DNA from: Sandaracinaceae bacterium
GTDB taxonomy: Bacteria > Myxococcota_A > Polyangia > Polyangiales > Sandaracinaceae
Direction: 5' to 3'
Assembly: GCA_019637095.1 (NCBI GenBank)
Contig: JAHBWG010000045.1
Span: 1 to 64,000 of the forward strand
Length of the DNA: 64,000 nt
Shown here: positions 1 through 64,000 of the stretch, in pieces
How positions within the stretch are numbered: the stretch's first letter is position 1
Layout: every line of letters starts with the position of its first letter
The notes under the pieces: model-generated
The model's database searches: none
What the model was told of the DNA's origin: nothing
The model's input: the letters and a program-made list of their open reading frames with translations, nothing else
Made by a program: the position numbers and the translations under genes

Positions 1-443
1 CGGCGCAGGGCGGCCTCGGGCTCGGCGGCATCGCCATCCCCGTCGGTGACCCCCAGGCGCCCGCCGCCGAGGCGGCCCCTGCCGCGCAGCCGCGGGTGAC
101 CCGGTCCGAGGCGCGCACGCTGGAGGCGGCCGCGGAGCGCGCGCCCGCGCGTCGGAGCAACACGGATTGCGACGAAGAGGAGGTCCGCCCGCGGCCCGTC
201 TCCATCCCCCAGCCGGCGTACACCGACGCCGCGCGCGGCCAGGAGATCGAGGGGCGGGTGCGCCTGCGCGTCGAGGTCGACGCCGAGGGCGGGGTCTCGA
301 GCGTCGCCGTGGTCGCGGGCCTCGGCCACGGGCTCGACGAGTCGGCGGTCGCCTCGATGCGCACCGCTCGCTTCGAGCCGGCCACGCGGTGCGGTCGGCC
401 GGTCGCTTCGAGCTTCACGATCTCCGTCCGGTTCACGCTCTGA
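1..443 (+). CDS. TonB-family protein, 5' truncated by window edge
   Basis: The frame is open from the left edge (first full codon at base 3) to the TGA at 441-443, so the start lies outside the window. What is visible is a Gly/Ala/Pro-rich linker and then a TonB C-terminal-like domain of about 80 residues, with the typical pattern PQPAYTDAARGQEIEGRV, then R-L-R-V-E-V-D and a late S-F-T-I-S-V-R-F strand. In the family this domain sits in the periplasm and contacts TonB-dependent receptors to deliver proton-motive energy. The next gene is such a receptor and starts on the last base of this stop codon (TGATG), so the two are probably translationally coupled. A GTG at 96 is an internal codon, not a convincing start. 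Family call good; full length unknown. Confidence 0.75.
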   Translation, partial: AQGGLGLGGIAIPVGDPQAPAAEAAPAAQPRVTRSEARTLEAAAERAPARRSNTDCDEEEVRPRPVSIPQPAYTDAARGQEIEGRVRLRVEVDAEGGVSSVAVVAGLGHGLDESAVASMRTARFEPATRCGRPVASSFTISVRFTL

Positions 444-3097
444 TGCTCAGGACCACCGCTCGCTCCGCGCTGCCGCTCGGGATGGCGCTCGCCGCCTGCC
501 TCGGGGCGGGGCACGCTCGCGCGCAGGACGGGGAAGGCGCCGAGGGACCGCGGCTCACGCGCCCGCCGGCGCTGCTCGAGTTCGTCGAGGCCGACTACCC
601 CGAGGCCGAGCGCCAGGCCGATCGTGAGGCCGACGTCACCCTCGAGCTGACCCTGGACGCCGCCGGTCTCGTCACCGACGCGATCGTCACCGTGAGCGCG
701 GGCGAGGCGTTCGACGCCGCTGCGCTCGCCGCCGCGCGCCGCTTCCGCTTCTCTCCCGCCGAGGTCGACGGAGTGCCCACCGCGATCCGCGTGCAGTACG
801 TCTACCGCTTCCGCATCACGGTCGAGCAGGTCGCGCCGACGACCGCGACGCTCGCCGGGATCGTGCGCGACCGGCGGGGGCGCGCCCCCCTCGCCGGCGT
901 GACGATCACCACCGACGCTGGGCAGAGCGCGACCACCGACGGCGAGGGGCGCTTCGAGCTCGCGGACCTCGAGCCGGGGACCGTCGGGCTGACCCTCGAG
1001 GGCGAGCGGCTCACCGCGCTGCGGACACAGGAGACGCTCGAGGCCGGTGAGCGGCTCGAGGTCGTCTACGACGTGACGCTGCGCGACCCCGAGGACGACG
1101 ACGAGGACGAGGACGATCTCGAGATCGTCGTCGTCGCGCCGGCCCTGCGGCGCGAGGTACTCTCGACGCGGGTCGAGGCCGAGGAGGCGCGTCGCGTGCC
1201 CGGCACGCAAGGCGACGTGCTCCGTGTCGTCGAGAACCTCCCCGGTGTCGCGCGCTCGTCGGTCGGCGCAGGCCAGCTCGTCGTCTGGGGCGCGGCGCCC
1301 GAGGACACGCGCATCTACGTCGACGGCGTGCGCATCCCGCGCATCTATCACGAGGGTGGCCTGCGCTCGGTCATCGCCTCGGACCTCGTGCAGTCGCTGG
1401 ACCTGGTCCCCGGCGGCTACGGCGCCGCGTTCGGGCGCGGGCTCGGCGGCCTGGTGACCGTGCGGACGCACACCCCGACCGGTGATGGGGTCCACGGCGT
1501 GTTGAGCGCCGACCTCTACGACGCCTCGGCGATGGTGCGCGCGTCGCTCGACGACCAGTGGCGCGCCGCCGCGGCGGCGCGGGTGAGCTGGCTGCACCTC
1601 ATGGTCGACGCGGCGCAAGGAGATCTCGGCGGCTTCGTGCCCGTCCCGCGGTACTGGGACGCGCAGGCGCGGGCCCTGCACCAGATCCGCGCCGGCGAGA
1701 CGCTCGAGCTCGTGTGGCTGCTCGCGGGCGACCGCGTCTCGCGCGGTGTGCCCAACCGCGACCCCGCGCTCGTGACGCAGGACCTCCGCGAGCTCGACTT
1801 CCAGCGCGTCTACGCGCGCTGGGAGCGCGACGGAGGCGACGGCACCCGCAGCTCCATCGTGCCGTGGCTGGGCTGGGACCAGAGCCTGCGCGCGAGCCGC
1901 TTCGGCGACGTGCAGACCTCGATCGGGAGCGAGGCGTTCCTCGCCGGGGTGCGCGCGAGCCACCGCACGCGCGTCGCGCCGTTCCTCGAGGTCGAGGTCG
2001 GCCTCGACGCCGAGGTCGCGAGCGTGGGCCTCTCGCGGGCCGGCTCGATCGGCCTGCCGGCGCGCGAGGGCGACCGGCGAGTGTTCGGTCAGCCTCCCCC
2101 CGATCGCATCGCGAGCGAGGACTGGGGCGTCGTGCAGGTGTCGATGGCGCCGTACGTCGAGGCCGACCTCGCGCTCTTCGACGGAGCGGTCCACATCGTG
2201 CCCGGCCTACGCGTCGACCCCTACGTGCGCAGCGCGAGCCGGCGCACGCCGCGCGAGGGCAACTCGCCGGACATCGGGCTGTTCCAGCACGACTTCCGGG
2301 TGGAGCCGCGGCTCGCCATGCGGTGGGATCCGTACCGTGAGCTCGGCTTGCGCGCGGCCGCCGGCCTCTACCACCAGTCGCCCGCGCCCGAGGACATGAG
2401 CGCCACGTTCGGCAACCCGACGCTGCCGGTCTCGCAGGCCTGGCACGTCCTGGCGGGCACCACGGTGCGCCCGATCCCGAGCCTCGCGATCGAGGTGACG
2501 GGGTTCGCCTCGTTCTCCGAGGGGCTCGCGATGCGCAGCCTGGCCGAGTCGCCGCTGCGCGCGCAGGCGCTCGTCCCCGACGGCTGGGGACGCGCCTACG
2601 GCGCACAGGCGCTCGTACGCCTCGACCCGACCGAGGGCTTCTCGGGCTGGGTCGCCTACACGCTGATGCGCTCGGAGCGCCAGGACGCGCCCGGGCTGCC
2701 GTGGCGCCCGTTCGACTTCGACCAGACGCACGTGCTCACGGCGCTCTTGTCGTACACGCCGGGGTTCGGCTTCGAGGCGGGCGTGCGGCTCCGCTACGCG
2801 ACCGGGATGCCGCGCGCCGACGTGGTCGACGCGTACTACGACGCGGGCCGTGATCGCTGGCAGCCGGTGTTCGGCGCGCACGGCTCGGCGCGCCTGCCGG
2901 AGTTCGTGCAGCTCGACGCGCGCGTCGGCCAGCGGATCGAGCTCGGCGACACGAAGCTCGACCTCTGGCTGGAGGTGCAGAACGTGACGAACCAGCTGAA
3001 CGGTGAGGAGCTCGTGTTCTCCGCCGACTACCGGCGACGCGAGGTCATTCCGTCACTGCCCATCCTGCCGGCCTTGGGGTTGCGATGGACGTTCTGA
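443..3097 (+). CDS. TonB-dependent receptor with N-terminal TonB-CTD-like domain
   Basis: Outer-membrane receptor of 884 residues. The ATG at 443 overlaps the upstream stop and opens a signal peptide with cleavage likely after Ala27 (HARA|Q). The order of domains is: a TonB C-terminal-like domain at about 45-125; a carboxypeptidase-regulatory-like Ig fold at about 135-190; an acidic run (EDDDEDEDD); a plug domain at about 245-345 with the typical IYVDGVRIPRIYH and GGYGAAFGRGLGG segments; then a beta barrel ending in a terminal Phe (RWTF). Receptors of this class import ligands or export products across the outer membrane. The substrate cannot be told. The TonB-CTD-like domain on the receptor itself is unusual, because that domain normally sits on the inner-membrane partner. 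The last 13 bases overlap the next gene. Confidence 0.88.
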   Translation: MLRTTARSALPLGMALAACLGAGHARAQDGEGAEGPRLTRPPALLEFVEADYPEAERQADREADVTLELTLDAAGLVTDAIVTVSAGEAFDAAALAAARRFRFSPAEVDGVPTAIRVQYVYRFRITVEQVAPTTATLAGIVRDRRGRAPLAGVTITTDAGQSATTDGEGRFELADLEPGTVGLTLEGERLTALRTQETLEAGERLEVVYDVTLRDPEDDDEDEDDLEIVVVAPALRREVLSTRVEAEEARRVPGTQGDVLRVVENLPGVARSSVGAGQLVVWGAAPEDTRIYVDGVRIPRIYHEGGLRSVIASDLVQSLDLVPGGYGAAFGRGLGGLVTVRTHTPTGDGVHGVLSADLYDASAMVRASLDDQWRAAAAARVSWLHLMVDAAQGDLGGFVPVPRYWDAQARALHQIRAGETLELVWLLAGDRVSRGVPNRDPALVTQDLRELDFQRVYARWERDGGDGTRSSIVPWLGWDQSLRASRFGDVQTSIGSEAFLAGVRASHRTRVAPFLEVEVGLDAEVASVGLSRAGSIGLPAREGDRRVFGQPPPDRIASEDWGVVQVSMAPYVEADLALFDGAVHIVPGLRVDPYVRSASRRTPREGNSPDIGLFQHDFRVEPRLAMRWDPYRELGLRAAAGLYHQSPAPEDMSATFGNPTLPVSQAWHVLAGTTVRPIPSLAIEVTGFASFSEGLAMRSLAESPLRAQALVPDGWGRAYGAQALVRLDPTEGFSGWVAYTLMRSERQDAPGLPWRPFDFDQTHVLTALLSYTPGFGFEAGVRLRYATGMPRADVVDAYYDAGRDRWQPVFGAHGSARLPEFVQLDARVGQRIELGDTKLDLWLEVQNVTNQLNGEELVFSADYRRREVIPSLPILPALGLRWTF

Positions 3098-4137
3098 GGC
3101 ATCTCCGTGTCGTGGTGCTCGGCCTCGGCGCGCTCGCCTGCGTGCCGGACGTGGAGATCGACGAGTCGCGCCTCGGGGCCCCGCGCCTGCTCGCCGTGCG
3201 CGCCGAGCCGCCGGAGGTCGCGCCCGGCCAGGTGCAGCGCTACGTCGGCCTCTTCGCGGGCGCCGACGGCGTGCTCGACGCCGCGCCGCTCGACTGGGCG
3301 TACTGCCTCGCGCGAAAGCCGCTCGCGGAGCTCGGCCCGGTCTCGGGCGCCTGCCTCGAGGTCGAGGGCGACGCGATCGCGCCGATCGGTGTGGGCCTGG
3401 CCGTCGAGGGCGCGCTCCCGCGCGAGTCGTGCCGGCTCTTCGGGCCCGAGCCGCCGCCCACGGTCCCCGGCGAGCCCATCGGCCGGCCCGTCGACCCCGA
3501 CGTGACCGGCGGCTACACCCAGCCGCTGCGCCTGCTCGTCCCCGACGGCGCGGAGATCCGGCCGAGCCTGTTCGAGGTGCGGATCGCCTGTGGGCTCTTC
3601 GGCGCGACGCAGGCCGAGTCCGTCGCGTACACGCAGCGATATCGGCGCAACACCGCGCCCGGGATCGAGGCGCTCGAGCTCGTCCACCAAGACGGACGCG
3701 TCGTCACGCTCGAGCCCGGCGCGACGACCTCGGCGCCGCGCGGCGAGCAAGTCACCTTGCGGGCTCGATGGCCCGCGTGCCCCGACGCGGACGCGTGCGG
3801 GGATGGCCTGTGCGGGATCGACGAGACCCGCGCGAGCTGCCCCGACGACTGCTCGGACCCAGCCGCCGTGGGCTGCGCGGGCGCCGAGCGGTTCCTGAGG
3901 TTCGACCTCGGGACGCGCGCGCTCGTCGCCGACCGGGAGTCCGTGCGCCTCGCGTGGTACGCGAGCGACGGTTCGTTCGAGGCGGCGCGCACGGGAGTCT
4001 CCGGTGACGAGGCCCTCACGCTCTCGGAGAACGGGCTCACGCTCCCCGAGGCGCCCACGGAGCTCGTCGTGATCGTCGTCCTGCGCGACGAGCGCGGCGG
4101 CGCGACCTGGCGCGAGGCCCGCTTGCGCGTCGAGTGA
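3085..4137 (+). CDS. Putative lipoprotein linked to the TonB receptor
   Basis: This is a 350-residue exported protein that starts inside the end of the receptor gene (13-base overlap), so it is surely co-transcribed and probably coupled. The N-terminus is short and hydrophobic and runs into A-L-A-C, a weak lipobox with Cys19. Much of the body looks beta-rich. Around residues 232-255 there is a Cys cluster, CGDGLCGIDETRASCPDDC, a CGDGxC...CPxDC pattern seen in many secreted myxobacterial proteins. No enzyme motif was recognised. Its position suggests a surface-exposed partner of the receptor, by analogy with receptor/lipoprotein pairs, but this is inference. Confidence 0.72.
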   Translation: MDVLRHLRVVVLGLGALACVPDVEIDESRLGAPRLLAVRAEPPEVAPGQVQRYVGLFAGADGVLDAAPLDWAYCLARKPLAELGPVSGACLEVEGDAIAPIGVGLAVEGALPRESCRLFGPEPPPTVPGEPIGRPVDPDVTGGYTQPLRLLVPDGAEIRPSLFEVRIACGLFGATQAESVAYTQRYRRNTAPGIEALELVHQDGRVVTLEPGATTSAPRGEQVTLRARWPACPDADACGDGLCGIDETRASCPDDCSDPAAVGCAGAERFLRFDLGTRALVADRESVRLAWYASDGSFEAARTGVSGDEALTLSENGLTLPEAPTELVVIVVLRDERGGATWREARLRVE

Positions 4138-4182
4138 CCTTCGCCGAGCCGGCCTCCACGCGCGTCGGCGGTACTCGCCGGG

Positions 4183-4198
4183 CGCCTCGCGCGAGGCG
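4183..4198. terminator. Palindrome between convergent genes
   Basis: A perfect 16-base palindrome (CGCCTCGC/GCGAGGCG) lies 46 bases after the lipoprotein stop and 40 bases before the stop of the small gene on the other strand. It could fold in either transcript. There is no U-tract, so a classical intrinsic terminator is not proven. Confidence 0.4.
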
Positions 4199-4237
4199 GC
4201 GTCTCCGGGGGATCAGCGCTCCCCTTCGCCTCGCTCG

Positions 4238-4522
4238 TCAGATCGTCGTCGACACGACGCGTGCGCCGGCGCGTTCGGCCGTTCGCCGCAGCTGCAGCGT
4301 GGTGCCCGGAGCGCGCGTGGCGAGGTAGGCCGTGACGTCGGTGAGGTCGGCCGGCGCGACGAGCGCAGCGCGGGAGCCCCACGTCTCGCGGAGCAGCCGT
4401 CCGTCCAGCACGTGAACGGTGGCCGCCCCGTGGCGTCGGGCGAGACGGACCGCGCGCTCGAGCCAGAACTCGTCCTCGAGCCACGACGCGCGGGTCGGCG
4501 CGGTTGCCTGGATGCTCTGCAT
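4238..4522 (-). CDS. Small hypothetical protein (94 aa)
   Basis: A 94-residue protein of unknown function. I include it because its composition is protein-like (alternating charged and hydrophobic residues, with Trp14, Trp20 and Trp48), whereas the continuation of the same frame upstream is Arg/Pro-rich and looks non-coding. The start at 4522 is an ATG with GGAG four bases upstream; an in-frame GTG lies three codons earlier. The N-terminal third is helical (LEDEFWLERAVRLARR) and is followed by a beta-type stretch, ATVHVLDGRLL. It is divergent from the cupin gene and convergent with the receptor-linked lipoprotein. No signal peptide or membrane segment is seen. Confidence 0.45.
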   Translation of the reverse strand: MQSIQATAPTRASWLEDEFWLERAVRLARRHGAATVHVLDGRLLRETWGSRAALVAPADLTDVTAYLATRAPGTTLQLRRTAERAGARVVSTTI

Positions 4523-4738
4523 GCGCTCCACCCCGCACGCCTCGTGCCGTGCTCGTGGGCGGGACGTCCGCGCGTCGCGAGGTTCGTTGCCATGATCGAC
4601 GACGGCGACTCGGCGGGTGGCCGTGGCGCACCATGGCGTCGATTCGCCAGGGCACAGCGCACGGGCGCCGTGCTCCTTCGCGGCGCCGCCACCGCCGGAC
4701 CTGGGCGCGCGCCGGTCTCGCCCGGGTCCGCGCTCGGC

Positions 4739-5224
4739 ATGAGCGCCGCAACGCGCCGCGCGGTGCGCCAACCGCTGGGCCTGTCTGCCGATGCCTGCGC
4801 CGAGGTCGCCGAGCGGTGGCTGGCGCGGCTCCGCTCGAGCGCCCGCTCGCTCGTGGAGGCGCCCACGGATCCGTCGCGTGGATCCGTTCGGCTGGAGGTG
4901 CGCGAGGGCCTCGAGGTTCATCTACGCACATGGCCCCCATACTGCGTCGACCCGTTCCACGACCACGGAGGAGCTGCCGGCGCGATCGGCGTGCTGCGAG
5001 GGACGATCACCGAGCACGTCGCGGGTGACACGCCCGAGGCGTGGTGTATCGTGCGGCGCCCTGCCGGCACGGTGTGGACGTTCACGCCCGAGCTCCGCCA
5101 CGAGCTCCAGAACCTCGGGCGGAGCCTGGCGGTCACGGTCCACGCCGATGCGCCGCGGCGCCTCCGAGGCCGCCGCTTCGCGCTCGTCGCGGGCGGGGTG
5201 CTCCGGCCGATCCGCGCGACGTGA
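4739..5224 (+). CDS. Cysteine dioxygenase-like cupin
   Basis: A 161-residue cupin resembling type I cysteine dioxygenase, which oxidises cysteine (or a related thiol) to the sulfinate with an Fe(II) centre. The metal ligands are visible: His74 and His76 in PFHDHGG, then His121 in ELRHELQNLG, with the usual GxxxVLRGTITEH strand between them. The helical N-terminus LSADACAEVAERWLARLRS fits the family. I chose the ATG at 4739 because the residues upstream of it (possible ATG at 4592) are Arg/Gly/Pro-rich. Its true substrate may be another thiol, such as 3-mercaptopropionate. The gene is single and convergent with the DUF2378-like gene. Confidence 0.65.
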   Translation: MSAATRRAVRQPLGLSADACAEVAERWLARLRSSARSLVEAPTDPSRGSVRLEVREGLEVHLRTWPPYCVDPFHDHGGAAGAIGVLRGTITEHVAGDTPEAWCIVRRPAGTVWTFTPELRHELQNLGRSLAVTVHADAPRRLRGRRFALVAGGVLRPIRAT

Positions 5225-5290
5225 GGGCCGTCGCGATGACCCCAGCCATTCGCGCTCCTGGCCCCGTTCGCTGATCGACGTCACCGACGA

Positions 5291-5371
5291 CGCCAGGCCG
5301 TCGTGCATCGATGGTCGCTGGCCGAGGGGCCCCGTCGTTTGGAACGACCCTCCGGAGCTGGAGTCAGCTCC
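5291..5371. repeat. Dispersed palindromic element, degenerate copy C
   Basis: This shares the core of the larger elements near 49.3 and 50.6 kb: CCAGGCC, then an ATCGATGG-like half palindrome, then TGGCCGAGGGG and CCCC. It contains two clear hairpins, GTCGTT/AACGAC (5334-5348) and GGAGCTG/CAGCTCC (5354-5371). The second hairpin overlaps the stop codon of the minus-strand gene at 5364. Like the other copies it lies between convergent 3' ends, where it could end both transcripts. Confidence 0.5.
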
Positions 5372-5984
5372 AGGTGCACTCGTAGCGCGCACGCGTCGGG
5401 CTCTCGTCGAGCATCGCGGCCGCTGGGCTCGCCCCGCCGGTGATCTCCACGAGGCTCTCGAGGAGCGCGACGTTGGCGAGCAGGACCTCGCGGCTGTGGA
5501 GGTGAGGCGGGAAGCGCTCCGTCACCTCGACGCGGCGACCCTCGACCACGACGTCGACGCTGGTCCCCTGCTGCAAGAGGCCGTGCACCTTCGCGCCCAT
5601 CCGCAGGAGCACCGCGGGGCCCGCGACGCGGACGAGCGCGCGGTACATCGGCTTGTGGACGGTGGCGCGCGTGCGCTCGAGCGTCCACGCCCGCACCGCC
5701 TCGTCGCTCGGGTAGTAGTGGTCGCGCACGACGTGGAACACCGCGTCGGAGTGGACCGCTGGCACCCACACGCCCGCCGGCGGGGGCGACGAGATCAGCG
5801 CGGCGAGCCTCTCGGGCAGCCCGTCGAGCAGAGGCTCGACGCGGTGCCCGTCGAGCGACGAGCGGAGCAAGGTCCCCTTCGAGCGCGCCTGCGGGTACGA
5901 GTCGAGCCCGGCGGGCAGCGACGCGAGGTAGGCGGCGAGGGTCGGGAAGCGCGCTTCGTCGAGCATCGCGGGCCGAAGGAGCAT
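5364..5984 (-). CDS. DUF2378/TIGR02265-like protein
   Basis: A 206-residue protein with the layout of the Myxococcales-restricted TIGR02265 (DUF2378) family, whose function is unknown. Shared traits are the early K-G-T-L-L-R-S segment, a central YPSDEAVRAW helix, RALVRVAGPAVLLRMGAKVH, and a C-terminal beta-alpha end with a conserved late Trp (ECTW). The start is the ATG at 5984; an ATG six codons later (5966) is also possible, and neither has a strong ribosome binding site. No signal peptide is seen, so it is probably cytoplasmic. The family call is from recognised pattern only. Confidence 0.6.
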   Translation of the reverse strand: MLLRPAMLDEARFPTLAAYLASLPAGLDSYPQARSKGTLLRSSLDGHRVEPLLDGLPERLAALISSPPPAGVWVPAVHSDAVFHVVRDHYYPSDEAVRAWTLERTRATVHKPMYRALVRVAGPAVLLRMGAKVHGLLQQGTSVDVVVEGRRVEVTERFPPHLHSREVLLANVALLESLVEITGGASPAAAMLDESPTRARYECTWS

Positions 5985-6016
5985 AGCCCCAGCGCGGGGG
6001 CGCCGCGCGCGAGGCG

Positions 6017-7489
6017 TCAATCCGGCTGGAAGAGCCGGTCCTGCGTGCCGTCGTCGTCGTAGAACATCGGCACGCGGTCGAACGTGATCGCGCCGAAGAG
6101 GTTCACCGCGATCGAGAGCACGAGCGCGGTGACGAAGAGCCCGCGGAAGCGCCGGCCCGAGAGCGCGAGCAGCACGATCAGCATCGGCATGTAGTCGAGC
6201 GCGAAGCGGTAGCCGAACTGCACCCAGCCGCTGTTCTGGTACGCGAGGTCCCAGATCGCGACCAGCGCGGTGCTCGCGAACAGGCCCGCCATCAGCGGGC
6301 TCACCTTCTTGGGCCAGAGCAGCGGCAGCAGCGCGGGCGAGGTGAACCAGAGCGCGAGGCCGTGGCGGCTGATCATGACGTAGGGCTCGGTGGAGCTCAG
6401 CCACGGCAGGCCCGCGAGGTACACCGAGAGGTTCTTCGCGAAGTAGTGGTAGTTGAAGAGGCCCCACTTCTCGATGCGCGGGCGCCAGCGGATCATCAGG
6501 TACGTGTGGCCGAACTCGAACGGGTCGCCGAAGCGCGCGTCGTTCATCCACATCGCGACGAGGCCGACGAGCAGGATCGGCACGGCGAAGAGGGCGCTCT
6601 TCTTGAGGACGGGGACCCAGTCCGTGCCGGCGAGCCAGGCGACGAGCCCGCGCCCCTCGGTCCAGCCCGCGTGGCGCGACGCGCGGATCGCCTCGAACAG
6701 GAAGAAGAGCGCGAAGGGGGCGGTCGTCGGCCGCGTGACGAAGCAGAGGCCGAGCATCAGCCCGGCGCCGAGCGGGGAGCGCGCGCCGATGGCGAAGTAG
6801 AGGAAGCCGACGAGCAGCGCGGACGCGACGACGTGCGCGGCGAACCAGACGGATCCCTGGACCGAGGAGAAGAAGTAGACGCTGCCGAACGCGAACAGCG
6901 CGACGAGCAGGAGCTCTTCCCAGGGGCGGCGCAGGCTGAGCCGCTCCTCGCGCAGCCGGCGCAGCAGCGCGAGCAAGAGGGCGGGCGCGAGGCCGGCGAA
7001 GATCGCCCAGAACAGCGGGTCCGAGAAGTCGCGCCCGAAGATCGCGACGGCCGGGGCGATGACGACGGCGGGGAAGGGCGGGAACGAGACGTACCAGCGG
7101 TAGGCCTCGCGCGGGCGCTGGAACGCGCTCATCGGGCAGACGCCGTTCGCCTCGGTGTCGAAGCAGGCCCAGTCGTTGTAGCCGGGCGGGCGCTCCCCGA
7201 GCTGCGCGAGCTGCCCGTTCAACAGGCTCTCGGCGAGGTGGACGTAGTGGTTGTCCGGCGAGGGGCCGCGGGTGCGCGGGCCGGTCACGACGGCGAAGAT
7301 CGTCGCGCTCACCGCGAACACCGCGAACGGGAGCGCCTGGCGGCGGAGCCACGCCGCCGCGCGGCCGCCGGGCGGCGCGCTCGACGCGGCGTCCGACGGC
7401 TCCCCCCCCTCGGGGGCGTCGGGGGCCGCTGGGGCGTCGGGGGCCTCGGGGGCCTTCTTCTTCTTCCGTTCGTCGCTCCGGTCGGCCAC
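6017..7489 (-). CDS. Polytopic membrane protein, glycosyltransferase-like
   Basis: A 490-residue inner-membrane protein. The N-terminus is cytoplasmic, starts at a GTG (7489) and is rich in Lys, Pro and Ala (KKKKAPEAPDAPAAP). At least ten hydrophobic segments follow. The first extracytoplasmic loop carries the acidic/aromatic pattern DNHYVHLAESLLNGQL, seen in GT-C fold lipid-linked sugar transferases (PMT/GT39-like). The C-terminal part has a PRIEKWGLFNYHYF loop. I infer a role in adding sugars from polyprenyl-phosphate donors, but no acceptor can be named. Its 5' end points towards the divergent penicillin-acylase gene, 111 bases away. Confidence 0.6.
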   Translation of the reverse strand: MADRSDERKKKKAPEAPDAPAAPDAPEGGEPSDAASSAPPGGRAAAWLRRQALPFAVFAVSATIFAVVTGPRTRGPSPDNHYVHLAESLLNGQLAQLGERPPGYNDWACFDTEANGVCPMSAFQRPREAYRWYVSFPPFPAVVIAPAVAIFGRDFSDPLFWAIFAGLAPALLLALLRRLREERLSLRRPWEELLLVALFAFGSVYFFSSVQGSVWFAAHVVASALLVGFLYFAIGARSPLGAGLMLGLCFVTRPTTAPFALFFLFEAIRASRHAGWTEGRGLVAWLAGTDWVPVLKKSALFAVPILLVGLVAMWMNDARFGDPFEFGHTYLMIRWRPRIEKWGLFNYHYFAKNLSVYLAGLPWLSSTEPYVMISRHGLALWFTSPALLPLLWPKKVSPLMAGLFASTALVAIWDLAYQNSGWVQFGYRFALDYMPMLIVLLALSGRRFRGLFVTALVLSIAVNLFGAITFDRVPMFYDDDGTQDRLFQPD

Positions 7490-7600
7490 GGCGCGCGCGA
7501 GGATAGCGATCCGCGCGTCCGATGTCGCCCGCGTCCACGACGGAGCGTGAGCACGCGGGTCGTCACCGCGCCCGGGGAGCGCTATGAAGCGGGTCTTCGG

Positions 7601-10546
7601 ATGGGAGGCTCGCGGATGGGACGACGAGGGACTTGGCTCGCGGCGCTCTTGGCGCTGCTCACGGCGTGCGACGGGGACTCGGGGACGGACGCGGGTACAC
7701 CGCCGGTCGACGCGCCGGCCGAGGTCGACGCGGGCATGCAAGACGACGTGCTCGCGATCCCCGGCCTCGACGGCGAGGTCGAGGTGATCGTCGACGAGCG
7801 CGGCATGCCGCACATCTACGCGACGACGGTGCACGACCTGATGGTCGTGCAGGGCTACCTCATGGCGCGCGACCGCTTCGTGCAGATGGAGTTCCTGCGG
7901 CGCAACACCCTCGGTCGCCTCGCGGAGGTCCTCGCCGCGCTCGCGCCCACCCTCGCCGACACCGACCGCGACCAGCGCTTCTTCGCGTTCGAGCGCCAGG
8001 GCCGCGCGATCTACGACTCGCTGCCCGCGACCGACCCGACGCGCCTCGTCGCCGAGGCATTCGTCGAGGGGATCAACCACTACATCGACACGGTGGTGCT
8101 CGACGATCAGTATCTTCCGCCCCGCGGGCTCGAGGCGTTCAACGCGGCGCTCCTCAGCCCGAACTTCGGGCACTGGCGCCCGCACGACATCTTCGCGCTC
8201 GCGCGCTTCCAGTCCTGGAACCTCTCGTACGACGCGTTCGCCGACATCAACAACACGCGCTCGCTCGTGGGCGTGGCCGACGCGTTCGACCCGGACGACG
8301 CCGACGAGCGGCTCGCCGCGCGCGCGGGCGTGTTCGGAGACTTCTGGAGCGTGGTGCAGGCGCGCCGTGTCTACACCCGCGACGGCTTCAACGACGGCAC
8401 GACGAGCGCGTTCCTGCCGCCGGTCGGCCAGCCGCGGCTCCCGGGCTCGCTCGCCAACTTCTCCGTCGCCGCGCTCGACGGCGGCGCGCGCTTCTTCGAC
8501 CGCCTCGACGCCAACCCGTTCATGCGGCGCGACCCGAGCCACGGCAGCAATTCCTGGGTCGTCCACGCGAGCCACACCGCGAACGGTCACGCGATCCTGT
8601 CGAACGACCCGCACCTCACGCTCTTCGCGCCGCCGGTCTGGTGGTACGTGCACCTCAACACCGCGCGCATGGGCGGCGAGCGCATGATCGACGCGCAGGG
8701 CATCGCGTTCGCGGGGCTGCCGGGCGTCGTGCTCGGCTACAACCGCCACCTCGCGTGGAGCGCGACGACGACCGGCTACGACGTGACCGACGTCTACGCG
8801 GAGGAGGTCACCTTCCGCAACGACGGCACCGCCGAGGCGCCGCGCTGGACGCCGGTGAGCGCGCGGTTCATGGGCGCGGACGTCGCGATCCGCCCGATCG
8901 AGGAGCAGATCCTCGTCTCGGGCGGCCCGACGGTGACGGCGACCCTCTACGAGGTGCCGCACCACGGCCGCATCGTGCCCGACAGCATCGTGGCGCCCGA
9001 CGTCGCGAGCCCCGCGCCCGGCGCGATGGCGACCGGCAGCGCGATGAGCGTGCGCTACACGGGCGACGAGGTCTCGAACGAGCTCGCGTTCTTCGTCGGG
9101 CTGCTGACCGCCAACAACGTGGAGGAGGCGTTCGCCGCCGCCGCGCCGTTCGAGGTCGGGATCCAGAACTTCAGCTTCGCCGACTCGATGGGCAACATCG
9201 GGTGGACCACGCGCGGGCGGATCCCGCAGCGCGCGTGCAACTTCTGGCTCGACGAGCGCGGCGCGCCGCGGCTCGACGCCGACGACCGGCTGCCGCGCGC
9301 GCCGCCGTTCGTGCTGCCCGGCACCGGCGGCTTCGAGTGGGGCGCGGACCTCGCGCCCAACTTCATCCCGCACGACCGCAATCCGTCGCGCGGCTACATC
9401 GCGACGGCGAACCAGGACAACGTCGGCGTCACCGACGACGGCGACCCCTGCAACGACGCGCACTACATCGGCGCGGGCTTCGCGCCGGGCTACCGCCAGC
9501 ACCGGATCGTCGAGCGGCTCGACGCGCTCGTCGCGCGCGGGGACATCACGAGCGACGACATGGTCGCGCTCCAGCACGAGACGCGCTCCTCGCTCGGCGA
9601 GGGCATGCGCGACGCGATCGTGGCCTCGCTCGACCACGCGCTGGGCGATCCGTCGGACGACCCGGCGCTCGCCGCGGTCGTCGCCGGCGCGGGGGACCTC
9701 GCGCGCCTGCGCGACCTGCGCGCGCGGCTCGCCGCGTGGACGTTCGCGACGCCGCACGGCGTCGGCGCGACCGACGCGGCGGTGATCGCCGACAGCGTCG
9801 CGACGACGATCTTCAACGTGCTGATCACGCACCTCTCGCAGCTCGCGTTCGACGACGAGAACGCGCGCATCGGCCGCGGCATGGGGAGCCTCCAGATCGC
9901 GCGGATGCTCGAGTGGATGCTCGCCTCGCCGGCGGCGCAGCAGGCGCTGCCGCTCTACACCTTCCGCGCGTCGTACCTCGGCGACACCGCGTGGAACGAC
10001 TCGGTGATCTGGGACGACCTGCGCACCGACGCGGTGGTCGAGACGCGCGACGAGCGCGTCACGCGCGCGGCCCTCGCCGCGCTCGAGTGGCTGACGACGG
10101 AGCTCGGCGCGACGACGACCGAGTGGCGCTGGGGCCGGCTGCACTCGATCCGCTTCCAGCAGCTGATCCCGCCGGCCGCCGACGCGGGCATCGTGTCGAT
10201 CCCGCCGCGCGACGATCCGGCGCTGCCGTACGGCTTCCCGCGCGATGGCGACTTCGGCGCGGTCGACGTGCTGAACTTCAGCCTGAGCAACCCGAACGGC
10301 ATCCGCTCGGGGACCAACAGCGGCGCGCGCGGCGGTCCGTCGCAGCGGCTCGTCGTCGAGATGACGCCGGATGGCCCGCTGCCGCGCAACGCGCTGCCCG
10401 GCGGGCAGTCGGAGAGCCCGGACAGCCCGCACCACGACGACGAGGCGCGGATCTGGCTGACGAACCAGCGGCCGCCGCTCCACTTCGAGCGGGCGGACAT
10501 CGAGGCGCACGCGGAGTCGCGCCTGCGCTTCGTCCCGGGGACCTGA
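7601..10546 (+). CDS. Penicillin acylase family lipoprotein (Ntn hydrolase)
   Basis: A 981-residue exported N-terminal-nucleophile amidase. It starts at the ATG at 7601 (another at 7616), with a lipobox LLTAC and then an Asp/Ala-rich linker. The alpha-chain part has the typical PHIYATTVHDLMVVQGYLMARDR opening in two pieces. The beta chain begins at the family cut site G|SNSW, which gives Ser316 as the nucleophile; ILSNDPHL follows, as in penicillin and AHL acylases. Self-cleavage into two chains and a spacer is expected. Substrates of this family include beta-lactams, acyl-homoserine lactones and peptide amides; none is specified here. The stop codon overlaps the ribosome binding site of the next small gene, so the two form an operon. 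Confidence 0.85.
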   Translation: MGGSRMGRRGTWLAALLALLTACDGDSGTDAGTPPVDAPAEVDAGMQDDVLAIPGLDGEVEVIVDERGMPHIYATTVHDLMVVQGYLMARDRFVQMEFLRRNTLGRLAEVLAALAPTLADTDRDQRFFAFERQGRAIYDSLPATDPTRLVAEAFVEGINHYIDTVVLDDQYLPPRGLEAFNAALLSPNFGHWRPHDIFALARFQSWNLSYDAFADINNTRSLVGVADAFDPDDADERLAARAGVFGDFWSVVQARRVYTRDGFNDGTTSAFLPPVGQPRLPGSLANFSVAALDGGARFFDRLDANPFMRRDPSHGSNSWVVHASHTANGHAILSNDPHLTLFAPPVWWYVHLNTARMGGERMIDAQGIAFAGLPGVVLGYNRHLAWSATTTGYDVTDVYAEEVTFRNDGTAEAPRWTPVSARFMGADVAIRPIEEQILVSGGPTVTATLYEVPHHGRIVPDSIVAPDVASPAPGAMATGSAMSVRYTGDEVSNELAFFVGLLTANNVEEAFAAAAPFEVGIQNFSFADSMGNIGWTTRGRIPQRACNFWLDERGAPRLDADDRLPRAPPFVLPGTGGFEWGADLAPNFIPHDRNPSRGYIATANQDNVGVTDDGDPCNDAHYIGAGFAPGYRQHRIVERLDALVARGDITSDDMVALQHETRSSLGEGMRDAIVASLDHALGDPSDDPALAAVVAGAGDLARLRDLRARLAAWTFATPHGVGATDAAVIADSVATTIFNVLITHLSQLAFDDENARIGRGMGSLQIARMLEWMLASPAAQQALPLYTFRASYLGDTAWNDSVIWDDLRTDAVVETRDERVTRAALAALEWLTTELGATTTEWRWGRLHSIRFQQLIPPAADAGIVSIPPRDDPALPYGFPRDGDFGAVDVLNFSLSNPNGIRSGTNSGARGGPSQRLVVEMTPDGPLPRNALPGGQSESPDSPHHDDEARIWLTNQRPPLHFERADIEAHAESRLRFVPGT

Positions 10547-10556
10547 GGAGGGCGCG

Positions 10557-10736
10557 GTGCTCGAGGACGACGTGGCGCTGCTCGCCTGCCCGTGGTGCGG
10601 GGAGGCGATCGAGCTCTACGTCGACCCGGACACCCGCGGCGCGATGGTCGAGGACTGCGAGGTCTGCTGCCGCCCCTGGCGCGTCGTGGTGACGCGGCAG
10701 GGCGGCGAGCTCGTCGTCTCGGTCGACCGCGCGTAG
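10557..10736 (+). CDS. CPXCG-motif cysteine-rich small protein
   Basis: A 59-residue zinc-ribbon-like protein with a GTG start at 10557. GAGGAG lies seven bases upstream and straddles the stop of the acylase gene. The motif CPWCGE (Cys11, Cys14) and the second pair CEVCC (Cys34, Cys37) match the small CPXCG family (Pfam Cys_rich_CPXG), with the usual DCEVCCRPW and V-x-V-x ends. The four Cys probably bind zinc. The family's function is unknown. It is intracellular, ten bases behind the acylase and six bases from the convergent methyltransferase. Confidence 0.8.
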   Translation: MLEDDVALLACPWCGEAIELYVDPDTRGAMVEDCEVCCRPWRVVVTRQGGELVVSVDRA

Positions 10737-10741
10737 CGCGC

Positions 10742-11587
10742 TCAGCGCGCGCGGCGCGCGATCACGATCTGCTTGGGCGAGCGCGCGTCGAAGGGCCGGC
10801 CGTCGTAGTCGCCGTGCTTGGCCTCGAGCGCGTAGCCGGCGTGCGCGAGCCACGCGTCGAGCTCGCGCGGGAAGAAGAGGCGCATGGTGAGCTCCTCGAC
10901 CCGCGCGTCCTCGACGCCGCCGACGGCGTAGCTCCAGACGATGCGGTCGAGCTGCGTCGCGGGGTCGTAGTGGTGCTCTTCCGACAGGACGACCTCGCGA
11001 TCGAGGTAGGGGTCGCGGTAGCGCAGGATCGGGCGGCGGCGCTCCGGCGCGTCGCCGAGGAACGCGGGGCTCGGCTGGAAGGTGTCGACGACGAGGCGCC
11101 CGTCGTCCGCGAGGTGGCGCGCGATCGCGTCGAGCGCGCGCGCGAGGGAGTCGTCGTCGAGCAGGTGGTTGAGGGTGTTGAAGGGCACGAGCACGAGGGC
11201 GAAGCGCCGCCCGAGGTCGAACGCGCGGAGGTCGCCGAGCGCGAGCGTCACGTCGAGCCCCTCGGCGCTCGCCTTGGCGTGCGCGGCGGCGAGCATGGGC
11301 CCCGAGAGCTCGAGCCCCACCACCTCGTGGCCGGCGCGGGCGAGGGCGATCGTGATCCGGCCGGTCCCCGCGCCGAGCTCGAGGATCGGGCCTCCGTGTC
11401 GCGCGGCGAGCGCCTCGTACATCGGGAGGTCGCGCGGCGCGGTCATCTGCGCGAGCAGGTCGTACTGCACGGGGTCGAAGTAGAGCGCGGGCAGGAGCTC
11501 GCGCGCCCGCGCGGCGAGCGCGCGCTCGGCGTCCTCTGCGGCGGGGGTCGTCGGCGCGTCGGTCACGGGCGGGATGCTACCGTCCAT
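10742..11587 (-). CDS. SAM-dependent class I methyltransferase
   Basis: A 281-residue cytoplasmic methyltransferase. Motif I is LELGAGTGRITIALARAG and is followed by an acidic strand end (VVGLELS), motif II LALGDLRAF, motif III LVLVPFNTLNHL and a long C-terminal beta region ending KQIVIARR. The layout is that of generic Methyltransf_25 proteins, so the acceptor is unknown. Start options are the ATG at 11593 or 11587, or a GTG at 11566; none has a clear ribosome binding site. With the ATG starts the gene abuts or overlaps the start of the divergent VOC gene, so its promoter must lie inside that gene, or its mRNA is leaderless. Confidence 0.82.
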   Translation of the reverse strand: MDGSIPPVTDAPTTPAAEDAERALAARARELLPALYFDPVQYDLLAQMTAPRDLPMYEALAARHGGPILELGAGTGRITIALARAGHEVVGLELSGPMLAAAHAKASAEGLDVTLALGDLRAFDLGRRFALVLVPFNTLNHLLDDDSLARALDAIARHLADDGRLVVDTFQPSPAFLGDAPERRRPILRYRDPYLDREVVLSEEHHYDPATQLDRIVWSYAVGGVEDARVEELTMRLFFPRELDAWLAHAGYALEAKHGDYDGRPFDARSPKQIVIARRAR

Positions 11588-11591
11588 CGCC

Positions 11592-11987
11592 ATGATCGAT
11601 CACCTCACGCTGCTCGTCAGCGACTACGAGCGCAGCAAGGCGTTCTACCTCGCGGCGCTCGCCCCGCTCGGCTACGAGCTCGTCATGGAGGTCACGCGGG
11701 AGATGATCCCGACGCTGCCCTTCCCCAAGAGCTGTGGGCTCGGCGTCGGGGGCAAGCCGGACCTCTGGCTGCGGCCCGAGGCCGGCACGCTCGCGCCGAC
11801 GCACGTAGCGTTTCGCGCGAGCTCGCGCGCCGCGGTCGACGCGTTCCACGCCGCGGCGCTCGCGGCGGGCGGGGTCGACCACGGCGCGCCGGGTCCGCGC
11901 CCGCAGTACCACCGGGGGTACTACGGCGCGTTCGTGCTCGACCCCGACGGCTACAACGTCGAGGCGGTCATCCACACGCCCGAGTGA
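11592..11987 (+). CDS. VOC family protein (glyoxalase/bleomycin-resistance fold)
   Basis: A 131-residue protein with two beta-alpha-beta-beta-beta modules. It opens IDHLTLLVSDYERSKAFY, with a potential metal ligand His3, and ends FVLDPDGYNVEAVIH, where the Glu is the usual last ligand. The middle has APTHVAFRA and a conserved RPQYHRGYYGAF segment typical of VOC proteins annotated as glyoxalases. Such proteins bind a divalent metal and act on glyoxal adducts, catechols or antibiotics; the substrate here is unknown. The ATG lies in a CATG that also holds the possible start of the divergent methyltransferase. The stop touches the end of the convergent lipoprotein gene. Confidence 0.82.
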   Translation: MIDHLTLLVSDYERSKAFYLAALAPLGYELVMEVTREMIPTLPFPKSCGLGVGGKPDLWLRPEAGTLAPTHVAFRASSRAAVDAFHAAALAAGGVDHGAPGPRPQYHRGYYGAFVLDPDGYNVEAVIHTPE

Positions 11988-13829
11988 TCACGGCCGCAGG
12001 CCCGGGCGCAGCTCCATGCCGCGGCGCGCGTTGACCTCGCGCTCGCGCCGCACCTCCTCGTCGCGTCTCGCCGCGTCTCGCCGGCGTGCCTCTTCCGCGG
12101 CGCGGCGATCGTCGTCGGCCCGCCGGCGGGCCTCGTCGGCGGCGCGTCGGTCCTCGATCGCGCGTCGCCGCGCCTCGTCGGCCTCACGGCGAGCGTCCGC
12201 GTCGCGCCGCGCGTCCTCGATCGCGCGTCGCCGCGCCTCCTCCGCCTCGCGTCGCGCCTCCTCCGCCTCGCGGGCCCGTCGGGCCTCCGCCGCGAAGCGC
12301 TCGCGCTCCTCGATCGCGCGTCGCCGCGCCTCGGCCTCCGCGCGGCGCTGCGCCTCCTCGTCGGCGCGCGCACGGGCCTCGTTCTCTGCGCGTCGTCGTG
12401 CCTCGATCTCGGCGCGCTGCTGCTCGAGGCGCGCGCGAGCCTCGGCCTCGGCGCGGGCGCGAGCCTCGGCGTCGGCGCGGGCGCGAGCCTCGGCCTCGGC
12501 GCGGCGCTGGGCCTCGAGCTCGGCGCGGCGCTGGGCTTCGCCCTCGGCACGCGCGCGGGCCTCGTTCTCCGCGCGTCGTCGTGCCTCTACCTCGGCGCGT
12601 TGCTGTTCGAGGCGCGCGCGAGCCTCGGCCTCGGCGCGAGTGCGAGCTTCTGCTTCCGCGCGGGCGCGCGCCTCCGCTTCGGCGCGCCGCTGAGCCTCGA
12701 GCTCGGCGCGTCGCTGGGCCTCCTCGGCCGCGCGCCGCTGGGCCTCTTCGGTCGCACGGGCGCGGGCCTCGTTCTCTGCGCGTCGTCGCGCCTCGACCTC
12801 GGCGCGTTGCTGCTCGAGGCGCGCGCGCGCTTCGGCTTCGGCGCGCGCGCGAGTCTCCGCGTCGGCGCGTGCGCGAGCCTCGGCCTCGGCGCGTCGCTGG
12901 GCCTCTTCGGCCGCGCGTCGCTGGGCCTCTTCGGTCGCGCGTGCGCGGGCTTCGTTCTCTGCGCGTCGCCGTGCCTCGACCTCGGCACGTTGCTGCTCGA
13001 GGCGTGCGCGAGCCTCGGCGTCGGCGCGTGCGCGAGCTTCTGCGTCGGCGCGTGCGCGAGCTTCTGCCTCGGCGCGCGCGCGCGCCTCTGCGCCGCCGCG
13101 GGCCTCGGCCTCGGCGCGTGCGTGCGCGTCCGCGTCGGCGCGCCGCTGCGCGTCGCGTCGCGCGGCGACGTCATCGCGCACGCGCGCGGTCCCGTGCGTC
13201 GCCGGCGCGACCGGCGAGTCGAGCGCGCGTCCGCGCGGGGAGTGGGCGCGGCCGACGCCGCGCCCCGCGCGCACCACCACGCCGCGCTCGGCGAGCCACG
13301 TCGCGCTCGGCGCCGCGGCTCGGCGGCCGCGCCCGTTCCGCGCACGCGTGCGCGCGGTCGGCAGCTCGAAGACGAGGTCGATCGACGTGTCGTACCAGCC
13401 CGCGTCCGCGTAACCCTCGGGGCCGAGCGGCGCCCACCCGATCGTCTCGTCGTCGTAGCGCCAGTCGACCCAACCGGGGCCCCACGTGTCGTCGGGCGTC
13501 CAGTACCAGCGCCCGTCGAACGACCAGCGGCCGTAGTAGCAGGTGACCTCGCCGATCGGATCGTCGAGCACGACCCACGTCATCCCCTGGCCTTCGACCC
13601 ACTCCCAGTAGCCATCCGTGAACGGCGTGTAGCCCGGGTCGAGCGGGACGAAGACGGTCACTCCCGCGCGCGATTGCCAGGTCCCGTACGGCGCGAGCGC
13701 GTCGTAGAAGAGCGTGGTCGAGGCGGCGAAGTACGCGCGCTCGACGCGCACGTGGCGCGCGCAGCCCGCCGTGAGCACGAGGGCGAGGCCGAGCGCGATC
13801 GGTCCGAACAGGCGAGGCGGTGAGGGCAT
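11988..13829 (-). CDS. Lipoprotein with DUF6600-like head and giant Ala/Glu/Arg helix
   Basis: A 613-residue lipoprotein. The ATG at 13829 starts a classic signal with lipobox LTAGC. Residues about 25-165 form a Trp/Tyr-rich head with repeats such as [23 protein letters not shown] and [20 protein letters not shown], the pattern of DUF6600-type YXWxxW domains. From about residue 240 to the end the protein is almost only Ala, Glu, Arg and Asp in 8-residue steps (ARAEAEAR), with 61-69-residue super-repeats beginning LEQQRAE. The period of 8 rather than 7 suggests a rigid single alpha helix instead of a coiled coil, perhaps spanning the periplasm. Base composition of the tail is extreme. Function unknown; a structural or envelope-spacing role is inference. 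Confidence 0.75.
12423..13001 (-). repeat. Coding tandem super-repeat (183/207/183 bp)
   Basis: Each repeat begins with the codons for [20 protein letters not shown]. The LEQQ blocks end at 13001, 12818, 12611 and 12428, giving units of 183, 207 and 183 bases. The 24-base difference equals one 8-residue step (for example RRAELEAQ). This is the mark of unequal exchange inside the lipoprotein gene, and repeat number probably varies between strains. Confidence 0.8.
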
Positions 13830-14020
13830 GATGAAAAGGGTGGGAGCGCGCGCCACGACGGTCGCGCCGAAAACCCGCGCGCGCGCCCGAAAGACCGCGC
13901 CGTGCCGAGCCCGTCACCCTCCAACCGCGCGGGGCTTCACACCTGCGCGCACGAAAGACGACGAAGACGAGCGCCCGCGCGCGTGTTCCCGGGGCGCGCG
14001 AAACCGCGGAGCGCGACTGC

Positions 14021-14056
14021 TCTCGCGCCTTCGCGCCTTCGCGCCTTCGCGCGAGA
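14021..14056. repeat. Octamer tandem repeat flanked by inverted ends
   Basis: Three head-to-tail copies of an 8-base unit (GCGCCTTC) are bounded by TCTCGCGC on the left and GCGCGAGA on the right, which are reverse complements. The array is therefore both tandem and palindromic. It is intergenic and does not encode a plausible peptide. Confidence 0.7.
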
Positions 14057-14097
14057 CATTCCTTCGAATGCCGCAAACGAGCCGCGAGATCCTTCCC

Positions 14098-14210
14098 CCG
14101 CGCCGTAGGCGCACTCTCCTCGCCTCCGGGTCTCGTCGCCTCCCGTTCTTCACGTGAGGCGAGGAGAGCGGAGGGGACGAGGAGGGTTGGAACGTTGGAG
14201 CAACCCCTCC
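14098..14210 (-). repeat. Dispersed repeat II, copy 1, with long hairpins
   Basis: Read on the minus strand this aligns, by eye at about 80 %, with 34549-34654: CCAACCCTCCTCGT, then CGACGAGACCCGGAGGCGAG, then a GCGCCT.CGGCGCG block. It contains a perfect 13-base inverted repeat, CTCTCCTCGCCTC (14114-14126) against 14156-14168, and a GGGTTG/CAACCC hairpin next to the stop of the minus-strand barrel gene at 14217. In both copies the element starts shortly after a stop codon and has the same orientation as that gene. Confidence 0.65.
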
Positions 14211-14216
14211 GCCAAC

Positions 14217-14972
14217 TCAGAACCGATAGCCGGCGCTCAGCAGCAGCTCGGGCGTGAAGCCGTACTGCGTGAAGCCCTCGGCGACGGCGTCCTCGATCGT
14301 GCTCGCCGGGTTGCCGTCGATCGCGCGCACCTCCGCCGGCACGTCGAGCCGCGCGCTCGCGCCGACGCCGTGCGTCCAACCGAGCGCCACGGCGAGCACG
14401 AAGTGCTCCTCGATCACGAAGCGGTAACCCACGCGCGCGTGGAGCGCGTGCAGCTCGAGCGCGAACGGCGCCTCGCGCAGCCCGCGGTAGCGCATCCGCT
14501 GGCCGGTCGCTGCCTCGATCGCCTCGCGGCTGAGCGTCGTGTTGGCGCCGAGGTACGTGTAGCCGACCGAGAGCTCGAGGCCCTCGACCACGCGCCAGCC
14601 GACGCCGACGCGCACGTTCCACGCGCCGTTCGCGATCGTCTCGCCGATCATCGGGCGAAGCGAGTCCCCGTACGCGCCCGCGCCGTCCAGGATGCCCGTC
14701 AGCATCCCGAGGTAGGCGTTCGGGGTGTGCCCGACGGCCACCGCGGCGAAGAAGCCGGGCGGCGTCGTGAGCTGCGCCTCGAGCCCGATCGAGAGCGGGA
14801 GGCTGGTCTGCGCCGAGAGATCGAGGGCCCACCCGGAGGGCGCGGCCGCGACGCCGGCGCTCGCCGTCGGCGAGTCCAGGGCGCGGCCGAGCTGGGCGCT
14901 CGCGCCCGCGGGGGCGAGCAGCGCGGCGAGGAGCCAGCTGAGCTGTGTCGAGGTGCGCCGCGCGGAGGTCAC
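14217..14972 (-). CDS. Outer-membrane beta-barrel protein
   Basis: A 251-residue exported protein. The signal peptide is clear (QLSWLLAALLAPAGASAQ, cleavage after ASA). The rest alternates hydrophobic and polar residues in strands (FFAAVAVGHT, WNVRVGVGWRVV, LELSVGYTYLG, HARVGYRFVI, FVLAVALGWTHG) and ends in an aromatic residue, LLSAGYRF, the signal for outer-membrane insertion. No ligand or enzyme motif was seen. A small porin-like or OmpA-barrel role is likely. It is followed on the same strand by the dispersed repeat at 14.1 kb, which may form its terminator. Confidence 0.72.
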   Translation of the reverse strand: MTSARRTSTQLSWLLAALLAPAGASAQLGRALDSPTASAGVAAAPSGWALDLSAQTSLPLSIGLEAQLTTPPGFFAAVAVGHTPNAYLGMLTGILDGAGAYGDSLRPMIGETIANGAWNVRVGVGWRVVEGLELSVGYTYLGANTTLSREAIEAATGQRMRYRGLREAPFALELHALHARVGYRFVIEEHFVLAVALGWTHGVGASARLDVPAEVRAIDGNPASTIEDAVAEGFTQYGFTPELLLSAGYRF

Positions 14973-15075
14973 GTGCAGCTACGGTGCACGGTGCGTGCCC
15001 GCCGTTCAGCGCGGGCACGACGGCGCGCGCGCGACCGAGACCGGAACGCCCGTGCCGAAACGCCCGTTGCGCGGC

Positions 15076-15609
15076 TCACCGTCGCGGCTCGAAGTCGAGC
15101 GAGACGGAGTTGATGCAGTAGCGCAGCCGCGTCGGCGGCGGTCCGTCGTCGAAGACGTGCCCGAGGTGCCCGTCGCAGCGCGCGCAGTGCACCTCCGTGC
15201 GCGTCACGCCGAGCGAGCGATCGACGTGCGTCGCGACGCGTCCCTGCGCGATCGGCTGCCAGAAGCTCGGCCAGCCCGTCCCCGAGTCGAACTTGTGCTC
15301 GCTCGAGAAGAGCGGCGCGCCGCAGCCCGCGCACCGGTAGGTCCCGCGCGCGTGGTGGTCGTGGAAGCGGCCGCTGAACGCGCGCTCGGTCCCCTGCTCG
15401 CGCAGGACGTGGAACTCGCCGGGCGTGAGGCGCGCGCGCCACTCCGCGTCCGACAGCACGAGGCGCTCGCCGATCGGCGGATCCGCGAACTGCTCCGGCC
15501 GCTCCCGGTCGGCCTGCGCGAGCGCGCGGCTCGTGCTCTCGGCGCAGCCGGTGAGGCCGTGGAGCGCGAGCAAGCCGACGAGGAGGGTCCGCGAGGTGAC
15601 GTCTTGCAC
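15076..15609 (-). CDS. msrB: Peptide-methionine (R)-S-oxide reductase, lipoprotein form
   Basis: A 177-residue MsrB that reduces methionine-R-sulfoxide in damaged proteins. The GTG start at 15609 has GAGGG just upstream. The lipobox GLTGC (Cys22) puts it in the envelope rather than the cytoplasm. The MsrB fold is complete: the zinc pairs Cys93/Cys96 (YRCAGC) and Cys142/Cys145 (HCARC), the GWPSF loop, the HLGHVFDDG segment and the catalytic Cys165 in RYCINSVSL. The catalytic residue is Cys, not Sec, although the window carries selenocysteine genes. The electron donor for an exported form is not encoded nearby. Confidence 0.92.
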
Positions 15610-15764
15610 GCCCTCACTATGCGGCCGCGCGCGCCGCGTTACCGCCCGCGGCCCACCGTCAACGAACCCGACACCGTGTCGCCCGTGGCGACGCTCGCGC
15701 GCCGCGCGCCGCCGCGGCGACCTTGCCGCCGCCCTTGGCTCGCGGGCTGCAGTGCGCCCCCGCG

Positions 15765-16331
15765 ATGAACGCCGCGCTCCTCACCCTACCGCTGCTCCTC
15801 GGGATGCCGCCCGTGGCGCCCTGGCTGTCGTTCCCGGGCAGCGACGCGCCGCGGGTCTCGCGCGGCGCGCGCTCCACCGAGCTCTTCATCCCCGTGCTGC
15901 GCGTCGGCGGCGGCGCGCTGCTCGGCGACGCCGACGTCGTCGGGGGTGTCTTCGAGCTCGCCGGCGGCGCCCGCTTCCTCGCGCGCAGCCCGCACGTCGA
16001 CCTCGCGATCGGGCTCGACGGCGGCTTCGCGTACCAGGACACCCTGCGCTACGGCGAGACGTTCTCGTACCTCGGCGGCCTGACCGTCGACGTCGTGTTC
16101 CCCGACGCGCTCTACCTCGGCGTCGGCGCGCTCGCGCGCGCGGTCGTCGGCTTCGACGCGAGCGACGCCTTCACGCGCGGCTACCGCGTCGGCGGCCGCC
16201 TCTCGATCTTCTACGGCATCCTCGTCGTCGAGGCCGCCTTCCAGGAGCTCTGGGTCGGCGCGGGCGACGAGCGTGGCGTCGTCGTCACCGGCTCGGTCGA
16301 CTTCGGCTCGCTCGTCGCCGACCTCGAGTGA
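15765..16331 (+). CDS. Hypothetical exported beta-rich protein
   Basis: A 188-residue protein with a short hydrophobic N-terminus ([15 protein letters not shown]), probably a signal peptide. The body has glycine-rich amphipathic strands ([56 protein letters not shown]), as in small outer-membrane barrels or periplasmic jelly-roll proteins. The end ([11 protein letters not shown]) lacks a terminal aromatic residue. The ATG at 15765 is preferred over an upstream TTG because it opens directly into the signal peptide. It is divergent from msrB and convergent with the sigma factor gene. Family not recognised. Confidence 0.6.
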
Positions 16332-16363
16332 CGGGCGCGCGAGGCGCGGCGCGTGCCTTCACC

Positions 16364-17287
16364 TCAGCGCGAGGCGCGCACCGCGCCGAGCTTCGCGCTC
16401 GCGATCACGCCGCGGATCCCGTGGATGAGTCCGTCCGCGCCCAGCTCGACCCACACCACGACGTGCCGCGCGTAGCGCCCCTCGCGCTCCGGGTAGGCGA
16501 CCACGAACGCGGGCAGCCCGTTGAGCTCGCGCTCCTCGACGGCGCGAGGCCAGGGCGAGAGCGCGGCGATCTCTCGGTACGTCCGCGCGATGTCCGCCGG
16601 CCCGCGCAGCGGGCGCACCGCCGCGACGAACTCGCCCCCCGCGTCGTGGAGGCTCGTCGCGTCGCTCGCGAGCAGGTGCGTGATGCCCTCGACGTCGCCG
16701 AGGCCCACGCGCAGCAGCAGCTCGCGCAGGAGGCGCGCGGTGCGGTCGCGCAGCTCCGGGGTGATCGCGACGCGGCGCTCGTCGTAGCTCGCGAGCTTGC
16801 CGCGCGCGCGGTGGAGCAAGACACGGACGTTGCCGGCGCTCGTGCCGAGCGCGTCCGCCGCCTCGGGCCCCGACAGCCCGACCACGTCGCACAGGACGAG
16901 CGCGGCGCGCTGCTTGGGCTCGAGCACCTCGAGCGCGAGCAGGAACGCGCTCGTCGCGCTCTCGACCAGGTCGTAGCGGGCCTCGGGCCCGGGCTCGAGC
17001 GCGACGACGCGCTCCGTGTCGATCGGCTCCGGGAGCCACGGCCCGAAGTAGCGCTCGCGCTTGCGGCGCCGCAGCGCGTCGATCGAGAGGTTCGTCGCGA
17101 CGCGGACGAGCCACGGGCGGAGCGAGCGCTCCGTGTCCGGCGGCGGATGCTCGAGCGCGCGCCGGAACGTCTCCTGCACGAGATCCTCCGCGTCGGCCGC
17201 GCTGCCGGTCAGCCGGTAGCAGAGCCCGAAGAGGGCGCGCCGGTGCGCGTCCATCTGCGCAGGAGCCAACGTGACGGTGCTCGCCAT
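16364..17287 (-). CDS. ECF sigma factor, ECF41/SigJ-like
   Basis: A 307-residue extracytoplasmic-function sigma factor. Region 2 is at about 15-75 (LFGLCYRLTGSAADAEDLVQ), region 4 at about 110-165 (LEPKQRAALVLCDVVGLS, AGNVRVLLHRARGKL), and a SnoaL-like C-terminal extension runs from about 175 to 307. The linker holds WLPEP (84-88), the hallmark of ECF41. In that family a DGGGK motif in the extension is the second hallmark; here it reads DAGGE (215-219). ECF41 factors have no anti-sigma factor and control themselves through the extension. Usual partners (carboxymuconolactone decarboxylase or oxidoreductases) are not adjacent; the closest oxidoreductase is at 18.2 kb. Start ATG 17287. Confidence 0.85.
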   Translation of the reverse strand: MASTVTLAPAQMDAHRRALFGLCYRLTGSAADAEDLVQETFRRALEHPPPDTERSLRPWLVRVATNLSIDALRRRKRERYFGPWLPEPIDTERVVALEPGPEARYDLVESATSAFLLALEVLEPKQRAALVLCDVVGLSGPEAADALGTSAGNVRVLLHRARGKLASYDERRVAITPELRDRTARLLRELLLRVGLGDVEGITHLLASDATSLHDAGGEFVAAVRPLRGPADIARTYREIAALSPWPRAVEERELNGLPAFVVAYPEREGRYARHVVVWVELGADGLIHGIRGVIASAKLGAVRASR

Positions 17288-17326
17288 GACAGGTCCACGA
17301 ACGAGAGGCGCGGGGCGTTACACGGG

Positions 17327-18040
17327 TCAGCGGGGCGGGGTCGGGGCGTCCCGCGGCGCCTCGATCCTCTGCAAGATCTCTTGCATCGGCCGGCCAGCGT
17401 AGCGAGCCCGCGCCTCCTCGGACGCGGCGAGGGAGCGCGAGCTCATGCGGTCGACGTAGAGCGTCCCGTCGAGGTGGTCGACCTCGTGCTGCAGGATGCG
17501 GGCGGGCCAGCCGCGCACGCGCCACGAGACCGGATCGCCGTGCTCGTCGAGGCCCTCGACCTCCACCTCGAGCGCGCGCTCGACCACCGCGACGTACCCG
17601 GGGACGCTGAGGCAGCCCTCGAAGAAGCGCGCGCGCTCCTCGCCGATGGGCGTGAGCACCGGGTTGACGATCACCCGCGGCCCGAACGTCACCCGCTCTC
17701 GCTCGGCGATCTCCTCGGCCGTGAGCTGCGCCATCCGCGCCGGCCCGTCCTCGAGCACGATCACGCGCCACGGCACGCCGATCTGCGGCGCCGCGAGGCC
17801 CACGCCGGGCGCCGCGCGCATCGTCTCGATCATCCGGGCGAAGAGCTCCTGCAGCTCCGGCGTCCCGATCCGCGCCGGGTCGAGCTCCTCGGCGCGCGCG
17901 CGCAGCACCGGATCTCCCGCGCGCACGATCGCGACGCCGGCCGGCGCCTCGGGCGCGGGCGCCGCGTGGAGCGGGGGCGCGCTGGCGCACGCGCCGCCGA
18001 GCAGGAGCGGGAGGGTGGTGAGCACGCGGGTCGAGGTCAT
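17327..18040 (-). CDS. def: Peptide deformylase with an export signal
   Basis: A 237-residue peptide deformylase, which removes the formyl group from nascent N-terminal methionine. All three motifs are intact: GVGLAAPQ (79-86), EGCLS (141-145, Cys metal ligand) and HEVDH (185-189). The odd part is the N-terminus: from the ATG at 18040 it reads as a signal peptide or lipobox (LTTLPLLLGGAC, Cys18), then a Pro/Ala linker before the catalytic domain. Ordinary deformylases are about 170-190 residues and cytosolic. Either this form works in the envelope or the start is further inside. No fmt gene is next to it. It is divergent from the FAD oxidoreductase. Confidence 0.85.
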   Translation of the reverse strand: MTSTRVLTTLPLLLGGACASAPPLHAAPAPEAPAGVAIVRAGDPVLRARAEELDPARIGTPELQELFARMIETMRAAPGVGLAAPQIGVPWRVIVLEDGPARMAQLTAEEIAERERVTFGPRVIVNPVLTPIGEERARFFEGCLSVPGYVAVVERALEVEVEGLDEHGDPVSWRVRGWPARILQHEVDHLDGTLYVDRMSSRSLAASEEARARYAGRPMQEILQRIEAPRDAPTPPR

Positions 18041-18155
18041 CGCGCGAGGATCGCCCGCGCGGCGCGCGCCGTCGACCGATCGTCGTCGTTTCGGCGAGGC
18101 GCCGTAACGTTCGCGGCGCCCCGGACGTGGGAAGCGTCGAAAGGAACGAGACGCC

Positions 18156-19430
18156 ATGACCCACATCGTCATCGGAGGCGGCGCGAGCGGCCTCGCCGCC
18201 GCGATCGAGCTCGCGCTCGCCGGTCGCTCCGTCACCGTGCTCGAGGCGAGCGCCGCGCTCGGCGGGCGCGCGCGCAGCCGCCACGAGGAGGGCTTCACGG
18301 TCAACCTGGGCCCGCACGCGCTCTACGCCGGCGCCGAGCAGGCGCTGGCGCGGCTCGGGGTGCGCGTGGCCGGCGGCATCCCGAAGGACGGCCTCACGAT
18401 GGAGCTCGGCGATCGGCTCGCGCCGCTCCCCTCGGACGCGCTCACGCTGCTCGGCAACGGCGGGCTCGGCTGGCGCGACAAGTGGCGCCTGGGCGCGATG
18501 CTCGGGCGCATCCCGCGGCTCGACCCGACCGCGCTCGACGGCCTCTCGGTCGCGGCGTGGCTCGACGCCCAAGGCTTCGAGGGGGTCGCGCGCGACGTCG
18601 CGCACGCCGTGGTCCGCGTCTCGAGCTACGTGAGCGCGCCCGAGCGCCTGAGCGCGGGCGCCGCGGTGCGGCAGATCCAAGGCGCGCTCGGCGGCGTGCG
18701 CTACCTCGACGGCGGGTGGCAGACGATCGTCGACGGGCTCGTCGCGCGGGCGGAGGCGCTCGGCGTGCGAACGCGCGTGCGCGCCACGGTCGAGCGGATC
18801 GAGGTCGAGGGCGGCCGCGCGCGCGCGGTGCACCTCACCGGCGGCGAGCGGCTCGCGTGCGACGCGCTCGTCCTCACGCTCTCTCCGAAGGCGAGCGCGC
18901 GCCTGCTCGGCGAGCACGCGAGCCCAACGCTGGTCGGCTTCGCCGCCGAGGCGAGCGCCGTGCGCGCCGCGTGCCTCGACGTCGCGCTGCGGCGCCTGCC
19001 GCGCCGGCACCCGTCGCTGATCCTCGGGACCGACGCGCCGATCTACGTCTCGATCCACTCCAACGTCGCGGCGCTCGCGCCCGAAGGCGGCGGGCTCATC
19101 CACGCCGCGCGCTACCTCGCGCCGGGCGAGCGCGTGACGGACGCGACGCGCGCGGGGCTCGAGGCGCGGCTCGACGCGTCGCAGCCGGGGTGGCGCGCCG
19201 AGGTCGTCGACGTGCGCTGGAGCGGCGCGGCGACGGTCGCTCACGCCTTCCCGGAGGCCGCGCGCGGCGGGCTCGCGGGGCGCCCCTCGGTCGCGAGCGC
19301 GGGGCCCGCCAACGTCGCGCTCGCCGGCGACTGGGTCGGCCCCGAGGGCATGCTGCTCGACGCGTGCCTCGCCTCCGCGCGGCAGGCCGCGGCGCGCGTC
19401 GCGTCGCCGCCCGCGCGCGCCGCCGCCTGA
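18156..19430 (+). CDS. FAD-dependent amine oxidase / phytoene-desaturase-like oxidoreductase
   Basis: A 424-residue flavoprotein. It opens with the dinucleotide-binding motif IVIGGGASGLAAAIELALAG and the acidic end VTVLEA, then the GGRARS loop typical of the amine-oxidase/phytoene-desaturase/protoporphyrinogen-oxidase group. The C-terminal FAD motif is VALAGDWVGPEGMLLDACLASARQ split over two turns. Substrate not predictable: carotenoid, porphyrin and polyunsaturated-lipid enzymes all share this fold, and no carotenoid or heme gene is adjacent. Start ATG 18156, with an AGGAACGAG-type ribosome binding site. It is convergent with a small lipoprotein gene. Confidence 0.8.
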   Translation: MTHIVIGGGASGLAAAIELALAGRSVTVLEASAALGGRARSRHEEGFTVNLGPHALYAGAEQALARLGVRVAGGIPKDGLTMELGDRLAPLPSDALTLLGNGGLGWRDKWRLGAMLGRIPRLDPTALDGLSVAAWLDAQGFEGVARDVAHAVVRVSSYVSAPERLSAGAAVRQIQGALGGVRYLDGGWQTIVDGLVARAEALGVRTRVRATVERIEVEGGRARAVHLTGGERLACDALVLTLSPKASARLLGEHASPTLVGFAAEASAVRAACLDVALRRLPRRHPSLILGTDAPIYVSIHSNVAALAPEGGGLIHAARYLAPGERVTDATRAGLEARLDASQPGWRAEVVDVRWSGAATVAHAFPEAARGGLAGRPSVASAGPANVALAGDWVGPEGMLLDACLASARQAAARVASPPARAAA

Positions 19431-19442
19431 GCGGCGAGCCGA

Positions 19443-19730
19443 TCAGATCCGGCAGACCAGCGTGGCGCGGTAGTCCGGGCCACGCGTGGCGGCGCCGAAG
19501 CGCTCCGTGCCCTCGAGCACCCGAGGCTCCTCGAGCGTGTAGCGCTCCGAGCCGCACAGGTCGCGCGCGGTCCGGTGGAAGCGCACCAGCGCCTCGTCGA
19601 CGTGGCGCGCGCCGGTCATCAGCGCGTAGCTGTTGGGACCCGTGACGAGGTGCTGCGCGCGTACTGCGCAACCAAAGCTGACGAAGACGAGCGAGCCGAC
19701 GACGAGCAGCGGGGCCAACCGTGAGCGCAT
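19443..19730 (-). CDS. Small exported Cys-containing protein / lipoprotein
   Basis: A 95-residue exported protein with one of the best ribosome binding sites in the window (AGGAGGT, spaced from the ATG at 19730). The N-terminal 20 residues are a signal ([17 protein letters not shown]) with a possible lipobox at Cys21. The mature part has two more Cys residues (DLCGSERY and the terminal LVCRI), which may pair in the periplasm. Not assigned to any family. It stands alone between the FAD enzyme and the thiolase. Confidence 0.65.
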
Positions 19731-19857
19731 ACCGACCTCCTGGGCGGGAAGGTAGGTCCGCGCGTCTCGCGCTCGCCATCCGAAGACGCGGCGCGCGCCG
19801 AGGAAAGATCGGGCGCCGCGCCCCAAAGACGGGCCGCGGCGCGCCCTTCGGCTCGGG

Positions 19858-21105
19858 CTACACGCGCTCGATGATCGTCGCGATGCCCATCCCGCCGCCG
19901 ATGCACAGCGTGATCAGCGCGGTCGCGAGCCCGCGGCGCTCGAGCTCGTCGAGCGCGGTCGCGAGCAGGATCGCGCCGGTCGCCCCGAGCGGGTGACCGA
20001 GCGCGATCGCGCCGCCGTTGACGTTGACCTTCGCCGGGTCGAGGTCGAGGTCGCGCATCGTCTTGAGCGGGACGACCGCGAAGGCCTCGTTGATCTCCCA
20101 GAGGTCGATGTCCGACGCCTTCATGCCCGCGCGCTCGAGCGCGCGCGCGGACGCGGGGGTCGGCGCGGTCAGCATGATCACCGGCTCGGCGCCGGCCGTC
20201 GCCATCGCGCGGATCTTCGCCCGCGGCTTCTTGGCGAGCTTGGCCAGGCCGGCCTCGCTCGCCACGAGCACCGCGCAGGCGCCGTCCACGATCCCGCTCG
20301 CCGAGCCGGCGGTGTGGCGGTGCTCGATCGCGGCGACCTCGGGGTAGCGCAGGAGCGCGAGCTGATCGATCGTCTCACCGCTCGGGCCGAGCGCCATCGC
20401 GCCGAGCTTCACGAACGAGGGCGGGAGCTGGCCGAGCCCCTCGAGGGTGGTGTCCGGCCGCGCGTGCTCGTCGCGGTCGAGCACCACGGCGCCGCTCGCG
20501 TCCCTCACCGCGAACATCGACTTGGCGAACCGGTTCTCCTCGATCGCGACCGCCGCCTTCTGCTGGCTCTCGTACGAGAAGCGGTCGAGCTCCTCGCGCG
20601 AGAAGCCCCACTTGGTCGCGATGAGGTCCGCGCTGATGCCCTGCGGCACCTGCACGAGCTTCTTGCGCAGCTCGAGGTTGTGGCCGTCGATGCCCGCGTC
20701 GTCCGCGCCCATCGGCACGCGCGACATGCTCTCGACGCCGCCGCCGACGGTCACGTCCTGCTGGCCGCTCATCACGCCCATCGCCGCGAAGTTCACCGCC
20801 TGCAGGCCCGAGCCGCAGAAGCGGTTGAGCGAGACGCCCGTCACGTCGTCCGGCCAGCCGGCGGCGAGGATCGAGTTGCGCGCGATGCACGCCCCCTGCT
20901 CCTTGGCCTGCGTCACGGTGCCGAGCACCACGTCGTCGACGAGCGCAGGCGCGACGTCGGCCTTCTGCGCGAGCCGGTTCAGCGCGCGCGCCATCAGCTC
21001 CTGCGGGTGAAGCTCGCTCAGCGAGCCGCCCGGCTTGTCACCCTGCGCCCGCTTGCCGCGCCCGCGCGGCGTGCGGACCGCGTCCACGATGTATGCGTCG
21101 CCCAT
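19858..21105 (-). CDS. Acetyl-CoA acetyltransferase / 3-ketoacyl-CoA thiolase
   Basis: A 415-residue thiolase. It cleaves or forms 3-ketoacyl-CoA, either at the end of beta-oxidation or in acetoacetyl-CoA synthesis. Catalytic residues are visible: Cys97 in [10 protein letters not shown], the NEAFA motif, the His in [15 protein letters not shown], and the second Cys in CIGGGMG. The start is an ATG with AAGGAG eight bases upstream. It follows the acyl-CoA dehydrogenase gene by 12 bases on the same strand, so the two are an operon for fatty-acid or branched-chain acyl-CoA breakdown. Hydratase and hydroxyacyl-CoA dehydrogenase are not present here. Confidence 0.93.
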
Positions 21106-21117
21106 CCTCGTTCTCCT

Positions 21118-22287
21118 TCACCAGCCCATGATCTTCGCGATCATGTACTTCATCACCTCGGAGGTGCCGCCCCCGATGCGGAAGAGGCGCTGGTCGCGCC
21201 ACGCGCGCGCGACCCACAGCTCCTCGAGGTAGCCCATGCCCCCGTGGAACTGGAGGCAGGTGTCCATGATCTCGCTCGTCACGTCGCCGACGAAGAGCTT
21301 GCACATCGCGATCTTCTTCACGGTCTCGAAGGAGATCTCGCTCTTCTTCACGTACCGCTCTTGGTTGAAGTCGGCGACCGCGTCGTAGCAGAGGGCGTGC
21401 GCGGCTTGCGCCTTCGTGTAGAGGTCCGCGAAGGTGTGCTTCCAGACCTCGCGCGTCATGATCGGCTTGCCGAACGCCTGCCGCTCGCGCCCGTAGGCGA
21501 CGGAGCGATCGAGCGCGCGGCGCGCGCCGGCGAGCGCGCTCGTCGAGCCGATCAGGCGCTCGGACTGGAAGTTCTGCATGAGGTAGTAGAAGCCCTTGTT
21601 CTCCTCGCCGAGGAGGTAGCGCTTCGGGATGCGGCAGCCGTCGAAGAAGAGCTCGGCGGTGTCCGAGGAGTGGTTGCCGATCTTCTCGAGCTTCTTCGAG
21701 ACGCCGAAGCCCTTCACGTCGGTCGGGAAGAGGAGGATCGAGATCCCGCCGTAGCCCGCGTCGGGCTTGGTCTTCGCGAGCAGCGTGACGAAGTCCGCGC
21801 GCGTGCCGTTGGTGATGTAGGTCTTGCTGCCGTCGATGACGTACTCGTCGCCCTCGAGCCGCGCGGTCGTGCGGATGCCGGCGACGTCCGAGCCCGCGCC
21901 CGGCTCGCTCACGCCGAGCGCGGCGATGCGGTCGCCCGCGAGCGCCGGGCGCAAGAACTCTTCCTTCTGCTCACGGGTGCCGAGCTCGTTGATGCACGGC
22001 GTCGCCATGTCGCTCTGGACGAGCAGCGCCATCGTCACGCCGGCGGCCTCGCAGCGCACGAGCTCCTCGCTCTTGACCACGCTGTACCAGTAGTCGCCGC
22101 CGCCGCCGCCGACCTCCTCGGGGTAGTGCGCGCCGGTGATCCCGAGCTCGCCCGCCTTCTTGAAGACCCAGTTGGGGAACGTGCGATCGCGCTCCCACTC
22201 CTCGACGTGAGGGGCGATCTCCTTCTCGGCGAAGGCGCGCACCTGCTTGCGGAACAGGTCGTGCTCTTCGGTGTAGGGCGTGGGCAT
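21118..22287 (-). CDS. Acyl-CoA dehydrogenase
   Basis: A 389-residue flavin enzyme that oxidises acyl-CoA to the trans-2-enoyl-CoA. Signatures are GVSEPGAGSDVAGIRTTARL (first family signature), the KTYITNGTRADFVTLLAKT strand and the C-terminal signature LQFHGGMGYLEELWVARAWRD, ending RIGGGTSEVMKYMIAKIMGW. The likely catalytic base is the Glu of GGMGYLEE. The ATG at 22287 is chosen because AGGAGG lies nine bases upstream, although the frame is open for 12 more codons. It is the first gene of the operon with the thiolase. A palindrome and a -10-like box just upstream suggest local control. Confidence 0.93.
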   Translation of the reverse strand: MPTPYTEEHDLFRKQVRAFAEKEIAPHVEEWERDRTFPNWVFKKAGELGITGAHYPEEVGGGGGDYWYSVVKSEELVRCEAAGVTMALLVQSDMATPCINELGTREQKEEFLRPALAGDRIAALGVSEPGAGSDVAGIRTTARLEGDEYVIDGSKTYITNGTRADFVTLLAKTKPDAGYGGISILLFPTDVKGFGVSKKLEKIGNHSSDTAELFFDGCRIPKRYLLGEENKGFYYLMQNFQSERLIGSTSALAGARRALDRSVAYGRERQAFGKPIMTREVWKHTFADLYTKAQAAHALCYDAVADFNQERYVKKSEISFETVKKIAMCKLFVGDVTSEIMDTCLQFHGGMGYLEELWVARAWRDQRLFRIGGGTSEVMKYMIAKIMGW

Positions 22288-22308
22288 CGCGGCGATCCTC
22301 CTGGTGAC

Positions 22309-22328
22309 TGAATCGCCATTCATCTATA
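22309..22328 (-). promoter_or_regulatory. Candidate promoter and operator of the acyl-CoA dehydrogenase operon
   Basis: Reading the minus strand, a TATAGA box (22328-22323) is followed directly by the inverted repeat TGAAT-GGCG-ATTCA (22322-22309), then by the ribosome binding site. Position over the transcription start suits a repressor. TGAAT/ATTCA half-sites are like those of the TetR-type FadR that controls fatty-acid breakdown in Bacillus. The link is inference; no regulator gene is adjacent. Confidence 0.4.
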
Positions 22329-22364
22329 GGGCCGCGCCCCGGAGCGCAACCGCGAAAACGCAAC

Positions 22365-22412
22365 GCGGCGAAAACGGACGGCGGCGAGAACGGACGGCGG
22401 CGAAGACGCAGC
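22365..22412. repeat. Three tandem 16-base repeats
   Basis: Three head-to-tail copies begin GCGGCGAAAACGGACG (22365), GCGGCGAGAACGGACG (22381) and GCGGCGAAGACGCAGC (22397). They lie between the PEGA gene and the acyl-CoA dehydrogenase operon, about 35-85 bases upstream of the -10-like box. The copies could be binding sites for an activator or a chance minisatellite. Confidence 0.6.
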
Positions 22413-22430
22413 TCGTCGGCGGGCGCACGC

Positions 22431-23693
22431 TCAGAAGCTGCCGGACACGGTGAGCGAGCCGGGGCCGACGGCGAGGTCGAGCGCGTCGGCGTCGCCGGCG
22501 ATGCCGAGCGCGAGCGAGCCGATCGCGAGCGCGCCGAGCCCCGCCGCGAGGCCGAGGGACGTCTCCGCGAGCGCCCGGTGCCCTGCCGCGGCGTCGGCGT
22601 CACCGCCCTCTCGATCGATCGCGTCGGCGGCCTCGACGGAGACGAGCCCCATCGTCGCTTCGAAGCCCGCGAGCGCGGCGAGCGCGAGGCCGGCGCCGAT
22701 CCCGATGGGCACGTCGCGCTCGCCGAGCGCGGTGTTCGCGAAGGTGGCGATGCCGAGCCCGAGGAGCGCGCCCGCGACGCCGGAGCGGCCTGGATCGAGC
22801 ACGGCGTCTTGCGCGCCGGTCGCGGACGGTGTGGTCATCCCCACCGCGATCGCGACGCCGGCGAGCAGCGGCGTGAGCAGGATGCGCGGGATCGTCAGGC
22901 GACCCCCGCCCTCGGGATCGAGCGCGGCCTGCAGCGCGAGGTGCAGGCCCGCCCCGAGCGCGAGGCCGAGCGACGCGCCGCTCGAGAGCGCGACCTCGGC
23001 CTCGACGCGCGGTCGATCGAGGCTCGCCGTCACGCCGAAGCCGAGCGCGCCGACGCCCACGAGCAGCGCGTTGCCGGTGAGCCAGCGCCGCGCGAGACGC
23101 GGGGACGACGGCGGCGCGACCCAGCGCGGCTCGTCGCCCTCGGCGCCGGGGCTCAGCGCGAAGCGCGCGGTGTGCTCGCCCCCGGCGGTGACGACGACGG
23201 AGCCGACGCGCGGCGTGTACCCCTCGAGGCGCGCCTCGATCCGGTGCACCCCCGGACGCAAGAGCAGCACGCGCCCACCCGGCTCGACCTCGGCGGGCTC
23301 CCCGTCGACGAGCACGCGCGCGCCGCCCGGCTGCACGTCGAGCCGCACGAGGCCGAGCTCGTCGCGCGCGAGCTGCATGCGCGCGAGGAGCCGCGCGCGC
23401 TCGGCCCTCGAAGCGACGCCGAGCGCACGCCGGAAGAAGCGGTGCGCCGCCGCCTGCTCGCCGCGCGCCGACGACGCCCGCCCCATCAGCTCCCAGGCCT
23501 CCACCGAGCGGCGCGGGTCGAACGCGCGCGCGAGCCGCGCGAGCTCGAACGCGCGGCCCGGCGCCCCCTCGGCCAGCGCCTCGCGCGCGCCGGCGAGCGC
23601 CTCGGCCGCCGCCGCCGGATCGGCGCCGGTGCTCGCGGCCGCCGGCGCCGCGCCCCACGCCCCGAGCACGATCGCGAATACCCACCGAAGCAT
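22431..23693 (-). CDS. PEGA-domain exported/membrane protein
   Basis: A 420-residue protein. The signal peptide is LRWVFAIVLGAWGAAPAAAS, from the ATG at 23693. Next comes a helical repeat region of about 90 residues that resembles TPR units (AFELARLARAFDPRRSVEAWELMGRA in two pieces), then a PEGA beta domain at about 120-186 with VRLDVQPGGARVLVDGEP and VHRIEARLEGYTP. The C-terminal half has many small-residue hydrophobic segments, probably six or more membrane helices. PEGA domains are common in surface-layer and exported proteins; the role is unknown. It is divergent from the E1 genes, 149 bases away. Confidence 0.72.
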   Translation of the reverse strand: MLRWVFAIVLGAWGAAPAAASTGADPAAAAEALAGAREALAEGAPGRAFELARLARAFDPRRSVEAWELMGRASSARGEQAAAHRFFRRALGVASRAERARLLARMQLARDELGLVRLDVQPGGARVLVDGEPAEVEPGGRVLLLRPGVHRIEARLEGYTPRVGSVVVTAGGEHTARFALSPGAEGDEPRWVAPPSSPRLARRWLTGNALLVGVGALGFGVTASLDRPRVEAEVALSSGASLGLALGAGLHLALQAALDPEGGGRLTIPRILLTPLLAGVAIAVGMTTPSATGAQDAVLDPGRSGVAGALLGLGIATFANTALGERDVPIGIGAGLALAALAGFEATMGLVSVEAADAIDREGGDADAAAGHRALAETSLGLAAGLGALAIGSLALGIAGDADALDLAVGPGSLTVSGSF

Positions 23694-23842
23694 GTCGGAA
23701 ACCGTGGCCCCGACCGCGCGCGCGCGCGCCTTACAAGAGGTCACATTCCGGCCGCGCGGCCTCCCGGATCGCCTCGCGGCTGACGCGCTGCGTCGTGAGC
23801 TTGCTGCCGTTGCGACCCCCAAAGGTGTGCTAGGGGTTCGAC

Positions 23843-24883
23843 GTGGCAGACATGAGCACTCCCGTATCGCCGTCGTGGCCGCCGCGTACCGCGGAGCGTC
23901 GCCTCGAGCGTGAGCGTCTCCTCCACCTCCACGAGCTGATGCTCGAGGGCCGCGTCCTCGAGGAGCGGCTCATCCGGATGCAGCGGCAGGGCGAGGGCTA
24001 CTTCTGGATCGGCGGTCCTGGCGAGGAGGCGTTCAACGCCTGCGTCGGGCTGCTGATGAAGCAGGGCCAGGGCCTCGACTACGACTACCTCCACGCGCAC
24101 TACCGCTCGAGCGCGACGCTGCTCGCGCTCGGCGCGCCTTCGATCGACGCGCTGCGCCAGATGCACAACGTCAAGACCGACCCGTACTCGCAGGGGCGCA
24201 ACTTCGTCGGTCACTTCTCGAAGCGCGAGTGGAACGTCGCTCCGATCACCTCGCCGATCGAGGTGCAGTTCTCGATCGCGATCGGCACTGCGCACGCGCA
24301 GCGCCGCCACGGCGGCGAGGGCATCACGATCGTGCAAGGCGGCGACGCGGGGACGGCCGAGGGCGACTTCGCGACGTGCCTCGTGTGGTCGAGCCGGCCG
24401 AACGCGGAGCTGCCGATCCTCATGATCGTGACGAACAACGAGTGGGGCATCTCGACGCACGCGAGCACGCAGCACGGCGAGAAGAACATCGCCGACCGCG
24501 GCAAGGCGTTCGGGATCCGCACCGCGATCTGCGACGGCAACGACGTCGAGTCCGCGTGGTTCGCGCTCGAGGAGGCGATGCGCTACGTGCGCAACGAGCG
24601 CCGGCCGTTCTTGCTCCAGGCCAACGTCTCGCGCCTCTACGGGCACAGCTCTTCGAGTGGCTCCAACTACGTGGAGAGCGAGACCGACTGCCTGAACGTC
24701 CTCGCCGACAAGCTCGCCGCGCGCGGCTTCCGCAGCCCCGACGAGACCAAGCGGCTGCGCGAGCAGATCGAGGCGAGCATGCGCGCGTGGTACGAGCAGG
24801 TGATCACCGAGCCCAAGCCGGACCCCGAGGACGCCTTCGACTTCGTCTTCGCCGACAAGAACCACGTGGGCGGGGAGGCCTGA
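23843..24883 (+). CDS. 2-oxoacid dehydrogenase E1 component, alpha subunit
   Basis: A 346-residue thiamine-diphosphate subunit of a pyruvate or branched-chain 2-oxoacid dehydrogenase complex. The ThDP-binding stretch is VQGGDAGTAEGDFATCLVWS and then LPILMIVTNNEWGIST; the family motif GDG is GDA here, as in many branched-chain forms. The phosphorylation-loop region SSSGSNYVESETD is present, and the substrate-access loop RNFVGHFSKREWNVAP is intact. GTG at 23843 has AGGGG six bases upstream; an ATG three codons on is possible. The beta subunit follows after three bases. E2 and E3 are not in the window. In Myxococcus the comparable genes make branched-chain acyl-CoA starters. Confidence 0.92.
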   Translation: MADMSTPVSPSWPPRTAERRLERERLLHLHELMLEGRVLEERLIRMQRQGEGYFWIGGPGEEAFNACVGLLMKQGQGLDYDYLHAHYRSSATLLALGAPSIDALRQMHNVKTDPYSQGRNFVGHFSKREWNVAPITSPIEVQFSIAIGTAHAQRRHGGEGITIVQGGDAGTAEGDFATCLVWSSRPNAELPILMIVTNNEWGISTHASTQHGEKNIADRGKAFGIRTAICDGNDVESAWFALEEAMRYVRNERRPFLLQANVSRLYGHSSSSGSNYVESETDCLNVLADKLAARGFRSPDETKRLREQIEASMRAWYEQVITEPKPDPEDAFDFVFADKNHVGGEA

Positions 24884-24886
24884 GCC

Positions 24887-26083
24887 GTGGCGACGCTCGT
24901 CCAGGCCGTGCGCATGGCGCTGCACGTCGGCGAGGAGCGCCTCGGCGTCACCGACATCTTCGGGCAGGACGTCGGCCCACCGCTCGGCGGCGTGTTCACC
25001 GCGACGCAGGGCCTGCGCACCGCGTGGAACACGCCGCTCGACGAGCGCGGCATCGTCGGCATGGCGATGGGCCTCGCGCTCGCGGGGCAGAAGCCCGTCG
25101 CCGAGATCCAGTTCTGCGACTACGCGTTCAACACGATCGACCTGCTCAAGCTCTGCGGCAACACGTACTGGTCGAGCGCGGGCGACTGGAACGTGCCGAT
25201 GACCCTGATGACGCCGGTCGGCGCCGGGATCCACGGCAGCATCTACCACTCGCACTCGTTCGACGCGCAGGCGACGCGGATCCCGGGCTGGAAGATCGTC
25301 ATGCCGAGCCAGCCGCGCGACGCGTACGGCGCGCTGCTCTCGGCGATCGACGATCCGAACCCCGTGATGGTGCTCTTGCCCAAGGCGCTCATGCGAGCGC
25401 GCGCGGAGAGCGAGGCGGAGCTGATCCCGGGCGAGCCCGACGCGCGCGAGCTGCGCGCGCGGATCGACGCGCCGATCGGCGATCGCAGCGCGTGGGTCCC
25501 CGACTGGCCGGACACGCCGATCGAGCAGCTGCCGATCGGCAAGGCGGCGCGGCTGCGCGAGGGCACCGACGTGAGCGTCGTGACCTACGGCCGGCTCGCG
25601 CGCGTCGCGATGCGGGCGGCGGACCAGCTCCGCGCCCAGGAGGGCCTCTCGGTCGAGGTGCTCGACCTGCGCTGGCTGCACCCGTACGACTGGGACGCCA
25701 TCGCGGCGAGCGCGCACAAGACGGGCCGCGTCCTCTTCCTCAACGAGGACACCGAGATCACGAACTTCGGCGAGCACCTGATCCGGCGCACCTGCGAGGA
25801 TCTCTTCGCCGATCTGAAGATCGCGCCGCGCCTGCACGCGGGGGCGCACCTCCCCGGCGTCGGGCTCGCCGAGCCGCTCGAGGCCGCGTCGGTGCCGACG
25901 ATGGCCTCCACCCTCGAGGCGATCCGCGAGGCCGCGCGCGCGCCGGAGGTCGGCCGCAGCCTGCGCGACGTCCCGCGCGTGGTGCGCCGCGCCCCGGTCG
26001 TCGACTACGCGATCGACCCGCGCGAGCTCGCCGGCCACGCGGCGCACCGCGACGTGTTCGCCCGCTCGCTGCGCTATCGTTGA
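24887..26083 (+). CDS. 2-oxoacid dehydrogenase E1 component, beta subunit
   Basis: A 398-residue partner of the alpha subunit with a GTG start three bases after its stop. The Transket_pyr domain occupies about 1-190 (GQDVGPPLGGVFTATQGL, AEIQFCDYAFNTIDLLK, VMPSQPRDAYG), with the catalytic Glu of the E-I-Q segment. The C-terminal transketolase domain runs from about 225 (VSVVTYGRLARVAMRAA, VEVLDLRWLHPYDWDAI, LFLNEDTEITNFGEHLIR). E1 alpha2/beta2 decarboxylates the 2-oxoacid and passes the acyl group to the E2 lipoyl domain. An inserted charged stretch at about 165-215 between the two domains is longer than in short bacterial beta subunits. Confidence 0.92.
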   Translation: MATLVQAVRMALHVGEERLGVTDIFGQDVGPPLGGVFTATQGLRTAWNTPLDERGIVGMAMGLALAGQKPVAEIQFCDYAFNTIDLLKLCGNTYWSSAGDWNVPMTLMTPVGAGIHGSIYHSHSFDAQATRIPGWKIVMPSQPRDAYGALLSAIDDPNPVMVLLPKALMRARAESEAELIPGEPDARELRARIDAPIGDRSAWVPDWPDTPIEQLPIGKAARLREGTDVSVVTYGRLARVAMRAADQLRAQEGLSVEVLDLRWLHPYDWDAIAASAHKTGRVLFLNEDTEITNFGEHLIRRTCEDLFADLKIAPRLHAGAHLPGVGLAEPLEAASVPTMASTLEAIREAARAPEVGRSLRDVPRVVRRAPVVDYAIDPRELAGHAAHRDVFARSLRYR

Positions 26084-26085
26084 GC

Positions 26086-26133
26086 TGGCCGAGGGGTGCT
26101 TCGCACCGCTCCCCCGCGGCGGCAGAGCCGCGG
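26086..26133. terminator. Double hairpin after the E1 operon, related to the dispersed palindromes
   Basis: The stretch starts with CTGGCCGAGGGG, also found in the element at 5.3 kb. Two hairpins follow: GGTGC-TTC-GCACC (26095-26107) and CCGCGGC/GCCGCGG (26114-26133). It starts right after the E1 beta stop, so it probably ends that transcript. The remaining 150 bases up to the Uma2 gene show no gene. Confidence 0.55.
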
Positions 26134-26282
26134 CGGGGCCCCCTAGTGCTCGGGCCTGCGAGCGCTGGCGACACAGGGCAAGGCAAGGGCACGGGCGCGC
26201 AAGCTGCCCCGATCGCCGGGAGCCGCGCCCGCGGGGCCGTGAGCCGGGTGCGACCGACCCGGGATCGGGGTACCGTGAGGCC

Positions 26283-26876
26283 ATGGAGGCGAGAGACCTG
26301 CGGCGCGTCTCGCTCGAGGAGTACGTCGCGCTCGACCGCACGAGCGAGGCGCGCTGGGAGTACGTCGACGGCGAAGCGTTCGCGATGGCCGGGGCGAGCC
26401 CGGAGCACAACCTCGTCGTGGGCAACGTCGCGGCGGCGCTGCGCCTCGCGCTCCGCGACACGGGCTGCTTGGCGCTCTCCGAGGGCCAGAAGGTCGCTAC
26501 GCCGCGCACGCGCGCCTACCACCACCCCGACGCGCTCGTGATCTGCGGGGAGCCTCGCTACGACCCGCACGACGACTACGCGGTGCTCAATCCGTCGCTG
26601 ATCGTGGAGGTGCTCTCGCCCTCCACCGCCGACTACGATCGCGGCGGCAAGCTCGTCCACTACCGGACGCTCGAGTCGCTGTCGGACTACCTGCTCGTCT
26701 CCGTCGAGGAGCGCGTGATCGAGCACCACCACCGCATCGGGCCCAGCCAGTGGTTGCTGACGGAGCACCGCGCGGGGGCGATCGAGCTCGAGGCCCTCGG
26801 GATCGCGCTGCCGCTCGACGCGCTCTATGCCGACCTCGATCGCCTCGCGCGCGGAGCCCCGGCTACAGGCGGGTGA
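26283..26876 (+). CDS. Uma2-family (DUF820) PD-(D/E)XK nuclease-fold protein
   Basis: A 197-residue protein of the Uma2 family. Typical traits are the start RRVSLEEYVALDRTSEARWEYVDGEAF in two pieces, then ASPEHNLVVGNV, the active-site line YHHPDALVICGEP (the Asp of PD) and NPSLIVEVLSPSTADYDRGGK, where E-V is the E-x-V/K position and Lys follows. Such proteins are widespread in cyanobacteria and myxobacteria and are predicted endonucleases without a proven role. Start ATG 26283. Its last 14 bases overlap the end of the convergent HAD gene. Confidence 0.88.
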   Translation: MEARDLRRVSLEEYVALDRTSEARWEYVDGEAFAMAGASPEHNLVVGNVAAALRLALRDTGCLALSEGQKVATPRTRAYHHPDALVICGEPRYDPHDDYAVLNPSLIVEVLSPSTADYDRGGKLVHYRTLESLSDYLLVSVEERVIEHHHRIGPSQWLLTEHRAGAIELEALGIALPLDALYADLDRLARGAPATGG

Positions 26877-27504
26877 GGAGCTCTTCGGGCGCGTGGAGCG
26901 GCCACACGCCGTCGCCGAGCCGCGCGGCGACGCGGGCGCGATCGCCCGGCGGGCGGGCCCAGAGCGCGGCGGCGGGCTGCACGCCGGCGCGCGTCGCCGC
27001 CTCGGCGTCCATCGGCGTGTCGCCCACGTACACGGCGCGGCCGCCGCCGAGCGCGGCGTGGGCGCGCACGATGCCGGCAGGGTCGGGCTTGGCCGCGGGG
27101 ACGTCGTCCTCGACGACGACGACCTCGAAGCCCGACAAGTCGACGTGCGCGCTCGTGATCTCGTACCCGCGGCGGCTCTTGCCGGTGACGATCGCGAGCG
27201 GGACGCCGCGGGCGCGGAGCGCGTCGAGCAGGGCGGTGACGCCGTCGTAGAAGCCGCCGAGCAGCTCGGCCGCGCGGGCCTCGTAGTGCTCGAGCATGCG
27301 CCGATGGAGGCGCTCGCCGACCTCTTCGCCGTACCACTCGAGCAGGAACAGGCGCTCCGACGCCGGCCGGCGCGCCGCGAACTGCTCGAGGGTCGGAGGC
27401 TCCGCGAGCTCGGTCACGAACGCGTGGTGATACGAGGCCGCGTAGAGCCGCTGCGTGTCGAGCAGGGTTCCGTCGAGGTCGAAGAGGACCGCGTCCACGA
27501 TCAC
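26863..27504 (-). CDS. HAD-superfamily hydrolase (phosphoglycolate-phosphatase-like)
   Basis: A 213-residue HAD phosphatase. Motif I is AVLFDLDGTLLDT, with the two catalytic Asp; motif II is LAIVTGKSRRG; the motif III Lys is in AAKPDPAGI; motif IV is VYVGDTPMDAEAA. The helical cap lies between motifs I and II (C1 type). These enzymes hydrolyse small phosphate esters such as phosphoglycolate, sugar phosphates or nucleotides. The GTG start overlaps the stop of the uridine kinase gene in a GTGA, so the two are coupled, which makes a nucleotide-related substrate attractive but unproven. Confidence 0.88.
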   Translation of the reverse strand: MIVDAVLFDLDGTLLDTQRLYAASYHHAFVTELAEPPTLEQFAARRPASERLFLLEWYGEEVGERLHRRMLEHYEARAAELLGGFYDGVTALLDALRARGVPLAIVTGKSRRGYEITSAHVDLSGFEVVVVEDDVPAAKPDPAGIVRAHAALGGGRAVYVGDTPMDAEAATRAGVQPAAALWARPPGDRARVAARLGDGVWPLHAPEELLTRL

Positions 27505-28118
27505 GCGCCCTCGGCGATGCCGCGCAGGCGCGCGAGGATCAGGTCGAGCGCGACCTGGTTGCGGCCGCCCTCGGGGATGATCACGTCCGCGTAGGCCTTG
27601 CTCGGCTCGACGAACTGCAGGTGCATCGGGCGCACCGTCTTGTAGTACTGCTCGCGGATCGACGCGAAGTCGCGGCCGCGCTGCTCGAGGTCGCGCCGGA
27701 TGCGGCGGAACACGCGGATGTCCGCCGGCGTGTCGACGAAGATCTTGAGATCGAGCCGCTCGCGCAGGCGCCGCTCGACGAACACGAGGATGCCCTCGAC
27801 GAGGAGGATCGGGCGCGGCTCGATGTGCGTGGTCTCGGAGGCGCGGCGGTGCGTCGCGAAGTCGTAGACGGGGACGTCGACGGCGTGGCCGTCGCGCAGC
27901 GCGACGACGTGCTCGACGAGCAGCTCGGTCTCGAGCGAGTCCGGGTGGTCGAAGTTGAGCTGGCTGCGCTCCTCGAACGAGAGCTCGGGCCGATCGCGGT
28001 AGTAGTGGTCGTGCTGGAGGATCGCGACGCGATCCGGCCCGAGCGCGTCCGCGATCTCCTGCGACACGGTCGTCTTGCCCGAGCCGGTCCCACCGGCGAC
28101 GCCTACGACGTAGGTCAT
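27501..28118 (-). CDS. udk: Uridine kinase
   Basis: A 205-residue uridine/cytidine kinase of the pyrimidine salvage pathway, making UMP or CMP from the nucleoside and a nucleoside triphosphate. The Walker A is GVAGGTGSGKTT (6-17), followed by the family's AILQHDHYYRDRPELSF, NFDHPDSLETELL, VPVYDFATHRR and VEGILVF segments, the last being the Walker-B-like strand. The length is normal for the family. The ATG start lies 19 bases after the end of the EEP gene on the same strand, and the gene is coupled to the HAD phosphatase behind it. Confidence 0.94.
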   Translation of the reverse strand: MTYVVGVAGGTGSGKTTVSQEIADALGPDRVAILQHDHYYRDRPELSFEERSQLNFDHPDSLETELLVEHVVALRDGHAVDVPVYDFATHRRASETTHIEPRPILLVEGILVFVERRLRERLDLKIFVDTPADIRVFRRIRRDLEQRGRDFASIREQYYKTVRPMHLQFVEPSKAYADVIIPEGGRNQVALDLILARLRGIAEGA

Positions 28119-28137
28119 CGCGCGCTAGTACCACGGA

Positions 28138-29241
28138 TCAGGACCGCGGTCCGCGCGGGCGCGCGCCCACGCGCGCGAGCCCCGCGACGGGCGTGGGCGG
28201 AGGTGCGCGGCGGGCGAGGTCGACGATGACCGGGCGGTGGTCGGAGCCGGCGCCGACGCCCTCGCGGACGCGCGTCGGGACCAGGTGCGGGGAGACCAGG
28301 ACGTGGTCGAGCGCGAGCGGCGGCGCGGAGAAGAGCCCGTTCGGCCACGTCGTCGCGAGGCCGCGGCCGAGCGCGCCGTGCGCGTCTCGCACGCCCGCGT
28401 GCTCGACGGCGCGCAGGTGTGCGTGGAAGCGCGTCGCGTTCAGGTCGCCGGCGACGACGAGCGGCGCGTCGATCGCGCGGACGTACGCGGCGAGCGCGGT
28501 GAGCTGCGCCCGCCAGCGCGCCGCGTACGCGCCGTTCACCGGGGGCAGCGTGTGCACCGCGAGCACGCGGACCGGGCCGTCGAGCGTCGCGACCGTCGCG
28601 TCGATCATCGGCACCTCGCCGAGGTCCACGAGCACCGCGCGCGAGAGCGGGTGGCGCGAGAGCACCGCGATCCCGAACGCGTCCTCGCGCACCACGACCT
28701 CGTGGTGCGGGTAGCGCGCGCGGGCGCGCGCGAGGAACGGGAGCCAGCGCGGCGAGACCTCCGTCAGGACCAAGACGTCGGCGTCGGTCGCGAGCAGCTC
28801 GTCGCCGAGCGCGTCGGGCGCGTCGTGGACGTAGAGCACGTTCGCCGCGACCACGCGCAGCGGCGCGGCGTCGGTGATCGTGCGCGCCGGCGGGCTCGCC
28901 ACCAGGGCCGGCGCGATCCACGCGAGGTGCCCGAGCGCGGCGAGGCCCCCGAGCGCGGCCGCCGCGCGCTCGCGTCGCCAGAGCGCGAGCGCGGTCAGCG
29001 GCCACGCGGGCAGGAGCAGGTACGGGGTGGCCGAGCGCGCCCAGATCACGGGCAGCCACGTCTCGGGCGCGAGGGCGAGGAGGAGCGCCGCGCCGAGCGT
29101 CAGGCCCGCGAGCGCGAGGAGCCAAGGGCGGGGGGAGCGCGGTTCGTTCAGGGCTCGATCGTTCAGGGCTCGGTCGCTCAGGGCTCGGTCGTTCAGGGCT
29201 CGGTCGTTCGGGGCTCGGTCGTTCAGGGCTCGGTCGTTCAT
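28138..29241 (-). CDS. Membrane-anchored endonuclease/exonuclease/phosphatase-family protein
   Basis: A 367-residue protein. The first 35 residues are seven near-copies of NDRAL (see the repeat). Three hydrophobic segments at about 39-120 anchor the protein. The EEP catalytic domain follows: LRVVAANVLY, VLVLTEVSPRW (Glu metal ligand), PLVVAGDLNATRFH (Asp and Asn), ALDHVLVSP and the final GSDHRPVIVDL. This is the layout of YafD-like proteins; the fold cleaves phosphodiesters in nucleic acids, sphingolipids or inositol phosphates. The active site would face the periplasm if three helices span the membrane. ATG 29241 is the only good start. Confidence 0.78.
   Translation of the reverse strand: MNDRALNDRAPNDRALNDRALSDRALNDRALNEPRSPRPWLLALAGLTLGAALLLALAPETWLPVIWARSATPYLLLPAWPLTALALWRRERAAAALGGLAALGHLAWIAPALVASPPARTITDAAPLRVVAANVLYVHDAPDALGDELLATDADVLVLTEVSPRWLPFLARARARYPHHEVVVREDAFGIAVLSRHPLSRAVLVDLGEVPMIDATVATLDGPVRVLAVHTLPPVNGAYAARWRAQLTALAAYVRAIDAPLVVAGDLNATRFHAHLRAVEHAGVRDAHGALGRGLATTWPNGLFSAPPLALDHVLVSPHLVPTRVREGVGAGSDHRPVIVDLARRAPPPTPVAGLARVGARPRGPRS
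29146..29235 (-). repeat. 15-base coding minisatellite, six full copies
   Basis: Six head-to-tail copies of GTTCAGGGCTCGGTC (plus-strand reading), with one or two substitutions each, plus a partial copy at 29236. On the minus strand they encode NDRAL repeats at the very start of the EEP gene. A length of 15 bases keeps the frame whatever the copy number. Confidence 0.85.
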
Positions 29242-29435
29242 GTGGATGGAGCGTGCGACCGCCTCGAGCCGACGCGGTGAGGGTGCGGAGGAGAGCTCGC
29301 GGAGCGGTCGTGGCGAAGTCGTGGCGGCGCTCGCGGGTCCGGCGGGAATGCCGCGAATTTGACCCCCCGTTCACGGCGGGCTACCCGAGGTCGACCACCG
29401 CGCACGCGTTCAGCGTTCGCGGCGAGGAGAAGCGG

Positions 29436-32400
29436 ATGAGCGAGCACGACGTAGAGGACGCCACGATCTCCGAGGACGGGCCGCCGGCCTCGCTGGTGGA
29501 CGAGCAGACGCGCGAGCGCGCGGCGAGCGAACCGCCGAAGGCGCCGCAGAAGCCGCTCTGGCGCCGGGCGCTGGGGCTCGGGCTCAAGGTCGCGGTGTCC
29601 GCCGCGGGCCTCTACTACGTGTACGGCATGGCGCTCGGGCGCGACGGGCTCGACGAGCTCACCGGCTCGCTCGCGGCGATCCGCTGGGAGTGGTTCGGCC
29701 TCGCGGCGCTGATGCAGCTCACCGCGATCGGCTTCGCGATCTTCCGCTGGCGCCTGCTGCTCGGCGGCCAGGGCATCCGGGCGAGCGCGGGGTTCCTGAT
29801 CCCGTCGTTCTTCATCGGCCGCTTCTGGGGCGCGTTCACGCCGGGCGGGCTCGGGCTCGACGGCTGGCGCCTCTACGACGTCGCGACGCAGAGCAAGAAG
29901 CCCGCGCGCGCGATCGCGATCACTACCGTCGAGAAGATCCTCGGCCAGCTCGCGTTCGGCCTCGTGGTCGTGCTCGCGAGCGTGTGGGGCCTCGAGATGA
30001 TGGGGGTCGAGGGCCTGTTGATGGTCAACGGCTTCTTCGTCGTGCTCGTCACGACCGGGCTCACGTTCCTCGCGAAGCCGCGCCTGTTCCGCCCGCTCTT
30101 CTCGCTCTTGCCGCGCCAGGTGCAGCCGCGCCTGCAGACGCTGTTCGACGCGGTGAGCGCCTACCACGGGCGCTACCGGCTCCTCGCGATCGCGGTCCTC
30201 TGCGGCGTGGCCGTCCACGCGTTCAACAACCTCATCTACGTCAGCGCGGCGCAGGCGATGAACCTGACGCTCGCGCCGGAGGTCGTGTTCTTCGCGAGCT
30301 CGATCGTGATCATGACGACGATCGTCCCGATCTCGCTCAACGGGATCGGGCTGCGCGAGGCGACCGCGGCGGGCGTGCTCGCCGCGTACGGGATCGCGGC
30401 GCCGATCGCGGCGGCGACCTACACGCTCGGCTGGATCGCGGAGATGTGCGTCTCGGCGATCGGGGTGCCGGTGTTCCTGCTCCGCCGCCACGGCTACGAC
30501 GCGCGGCTCGTGGTCGAGGACGCGGCGCGTGAGGAGAAGGTCTACGCGGAGCTGCCCGAGGTGCCCGAGGAGCGCTGGCCGAAGGTCGCGCGGGCGCTCG
30601 CGATCGGGCTGGGCGCGGGCCTGCTCGGCGGCGCGATCGTCGGGCTCGGCGAAGGCGTCGCGGTCGTCGTCGACGGCGGCGGTCGCACCGGCTACGGCGT
30701 GCTCGCGTACGGCGCGGTCGCCTACGGGCTCTTGGCCGCGCTCGGCGGCGGCGCGCTGATGGCGCTCAGCGCGTGGGTCGGACGGTGGATGCGGCGCGAG
30801 GCGGTGCCGGAGCCCGAGGCCTACGGGCGGCTCACCGCGCTCATCGTCGCGGCGCTCGCGTTCGGGCTCGCCGTGTTCCGCATCCGGCGCGACGTGTTCC
30901 ACGAGGAGTTCGCGTTCAAGAGCAAGGAAGGCTTGTTGCTCGCGGCGGCGTGCTTCGCGGCGAGCGCGGTCCTCTACGTGCTGCTCTCGCGCGGCGTGCG
31001 CCTGTGGACGAGCGGCAAGGCGGGCCGCTTCATGCTGCGCGCGTGGGGCTCGCCTGCGCTCGTCGCGGTGCTCGTGGTGGGCCTGGTCGTGGCGACGGTC
31101 GCCGCCGGCGAGCCCGCGAGCGCCAACGGCGACGGCACGCACGCGCCGGCGCCGCCGGGCGCGCCGAACGTGCTCGTCATCGTGGTCGACACGCTGCGCG
31201 CCGATCACCTGCCGGCCTACGGCTACCGCGCCGGCGCGACGCCGCACCTCGACCGGTTCGCACAGGACGCGGTCCGCTACGAGCAGGCGTTCGCGAACGC
31301 GAGCTGGACGCGCCCGAGCTTCGCCTCGATCCTCACCGGCCGCTACGCGCGCAGCCACGGCGTGATGGGCAAGGCCGACGCGCTGGCCGACGACGTGGTG
31401 ACGCTCGCCGAGGCGCTGCGCGCGAACGGCTACGCGACCCACGGCTGGGTGACGAACTTCAACGTCAACGCGCACTACAACTTCCAGCAGGGGTTCGACA
31501 CCTACCGCTTCATCGAGCCGGACAACGTGCTCTGGGCGGACGACACCGCGATCAAGCTGCTCTTGATGCAGACGGTCCGGCGCGGCTACGAGACGCTGAA
31601 CGCGCGCCTCGGGCGCGTGCACCCGGGCACGATCTACCAGGACGCCGAGGTCGTGAACGGCGAGGTGTTCGCGTTCCTCGAGCGCGCGCCGACCGACCGG
31701 CCCTGGTTCGCGTTCGTCGGGTACATGGACCCGCACGACCCGTACTTCCCGCACCCCTACGATGGCACCGGCTACGCGCGCGCCGCGCACCAGAGCCCCG
31801 ACCTCGCCGAGGCGGACCGGCTGCGCGCGCTCTACGACGGCGAGATCACCTACTGGGACGAGCACTTCGGCCGGCTGATCGCGGAGCTGCAGCGCCGCGG
31901 CGTGTACGACGACACGATGATCATCGTGACCTCGGACCACGGCGAGGAGTTCGCCGACCACGGCGGTTTCTGGCACGGCACGACGCTCTACGACGAGCAG
32001 ATCCACGTGCCGCTCTTCGTGAAGCTGCCGCGCAGCGAGCGCGCGGGGACGCGCGTGAGCCACTGGGTGCAGAGCATCGACCTGATGCCGTCGATCCTGC
32101 GCCGCATCGGCATCGCGGTGCCGGACGGCGTGCAGGGCGGGAGCCTCGAGGAGGGCACGGCCCGCGTCTACGCCGAGGAGAGCCACGAGGGCAACGTGCT
32201 CGAGGCGGTGCGCGAGCGGCGCGACTTCGAGGAGCTCAAGCTGATCACCGCGAACGCCGGCAACCCGCGCGGCCTCCAGCCGGTCGAGCTCTACCGCGTC
32301 GCCGACGACCCGCGCGAGCAGAACGACGTCGCGGCGGGCGCGCAGGATCACGTGCGCGCGCTGCTCGCGAGCCGCGACGAGGCGCGGCGGGCGGCGGCCG

Positions 32401-32528
32401 AGGGGGCGGTGCAGGCCGTCTCGCGCGAGATGAGCGCCGACGAGATGCGGCAGCTCTGCCGCCTCGGCTACGTCGAGGCGTCCACCTGCTGCGCGCGCGG
32501 GTTCCTCTCCGGCGCCCAGTGCCAGTAG
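29436..32528 (+). CDS. LPG-synthase-TM (flippase-like) and sulfatase fusion protein
   Basis: A 1030-residue inner-membrane fusion. The ATG at 29436 follows GAGGAGA. Residues about 39-355 are the UPF0104/lysylphosphatidylglycerol-synthase transmembrane domain, with the typical FRWRLLLGGQG, WGAFTPGGLGLDGWRLY and PISLNGIGLREATAAG motifs. About 385-558 add more helices. From about 577 a periplasmic alkaline-phosphatase-superfamily (sulfatase-like) domain runs to the end: VLVIVVDTLRADHL, ASWTRPSFASILTGRYARSH, YMDPHDPYFP, IIVTSDHGEEF. The nucleophile position is Thr625 (TRPS) instead of the Cys/Ser converted to formylglycine, as in phosphotransfer members. I infer a lipid-head-group or glycolipid modifying enzyme coupled to a lipid transporter. 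Confidence 0.85.
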   Translation: MSEHDVEDATISEDGPPASLVDEQTRERAASEPPKAPQKPLWRRALGLGLKVAVSAAGLYYVYGMALGRDGLDELTGSLAAIRWEWFGLAALMQLTAIGFAIFRWRLLLGGQGIRASAGFLIPSFFIGRFWGAFTPGGLGLDGWRLYDVATQSKKPARAIAITTVEKILGQLAFGLVVVLASVWGLEMMGVEGLLMVNGFFVVLVTTGLTFLAKPRLFRPLFSLLPRQVQPRLQTLFDAVSAYHGRYRLLAIAVLCGVAVHAFNNLIYVSAAQAMNLTLAPEVVFFASSIVIMTTIVPISLNGIGLREATAAGVLAAYGIAAPIAAATYTLGWIAEMCVSAIGVPVFLLRRHGYDARLVVEDAAREEKVYAELPEVPEERWPKVARALAIGLGAGLLGGAIVGLGEGVAVVVDGGGRTGYGVLAYGAVAYGLLAALGGGALMALSAWVGRWMRREAVPEPEAYGRLTALIVAALAFGLAVFRIRRDVFHEEFAFKSKEGLLLAAACFAASAVLYVLLSRGVRLWTSGKAGRFMLRAWGSPALVAVLVVGLVVATVAAGEPASANGDGTHAPAPPGAPNVLVIVVDTLRADHLPAYGYRAGATPHLDRFAQDAVRYEQAFANASWTRPSFASILTGRYARSHGVMGKADALADDVVTLAEALRANGYATHGWVTNFNVNAHYNFQQGFDTYRFIEPDNVLWADDTAIKLLLMQTVRRGYETLNARLGRVHPGTIYQDAEVVNGEVFAFLERAPTDRPWFAFVGYMDPHDPYFPHPYDGTGYARAAHQSPDLAEADRLRALYDGEITYWDEHFGRLIAELQRRGVYDDTMIIVTSDHGEEFADHGGFWHGTTLYDEQIHVPLFVKLPRSERAGTRVSHWVQSIDLMPSILRRIGIAVPDGVQGGSLEEGTARVYAEESHEGNVLEAVRERRDFEELKLITANAGNPRGLQPVELYRVADDPREQNDVAAGAQDHVRALLASRDEARRAAAEGAVQAVSREMSADEMRQLCRLGYVEASTCCARGFLSGAQCQ

Positions 32529-32554
32529 GCGACTCCTGGGACGCACCGCCCCCA

Positions 32555-33826
32555 ATGCTCCGGCGTCGGCGCCGACCGATGCAAGAACCTCGACGGAAAC
32601 CCGACCGGGACCATAGACTGTCGCGGTTGCAGCGGACCTACCTACATCGCATCGAGGCCGAGGGGTTTCGTAGCCTCCGAAGGGTGGCGGTCGACCTCGG
32701 CCCGCTCAGCGTCTTGGTCGGCCCCAACGGCGCCGGCAAGTCGAACTTGCTTGGCGTGATCCGCTTCCTCGGTGACACCGCCCGGGCCGACCTCTTGCCT
32801 GCGCTGAAGATGCACGGCGGCTTCGACTCGCTCCTCTACCGCGGCTCTTCACCCGTCACGTCTGGGCGAAGGCGAACGATGTCCATCCGGCTCGCCGTCC
32901 ACGCGCAGGTCACGCGGTACGCCAGCCCGAACGCTCTCGACGAGTACTCCCTCACAGTCCGCAAGTACGGCAACGACGCCTACGGGCGGGAGGAGAGCAT
33001 CCGGTTCAAGCGAACGAAGGGGCGCGGCCGACGAATCCAGGTCAGCGGTGACCGCGTCGAGGTCGTCGACGAAGGCGCGGCTGGTCAAGAGCGAAGTCTC
33101 GCTCAGGGCTCGGCCGCGCTCTCGACGCTACCGCGCCTCGGCAAGGATGCCGGGGGAGAGCAGGTGGGCCAGCTCGCCGACCTGTTCTCTACGTTCCGCG
33201 TCTTCGATGTCGACGTCCGTGCGGCGCGCGCTCCGGGGCGGCTCAGCCCAGCGTCGGCGCTCGAGCCGGACGCCAGCAACCTCGCCACCTTCTTGGTCGG
33301 CCTCGAAGCGTCAGAGCCCGAGGTGTTCGACCTGCTCCAACGGGACCTCGGCTACGTCGTTCCGGGGTTCCGCCGGCTTGAGCTCGTCCCGCTCGGTGGA
33401 GCGGCCTCGGCGGTGATGGTCGCGATCCGCGAGCGCGGCCTGAGCGGGGCGACGCCACTCGCGGACGCCTCGTTTGGCACGGTCCGGGCCACCGCCTTGC
33501 TTGCGATGCTGCACGACCCGAGCCCACCGAAACTGACGTGCGTGGAGGAGGTGGACCACGGGCTCCACCCGCACGCGATCGACCGGCTCGTGCAGCGGAT
33601 GCGTGAGGCGTCGACCCGGACGCAGATTCTCGTCGCGACGCACTCGCCGACCTTCGTGAATCGTCTCGAGCCCGCGGAGCTGATCGTGTGCGAGCGTGAC
33701 GTGGAGACCGGTGAGTCCCGCATCCCCGCCATCGCCGCTGAGGACGTCGCCCACGCAGCCAGCGGGACGGAGCTCGGGCTCGGGGAGCTCTGGTTCACGG
33801 GGGCGCTCGGTGGGGGATTGCCTTGA
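32555..33826 (+). CDS. AAA family ATPase (AAA_21/COG4637-like)
   Basis: A 423-residue ATPase of the ABC/SMC-like AAA_21 group. Motifs are LGPLSVLVGPNGAGKSNLLG (Walker A), a long insertion with charged turns, LTCVEEVDHGLHPHAIDRLV (Walker B and D-loop) and ILVATHSPTFVN (switch His). The start is the ATG at 32555, or 32579 (MQEPRRK), 26-50 bases after the fusion gene. Codon use is visibly less GC-extreme than around it (more TTG, AAG and GAA). It overlaps the next gene by four bases. Together they resemble two-gene OLD/PARIS/Gabija-type anti-phage modules, in which such an ATPase controls a TOPRIM-type effector. Defence role is inference. Confidence 0.82.
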   Translation: MLRRRRRPMQEPRRKPDRDHRLSRLQRTYLHRIEAEGFRSLRRVAVDLGPLSVLVGPNGAGKSNLLGVIRFLGDTARADLLPALKMHGGFDSLLYRGSSPVTSGRRRTMSIRLAVHAQVTRYASPNALDEYSLTVRKYGNDAYGREESIRFKRTKGRGRRIQVSGDRVEVVDEGAAGQERSLAQGSAALSTLPRLGKDAGGEQVGQLADLFSTFRVFDVDVRAARAPGRLSPASALEPDASNLATFLVGLEASEPEVFDLLQRDLGYVVPGFRRLELVPLGGAASAVMVAIRERGLSGATPLADASFGTVRATALLAMLHDPSPPKLTCVEEVDHGLHPHAIDRLVQRMREASTRTQILVATHSPTFVNRLEPAELIVCERDVETGESRIPAIAAEDVAHAASGTELGLGELWFTGALGGGLP

Positions 33827-34485
33827 GGCGCGCCGGGCGGTCTCCGTCGCGTCCGCGCAAGCCCGTGGTGCTGGTCTTCGGCGAGAACGAGCACGACCGG
33901 ATGTCGCTCGTGCAACTGATGCGGGCCCTGCGAACGGACTGCCCGAAGATCGAGACGCGCCGACGCCCTCTCGTTCTCATCAAGAACCGCGACGCGGCCG
34001 AGCAGCGGAAGAGCGCAGCGGCCATCGCGGATGTGGTCGGCGCCGACCAGCGCCGATTCGATGTGAGGCTCGTGGTCGCGCACGAGGACGCCGACGCTCT
34101 GGAACCCGCGCACGAGGCGCTCGCCGAGCGGACGGAGCGGTTGCTCGGCGAGAAGGGCATCCGTGCCGTCGCGGCCACTGCGGCGTGGGAAACCGAGGCC
34201 TGGTGGTACCTCTGGCCGGACGCGGTCCTCGCGGTCAACTCGAAGTGGCGCCACCCGAACCGCCAGAAGACCGATGTGGGCAAGCTGAGAGACGCCAAGG
34301 AGCAGCTCCGCCGCGATCTTCGCCCCAAACAGGGTCGGACTCGCGACTATGAGGAGAGTGACAGCCCCGAGATCGCCCGGCTAGTTCGTGAAAGGGGCAT
34401 CGTCGACGCGCACGCTGCGACGAGCAACTCGTTTCGTCGATTCGCAGAACGCTTCCGTGCGGCCGATCTCGGGCCCCTCCGATGA
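33823..34485 (+). CDS. TOPRIM/DUF4276-like partner of the AAA ATPase
   Basis: A 220-residue protein starting at a TTG that overlaps the ATPase stop (TTGA), with GGGGGA upstream. An N-terminal strand, VVLVFGENEHDRMSLVQLM, carries the acidic residue expected after the first beta strand of TOPRIM-like folds. LVVAHEDADALEPAHEAL gives the D-x-D motif. AAWETEAWWYLWPDAVL resembles the H-E-I-E-A-W segment of DUF4276 proteins. The C-terminal part is Lys/Arg-rich and helical. No close family name is certain. As a partner of an AAA_21 ATPase it is a candidate nuclease or RNase effector. It ends 64 bases before a dispersed repeat. Confidence 0.68.
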   Translation: MRRAGRSPSRPRKPVVLVFGENEHDRMSLVQLMRALRTDCPKIETRRRPLVLIKNRDAAEQRKSAAAIADVVGADQRRFDVRLVVAHEDADALEPAHEALAERTERLLGEKGIRAVAATAAWETEAWWYLWPDAVLAVNSKWRHPNRQKTDVGKLRDAKEQLRRDLRPKQGRTRDYEESDSPEIARLVRERGIVDAHAATSNSFRRFAERFRAADLGPLR

Positions 34486-34548
34486 CCTCCCGCCGTCGCC
34501 TCTGACTCCGCCGCGCACGCGGGTTCCTTCCCGGCGCGCAGTGCTGGT

Positions 34549-34654
34549 GTTCCAACGCTCCAACCCTCCTCGTTTCCTCTCTCTCGTTGTCCCCCGTGAG
34601 GAACCAGGAGCGACGAGACCCGGAGGCGAGGAGCAGGCGCCTGCGGCGCGTGGG
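34549..34654 (+). repeat. Dispersed repeat II, copy 2
   Basis: This matches the reverse complement of 14098-14200: TCCAACCCTCCTCGT, a variable middle, CGACGAGACCCGGAGGCGAG, and GCGCCTGCGGCGCG. It lies in the 298-base gap (34486-34783) between the TOPRIM-like gene and the next secreted protein; nothing else recognisable is in the gap. As at 14.1 kb, it sits shortly downstream of a stop codon and in the same orientation as that gene. Confidence 0.65.
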
Positions 34655-34783
34655 AAAGGACGTCACCGCAGACGCCTCGATGGGCGCTCGACCGAGCGTC
34701 GGCGCTCGACTCGTCGACAGGGCTCGAGTCGCTGGCGCGCGGCGCGCCGGGGCGCCAACCTGCCTGGGCGTGTGGGGGAGACC

Positions 34784-35476
34784 ATGATGATCGACGCCCG
34801 CGGGGCCGTCTGGCTCGCCCTCGCGATCGTGCTCGGGGTCGCGGCGCCTGCATCGGCACAAGACACCTTGCGCTTCGACTTCGGCCCGCCGGTGCCGGCG
34901 CCGGACTCCGCGGGGGAGGCGAGGTGCGACGCCGTCGCGCTGCGCCGGCTCCGCGGCGGGCGCGTCCTGTGGGTGCGGCCGCTCCCCGAGCGCGCCCGGC
35001 GCGCGATCGGCGGCGTCTGCCGGTGCACGACCCCGGACGGACGCCCCTGCGCGACCGAGGTCCGCGACTACCTCCGCGGCAGGGCGCCCTCGCCGCCCGG
35101 GGTGATCGGCCTCGAGCACCACGCGGGCCACGTCTTCCTCGCGGACACGAGCGGCTTGCTCGTCCTCGACGCCGCGAGCGGCGCGGTCGTGCTCGACGAG
35201 CCGACGCCCGAGGGGCGCGCCGCCTGGTTCGATCGCGGGCGCTGGACGCTCGGCGCGTGCCGCGGGACCGCTCGCTCCGGGGCGTTCCTCGGGCGCTGCG
35301 ACGACGGGGTCGTGTTCTTCGACGCAGGCCACGCGCTCCTCGTCGCCACGCGGCCTGCGCGCGTCGTCGCGCGCGCGACGCTGTCCGTCGACGCCCGCCG
35401 ACCGGGCTCCGTCTCGATCGAGGGCCCGCTCGGCGCGCACACGCTGCGGGTCGAGGGCGCGATCTTCTTGCGGTGA
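34784..35476 (+). CDS. Secreted protein of unknown function
   Basis: A 230-residue exported protein. The tandem ATGs at 34784 and 34787 follow GGGGGAG. The signal peptide is AVWLALAIVLGVAAPASAQ, cleaved after ASA. The mature part has four Cys in the first third (ARCDAVAL, GVCRCTTPDGRPC), which could form disulfides, and one propeller-like blade motif ([17 protein letters not shown]) resembling PQQ-type repeats. There are too few repeats for a full propeller. Family not recognised. It is convergent with the epimerase gene. Confidence 0.68.
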   Translation: MMIDARGAVWLALAIVLGVAAPASAQDTLRFDFGPPVPAPDSAGEARCDAVALRRLRGGRVLWVRPLPERARRAIGGVCRCTTPDGRPCATEVRDYLRGRAPSPPGVIGLEHHAGHVFLADTSGLLVLDAASGAVVLDEPTPEGRAAWFDRGRWTLGACRGTARSGAFLGRCDDGVVFFDAGHALLVATRPARVVARATLSVDARRPGSVSIEGPLGAHTLRVEGAIFLR

Positions 35477-35521
35477 GTCCCCCACGCGGCGCAGCCATAT
35501 GGGGCTCCCCACGGTGCGCCG

Positions 35522-36532
35522 TCAGACGGCGCCGGTCGCGATCAGGTGCTCGCAGGTGCGCTCGATCCCCTCGGCGACCGACACGCGCGGATCGTAGCCG
35601 AGGTCGCGCCGGGCCTTGTCGATGCTGAAGTAGTGGTGCGTGCACATGTAGCGGATCGCGAAGCGCGTGAGGCCGTCTTCGGGGCTGATCGTCCCGCCGC
35701 GCAGCGTGTCGAGGCCCTCCTTGACGGCGGCGATCGCGTAGACGAGCTGGTGCGGGATCGCGGCGCGGATCGGCGGCAGGCCGAGCCGATCGACGACGCG
35801 CCGCACGAAGTCCCAGAAGGGCATCGGCTCGCCGTTGGTGATGAAATACGCCTGGCCCGCGCACGCCGCGTCGGGCGCGAGGCGCGCCTCCGCGGCGAGC
35901 AGCGCGTCGACGAGGTTGGCGACGTAGGTGTAGTCGCTCAGCCACGTGCCGCGCCCGATCTGCCAGCGCAGCCGCCCCGCCTTCGCGTGCGAGATCACCG
36001 CGGGCAGGAAGCGCCCGTCGTGCGGCCCGAAGATGACGTGCGGGCGCAGCGACACCGTCGCGACGCCGCCCTCGCCGTTCGCCGCGAGGACCTCGCGCTC
36101 CGCGGCGATCTTCGAGTCCGCGTAGGGCGCCTGCGAGATCGACGAGTAGGGGAGCGACTCGTCGCCGTTCTCGATGTCCTTGCCCTCGTAGACGACCGAG
36201 CCGCTCGAGACGTAGACGAGCTTGGGCACCTGCCCGGCCTGGCACGCGCGCATCACGTTGCGCGTGCCCTCGAGGTTCACGTTCCAGACGAAGTCCTTCT
36301 GGTTCTGCTTGGTGTGCACGACGCTCGCGTTGTGGAACACCGCGTCGGCCCCAGCGATCGCCTCGACGATCGCGGCGCCGTCGGTGATGTCCGCGCGCAC
36401 GTGCTCCACGTCGCCCCGGTGCGGCGCGCCGAGGTCGATCACGCGCACGCGATCGCCGCGCGCCACGAGCCCGTCGACGAGGTGGCGGCCCACGAACCCC
36501 GAGCCGCCGGTCACCACGCTGAGCTGTCCCAT
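35522..36532 (-). CDS. NAD(P)-dependent epimerase/3-beta-hydroxysteroid-dehydrogenase-like
   Basis: A 336-residue extended SDR enzyme. The cofactor motif is VVTGGSGFVGRHLV (6-19), followed by VFHNASVVHT, the catalytic SSGSVVYEG and YADSKIAAE (Tyr-x3-Lys), and LRPHVIFGPHDGRFLP. The GPHD and late FWDFVRRVVDRLGLP stretches resemble 3-beta-HSD and sterol-4-alpha-carboxylate dehydrogenases. Some myxobacteria make sterols, so a role in C4 demethylation is possible; a sugar-nucleotide epimerase is the alternative. The start is an ATG. The gene follows selA by 92 bases on the same strand but shows no functional link to it. Confidence 0.85.
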   Translation of the reverse strand: MGQLSVVTGGSGFVGRHLVDGLVARGDRVRVIDLGAPHRGDVEHVRADITDGAAIVEAIAGADAVFHNASVVHTKQNQKDFVWNVNLEGTRNVMRACQAGQVPKLVYVSSGSVVYEGKDIENGDESLPYSSISQAPYADSKIAAEREVLAANGEGGVATVSLRPHVIFGPHDGRFLPAVISHAKAGRLRWQIGRGTWLSDYTYVANLVDALLAAEARLAPDAACAGQAYFITNGEPMPFWDFVRRVVDRLGLPPIRAAIPHQLVYAIAAVKEGLDTLRGGTISPEDGLTRFAIRYMCTHHYFSIDKARRDLGYDPRVSVAEGIERTCEHLIATGAV

Positions 36533-36624
36533 CTCGACCTTGCCTCCTGCGCCGCGTGAACTCGGTTCACCGCGGCGCCGGTGGCGTTAGCGGGCTCGAG
36601 CGCCCGCCGCAAGGCGACACGCGC

Positions 36625-37998
36625 TCACGGGCTCGGCTCGCGCACCCGAGCGAGCGCCGCGAGCAGCGCCTCGACGAGCGCGTCCGAGGCGCCGAGCGGC
36701 GCGACGGTGCGCGCGTCCAGGAGGAGCGCTCCGTCGCGGATGCGCGCGAGCACCCGCGGCGTGCCGAGGAACAGCGCGGCGCGCAGCGCCTCCGGCGAGG
36801 GCGCACGGATCGCGAGCGCCACCGACGGCCAGCGGCGGCCGGGCGTCGAGCCGCCGCCGATCGCGCCGTCGACCTCGAGGAGCTCCGCGTCGACGTCGCG
36901 CGGCAGGCGCGCCCTCCAGCCCTCGACCGCCGCGCGCAGCGCCTCGAGCGGCGCGTGGATCATCGCGCGCGCGGGGACGTCCTGGCCGGTGAGCCAGCCG
37001 TCGAGCGTGGCCTCGAGCGCGGCCAGCGTGACCTTGTCGGCGCGCAGCGCGCGCGCGAGCGGGTGGCGCGCGAGCCGCTCCACGCTCGCACGCCGGCCGA
37101 GCGCGATGCCCGCCTGCGGGCCGCCCAGGAGCTTGTCGCCGCTGAAGCACGCGAGCTCGGCGCCGGCGGCGATCGCGTCGCCCACCACCGGCTCGTCCTC
37201 GACGGGCACGAGCGCGCCCGAGCCGAGGTCCGCGATCACCGGCGGCCCGAGCGCGGTGAGCTCCGCGATCGACGGCGACGCGACGAACCCCACCTGCCGG
37301 AAGTTCGACGCGTGCACCCAGAGGATCGCCTGCGTCCGCTCGTCGATCGCGCGCGCGTAGTCGGACGCGCGCGTGCGGTTGGTCGTGCCGACCTCGACGA
37401 GCTCGGCGCCCGACGTCTCGAGGATCTCCGGGATCCGAAAGCCGCCGCCGATCTCCACGAGCTGGCCGCGGCTCACGATCACGCGGCCACCCCGCGCGAG
37501 CGCGGCGAGCGCGAGCACGAGCGCGGCCGCGCCGTTGTTCACGGTGAGGGCGGCCTCGGCGCCGGTCAGCGCGCGCAGCCGGTCCTCCACGCCGGCGCCG
37601 CGCGCGCCGCGCCGGCCGCTCGCGCCGTCGAGCTCCACGAGCGCGTACCCGCTCGCCCGCGCCGCCGCCTCGATGGCGCGCGGGCTCCACGGCGCGCGGC
37701 CGAGGTTGGTGTGGAGCACCACGCCGGTCGCGTTGATCACCGGCTCGACGTGCGCGCGCAGGCGCTCGGCGAGCCTCGCCTCGAGCGCCTCGCGCGTGGG
37801 CACGCCCTCGGAGGCGCGCTCGCGCGCCTCCGCCACGACCGCCCGCGCGTGCGCCGCCACCCGCGCCGCCCCGTGGCGCGCCACGAGCGCGTCGGTCACG
37901 AGCCGATCGATCGCCGGGAGCGCGCGCCGCGGATCCTCGCCCACCGCATCGGGATACCACGGCACGCCACGCCGACGGCGACGATCGTCTCGCCGCAT
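36625..37998 (-). CDS. selA: L-seryl-tRNA(Sec) selenium transferase
   Basis: A 457-residue PLP enzyme that turns Ser-tRNA(Sec) into Sec-tRNA(Sec) using selenophosphate. Family marks are LPAIDRLV, the INATGVVLHTNLGRAPWS segment, LTVNNGAAALVLAL, SRGQLVEIGGGFRIP, the GTTNRTRASDY loop and the PLP lysine, Lys289 in CFSGDKLLGGPQAG. The ATG at 37998 is the conventional start, but the next residues are all Arg/Asp. A GTG at 37965 gives an N-terminus closer to other SelA proteins. The start lies in or next to a long inverted repeat. selD is directly upstream on the same strand. selB and selC are not in the window. Confidence 0.95.
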   Translation of the reverse strand: MRRDDRRRRRGVPWYPDAVGEDPRRALPAIDRLVTDALVARHGAARVAAHARAVVAEARERASEGVPTREALEARLAERLRAHVEPVINATGVVLHTNLGRAPWSPRAIEAAARASGYALVELDGASGRRGARGAGVEDRLRALTGAEAALTVNNGAAALVLALAALARGGRVIVSRGQLVEIGGGFRIPEILETSGAELVEVGTTNRTRASDYARAIDERTQAILWVHASNFRQVGFVASPSIAELTALGPPVIADLGSGALVPVEDEPVVGDAIAAGAELACFSGDKLLGGPQAGIALGRRASVERLARHPLARALRADKVTLAALEATLDGWLTGQDVPARAMIHAPLEALRAAVEGWRARLPRDVDAELLEVDGAIGGGSTPGRRWPSVALAIRAPSPEALRAALFLGTPRVLARIRDGALLLDARTVAPLGASDALVEALLAALARVREPSP

Positions 37999-38073
37999 GA
38001 CGAGATGACGAGGATCGTCCCCCTGACGCTGATGGGCGAGGGGACGATCCTCGTCATTTCGTCATTTCGTCAT
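37997..38073 (-). repeat. Long inverted repeat with octamer repeats between selD and selA
   Basis: The arms are 37997-38022 and 38040-38065, 26 bases each with one mismatch, separated by a 17-base loop. Each arm contains GACGAGGATCGTCCCC or its complement. The right arm is extended, so the minus strand reads ATGACGAA-ATGACGAA-ATGACGAG, three octamers. In the selD-selA mRNA it would form a very stable stem whose 3' arm includes the selA ATG at 37998. It may reduce selA translation or attenuate transcription, or be a small insertion. Confidence 0.8.
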
Positions 38074-38092
38074 TCGCGGGATCGCGCGAGGC

Positions 38093-39148
38093 TCAAGGGA
38101 CGAGGGTCAGCGAGGGCGCGCCGGCGCGCACCTCGCCGATGCGGGCGGCGTCGTGCCCCTCGTCACGGAGCTGGCGGACGAGCTCGTCGGCCGCGTCCGG
38201 CTCGAGCGAGACCAAGAGGCCGCCGGAGGTCTGCGGGTCGATCGCGAGGCGCAGCGCGGCGTCCGATGCGCGCGAGCTCAGGGCGCTCGCGACGTAGTCG
38301 AGGTTGCACCTGGCGGCGCCTCCGACGCGCGCGCTCGCCGCGCGCTCGCGGGCGCCGGGCAGGGCGGGCAGCGCGCTCGCCTCGAGCACGAGCGCCACGC
38401 CGGACGCGCGCGCGACGTGGAGCGCGTGGCCAGAGAGCCCGAAGCCGGTCACGTCGGTCGCCGCGCGCGCGCCGAGCGCGACCATGTGGTGCGCCGCGCG
38501 CGCGTTGAGCCGCAGCATCGACGCGAGCAGGGCAGCCTCTTCGTCGGCGGCGAGCTCGTCCCTGCGGTGCGCGGCGACGAGGAGCCCGGCGCCGAGCGGC
38601 TTCGTGAGGACGAGCGCGTCGCCGGGGCGGGCGCCCGCCTGCGTCACGAGCGCGCGCGCGCTCACCTCGCCGTGGACCGCGAGCCCGTACATCGGCACGG
38701 CGCCCTTGACCGTGTGCCCGCCGACGACGAGCGCGCCCGCCTCCCGCGCCTTGTCCGCGCCCCCCTGCAAGATCGCTTGCAGCACATCGAGCGGCAGCGC
38801 GTCGCTCGGGAACGCGGCGAACGCGAGCGCGAAGCGCGGCGTCCCGCCCACCGCGTACACGTCGCTCAGCGCGTTGGCGGCGGCGACCGCGCCGAACGTG
38901 TAGGGGTCGTCGACGACGGGGGTGATCACGTCGATCGTCGAGACGTGGTACGGCCCGTCGGCGCAGCTCGCCGGCCACCGCACCACCGCGGCGTCGTCGT
39001 GGCCCGTATTCGCTACCACGGCCCCTTCGGGCGCCTCCGTGGTGAGCGCGCGCAGGACCTTCACGAGGCCCTCGGGGTCGAGCTTGGCCGCTCACCCGCC
39101 GGCGTCGGTCAGCCGGGTCAGCCGGATCGTCTCGCGGTCTCGGTTCAT
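38093..39148 (-). CDS. selD: Selenophosphate synthase, selenoprotein with in-frame UGA
   Basis: SelD makes selenophosphate from selenide and ATP for selenocysteine synthesis. Reading from the ATG at 39148, codon 19 is TGA (39094-39092) within LTDAGG-Sec-AAKLDPEGL. This is exactly the site where SelD proteins carry Cys or Sec, three residues before the essential Lys (here Lys22). Full length is then 351 residues, normal for SelD. A caller that treats TGA as stop would start at the GTG at 39064 and lose the active site. Later marks are VANTGHDDAAVV, STIDVITPVVDDPYTFGAVA, ALSDVYAVGGTP, GGHTVKGAVPMYGLAVHG, VTGFGLSGHALHVA and DPQTSGGLLVS. It begins 13 bases behind an exported-protein gene. Confidence 0.93.
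39053..39073 (-). promoter_or_regulatory. Bacterial SECIS-like hairpin of selD
   Basis: On the selD mRNA, AGGGCCU (39072-39066) pairs with AGGUCCU (39060-39054) in seven pairs including one G-U, leaving the loop CGUGA. The loop starts 26 nucleotides after the UGA, inside the 16-37 range known for bacterial SECIS elements, and its second base is G, as required for SelB binding. It explains how the UGA can be read as Sec. Confidence 0.75.
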
Positions 39149-39161
39149 GCCGCGTGTTCTA

Positions 39162-40010
39162 TCACCGCGGCTGGCTGTCGTACGCCCTCGTGTGCACGCT
39201 CAGCGTGAGCGCGCCGTGGACCTCGCCCGGCTCGAGCACGTTGGTGCCGACCATCGCGCCGAGGCCGAGGTACGGCAGCACGAACACCTCGAGCGCGGCG
39301 CGCGGCTCGACGACGCCGATGACCGTCGAGGCCCACGTGCTCTCGACGCAGTCGCCGCGCCTCGTCTCGCTGCGCAGCGCGACGACCCGCATGCCCGCGT
39401 AGACCTCGAGCCGCAGCGTGACCGCGTCGATCGGGATCGCGACGCCGACGACCGCGCCGCCGCTCGGGACGAGGAGGTTCAGCGGGCGGATCGCGAGGTC
39501 GCGCTCGCGCCGCGTCGGCCCGCTGACGTCGGTCCCGAAGAGGCCGACCTCGACGCCCGCGAAGAGGTAGTCGAAGAAGCCGACGTCGAGCCGCAGGCTC
39601 AGGCCCCCGGCGATCAGGTCCGTGTCGCGCAGATCGCGGCCGCCCGTCGCGACGCCGAAGCGCTGCTCGTCGTGCACCGCCGTGCCCGCGACCTCGAGGC
39701 CCCCCACGCGCAGGTGCATCCCGCCCGGCGCGAGCGTGATCCGCAGCGGCGGCAAGCGATCGCGGCTCCACCCGTCGCCGAAGCGGCGGCAGCGCGACTC
39801 GCCGAGCGTGTCGCTCACCTCGACGCAGGCGGGCTCCGCGATCGAGGAGCCCGCGTCGCTCCCGCCGCCGTCGTAGTAGGTCGGGACGTAGTCGTTCGAG
39901 GTGTCGCTCGAGCGATCGTCGGAGCTCGAGTCGTCGCCGCACCCCGCCGACGCGGGCGCGGCCGCGGCGAGCAGCGCGAGGGCGAGCGAGCCCGCGAGCG
40001 GCGCCCTCAC
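39162..40010 (-). CDS. Exported Asp/Ser-linker protein with beta-barrel-like domain
   Basis: A 282-residue exported protein. The signal peptide is APLAGSLALALLAAAAPASAGCG; the Cys after SAG could be lipidated or simply be the mature start. A low-complexity DDSSSDDRSSDTSND linker follows, then a domain of alternating strands (LSLRLDVGFFDYLFAGVEVG, AVVGVAIPIDAVTLRLEVYAG, LGLGAMVGTNVLEPG) that resembles an outer-membrane or surface beta structure. Its ATG overlaps the stop of the upstream lipoprotein in an ATGA, so the pair is coupled. selD starts 13 bases after its stop. No family recognised. Confidence 0.7.
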   Translation of the reverse strand: MRAPLAGSLALALLAAAAPASAGCGDDSSSDDRSSDTSNDYVPTYYDGGGSDAGSSIAEPACVEVSDTLGESRCRRFGDGWSRDRLPPLRITLAPGGMHLRVGGLEVAGTAVHDEQRFGVATGGRDLRDTDLIAGGLSLRLDVGFFDYLFAGVEVGLFGTDVSGPTRRERDLAIRPLNLLVPSGGAVVGVAIPIDAVTLRLEVYAGMRVVALRSETRRGDCVESTWASTVIGVVEPRAALEVFVLPYLGLGAMVGTNVLEPGEVHGALTLSVHTRAYDSQPR

Positions 40011-40570
40011 TGCGCGCCCTCCCCCGGATCGGCGGCCGTCGTGGCGTCGGCCTCGTCGTCGACGTGCTCGTCAGAGAGCTGCTCGTCGGCGAGCTCCTCG
40101 GTCTCGTCGTCGTCCTCCTCCTCGTCCTCGTCGCGTGCGGCGCGCGTCTCGGCGCGCGAGAGGCACAGCGGCGGGAGGCCGGCCGCGTCCTCGGTGATCC
40201 CGTCGAGCGACACGCAGACCCGCGACGGAGTGACGCCGCCCGTCTCGTAGCCGATCTCCTCGACGAACGCGCCGCGCCCGTCGAGGGTCCCCGGCCGCAG
40301 CTCCTGCCGCGGATCGCGCACGGGCAGATCGACGAGCGCACCGTCCACACCTCCTCGTACGGTCACCGCGCCGAGATCCACCCTCACCGGGCCCATGCAG
40401 TGGTTGCCGACGCGATAGGCCAGGATCACGCCCGGCCGATCGAGCCACGCGACGCGGACGTCGGTGCACTCGAGCGCGACCGCCTGCGCGCTCGGCTGTG
40501 GGTCTTGGAGCAGCCACCCCCGCGGATAGGAAGGCCCGCACGCGCTCGCCATCGCCACGATCGTCGCCAT
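40007..40570 (-). CDS. Lipoprotein with acidic C-terminal tail
   Basis: A 187-residue lipoprotein. I take the ATG at 40570 because GAGGGG lies seven bases upstream; a GTG at 40585 is in frame. A short signal, ATIVAMASACG, gives the lipobox SAC. The mature domain has four Cys and an Ig-like pattern (VAWLDRPGVILAYRVGNHC, VRVDLGAVTVRGG). The last 50 residues are almost all Asp, Glu and Ala (DEDEEEDDDETEELADEQ), which suggests a metal-binding or disordered tail. It is coupled to the barrel-like gene downstream through a four-base overlap. Function unknown. Confidence 0.7.
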   Translation of the reverse strand: MATIVAMASACGPSYPRGWLLQDPQPSAQAVALECTDVRVAWLDRPGVILAYRVGNHCMGPVRVDLGAVTVRGGVDGALVDLPVRDPRQELRPGTLDGRGAFVEEIGYETGGVTPSRVCVSLDGITEDAAGLPPLCLSRAETRAARDEDEEEDDDETEELADEQLSDEHVDDEADATTAADPGEGAQ

Positions 40571-40687
40571 CGCCACACCCCTCACGACTCTGGCAGGGTG
40601 GGGTCACGCGCCGGCGCGCGCTCGGAGAAAACCTCCCGGCGGGCTCGCAAGATCACGCACGCCGCGCGGAAAACGCCGCGGCGCGGC

Positions 40688-41662
40688 TCACCGGCGGCGC
40701 TGCGGTCGGGCCCACGGCAGCGCGTCGAGGTCCGCGTTGCCGCCGCTGAGCACCACGCCGACGCGCGCGATCCCCTCGAGCTCCGCGAAGCGGCGCGAGA
40801 GCGCCGCCGCGAGGGGGACCGCGCCGCTCGGCTCGACCACGAGCTTCATCCGCTCGAGGAGCAGGCGCATCGCCGCGATCGTCATCGCGTCCTCGACGAC
40901 GAGGATCTCCTCGACGACGTCGCGCACCACCGGCCAGGTGAGCTCGCCGAGCACGGTGCGCAGGCCGTCCGCGACGGTGTCGGGCGTCTGCGTCGTCACG
41001 CGGACGCCGCTCGCCTTGCTGCGCGCCGCGTCGTCCGCGCCGCGCGGCTCCGCGCCGAGCACGCGCACGCGGGGCGCGAGCTCCCGGAGCGCGAGCGCGA
41101 CGCCGCTCAGCAGGCCGCCGCCGCCGACCGGGGCGATCACCGCGTCGAGGTCCGGCACCTCCTCGAGCAGCTCGATCGCGCACGTGCCCTGGCCCGCGAT
41201 CACGTCGGGGTGGTCGTACGGCCCGATGAGCGTGCCGCCGGTCTCCTCGACGACGCGGCCCGCGGTCTCGAGGCGCGAGGCGAGGGTCGGCTCGCACGGG
41301 ATGACGCGCGCGCCGTAGCCCTCGACCGCGGCGCGCTTCACGCGGGGGGCGTCGCTCGGCATGACCACGTGCGCCGCGATCCCGCGCGAGGCGGCGGCGA
41401 TCGCGAGCGCCTGCGCGTGGTTGCCGCTCGAGTGGGTGACGACGCCTCGCCGCGCGGTCGCCTCGTCGAGGCGCCACACCGCGTTCATCGCGCCGCGCGC
41501 CTTGAACGCGCCGCCGCGCTGGAGGTTCTCGCACTTGAAGAAGAGCCGCCGCCCCGCGCGGCGGTCGAGCGTGGCGCACGTCAGCACCGGCGTGCGGTGG
41601 ACGTGCGGTCGGATGCGCGCGTGCGCGTCGCGGATCGCGTCGAGGTCGGCGGCGAAGCTCAT
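40688..41662 (-). CDS. Threonine/serine dehydratase or serine-racemase-like PLP enzyme
   Basis: A 324-residue fold-type II PLP enzyme. The PLP lysine is in FFKCENLQRGGAFKARGA (the Lys of FKARGA). HSSGNHAQALAIAA binds the substrate carboxylate, and the glycine loop APVGGGGLLSGVALAL binds the phosphate; VVEPSGAVPLAAAL and VVLSGGNADLD close the domain. The length and absence of a C-terminal ACT domain fit catabolic threonine dehydratase (TdcB-like) or serine racemase. It deaminates Thr/Ser to 2-oxobutyrate/pyruvate, or racemises Ser. The single gene starts at the ATG at 41662, divergent from the DUF2914 gene. Confidence 0.9.
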   Translation of the reverse strand: MSFAADLDAIRDAHARIRPHVHRTPVLTCATLDRRAGRRLFFKCENLQRGGAFKARGAMNAVWRLDEATARRGVVTHSSGNHAQALAIAAASRGIAAHVVMPSDAPRVKRAAVEGYGARVIPCEPTLASRLETAGRVVEETGGTLIGPYDHPDVIAGQGTCAIELLEEVPDLDAVIAPVGGGGLLSGVALALRELAPRVRVLGAEPRGADDAARSKASGVRVTTQTPDTVADGLRTVLGELTWPVVRDVVEEILVVEDAMTIAAMRLLLERMKLVVEPSGAVPLAAALSRRFAELEGIARVGVVLSGGNADLDALPWARPQRRR

Positions 41663-41809
41663 CGGGCGACGATAGACGCGCCGCCGTGTCCGCGGGGAGA
41701 CGAAGCGGCCGAACGCCGCGAGAACGTGGGCGCTCGGTGCGCTGGCACGCGCGCTGCCATGGCTCGGGGTGCCGGCGCATGGCCGGCAGAAGGAGTCGAA
41801 GGAAGCGAA

Positions 41810-42409
41810 ATGAAGACGAACCTCCCGATCGTGGCCGGCGGCCTCGCCGCCCTCGTCGCGGCCGCCGGCGTCGCCGTCGGCCTGCTCGTCCTCGCTGGTT
41901 CGGAGCCGGAGGTCGCCGCGCCCGTGGCGCGCGAGGCGAGCCCAGCGCCCGTGCCCGCGCCCGCGCTCGACGACGCGCTCGCGACCACGACGCGCACCCA
42001 GGCCCCGATCCCGGCGCCGGTCCACGTCGCGGCGCCCGCGCCCGATCCGTACGCGCCGGAGCTCGAGGCGTCGGGCGCGGTGCGCGTGCGCCGCCTCGTC
42101 GTCGCGACCGGCGTCGCGGGCCACGAGCCCACCGGCGCCGCCGACACGTTCGCGCGCGGCACACCCCGGCTCTACGCGTTCGTCGACGCGGTGAACGAGA
42201 GCGGCGAGGAGGTCGCGCTGCGCGTGACGTTCGAGCCCGAGGCCGGCGAGAGCGCGGGCCACGTCGCGCTCACGGTGCCCGCGCGCCGCGCGCGGCACCG
42301 CACGTGGGCCTACACGCGCCACGTCTACGCGAGCGGCCGCTGGCACGCGGTCGTGCGCGCGCCCGACGGACGCGTGCTCGCGCGCCGCGCGTTCGACGTC
42401 GTCGAGTAG
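41810..42409 (+). CDS. Membrane-anchored DUF2914-domain protein
   Basis: A 199-residue protein starting at an ATG preceded by AAGGAAG. An N-terminal helix (LPIVAGGLAALVAAAGVAVG) anchors it, followed by a Pro/Ala linker of about 60 residues and a C-terminal DUF2914 domain at about 95-198. The family pattern is visible: TPRLYAFVDAVNESGEEVAL, the R-H-R-T-W-A-Y-T-R turn, SGRWHAVVRAPDGRVLARRAF. DUF2914 is a small periplasmic beta domain of unknown function, often found with peptidoglycan or signalling proteins. No partner is obvious here. Confidence 0.78.
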   Translation: MKTNLPIVAGGLAALVAAAGVAVGLLVLAGSEPEVAAPVAREASPAPVPAPALDDALATTTRTQAPIPAPVHVAAPAPDPYAPELEASGAVRVRRLVVATGVAGHEPTGAADTFARGTPRLYAFVDAVNESGEEVALRVTFEPEAGESAGHVALTVPARRARHRTWAYTRHVYASGRWHAVVRAPDGRVLARRAFDVVE

Positions 42410-42475
42410 CCTCCTCCGCGCGGCCGCCACGCGGCCTCTTCGCATCGCGCCAGGCTCGGGTACAATCGGAGCGGC

Positions 42476-47839
<5,364 letters not shown>

Positions 47840-47857
47840 CGTCGGCGCTCGCCGACC

Positions 47858-49204
47858 GTGCACCGCGCCGACGTCCGCTTCGCCCTCGTGACCCTCGCGC
47901 TCGGCGCCCTGACGACGCGCGGGCCCGCCACGCTCGACGAGGCGATCCACCTCGACCGCGCCGACGCGTGGGCGCGCGGGCGCGCCGGCCTTTCGACCGA
48001 TCCCGGCGCGCTGTGGGTGCCGACGCGCCCCGTCGCGGGCGGGCTCTTCTACGACGCGGGCGAGGGCCTGCGCGCCGCCGCGCCGCCGGGCCTCACGTTG
48101 CTCGCGCTGCCGCTCGCGGCGCCGCTGGCGTGGCTCGCCGACGAGCCCGCCGGCGCGGTGACGAGCGCGCTCGGCCGGCCAGGCCCGCCCGAGGCGACGC
48201 TGCGCCCGCTGCGGCGCGACCCGCGCGCGGTCGCGTTCGCGCTGGTCGGCCCGCTCGCCGCCGCGCTCGTCGTGCTCTTCTTCCTCGCCGCCGCGCGGGC
48301 GCTCGCGCTCTCGCCGCGCGCCCGCCTGCTCGGCGCCGCCGCCCTCGGGCTCGGCTCGCCGCTGCTCTCGTACGCGGGCACCGCGTGGCCGCAGGTCCCG
48401 CTCGCCGCGTGCTTCGCGTACGCGCTCTGGCGCGTGGTCGAGCGCGACCGGCGTCCCGGCGCGCCGGCGACCGGGCTGGGGGTCGCGCTCGCGCTCGCCG
48501 TCCTGCTCCGCGCGGAGAGCCTCCTGTTCGCCATCCCGTTCGGCCTCGCGACCTACCGCACCGAGCACCGGTGGCGGCGCAGCCCGAGCCGGGCCCTCGC
48601 GCGCGTCGTGCTTCCGATCGCGGTGTCGGTCGCAAGTCTCGTTGCGCTCGGCCTGCCCGACTCGGGCGACGGCTGGGGCCTCGCGCACCTCGGCCTCGGC
48701 GTCCCGGGCCTGCTCGTCTCGCCCGACGCCGGCCTCTTCGTGCACGCCCCGTTCGTCCTGCTCTCGTGGCTCGGCCTGCCCGCGCTCCTCCGGCACCCCG
48801 TGCTCGCGCCGCTCGCCCTCGTGCCGCCGACCGCGCTCGCGGTGTACGGCGGCTGGTTCGACTGGTCGGCCTCCCTCGCGTACGGCCCGCGCTTCCTCGT
48901 GCCGCTCTTGCCGTTCTTCGCGCTGCCCTTCGCGTGCGGGGTCGAGCGCGCCCCACGCGCCGCGCTCGTGGCGACCGCGCTCGGCTTCGCGGTCGCGCTC
49001 CCGGGCGCGCTCCTCCTGCACGCGCGTATCGGCGAGCCCGCGGGCTTCTGGGATCCGACCCCGCTCCACGCCTACGCCGCCGCGCCGGCCGTCGACTGGA
49101 TGATCCTCGACTCGCCCCCGCTCGCCGCGATCCTCTTCGCCCTCGCCCTCGCCGGCCTCGCGTGGGAGTGGCGCGCGCGGGAGCGCGCGAAGCCTGTCGG
49201 CTGA
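47858..49204 (+). CDS. Polytopic membrane protein, GT-C-like
   Basis: A 448-residue inner-membrane protein that begins with a GTG 18 bases after the giant repeat protein. There are about ten hydrophobic segments (FALVTLALGALTT, AFALVGPLAAALVVLFFLAAA, GVALALAVLLRAESLLFAIPFGL). After the first helix comes the acidic loop LDEAIHLDRADAWARG, which sits where GT-C glycosyltransferases have their catalytic Asp/Glu. The YGGWFDWSASLAYGPRFLVPLLPF stretch in two pieces is typical of bacterial membrane proteins annotated as GT39-like. Function inferred only from fold type. Its stop is followed by the palindromic element at 49.2 kb. Confidence 0.62.
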   Translation: MHRADVRFALVTLALGALTTRGPATLDEAIHLDRADAWARGRAGLSTDPGALWVPTRPVAGGLFYDAGEGLRAAAPPGLTLLALPLAAPLAWLADEPAGAVTSALGRPGPPEATLRPLRRDPRAVAFALVGPLAAALVVLFFLAAARALALSPRARLLGAAALGLGSPLLSYAGTAWPQVPLAACFAYALWRVVERDRRPGAPATGLGVALALAVLLRAESLLFAIPFGLATYRTEHRWRRSPSRALARVVLPIAVSVASLVALGLPDSGDGWGLAHLGLGVPGLLVSPDAGLFVHAPFVLLSWLGLPALLRHPVLAPLALVPPTALAVYGGWFDWSASLAYGPRFLVPLLPFFALPFACGVERAPRAALVATALGFAVALPGALLLHARIGEPAGFWDPTPLHAYAAAPAVDWMILDSPPLAAILFALALAGLAWEWRARERAKPVG

Positions 49205-49240
49205 TCGCGCGGCGCTCCGCGCCGTCGAGCGCGCACGCCG

Positions 49241-49375
49241 CCGACGGCGCCATTCGAGGCCAGGCGATCGCGCCGCGGTGGCCGTTGGCCGAGGCGACCC
49301 CATCGCCGCGCGATGGGGTCGAACGGCGGCCGCCGCGTTCGCACTGGGGAGGGGTGCGAAGCACCCTCGGCAAGC
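49241..49375. repeat. Dispersed palindromic element, copy A
   Basis: Aligned by eye with 50541-50711: GGCGCCA, TCGAGGCCAGGC, TGGCCGTTGGCCGAGG, CCCCATCGC, GCGATGGGGTCGAACG. It holds a perfect 11-base-arm palindrome, GACCCCATCGC/GCGATGGGGTC (49296-49320), a near-palindromic GAACGGCGGC/GCCGCGTTC, and a final hairpin (49349-49368). The element fills the gap between convergent stops. Confidence 0.75.
49349..49368. terminator. GCGAAGC-loop hairpin before the folE stop
   Basis: GAGGGGTGC-GAA-GCACCCTC forms a stem with one extra G. The centre GCGAAGC is known as an exceptionally stable mini-hairpin. It sits seven bases from the folE stop and after the membrane-protein gene, so it can serve both convergent transcripts. 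Confidence 0.55.
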
Positions 49376-49975
49376 TCAGTTGATCTGCGGCTTCATGCCG
49401 ATGAGCGTGAAGAGCTCCATGCGCGCGGCGGCGTCCTTGAGGAACACGCCGTGGAGCTTGGAGGTCGTCGTCCACGAGCCCGGCTTCTGGACGCCGCGGT
49501 AACACATGCAGAAGTGCTGAGCCTGGATGATCACGGCGACCCCTTGCGGGTGCAGCGCCTCCTGGATCGTGTCGGCGACCTGCGCGGTCAACTTCTCTTG
49601 CACTTGAAGACGCTTCGCGAAGATGTCGACCACGCGCGCGAGCTTGCTCAGCCCGACGATCCGGCCGCCGGGGATGTAGGCGACGTGCGCCTTGCCGACG
49701 AACGGCACCATGTGGTGCTCGCAGTGGCTGTGGAGCTGGATGTCGGTCACGAGCACGAGCTCGTCGTAGCCGTTCACGTCGCCGAAGGTCGTCGCGAGGT
49801 GCTCGAACGGGTCCTCGGCGTAGCCCGAGAAGTGCTCGGCGAACGCGCGCACGACGCGGCCGGGCGTGTCGAGCAGGCCCTCGCGGGTCGGGTCGTCCCC
49901 GATGTACTCGAGCAGCCCGCGCACGTGCGCCTCGGCCGCCGCCATCTCCTGCGCGCTGCGCTCTCGCTTGGTCAT
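49376..49975 (-). CDS. folE: GTP cyclohydrolase I
   Basis: A 199-residue GTP cyclohydrolase I, the first enzyme of tetrahydrofolate (and biopterin/queuosine) synthesis, forming dihydroneopterin triphosphate from GTP. Zinc ligands are Cys85 and His88 (HSHCEHH) and Cys156 (QAQHFCMCYRG). Other family motifs are EGLLDTPGRVVRA, FVGKAHVAYIPGGRIVGLSK in two pieces and KRLQVQEKLTAQVA. The ATG at 49975 gives the usual length; the frame is open further upstream but Arg/Pro-rich. It is divergent from the flavodoxin gene, 73 bases away. No other folate gene is near. Confidence 0.95.
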   Translation of the reverse strand: MTKRERSAQEMAAAEAHVRGLLEYIGDDPTREGLLDTPGRVVRAFAEHFSGYAEDPFEHLATTFGDVNGYDELVLVTDIQLHSHCEHHMVPFVGKAHVAYIPGGRIVGLSKLARVVDIFAKRLQVQEKLTAQVADTIQEALHPQGVAVIIQAQHFCMCYRGVQKPGSWTTTSKLHGVFLKDAAARMELFTLIGMKPQIN

Positions 49976-50048
49976 GGCGCACCGGTTAGCACGGCGTGAC
50001 GGTCCGCACGAGCGTCGGCGCGCGCTCGCGGGTACCGTCCGCGCCGCG

Positions 50049-50501
50049 ATGCAGATCCTGATGATCGTCGGCTCGGAGATGGGCAACGCCGAGATGGTCG
50101 GCGACCTGGTCAAGGACGAGCTCGAGGGGCTCGGTCACGAGGTGCGCGTGATCTCCGACGGCGGCCTCGCGGAGGCGGAGCTCGACGCGGCGGAGACGCT
50201 GCTCGTGGTGAGCTCCACCACCGGCCTGGGCGACGTGCCGCAGAACGTCGAGGCGCTCTACGGCGAGCTCGTCGAGGAGCGGCCCGACCTCGGTCACCTG
50301 CGCTACGGCCTCGTCGGGATGGGCGACCGCAACTACAAGGACACCTACTGCGGCGGCCCGAAGAAGTGGATCGCGATCCTCGACGAGCTCGGCGCGACGC
50401 GCGTCGGCGAGCCGCTCATGCTCGACGCGACCGATCACCCCACCCCCGACCTCGACGCGCTCGCCTGGCTCCCCGGCTGGCTCGACGCCCTCGAGAGCTG
50501 A
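50049..50501 (+). CDS. Flavodoxin-domain protein (MioC-like)
   Basis: A 150-residue FMN-binding protein. The N-terminal phosphate loop is reduced (MIVGSEMGNAEMVGDLV, equal to the T/S-x-T-G-N-T/A loop). The second FMN loop is VVSSTTGLGDVPQNVEALY and the third YGLVGMGDRNYKDTYCGGPKK. These fit short-chain flavodoxins of the MioC/sulfite-reductase-flavodoxin type. It would pass electrons between a reductase and an acceptor; the FprA-type reductase at 54-55 kb is a possible donor, but this is only proximity. Start ATG 50049. Confidence 0.88.
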   Translation: MQILMIVGSEMGNAEMVGDLVKDELEGLGHEVRVISDGGLAEAELDAAETLLVVSSTTGLGDVPQNVEALYGELVEERPDLGHLRYGLVGMGDRNYKDTYCGGPKKWIAILDELGATRVGEPLMLDATDHPTPDLDALAWLPGWLDALES

Positions 50502-50540
50502 GGGGCGGTCGCTCGACCGATTCGAGACCGTCGATGGATC

Positions 50541-50711
50541 GAGCGGCGCCAATCGAGGCCAGGCCATCGCGCAGCGATGGCCGTTGGCCGAGGGGGCCCC
50601 ATCGCCCCGCGATGGGGTCGAACGCGGCTCCGCCGCGTTCGCCTCGGGTGGGGGGACCCATCGCGGCTTTGCCGCGATGGGGGGAGGGGCTGGAACAGCC
50701 CCTCCAGCAAG
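50541..50711. repeat. Dispersed palindromic element, copy B: array of five hairpins
   Basis: Five perfect hairpins follow one another: CCATCGC/GCGATGG (50664 to 50680 is not the first; the array begins with the same arms at 50564-50580), CCCCATCGC/GCGATGGGG (50597-50617), GAACGCGGC/GCCGCGTTC (50620-50640), CCCATCGCGGC/GCCGCGATGGG (50657-50681) and GGAGGGGCTG/CAGCCCCTCC (50683-50705). The array occupies nearly the whole gap between the flavodoxin stop and the convergent barrel gene. Homologous to copy A at 49.2 kb over its left half. Confidence 0.8.
50683..50705. terminator. Strong GAA-loop hairpin at end of the barrel gene
   Basis: A perfect 10-base stem, GGAGGGGCTG/CAGCCCCTCC, with a GAA triloop lies six bases before the stop codon of the minus-strand gene and at the end of the palindrome array. 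Its stem and position match the hairpin near folE. Confidence 0.55.
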
Positions 50712-51599
50712 TCAGCTGATGTCGGCGGTCACGGCGAGGCGGAAGTAGACGCCTTCGGTGCGGCCTTGGGGGCTGTCCTGCAGGACGGGGACGCTCGCGC
50801 CGAGCTGGAAGATCCAGTCGGTGATCGGGGAGACGAGGAGGTCCGCCGCAGTGAAGAGCGAGAAGTGGCGGGTGCGCGGGTCGGTGCGCGCGCCGATGAG
50901 CGCCGGCGCGTCGAGCCGCGCGTCGGTGCCGAGGCGCACGCTGAAGTGGCCGTCGAACCGGTGCTGGGCGGCGACGGAGAGGAAGAGCGAGGGCCCGGGC
51001 GACTCCTCGTAGCGGCCGGCGAACGGGAGCGCGACGGTCGCGCTCGCGAAGAGCGCGAACGGGTCGGCGAAGTGCGAGTAGGTGAGGCCGATCAGCGGGT
51101 CGATCGTGCCGCTCCCGGACTGCGCGACGACGGGGAGCCGGGCGCCGTGCGCGTCGACCTGGTCGATCGAGGTCGGGAGCTTCACGCCGAGCGCGACGCC
51201 GAACAGATGCGAGGGCGCGAACGACCGATCGCGCAGGAGCACGACGCGCGCGCGGACGTCGGCGTCACCGAGGCCGAGGGTCGTGACGTGGCGCTGGCTC
51301 GCCCAGGTGAGGTCGCGCAGGAGCAACGGCACGCTCGCCGCGAGCGCGACGCGGTCGTCGAACGCGTACGAGGCGGCGAGCCGCGCGCTCGCCTCGCCCA
51401 TGACGGTGCCCTCGCCGAGCTCGTCCCAGCGCCCCTCGAGCGCGAGCGAGACGCGCGCGCGGCCGGCGAACGGTTGGCCGACCCCGATCGTCGTCAGGGT
51501 CGGGTCGCCACACCCGCAGCTCGCGCACGCGGCGGCGCGCGAGGTCGGCGCGAGCGCGACGCCGAGCACCAGGACGAGCGCGAGGCGCGAGAGGTCCAC
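50712..51599 (-). CDS. Outer-membrane beta-barrel protein with N-terminal Cys cluster
   Basis: A 295-residue exported protein with a GTG start at 51599. The signal peptide is LALVLVLGVALAPTSRAAA. Right after it comes CASCGCGDPTL, four Cys in seven residues, typical of myxobacterial barrel proteins that precede metal or copper transport loci. The rest is long amphipathic strands (SARLAASYAFDDRVALAAS, AQHRFDGHFSVRLGTDARL, WIFQLGASVPVLQ). It resembles transporter-like outer-membrane proteins of unknown substrate. The Cys cluster could bind a metal. The gene ends next to the palindrome array. Confidence 0.72.
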   Translation of the reverse strand: MDLSRLALVLVLGVALAPTSRAAACASCGCGDPTLTTIGVGQPFAGRARVSLALEGRWDELGEGTVMGEASARLAASYAFDDRVALAASVPLLLRDLTWASQRHVTTLGLGDADVRARVVLLRDRSFAPSHLFGVALGVKLPTSIDQVDAHGARLPVVAQSGSGTIDPLIGLTYSHFADPFALFASATVALPFAGRYEESPGPSLFLSVAAQHRFDGHFSVRLGTDARLDAPALIGARTDPRTRHFSLFTAADLLVSPITDWIFQLGASVPVLQDSPQGRTEGVYFRLAVTADIS

Positions 51600-51663
51600 G
51601 CGCAGGGCGTACGCTCGGCGCGGCGCGGCGCCATGCGGTGAATGGTCGCAGGCCCGCGCGGCC

Positions 51664-52158
51664 TCACGCGCGCCGGCGCGCGGCGCGGCGCAGCCAGGGG
51701 AGCGCGAGCGCGAGGAGCGCGAGCCCGCCGAGCGGCGCGCGCCCCGGCGCCGCGGCGCAGCCGGCGCTCATCTCGGCCGGGCGCGCGTCGTCGCATGCGC
51801 CTCCGTCGAGCGTGCATCGCCCCGCCGTCCCGGCGTCGCCGTGGCACTCGACGCGGTACGTGCCGCAGGAGTCCTGGACGACCTCGCAGCCGGGCGACTC
51901 CGAGGGCCGCGTCTGCGCGGCGCAGCGGCACCCGTCGTCGTCGCACTGCTCGCCGTACGCGCACTCGAGGCACGTGCAGAAGCCCCCCTGCAGGCAGCGC
52001 TGGCCGCTCGGGCAGTCGGCGTGGACCGAGCACTCGATCCACGCCGCCCCGCCTTCGTTGCAGGAGTTCGGCGGGCCAGCGTCCGAGCACGCGGCGGCGA
52101 CGTCGCAGACGAGGAGGGTGGCGAAGGCGGCGGCGGCGCAGAGAGCAGTTCGTTGCAT
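51664..52158 (-). CDS. Cys-rich MYXO-CTERM protein
   Basis: A 164-residue exported protein. Signal peptide RTALCAAAAFATLLVCDVAAA. The mature part has 17 or so Cys in EGF-like or whey-acidic spacing (CSVHADCPSGQRCLQGGFC, CLECAYGEQCDDDGCRC). The end has the MYXO-CTERM layout: an AGCAAAP turn with the invariant Cys, a hydrophobic GGLALLALALPWL and the basic RRAARRRA. In myxobacteria this tail is cleaved and the protein is anchored at the cell surface through the Cys. Function unknown. The ATG at 52158 is divergent from the CAP gene. Confidence 0.82.
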   Translation of the reverse strand: MQRTALCAAAAFATLLVCDVAAACSDAGPPNSCNEGGAAWIECSVHADCPSGQRCLQGGFCTCLECAYGEQCDDDGCRCAAQTRPSESPGCEVVQDSCGTYRVECHGDAGTAGRCTLDGGACDDARPAEMSAGCAAAPGRAPLGGLALLALALPWLRRAARRRA

Positions 52159-52284
52159 GGCGAAGGAGCAGTACAAGGCGCGCGCCAGCGCGGGTTTCGG
52201 TGGCGATCGCGCGCTGCGGCACACCTCGACACGCCGGTTGCGTCGGGCGCCGACCTGACCGATCCTGGTCGTGGAGGTCGGAGC

Positions 52285-52779
52285 GTGCGCGCGAGAGCAG
52301 GTGTCGCGGCGGTGTGGGTCTCGTGGGCGGTCGCCGCCCTCGGCGGTTGCGCGGCGGACGCGTCGGGTGGGCCGAGCTGTGAGCCGAGCGACGGCGCGGA
52401 GGTCTGCGAGGTCTTCCGGCTCGTCAACGAGGCGCGCGCGCGCGAGGGGCTCGCGCCGTACACCTACGACCGCGCGCTCGGGCTCGCCGCGCAGCTGCAC
52501 GCCGAGGACATGGTGGAGCAGGGCTACTTCAGCCACGACTCGCTCGACGGACGCTCGTTCGCCGACCGCGCGCGCGACGCGGGCTACGACGCCTCTGCGC
52601 GCGGCGAGAACATCGCCTCGGGCCAGCGCTCCGCCGCGCAGGTGATGGAGAGCTGGATGGGCTCGTCGGGCCACCGCGCGAACATCCTCTCGACCCGCTC
52701 GAACGAGATCGGGATCGGCCTCCACCAGAACCGCTGGGTGCAGGTGTTCGGCCAGCGCGCGCTCGTCACGGGCGGTTGA
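52285..52779 (+). CDS. CAP/SCP-domain lipoprotein
   Basis: A 164-residue lipoprotein. The GTG at 52285 follows GGAGG by seven bases. The lipobox is ALGGC. The CAP (SCP/PR1) domain covers about 40-160: FRLVNEARAREGLAPYTYDR, LAAQLHAEDMVEQGYFSHDS, the conserved ARGENIASGQRSAAQVMESW and SSGHRANILSTRSNEIGIGL. His and Glu of the CAP cavity are present (H-A-E, F-S-H-D, G-H-R). Bacterial CAP proteins are found at the surface or secreted; roles are mostly unproven. 53 bases lie before the next lipoprotein gene on the same strand. Confidence 0.9.
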   Translation: MRARAGVAAVWVSWAVAALGGCAADASGGPSCEPSDGAEVCEVFRLVNEARAREGLAPYTYDRALGLAAQLHAEDMVEQGYFSHDSLDGRSFADRARDAGYDASARGENIASGQRSAAQVMESWMGSSGHRANILSTRSNEIGIGLHQNRWVQVFGQRALVTGG

Positions 52780-52832
52780 GCCGCTGGTATCCTCCGGGCG
52801 GGCGCCGGGTGCGCCGCGAGAGGAGACGTCTC

Positions 52833-54218
52833 ATGGTCCGTGCGGGTGGGGTGGCGCGCTCTGTAGTGAGCAATCTGTGTTGCGTGATGCTGATGGCGGC
52901 GTGCAGCGCCGCGCCGGCGGAGCGCGGCGGCGGGGAGGTCGCCGAGCCCTCGGGCGCGCCGGCGCCCACCCCCGCGAGCGCCGAGCCCGCCGCGGTGGAG
53001 CAGGCCGCGGCCCCGGCGCCGGCCGCGCCGGCGGTCGATCTGCTGCGCGCGGTGCCGGCCGACGTCGCCGTCTCGTCCGCGTATCGCGACCAGGCGAGCC
53101 AGGCCTCGAGCCTCGTCGACGGCGACCTCGCGACGGCCTGGAACTCGCGCACCGGCGAGCTCGCGGGCGCGTGGATCGAGGTGCGCTTGCCCGCCGACGC
53201 GTCGGTCGAGTCGCTCGCGCTCACCGCGGGCTTCACGCGCGACCGCGACGGGAACGACCTGTTCGCCGCGAACCACCGCGTGACGCGCGTGCGCGTCTCG
53301 CGCGACGGAGCCGAGCTCGGGGTCTTCCCGCTCGACCCCGCGTCGCGCGAGCTGCAGACGATCGCAGTCACCGGCGCGGGCGGCGTCTACCGCGTCGAGG
53401 TGCTCGAGACCACGCCGGGCACGCGCGCGGACTTCCAGGAGACGTGCGTGTCGGAGCTGCGCGTGATGGGGCGCGCGCCGGTGATGCAGGAGGGCGAGCG
53501 CCGGCCGCGCGTCGCCGTCGGCGCGCTGCCCGCGCCGCGCGAGCCCGCGCCCGAGCCCGACCGCGCGGCCTTCGCGGCGCGCCTGCGCCGCGCGCTGCCC
53601 GCGTTCGTGCGCGCCTGGGGGGCGCTCGAGACCGACGTGGGCTCCAACGCGCGCAACTGCGGCTACGAGCTGACGCCCGGCGAGCGCGCGACCTTGCGCG
53701 CGCGGCGCGTGCGGCTCCTGCGCGAGGCCGCCGATCTCGTCGCGGGCATCGACGAGCCCCGCGAAGAGCAGCTCCGCTTCCTCGCGCTGCGCCCGGGCGG
53801 CTTCGACGAGTTCGGCCACGCGCGCACGCCGCTGCCCGACGACTTCGCCGTCGCCGCCGCCGGGCTCGACACCGTCACCGCGTGGCTCGGCGACGACGCG
53901 CAGCGCTGCGCCTGGGATCGCGCGCACGCCGGGATCGTCCTCGCGCGCTTGCACGATCGCGCGCAGACGTCGATCCACGAGCTCGAGCACATCCCGCCGG
54001 ACGACGAGGGTGCCTACGACCGCTCGTTCTTGCGCACGCTGCGCGCGCTCGAGCGCGCGAGCCCGCGCTTCGAGCGCTGGAGCGCGGAGTACCGCACACA
54101 GCCGGCCCGCGTCGCGACCGCGCTCCGCGCGTTCTCGTACCCCGAGCCCGAGGACGCGACGTGGACCTCGCTCCTCGCGCTGCTCGACCGCGCGGACGCG
54201 AGCTGCGCGGCGCCCTGA
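52833..54218 (+). CDS. Lipoprotein with discoidin/NADase-type glycan-binding domain
   Basis: A 461-residue lipoprotein. The ATG at 52833 follows AGGAGA, and the lipobox LMAAC ends the signal. A Pro/Ala linker leads to a discoidin-like beta sandwich at about 70-215 (SSLVDGDLATAWNSRTGELA, AWIEVRLPADASVESLALTA, VTRVRVSRDGAELGVFPLD), the type called NADase-type glycan-binding. The C-terminal half is helical and Arg/Glu-rich, with Cys residues (NARNCGYELTPGERATL, AQRCAWDRAH). It probably binds surface sugars. The gene ends in a short hairpin and is convergent with the reductase. Confidence 0.75.
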   Translation: MVRAGGVARSVVSNLCCVMLMAACSAAPAERGGGEVAEPSGAPAPTPASAEPAAVEQAAAPAPAAPAVDLLRAVPADVAVSSAYRDQASQASSLVDGDLATAWNSRTGELAGAWIEVRLPADASVESLALTAGFTRDRDGNDLFAANHRVTRVRVSRDGAELGVFPLDPASRELQTIAVTGAGGVYRVEVLETTPGTRADFQETCVSELRVMGRAPVMQEGERRPRVAVGALPAPREPAPEPDRAAFAARLRRALPAFVRAWGALETDVGSNARNCGYELTPGERATLRARRVRLLREAADLVAGIDEPREEQLRFLALRPGGFDEFGHARTPLPDDFAVAAAGLDTVTAWLGDDAQRCAWDRAHAGIVLARLHDRAQTSIHELEHIPPDDEGAYDRSFLRTLRALERASPRFERWSAEYRTQPARVATALRAFSYPEPEDATWTSLLALLDRADASCAAP

Positions 54219-54229
54219 CGACGCGGCGG

Positions 54230-54250
54230 GGGAGGGGTGCGAAGCCTCCC
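54230..54250. terminator. GCGAAG-loop hairpin between convergent genes
   Basis: GGGAGG (54230-54235) pairs with CCTCCC (54245-54250) around the loop GGTGCGAAG. It lies in a 43-base gap between two convergent stops and carries the same GGGTGCGAAG sequence as the hairpins at 49.35 and 59.65 kb. Confidence 0.5.
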
Positions 54251-54261
54251 TCGGCGAGCCT

Positions 54262-55563
54262 TCACCGCCCGCAGGCGGCGAGCAGCGCGTCCATCGACGT
54301 GATCTTCACCCGCGGCGTCGGCTCGCTCGCCGCGGCGCGCTCCTTCTCGTCGATCGCGAGCCAGTCGTCGTAGCTCACGACGCGCGCGCCGCGCTCCGCG
54401 AGCAGCGCGCCGAGCGCGTCACCGCCGCCGCGCGCGCCGTCGCTCAGCTCCGCGAGCACCCGGTCGGCCACCTCCGCGCTGTCGCCGCGGTTGGTCGCGA
54501 TCACGCCGCTCGGCCCGCGCTTGGCCCAGCCCACCGCCCAGAGCCGGTCGGCGATCTTCCCGTCGACGTTGGCGAACGAGGTGCCGCTCGCGGCGAGCGG
54601 GACCCCCTCGAGCGGCGTCGCGCCGTAGCCGATGGCCGTGACGATCGTGCCGACCTCGAGCACGTACGTCTCGCCGGTCGCCACCGCGCGTCCGTCGCGC
54701 AGCTCGGTCACCGCGACCTCGAGGCCGCGCACGCGGTCGGGCCCGATGACGCGCACCGGCGAGGCGAAGAAGCGCAGGTGCAGCCGCTGCGGCTTGGCGT
54801 CGGGCGCGTTCTGCGAGTAGCTCCGCAGCGTCTCGACGATCTTCTCCATCTTCTTCTGGTGCTTCGGATCGTCGGCCTCGACGACCTCGGGCAGCTGCGC
54901 GGGATCGACGAGCGCGACGGTGCGCGTCATCTCGCCGAGCTCGCGCAGCTCCGCCGTCGTGAAGCTCGCCTGCGACGGACCGCGTCGGCCGAGCATGTAG
55001 AGCTCGGAGTAGTCGGAGCGCTCGATCGCGTCGAGCGCGTACCGAGGGATGTCCGTCTTGATCATCTCGTCTGGCTCGCGGCTCAGGACGCGCACCACGT
55101 CGACCGCGACGTTGCCGTTGCCGATCACCGCGATGCCGGGGCCGCGCAGCTCGGGCTCGAGCCCGGAGAAGTCGGGGTGCCCGTTGTACCAGCCGCTCAG
55201 CGCGCGCGAGCCGTACACGCCCGGCAGATCGTCGCCGGGGATGCCGAGCCGGCGATCGACCGTCACCCCGACCGCGAGCACGACCGCGTCGTAGCGCGCG
55301 AGCAGCTCCTCGACGCTCACGTCGCGGCCGACCTCGACGTGGCCGAAGTAGCGGAACGTGTCGCGCCGCGCGGTGCGGTCGAAGACGCGCCAGACGTTCT
55401 TCGTGCCCTGGTGATCGGGCGCGACGCCGCTGCGCACCAAGCCGTAGGGCGTCGGGAGCCGATCGATCATGTCGATCCGCACCTCCGGCGCCTTCTTGAA
55501 GATCGCCTCGGCGGCGTAGAACCCCGCCGGGCCGCTCCCCACGATCGCGACGTGTCGGGTCAT
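54262..55563 (-). CDS. fprA: Ferredoxin-NADP reductase, adrenodoxin-reductase type
   Basis: A 433-residue FAD enzyme of the FprA/adrenodoxin-reductase family, moving electrons between NADPH and a ferredoxin. FAD motif VAIVGSGPAGFYAAEAI (4-20), the LPTPYGLVRSGVAPDHQ and GTKNVWRVFDR segments of this family, the NADPH motif IAVIGNGNVAVDVVRVL, RRGPSQASFTTAELREL, and the C-terminal WAVGWAKRGPSGVIATNRGD. The length is close to that of mycobacterial FprA. Its partner may be a ferredoxin elsewhere, or the flavodoxin at 50 kb. ATG 55563. Confidence 0.92.
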   Translation of the reverse strand: MTRHVAIVGSGPAGFYAAEAIFKKAPEVRIDMIDRLPTPYGLVRSGVAPDHQGTKNVWRVFDRTARRDTFRYFGHVEVGRDVSVEELLARYDAVVLAVGVTVDRRLGIPGDDLPGVYGSRALSGWYNGHPDFSGLEPELRGPGIAVIGNGNVAVDVVRVLSREPDEMIKTDIPRYALDAIERSDYSELYMLGRRGPSQASFTTAELRELGEMTRTVALVDPAQLPEVVEADDPKHQKKMEKIVETLRSYSQNAPDAKPQRLHLRFFASPVRVIGPDRVRGLEVAVTELRDGRAVATGETYVLEVGTIVTAIGYGATPLEGVPLAASGTSFANVDGKIADRLWAVGWAKRGPSGVIATNRGDSAEVADRVLAELSDGARGGGDALGALLAERGARVVSYDDWLAIDEKERAAASEPTPRVKITSMDALLAACGR

Positions 55564-55665
55564 GGCGGCGCCAGATAGCGCACGCGGCTTGCCAGGTCCA
55601 CGTTCCCGTGGAAAATGCGGCCTACCCGCGGGCCGCGGAATAACCTGGGCCCGCTCACACGATCC

Positions 55666-56148
55666 ATGCATCGAATGCTCCGATCTCTCGCTTGGCCCAC
55701 CGCCGCCGCCGGCCTCTTGGTCGTCGCCGGCTGTACGACCGGCAACATCCCGAACACCGACGTGCCGGACAACACGGAGAACCGCGAGGTGGTCGACTTC
55801 GTCGAGCGCTACCGGCACGCGGTCGAGCGCCGCCGCGTCGGCGAGATCCTCGCGCTGGTCTCGGAGCGTTTCTACGACGACAACGGCACCATCTCGTCGA
55901 GCGACGACCGCGACTACGACCGGCTCCGCCAAGATCTCGCGCGCTTCGAGCAGCTCCTCGACGTGCGCTACGAGATGCGCTACCGGCGCGTCACCTTCCG
56001 CGCAGATCGCGTCCTCGTCGACTACACCTACACGGCCAGCTTCAAGATCGCGACCCCCTCCGGAGACCGCTGGGAGACGCGGCTGCGCGACAACCGGATC
56101 GAGCTCGTGCGCGAGTCCGGGGAATTCCGCATCATCTCGGGCATCTGA
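55666..56148 (+). CDS. Lipoprotein with SnoaL/NTF2-like domain
   Basis: A 160-residue lipoprotein. The ATG at 55666 or 55675 starts the signal, and the lipobox is VVAGC. A short polar linker (TTGNIPNTDVPDNTENR) leads to an NTF2-like domain: VVDFVERYRHAVERRRVGEI, LVSERFYDDNG, RYEMRYRRVTFRADRVLVDY, and the final RDNRIELVRESGEFRIISGI. Such domains in lipoproteins often bind small ligands or support complexes. It is divergent from fprA, 102 bases apart, and followed 106 bases later by the REC/TPR gene. Confidence 0.75.
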   Translation: MHRMLRSLAWPTAAAGLLVVAGCTTGNIPNTDVPDNTENREVVDFVERYRHAVERRRVGEILALVSERFYDDNGTISSSDDRDYDRLRQDLARFEQLLDVRYEMRYRRVTFRADRVLVDYTYTASFKIATPSGDRWETRLRDNRIELVRESGEFRIISGI

Positions 56149-56254
56149 CGAACGTTGCCCGCGGGCCGGCGGCCGGGGTACGCTTCAGTCACCGGTTCGA
56201 GGCGCTTCGGAGCTCGCGGTGGGCTCCAGCTGGGATTCCTCTGCCCCGGAGACG

Positions 56255-57772
56255 ATGGCCGGACCGTCGGAGAAGAAGCAGCTCGGGAAGATTCTGCTTC
56301 GGCAGAAACTCGTGACGCCCGGCGAGCTCGACGATCTGCTCGATCAGCAGGCCAAGACGCCCGGGCAACGCCTGGGCTCGACGGCGGTCGAGAGCGGCGC
56401 GGTCGACGAGGTGGACATGCTGCGCGCGCTCTCGGAGCAACACGGCTTGCCCGGGATCGACGTGGCGCAGACGGTGGTGCCGACGGAGAACCTCAAGCTC
56501 ATCCCGGTGGACATCGCGCGGCAGTACTTGATCCTGCCGTTCTCCGTGAAGGACGAGCACCTGTTCCTCGCGATGGCCGATCCGTCGGACCGGCGCATCA
56601 TCGACGAGATCGAGTTCGTCACGGGGCGCAAGGTGTTCCCGTACGTCGCGGTGAGCGGCCCGCTCTCGCGCGTCATCGACGCGGCCTACGCCAAGCTCGA
56701 CGAGGGTGCGGATCTGTACATCGGCCCGCACACGCCCGCCGAGTACCTCGCGCAGCTCGGCCTCGAGGCGCCGGGCGCGCCGCCGCCGCCGCGCCACCCC
56801 AAGGTGAGCCCTGCGCACCCGCGCGTGCGGCCGCCGAGCACGCCCGCGATGGCGGTCGTGACGAAGGAGGACTCGGGCCTCCACGATCCGGCCGCGATCC
56901 CGGTCGCGCGCAAGGCGCCGCGCCGGCTGCCCACGCTCGACGACGCGTTCGGCTCGAAGGTCGCGCCGCTCCCGACCGGCCCGGACGACGACGGCCACGC
57001 GCGCCAGAAGGGCGAGCGGGTGGTGTTGATCGTCGACGACGAGGACGACATCCGCCGCATGCTGCGGCGCGTGCTCACCGAGCGGGGCGTCTCGGTGGTC
57101 GAGGCCGCGCGCGGCACCGAGGCGCTGCAGAAGGTGCGCGAGCACAACCCCGACGCGATCCTGCTCGACGCGATGCTGCCCGAGATCCACGGCTTCGACA
57201 TCTGCCGCCGCATCAAGGGCAGCAAGAAGTACGGGCACATCCCGATCGTGATGGTCAGCGCCGTGTACCGCGGCTGGCGCTTCGCGGAGGACCTCAAGCA
57301 GTCCTACGGCGTCACCGACTTCCTCGAGAAGCCGTTCAAGATCTCGGACGTGGTGAGCGCGGTCGAGCGCGCGCTCGATGGCCGCGAGACGGAGGAGGCG
57401 ACCGAGTCGCTCTCCGAGGAGGCGATGGCCTGTCTGTCGGAGGGCATCGCCGCGTTCCGCGCGGGGCACCTCGACGAGGCGATCAAGCACCTCGAGCGCG
57501 GCGTGGGCCTCGACCCGCTCGCCTTCCGGCTACACTATCACCTCGGTCTCTTGTACGGCCGCCGAGAGGAGCTGTTCGAAGGCATCGCGTCCCTCGAGAC
57601 GAGCGTCGACCTGTCCCCGCGCAACTTCTCCGCGCTCAAGAACCTGGCCGTGCTCTACCAACGCGCGGGCTTCAAGCACAAGGCGATCGAGATGTGGGAG
57701 CGTGCGCTCGCGGTCGCGGACGACGACGAAGTGAAGAAGGGGATCAAAGACCACTTGATGAGCTTGCTCTAA
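56255..57772 (+). CDS. T2SSE_N (MshEN)-REC-TPR signalling protein
   Basis: A 505-residue cytoplasmic protein with three parts. At about 1-165 is a GspE/PilB N-terminal (MshEN-type) domain: LGKILLRQKLVTPGELDDLL, LGSTAVESGAVDEVDMLRAL, LIPVDIARQYLILPFSVKD. MshEN domains can bind c-di-GMP. After a Pro-rich linker, a receiver domain lies at about 254-370 with VLIVDDEDDIRRMLRRVL, the phospho-acceptor Asp305 (AILLDAMLPEIHG) and EKPFK. TPR helices cover about 385-505. No ATPase or DNA-binding output is present. It lies 25 bases upstream of the GltJ-like gene, which suggests a part in motility or pilus control. Confidence 0.86.
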   Translation: MAGPSEKKQLGKILLRQKLVTPGELDDLLDQQAKTPGQRLGSTAVESGAVDEVDMLRALSEQHGLPGIDVAQTVVPTENLKLIPVDIARQYLILPFSVKDEHLFLAMADPSDRRIIDEIEFVTGRKVFPYVAVSGPLSRVIDAAYAKLDEGADLYIGPHTPAEYLAQLGLEAPGAPPPPRHPKVSPAHPRVRPPSTPAMAVVTKEDSGLHDPAAIPVARKAPRRLPTLDDAFGSKVAPLPTGPDDDGHARQKGERVVLIVDDEDDIRRMLRRVLTERGVSVVEAARGTEALQKVREHNPDAILLDAMLPEIHGFDICRRIKGSKKYGHIPIVMVSAVYRGWRFAEDLKQSYGVTDFLEKPFKISDVVSAVERALDGRETEEATESLSEEAMACLSEGIAAFRAGHLDEAIKHLERGVGLDPLAFRLHYHLGLLYGRREELFEGIASLETSVDLSPRNFSALKNLAVLYQRAGFKHKAIEMWERALAVADDDEVKKGIKDHLMSLL

Positions 57773-57797
57773 CGGCCCGAGCCCGAGGCGCCCCCGA

Positions 57798-59651
57798 ATG
57801 AAGTTCCTCTGCCCCAACTGCAAGGCGAAGTACCAGATCTCCGACGACAAGATCGCCGGGCGGACCCTCAAGATGGACTGCCGCCGGTGCGAGCACCCGA
57901 TCGTGATCCGGGGCGACAAGATGCAGGACGCGCGCTCGAGCACCTCGAGCTCGCTCAAGAGCGCGCGCGGGTCGTACGCGGGGCCGGCGCCGGCGCGCGG
58001 CGCGAGCGGGCGCACCTCGATGGCGGGGGACTACCGCAGCCCGTCGTCGCCGCCTCCGCCGCAGCGACCGACCGCGCTCGATCAGTGGCACATCGCGATC
58101 AACGACGTGCCCGTCGGCCCGATGCGCCGCGAAGAGGTCGCGCGCAAGATCGCCGCCGGCGCGGTCGACAAGGAGTCGCTCTGCTGGCGCGAGGGGCTCG
58201 ACGACTGGCGTCCGCTGAAGAACGTCCCGGAGCTCGCGGCGCTGCTGCGCCGGACCGCGCCCCCCGCGCCGCGCAAGCAGCCGCCGCTGCCGGCGCCGGA
58301 GCGGCCGCTCGGCCCTCCGTCGTCGCGGCCGGGTCGGCCGCCGACCGGCCGCTCGCGGCTCGAGACGCCCGCGCCCGTCGCGCCGCGGCCCCAGGCGCCG
58401 CCGCGGCCCCAGGCGCCGCCGCGACCTCAGGCGGCGCCGCCGCGGCCTCAGGCGGCGCCCGCGCGCCCGGCGGCGACCGAGGCGAGCCGCCCCGCCGCGC
58501 GTGGCAACGTGGTGCCGATCGGTGGCCGCCTCGCGACGGCGCCCCAGGTCGACGAGCCGCTCTCGGACGACTTCGAGGAGGAGGACGAGCCCACGACGGT
58601 CGGCTCGGAGTTCGACTTCAAGCAGGCCGAGGCGCAGGCGCGCGCGGAGGCGGAGCGCCGCCGCCTCGAGGACCAGCGCGAGGAGCGCGAGCTCGCCGCG
58701 AAGGCCGCGCGCGAGCGCGAGGAGCGCGAGGCGTCGGCCGCGCCCGCCCCGTTCGCGGCGAGCGCGCAGATCGCGCACGGCGACGCGTTCGATCCGTTCG
58801 CCTCGGAGGCCGGCGCGATGGCCGCGACGAGCGCGCCCGCGCTCGCGCCGGCGATCCCGCTCGAGGCGGTCCCCGAGCGGCGCAGCCGCGGGCTCCCCAT
58901 CGGGGCGTGGATCGCGATCGCCGGCGCCGCGAGCTTCGGCGTCGTGCTCGCGATCATGGTGGGCACGCACATCCTGACGACGCCGCCCGCGCCCGTCGCG
59001 GTTGCGCCCGCGCCCGCGCCCCCGGTGACGCCGACGCCCGCCGAGCTCGATCCGACGCCGATCGACGAGCCGGTCGCGGAGGTCGAGCCGACGGAAGAGG
59101 TCGCCGAGGAGCCGGCCGTCGGGGACGAGACCGCGCCCGAGGCGGCGGCGAACGGCGAGCGGCGCCCGACGTCGGGCGGCGCGGCGACGCGTCCGGTGGC
59201 GACGAGCGGCGGGGCCGCGCGCGGTCGCGAGGCGGAGCTCGACCCGGAGACCGCGGCGCGCCTCGCGCGGATGGCGGGCTCGAGCTCGGACTCCGCGCCC
59301 AACCTCGACGTCGCGCGCCCGAGCACGACGCTGCCGGGCCAGGAGCGCACCCCGGCCGGCGGGACGGAGCTCACCGCGGATCAGGTGCGCGCCGTCGTGA
59401 CGCGCGAGGGCGCGAACGTGCGCCGCTGCTACGAGACGTTCGCGCGGCAGTCCGGCCAGGCGCCGTCGCTGCGCCTCGACGTGGACGTGACGGTCGGCGC
59501 GAGCGGCACGGTGACCCGCGCGGTCGCGCGCGGCCCGGCGTTCGGCGACGTCAACGAGTGTGTCGAACGTACGATCCGCCGCTGGCGCTTCCCGCGCACC
59601 GGCGCGGAGAGCCGCATCAGCATCCCGTTCGTGTTCAGCGGGCGCGAGTGA
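57798..59651 (+). CDS. GltJ/AgmX-like zinc ribbon-GYF-TM-TonB protein
   Basis: A 617-residue protein with the architecture of GltJ (AgmX) of the Myxococcus gliding/adhesion machinery. Residues 1-40 are an MJ0042-type zinc ribbon (FLCPNCKAKYQISDDK, DCRRCEHPI). About 96-145 is a GYF domain (QWHIAINDVPVGPMRREEVA, ESLCWREGLDDWRPL). A Pro-rich PRPQAP repeat and an Arg/Glu helix lead to one transmembrane segment at about 369-393. The periplasmic part ends in a TonB C-terminal domain at about 530-617, with the Cys pair RRCYETFA and VNECVERT. In Myxococcus the cytoplasmic parts bind MglA and AglZ. Its stop codon lies inside a hairpin. Confidence 0.85.
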   Translation: MKFLCPNCKAKYQISDDKIAGRTLKMDCRRCEHPIVIRGDKMQDARSSTSSSLKSARGSYAGPAPARGASGRTSMAGDYRSPSSPPPPQRPTALDQWHIAINDVPVGPMRREEVARKIAAGAVDKESLCWREGLDDWRPLKNVPELAALLRRTAPPAPRKQPPLPAPERPLGPPSSRPGRPPTGRSRLETPAPVAPRPQAPPRPQAPPRPQAAPPRPQAAPARPAATEASRPAARGNVVPIGGRLATAPQVDEPLSDDFEEEDEPTTVGSEFDFKQAEAQARAEAERRRLEDQREERELAAKAAREREEREASAAPAPFAASAQIAHGDAFDPFASEAGAMAATSAPALAPAIPLEAVPERRSRGLPIGAWIAIAGAASFGVVLAIMVGTHILTTPPAPVAVAPAPAPPVTPTPAELDPTPIDEPVAEVEPTEEVAEEPAVGDETAPEAAANGERRPTSGGAATRPVATSGGAARGREAELDPETAARLARMAGSSSDSAPNLDVARPSTTLPGQERTPAGGTELTADQVRAVVTREGANVRRCYETFARQSGQAPSLRLDVDVTVGASGTVTRAVARGPAFGDVNECVERTIRRWRFPRTGAESRISIPFVFSGRE

Positions 59652-59670
59652 GGGTGCGAAGCGCCCTCAC
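59648..59670. terminator. Bidirectional hairpin containing both stop codons
   Basis: GTGAGGGTGC (59648-59657) pairs with GCGCCCTCAC (59661-59670) over ten pairs, one of them G-T, with a GAA loop. The left arm holds the TGA of the GltJ-like gene and the right arm holds the complement of the TGA of the convergent small gene. It can fold in both transcripts. Confidence 0.65.
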
Positions 59671-60026
59671 CGCAGCAGGCGCACGAGCGCGTAGACCGCG
59701 AAGCCGAGCGTGATCGCGACGACGAGCGTGAGCGCCCAGCTCAGGCCGCCCGAGCGGCGCTTGCGCGGCGCGCTCACCGCCGGGTGGCCACCCGTGACCT
59801 CGCTCGAGATCTCGACGGAGCCCGTGCGGCTCTTGCCGCCGGCGCCCTCGACGGTGGCCGGGCCCGTCTCCTCGCGCGGGTTCGCCGCGCGGTCCTTCAG
59901 GAGCGCGTCGAACCCCTCCCTCTCGAGGAAGGACTCGTCCCACATCGCCGTCGGCTCCTCGGCCGCCCAGCGCATCGCCTCCTCGGAGTCGGTGACTCCC
60001 CCCTCGTCCTCGTCCTTCTCGCTCAC
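59667..60026 (-). CDS. Small tail-anchored protein
   Basis: A 119-residue protein beginning at a GTG (60026). The N-terminus is acidic (SEKDEDEGGVTDSEEA) and is followed by WDESFLEREGFDALLKDRA and a Ser/Thr-rich stretch. The C-terminus is one membrane helix (LSWALTLVVAITLGFAVYALV) flanked by RKRR and ending RLLR, so it is a tail-anchored inner-membrane protein. It is convergent with the GltJ-like gene, with stops in the same hairpin. No family recognised. Confidence 0.6.
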   Translation of the reverse strand: MSEKDEDEGGVTDSEEAMRWAAEEPTAMWDESFLEREGFDALLKDRAANPREETGPATVEGAGGKSRTGSVEISSEVTGGHPAVSAPRKRRSGGLSWALTLVVAITLGFAVYALVRLLR

Positions 60027-60123
60027 GGCAAGCCCGCTCGAGCAGTCTCGCCGATCCCGCGCGCCGTAGCCAACTCTTCGGGCGTTGACGCCGGCGCGGC
60101 CACGCCGCAGCCTCTTCGCGAAC

Positions 60124-60690
60124 GTGCGGGTGTTGGTCACCGGCTTCGCGCCCTTCCTCGAGCACGCGGTCAACCCTTCGGACGCGCTCGCGCGCGCGCT
60201 CGACGGGCGCCGCGCGCACGGCGTCATCCTCAGGGCGCAGCGCCCGCTGCCCGTCGAGCACGGCCGCGCGGCGAGGATCGCGCTCGGCGCGGCGCGCCGC
60301 CTCGGCGCCGACGCGATCGTGGCGTTCGGGCTCGCCGCGGGCACGCCGCGGCTGCGCCTCGAGCGCGTGGGCAGGAACCGCGCGACGAGCCCGCACCCCG
60401 ACGGCCGCGGCCGCGTCGCGATCGGCCCGCTCGTGCCGGGCGCGCCCGCCGTGCGCGCCGCGACGCTCCCGCTCGCGCCGCTCGCGGCGGCCCTGCGCGC
60501 CGCGGGCGTCGAGGTCGAGCCCAGCGACGACGCGGGCGGCTACGTCTGCAACGACCTCTACTACCGCCTGCTCCACGCCGGCGCGCGCGCGCTGTTCGTG
60601 CACTTGCCCGCCGACGTCGAGGTCTGGCGGCTGGCCGCGCCGATGGCCGACGGCATCGCGCGCGCCGTGGTAGCGTCGGCGTCGAGATGA
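60124..60690 (+). CDS. Pyroglutamyl-peptidase I-like cysteine peptidase (C15)
   Basis: A 188-residue protein of the C15 family, which removes N-terminal pyroglutamate. It opens VRVLVTGFAPFLEHAVNPS. The catalytic triad is where the family has it: Glu80 (RLRLERVGRN), Cys142 (GGYVCNDLYYRLL) and His160 (ALFVHLPAD). The family's GQAGGR loop is replaced by GLAAGT, so specificity may differ. I chose the GTG at 60124 since it gives the family N-terminus; a TTG at 60085 adds 13 Arg/Pro-rich residues. It is followed 13 bases later by sctS. Confidence 0.75.
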   Translation: MRVLVTGFAPFLEHAVNPSDALARALDGRRAHGVILRAQRPLPVEHGRAARIALGAARRLGADAIVAFGLAAGTPRLRLERVGRNRATSPHPDGRGRVAIGPLVPGAPAVRAATLPLAPLAAALRAAGVEVEPSDDAGGYVCNDLYYRLLHAGARALFVHLPADVEVWRLAAPMADGIARAVVASASR

Positions 60691-60703
60691 CGGGGAGGCA
60701 GGC

Positions 60704-60973
60704 GTGGGCGTCGACGAGCTGTCCCGGCTGATTGTCGAGAGCCTCTCGCTCGCGCTGCTCGTGAGCGCCCCCGCGCTCGCCGCCGCGGTGGTGATCGGCG
60801 GCCTGGTCGCCGTGCTGTCGGCCGCGACCCAGGTGCAGGAGCAGAGCCTCTCGTTCGTCCCCAAGCTCGTCGGCGTCGCGCTCGCGCTCGCCGCGGCGGG
60901 CGCGTGGATGGCGGGCGAGCTCGTCGGCTACACCGAGCAGCTCTGGACCGCGATCCCGGCGCTCGTCCCGTGA
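60704..60973 (+). CDS. sctS: Type III export gate protein SctS/FliQ
   Basis: An 89-residue inner-membrane protein with two long hydrophobic hairpins (LSLALLVSAPALAAAVVIGG, VPKLVGVALALAAAGAWMAG), joined by the family's conserved loop AATQVQEQSLSFVPKLVG. In type III secretion and flagellar export, SctR5-SctS4-SctT1 form the export gate. The GTG start follows GGGGAGG. It overlaps sctT by four bases (GTGA). No sctR, sctU or sctV is adjacent on either side, so this is a split or orphan locus. Confidence 0.88.
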   Translation: MGVDELSRLIVESLSLALLVSAPALAAAVVIGGLVAVLSAATQVQEQSLSFVPKLVGVALALAAAGAWMAGELVGYTEQLWTAIPALVP

Positions 60974-61758
60974 CGCTCCCCGAGGCGCTCCTCGGGTCCG
61001 ACCCCGCCGCCGCCGCGACCGTGCTCGCGCTCGTCCTCGCGCGCACCCTCCCGCTCGCGTTCGTCGCGCCGTGGCTCGGGCTGCGCGGCACCGCGCTGTT
61101 CGCGCGCGTCGCGGCGGCGCTGGTGATCGCGCTCGCGCTCGCGCCGCTCGCCCGCGCGGTGTCGCCCGCGCTGCCGGAGGGCGTCGCGCCGCTCGCGCTC
61201 GCGCTCGTGCGCGAGGCGCTCGTCGGGGCCGCGTTCGCGATCGCGCTGAGCGCGCCGCTCTACGCGCTCCTCTGGACCGGCTCGCTGATCGACCGGTGGC
61301 GCGGCAGCCCGCCCGACGCGACCGCGGCGAGCGCCGGCTCGCCGCTCGGGCAGCTCCACCTCGGCGCTGGCGTCGTGTTGTTCGTCCTGCTCGGCGGCCA
61401 CCGCCTCGCGCTCGCCGCGTTCGCGGGGGGCCTCGTCGATCTGCCTGCCGGCGCGCCTGCGAGCGCGGTGAGCCTCGGTCAGCTGGCGCTCGGCGCGATG
61501 CGCATCGTCGCCGACGCGCTCGTCCTGTCGGTCGCGTTCCTCGCGCCGGCCGCGATCGCGTTCGTGCTCGTCGAGCTCGCGTTCGGCCTCGCCGCCCGGG
61601 TCGCGCCCGCGGTGAGCGGCTGGATGGAGGCGATGCCGCTGCGCGCCGCGCTCGGCGTCGCGCTCGCGCTCTTCGGGCTGAGCGCGCTCGTCGGCCGCCT
61701 CGGCCCCGTCTTCGCGCGCTCGATCGAGACCGCGACCGACCTGTTGCGCGCGCCCTGA
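60970..61758 (+). CDS. sctT: Type III export gate protein SctT/FliR
   Basis: A 262-residue polytopic protein with the SctT/FliR pattern: VLALVLARTLPLAFVAPWLG, ALVREALVGAAFAIALSAPL, LWTGSLIDRWRG, then LVLSVAFLAPAAIAFVLVEL in the second half. The family usually has about 250-260 residues, so it is full-length. It starts at a GTG that overlaps the sctS stop and would form the single SctT subunit of the gate. The next gene, hpt, begins 24 bases on and is unrelated. Whether the cognate apparatus is a flagellum or an injectisome cannot be told from this pair. Confidence 0.86.
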   Translation: MTLPEALLGSDPAAAATVLALVLARTLPLAFVAPWLGLRGTALFARVAAALVIALALAPLARAVSPALPEGVAPLALALVREALVGAAFAIALSAPLYALLWTGSLIDRWRGSPPDATAASAGSPLGQLHLGAGVVLFVLLGGHRLALAAFAGGLVDLPAGAPASAVSLGQLALGAMRIVADALVLSVAFLAPAAIAFVLVELAFGLAARVAPAVSGWMEAMPLRAALGVALALFGLSALVGRLGPVFARSIETATDLLRAP

Positions 61759-61782
61759 CCGGCTCGTGGTAGATCGCCCGCC

Positions 61783-62298
61783 ATGTCCTCCATCGACACC
61801 CTCATCGACGCCGACACGATCGCCCGCCGCGTGAAGGAGCTCGGCGCGCAGATCACGGCCGACCACGCGGGCCGCGACCTCGTGCTGGTCCCCGTCCTCA
61901 ACGGGAGCTTCGTGTTCGCGGCCGACCTCGCGCGCGCGATCGAGCTGCCGCTCGCGATCGACTTCTTCGGCTGCCGCAGCTACGAGGGCACCGCGTCGAG
62001 CGGCGTCGTGCAGACGACGCTCGACCTCAGCCACCCGATCCAGGGCAAGCACGTGATCGTCGTCGAGGACATCGTCGACACCGGCCTGACCATGACCTAC
62101 ATGCTCGAGAACCTGCGCACGCGGCGGCCGGCGAGCGTCCAGCTCGCGTCGCTCTTGAGCAAGCCCGCGCGCCGCAAGGTCGACGTCGCGATCGACTACC
62201 TCGGCTTCGAGATCGAGGACGTGTTCGTCGTCGGCTACGGGCTCGACTTCGACGAGCACTACCGCAACGTGCCGTACCTCGGGGTGCTCCGCTCGTGA
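61783..62298 (+). CDS. hpt: Hypoxanthine phosphoribosyltransferase
   Basis: A 171-residue purine-salvage enzyme converting hypoxanthine (and guanine) with PRPP to IMP/GMP. The PRPP loop is VIVVEDIVDTGLTMTYML. The early LVPVLNGSFVFAADLARAI supplies the cis-peptide loop, IDFFGCRSYEGTASSG is the flexible lid, and VDVAIDYLGFEIEDVFVVGYG binds the base, with the Lys/Asp pattern of the family. The start is the ATG at 61783. The stop overlaps the start of the small TPR gene. Confidence 0.95.
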   Translation: MSSIDTLIDADTIARRVKELGAQITADHAGRDLVLVPVLNGSFVFAADLARAIELPLAIDFFGCRSYEGTASSGVVQTTLDLSHPIQGKHVIVVEDIVDTGLTMTYMLENLRTRRPASVQLASLLSKPARRKVDVAIDYLGFEIEDVFVVGYGLDFDEHYRNVPYLGVLRS

Positions 62299-62606
62299 GC
62301 GCGCGCCTCGAGATGCTGGAGAAGGTGCTGGCCGCGGGCAGCGCCGATCCGTTCCACCACTACGCACACGCGATGGAGCTGCGCTCGCTCGGCCGCCTCG
62401 ACGACGCGCTCGCCGCGTTCACTGGCGTGCGCGCGCGCTTCCCCGACTACGTGCCGACCTACCTGATGGCCGCGCAGGTGGCGCAGGAGCTCGAGCGCGA
62501 CGAGGTCGCGCGCGACTTCGCGGCGAGGGGCGTCGAGACGGCCCGCGCCGCGGGGGACGACCGCGCCGTCCGCGAGCTCGGCGCGCTCCTGGCGCTCCTG
62601 GACTGA
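62295..62606 (+). CDS. Small TPR protein
   Basis: A 103-residue helical protein starting at the GTG at 62295, which overlaps the hpt stop (GTGA). It has two to three TPR-like units (DPFHHYAHAMELRSLGRLDD, ALAAFTGVRARFPDYVPTYL, AAQVAQELERDEVARDFAAR). The pattern DPF..YA.A.EL...GR...A is common in small bacterial TPR proteins of unknown role. Coupling to hpt suggests co-expression, though no link is known. No signal peptide. Confidence 0.78.
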   Translation: MSARLEMLEKVLAAGSADPFHHYAHAMELRSLGRLDDALAAFTGVRARFPDYVPTYLMAAQVAQELERDEVARDFAARGVETARAAGDDRAVRELGALLALLD

Positions 62607-62665
62607 AGACCGAGCGCGCGCGGACGGTCGCGAACGCGCGCCCCGGTCGTGCTAATCACGTCGGC

Positions 62666-64000
62666 ATGCGTCGCTCTTCCCCGATCCTCACCGCTCTCGC
62701 CTTCTCGATCGCCTGCGATGGCGCCGCGCCCTCCGACGCGGGGCTCGACGCGGCGCTCGCCGACGCGGGCACCGACGGCGCGCGGCCGCGGCCCGACGCC
62801 GGCCCGGTCGAGGACGTCGAGTGGCCCGCGATGGGCCCGATCGCCGCGGCCTCGGGCGCGGGCAGCTTCCGCTTCGGCGCCGCGTCCGCCGCGACGCAGA
62901 TCGAGGACATGAACCCGCTCGTCGACTGGTACGTGTGGACGCAGCCGCCGCCGGAGGGCATGGGGCGCGGCCGCGAGCCGATCGGCGACGCCGTGCGCGG
63001 GTACAGCCTCGCGACCGACGACATCGCGATCATGCAGGCGATGAACCTCGACACGTACCGCTTCAGCGTCGAGTGGGCGCGCGTCGAGCCGCGGCGCGAC
63101 GAGGTCTCCGAGGAGGCGCTCGCGCACTACGGCGCGTTCCTCGACGCGCTCGTCGCCGCGGACATCCGCCCCAACGTCACCGTGCATCACTTCTCCGCGC
63201 CGCTCTGGGTCGACGACCCGCGCCGCGTCGCGGGCGGCTGTCCGGCGAGCGGCCCCTCCGACGAGTGGCTCTGCGGCTGGGGCGATCCCGTCGGCGCGCC
63301 GCAGATCATCGAGGAGATCGCCGAGCACGCGTGCCTGCTCGGCCAGCGCTTCGGCGATCGCGTCGACGACTGGGCGACGTTCAACGAGCCCGTCAACTAT
63401 CTCTTCGCGAGCCACGGCGCGGCGCAGTTCCCGCCCGGGCGCGAGCTCCTCTTCAGCGACCTGCCGCGCTTCCTCGAGGTCGTGCGCAACTTCATCCGCG
63501 CGCACGAGGCGATCCGCGAGGCGCTCGAGCGGTGTGACACCGTCGACGTCGACGGGGACGGCGACGCGGCGTCCGTCGGCATCACGCTCTCGATCGTCGA
63601 CTGGGTCCCCGCGCGCAACGGGCTGCCGAGCGAGATCGACGCCGACGTCGAGGCGGCGCAGCGCATCCGCTACGTCTACCACTACCTCCTCGTCGACTCG
63701 GTGCTGAACGGTACGTTCGATGCGGACTTCGACGGCGTCGCGGAGGAGTCGCACCCGGAGTGGCGCAGCTCGCTCGAGTGGCTCGGCGTCCAGTACTACG
63801 CGCGCCTCGGGGTGACCGCGCGGCCGGCGACGCTCCCCGGCGTCGCGCTCACGCCGTGCTTCCCGCCGCTCGGCGTCGGCACCGCGTGCCTCGAGCCCGA
63901 GGACCCGACGCACTACGTCCCCGAGATGCGCTACGAGTACTACGCGCCGGGCCTCGCGACGATCCTGCTCGAGTACGCCGCGCGCTACCCGAGCCTGCCG
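62666..64000 (+). CDS. Exported GH1 beta-glucosidase-like lipoprotein, 3' truncated by window edge
   Basis: The frame is open from the ATG at 62666 to the window end (445 codons), with no stop. The signal peptide runs into a lipobox-like SIAC (Cys17) and an Asp/Ala-rich linker. The GH1 barrel then starts: FRFGAASAATQIED, the MNLDTYRFSVEWARVEP strand, NVTVHHFSAPLWV and the acid/base motif TFNEPVN (Glu241), followed by WLGVQYYARLG. The nucleophile Glu (ENG motif) would lie beyond the edge. GH1 enzymes cleave beta-glucosides or related links. A lipid-anchored exported GH1 is less common than the cytosolic form. Confidence 0.85.
   Translation, partial: MRRSSPILTALAFSIACDGAAPSDAGLDAALADAGTDGARPRPDAGPVEDVEWPAMGPIAAASGAGSFRFGAASAATQIEDMNPLVDWYVWTQPPPEGMGRGREPIGDAVRGYSLATDDIAIMQAMNLDTYRFSVEWARVEPRRDEVSEEALAHYGAFLDALVAADIRPNVTVHHFSAPLWVDDPRRVAGGCPASGPSDEWLCGWGDPVGAPQIIEEIAEHACLLGQRFGDRVDDWATFNEPVNYLFASHGAAQFPPGRELLFSDLPRFLEVVRNFIRAHEAIREALERCDTVDVDGDGDAASVGITLSIVDWVPARNGLPSEIDADVEAAQRIRYVYHYLLVDSVLNGTFDADFDGVAEESHPEWRSSLEWLGVQYYARLGVTARPATLPGVALTPCFPPLGVGTACLEPEDPTHYVPEMRYEYYAPGLATILLEYAARYPSLP

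What the first reader, a model, noticed from the sequence alone, without database searches (positions are those of the whole stretch)
39053..39148. selD is a selenoprotein gene: in-frame UGA with a bSECIS-like hairpin
Codon 19 of the true selD frame is TGA, in the motif GG-U-AAK where SelD proteins carry Cys or Sec. Extending the frame upstream restores the missing N-terminus and the essential Lys22. A hairpin of seven pairs with loop CGUGA starts its loop 26 nt after the UGA, fitting the known distance and G rule for bacterial SECIS. Standard annotation would truncate the gene at 39064. SelD with Sec is known in other bacteria; in this lineage it implies a working Sec system whose first product feeds itself.
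Basis: partly seen in the sequence, partly recalled or inferred. Interest (0 to 1): 0.85.

Follow-up and report, generated by a model that had tools for sequence, protein, structure and literature searches.

The report
Selenocysteine-containing SelD gene (selD)
The gene for the enzyme that activates selenium carries an internal UGA codon that is almost certainly read as selenocysteine, and the same genome has the full machinery to do so; this arrangement is real but already well known from many other bacteria.

Summary
On the minus strand, a 351-codon selD frame runs 39148-38096 (stop 38095-38093). Its codon 19 is TGA (39094-39092), in GG-U-AAK, exactly where other SelD proteins carry Cys or Sec. 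Both sides of the TGA are conserved, and GC3 is high on both sides.

The genome has the whole Sec system: selA directly downstream, selB (610 aa, with a C-terminal winged helix), and tRNA-Sec with anticodon TCA beside selB. In the order, 24 of 30 aligned SelD genes have TGA and 6 have Cys. SelD and tRNA-Sec co-occur in 37 of 116 genomes (only 4 and 1 exceptions). In named genomes 54 of 80 SelD genes have TGA and 26 Cys.

The hairpin fits the published bSECIS rule. Taken alone it is not beyond chance, because codon usage often recreates it. It is kept in nine genomes with two compensated pairs and is absent from Cys types.

Sec-SelD is the second most widespread prokaryotic selenoprotein, so this is a new member of a known kind. 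SelD is not the only selenoprotein here: a W-U-P-D-C predicted lipoprotein also has a conserved in-frame TGA.

The parts
38093..39148 (-). selD, selenide water dikinase, 351 codons with Sec at codon 19
   Evidence: translation with TGA=U; NCBIfam TIGR00476 314 bits; Pfam AIRS and AIRS_C; SelD of known structure aligned across the TGA
39092..39094 (-). in-frame TGA, predicted Sec19 (equivalent of E. coli SelD Cys17)
   Evidence: aligned with TGA in 23 further relatives and Cys in 6; TGA in 54 and Cys in 26 of 80 named genomes
39054..39072 (-). bSECIS-like hairpin, seven pairs, loop CGUGA with G-U at loop positions 2-3, loop 26 nt after the UGA
   Evidence: fold; kept in 9 genomes including this one, 95.8% of cells paired, 2 pairs with compensated changes; absent in Cys types
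36625..37998 (-). selA, L-seryl-tRNA(Sec) selenium transferase, same strand, directly downstream of selD
   Evidence: NCBIfam TIGR00474 428 bits; Pfam SelA
37997..38065 (-). 26-nt, 96% inverted repeat between selD and selA that reaches the selA start codon; its sequence is a dispersed intergenic palindrome in this genome
   Evidence: inverted repeat; fold -63 kcal/mol, z -7.1; same 18-mer in three other fetched loci of the genome

Best explanation
selD encodes a selenocysteine-containing selenophosphate synthetase. Ribosomes start at ATG 39148. At UGA codon 19, SelB bound to the downstream hairpin delivers Sec-tRNA(Sec), so translation continues to give a 351-residue enzyme with Sec19 and Lys22 in its mobile N-terminal loop. 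The enzyme makes selenophosphate from selenide and ATP; SelA, encoded next door, uses it to make Sec-tRNA. SelD therefore needs its own product to be made. Shown here: frame, homology, conservation of TGA/Cys, presence of selA, selB and tRNA-Sec. Inferred: actual Sec insertion, that this hairpin is the SECIS, and enzyme activity.
For: The homology and motif cross the TGA. The TGA column is only Sec or Cys in 30 genes of the order (24 and 6) and in 80 named genomes (54 and 26). tRNA-Sec with anticodon TCA is next to selB (SelB-wing_3), and selA is in the window. SelD and tRNA-Sec co-occur: 37 genomes with both, 4 with SelD only, 1 with tRNA only, 74 with neither, Fisher p about 1e-24 without correction for relatedness. 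The hairpin meets the published rule (G in the first two loop positions, often followed by G or U, loop 16-37 nt from the UGA; PMC13188914) and is conserved with two double changes. A second TGA-containing gene with a redox motif is in the same genome.
Against: The hairpin is not significant on its own. No protein or RNA data are available. The covariation control is modest (2 double-changed pairs; 36 of 500 shuffles reach that number).
Confidence: 0.97

Rival explanations
1. The TGA is a true stop and SelD starts at GTG 39064, giving a 323-residue protein without the Cys/Sec and Lys of the active-site loop.
For: This is what a plain ORF call gives.
Against: The 18 codons before the TGA are conserved (IRLTRLT..GG in the sister genome, RLT in nearly all) and have coding GC3 (17/18). 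The lysine conserved in all 16 aligned SelD proteins lies between the TGA and GTG 39064 and would be lost. The GTG lies in the hairpin loop.
Confidence: 0.015
2. The TGA is a sequencing error or the gene is a decaying pseudogene.
For: The genome is an assembly of 197 contigs with 4% estimated contamination.
Against: The same TGA occurs at the same column in 23 further genomes of the order and in 54 named genomes; no other stop or frameshift lies in the frame.
Confidence: 0.005
3. UGA is read through as another amino acid (for example Trp), not Sec.
For: None specific.
Against: The aligned residue is Cys in all non-TGA relatives. TGA ends this same gene. tRNA-Sec, selA and selB are present.
Confidence: 0.01

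Closest known systems
Sec-type bacterial SelD / SPS2 (TIGR00476; PMC4561486, PMC1794560, PMC13188914)
   Same: GG-U-xxK loop, two AIRS domains, bSECIS just after the UGA, gene linked to selA
   Different: Nothing essential. The putative bSECIS loop starts at 26 nt; in one group of relatives a G-U-loop hairpin sits at 32-33 nt, so the element seems to have slid by two codons.
Cys-type SelD (for example E. coli SelD; relatives L027, L032, L033, L036, L037, L044)
   Same: Same family and motif with Cys in place of Sec
   Different: Codon TGC and no bSECIS-like hairpin at the same place (3-4 of 7 pairs)

Membership tests
Sec-type SelD (selenide, water dikinase) | SelD equivalog profile above curated cut-off | tested here: met
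   TIGR00476 314.4 bits, cut-off 125
Sec-type SelD (selenide, water dikinase) | Sec or Cys plus Lys three residues on, in the N-terminal G-[UC]-x-x-K loop | tested here: met
   GG-U-AAK; G14, C/U15, A16 and K18 invariant in 16 aligned SelD proteins
Sec-type SelD (selenide, water dikinase) | In-frame UGA aligned with UGA or Cys in orthologues | tested here: met
   24 TGA and 6 Cys in the order; 54 and 26 in named genomes
bacterial Sec-decoding trait | selA, selB, selC and selD in the genome | tested here: met
   selA, selB, tRNA-Sec TCA, selD
bSECIS element | stem-loop after the UGA, small loop with G in the first two positions, loop 16-37 nt from the UGA | tested here: met
   loop CGUGA at 26 nt; rule from PMC13188914
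bSECIS element | structure conserved beyond what the encoded peptide and codon use give | tested here: inconclusive
   2 of 8 pairs with compensated changes, 95.8% paired; but 31% of synonymous recodings keep seven pairs in the window gene
bSECIS element | bound by SelB and needed for Sec insertion | not testable with these tools
   needs a binding or reporter experiment
Sec-type SelD (selenide, water dikinase) | makes selenophosphate and contains selenium | not testable with these tools
   needs 75Se labelling, mass spectrometry or an enzyme assay

The most novel reading that the evidence does not exclude
The Sec system of this lineage serves SelD itself plus a lineage-specific, secreted thioredoxin-like lipoprotein selenoprotein (W-U-x-x-C), found with UGA only in the two genomes of the family that kept Sec. 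Within SelD, the bSECIS has slid by two codons along a run of overlapping palindromes while keeping a G-U loop.
Probability: 0.5. Interest if true: 0.45.

Novelty: new member of a known kind. Interest (0 to 1): 0.22.

Why it matters
It corrects an annotation that would lose the catalytic residue of SelD, and shows that this genome decodes Sec. Sec-SelD itself is textbook: the second most widespread prokaryotic selenoprotein (PMC13188914). The useful by-product is a clear picture in one order: TGA and Cys forms of SelD side by side, SelD and tRNA-Sec present or absent together, and a candidate new selenoprotein family.

Tried and rejected
Hypothesis that SelD is the only selenoprotein (a purely self-serving Sec system): rejected. 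A W-U-P-D-C protein with in-frame TGA was found.

Other selenoprotein families in the own genome: no TGA inside AhpC/TSA, thioredoxin, DsbA, MsrA or GPx matches. The formate-dehydrogenase-like protein has Cys, RVCHSPS. There is no SelW-like protein. No full selenouridine synthase: only partial matches of 24-27 positions, below cut-off. HesB/IscA and ArsC matches flagged with TGA turned out to be ordinary C-terminal stops.

Rfam at gathering thresholds gives nothing in the window.

The first scan of named genomes with the single protein found nothing; the alignment found 577 relatives.

The structure prediction of the second selenoprotein was poor (mean pLDDT 40) and was not used.

Full report
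What is there. On the minus strand the window holds selD (39148-38093) followed by selA (37998-36625). selD read with TGA=U is 351 codons long, with TGA at codon 19 (39094-39092) in the sequence IRLTRLTDAGG-U-AAKLDPEGLVKVL. NCBIfam calls it selD, 314 bits against a cut-off of 125, and solved SelD proteins, such as 2yye (201 bits), align across the TGA with Cys there. A plain ORF call would begin at GTG 39064, which lies in the loop of the hairpin described below. GC3 is 17/18 before and 320/333 after the TGA.

Sec machinery. The genome (9.25 Mb, 197 contigs, 96% complete) has tRNA-Sec on contig C171, 75.5 bits against a gathering score of 47, with anticodon TCA. selB lies beside it on the other strand, less than 50 bases away: 610 aa, TIGR00475 above cut-off, and a SelB-wing_3 domain at the C-terminus. 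SelA is in the window. The four genes selA, selB, selC and selD are therefore all present.

Relatives. Of 116 genomes of the order, 41 have a SelD-type match (40 at 148 bits or more; one, G058, a partial match of 84 bits). Of the 30 fetched and aligned, 24 have TGA and 6 have TGC at the codon. tRNA-Sec is in 38 genomes, and 37 have both (count). Fisher p is about 1e-24; it ignores relatedness and is only a guide. In the own family, only G000 and G002 have tRNA-Sec, and these two share TGA-SelD at 61% identity; the other members have no full SelD match. In named genomes from many phyla, 54 of 80 SelD genes have TGA and 26 have Cys. No other residue occurs. The taxon is not known from the tools; a large, GC-rich member of the myxobacterial order Polyangiales, family Sandaracinaceae, is my guess from genome size and company, not a test.

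The hairpin. Arms 39072-39066 and 39060-39054, loop CGUGA, 26 nt after the UGA. The published rule is one G in the first two loop positions, often followed by G or U, with the loop 16-37 nt from the UGA (PMC13188914); it is met. Statistically the hairpin is weak alone (23% of synonymous recodings do as well; 31% keep seven pairs at this place). In nine genomes that share the register (this one included) it is kept with 95.8% of cells paired; two pairs changed on both sides, against 0.5 expected from shuffles (36 of 500 reach it), and slid versions fall to 53% or less paired. Cys-type genes keep only 3-4 of the seven pairs. In another 14 relatives there are two hairpins, with loops near 17 and 33 nt, the second with G-U in the loop in nearly all. 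Many distant SelD genes share that second form, GCGCAG-GUU-CUGCGC (read from the sequences). The window's form pairs the overlapping stretch six bases upstream. My reading (inference) is that overlapping palindromes let the bSECIS slide by two codons while keeping a G-U loop.

How it works (inferred from established knowledge of the pathway, PMC13188914 and PMC1794560). SelB with GTP and Sec-tRNA(Sec) binds the hairpin and inserts Sec at UGA 19. The mature enzyme uses Sec19 and Lys22 in its mobile loop to make selenophosphate, which SelA uses for Sec-tRNA. SelD therefore depends on its own product, a loop that PMC1794560 already discusses as a way in which Sec-SelD maintains the trait.

Is SelD alone? 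In the 2006 survey, Sec-decoders without FdhA all had Sec-SelD, and most also made selenouridine (PMC1794560). Here the FdhA-like protein has Cys and no full selenouridine synthase was found, so a purely self-serving system had to be considered. It is not so: contig C164 holds a predicted lipoprotein (lipobox LLGAC) with IPAW-U-PDC, 64-66% identical to two TGA-bearing genes of the sister genome (WUPDC and WUSAC). Cys homologues read WCPAC and WCPNC. It has no Pfam or NCBIfam family above cut-off. The sister also has a SelW-like CVMU protein.

Verdict. The finding is right in fact and interpretation, and ordinary in kind: Sec-SelD is the second most widespread prokaryotic selenoprotein (PMC13188914).

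Noticed in passing
L156 1501-2304 minus (own genome, contig C164 about 36203-37006); TGA at L156 1872: Second selenoprotein gene in the same genome: predicted lipoprotein with W-U-P-D-C, TGA conserved in two sister-genome copies (L155, L162), Cys in homologues (L163, L157); no Pfam or NCBIfam family above cut-off. Candidate new selenoprotein family.
   Followed up: partly
L149 1501-1716 minus (sister genome G002, contig C56): SelW/SelT/SelH-like gene with C-V-M-U and in-frame TGA, followed by a possible hairpin with loop AGGUU; no such gene was found in the window's own genome.
   Followed up: partly
window 37997-38065: Near-perfect 26-nt inverted repeat between selD and selA reaching the selA start codon (RNA fold -63 kcal/mol, z -7.1). 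The core GGGGACGATCCTCGTCAT also occurs in L001, L015 and L054 of the same genome, so it looks like a dispersed intergenic palindrome; it might still affect selA translation.
   Followed up: partly
window 39162-40585 minus: Two ORFs (192 and 282 aa, overlapping by four bases, no Pfam match) lie just upstream of selD on the same strand; the second ends 13 bases before the selD ATG, so selD may be translated in an operon with a putative secreted protein.
   Followed up: no
alignment A4 (14 loci between L019 and L046): Another group of SelD genes has two tandem conserved hairpins after the UGA, both with compensated changes (for example columns 16-30: GC 7, AU 6); which one SelB reads is unclear.
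   Followed up: partly
window 23502-23584 minus: ARAGORN reports a tRNA with an uncertain four-base anticodon (cgag); not examined.
   Followed up: no
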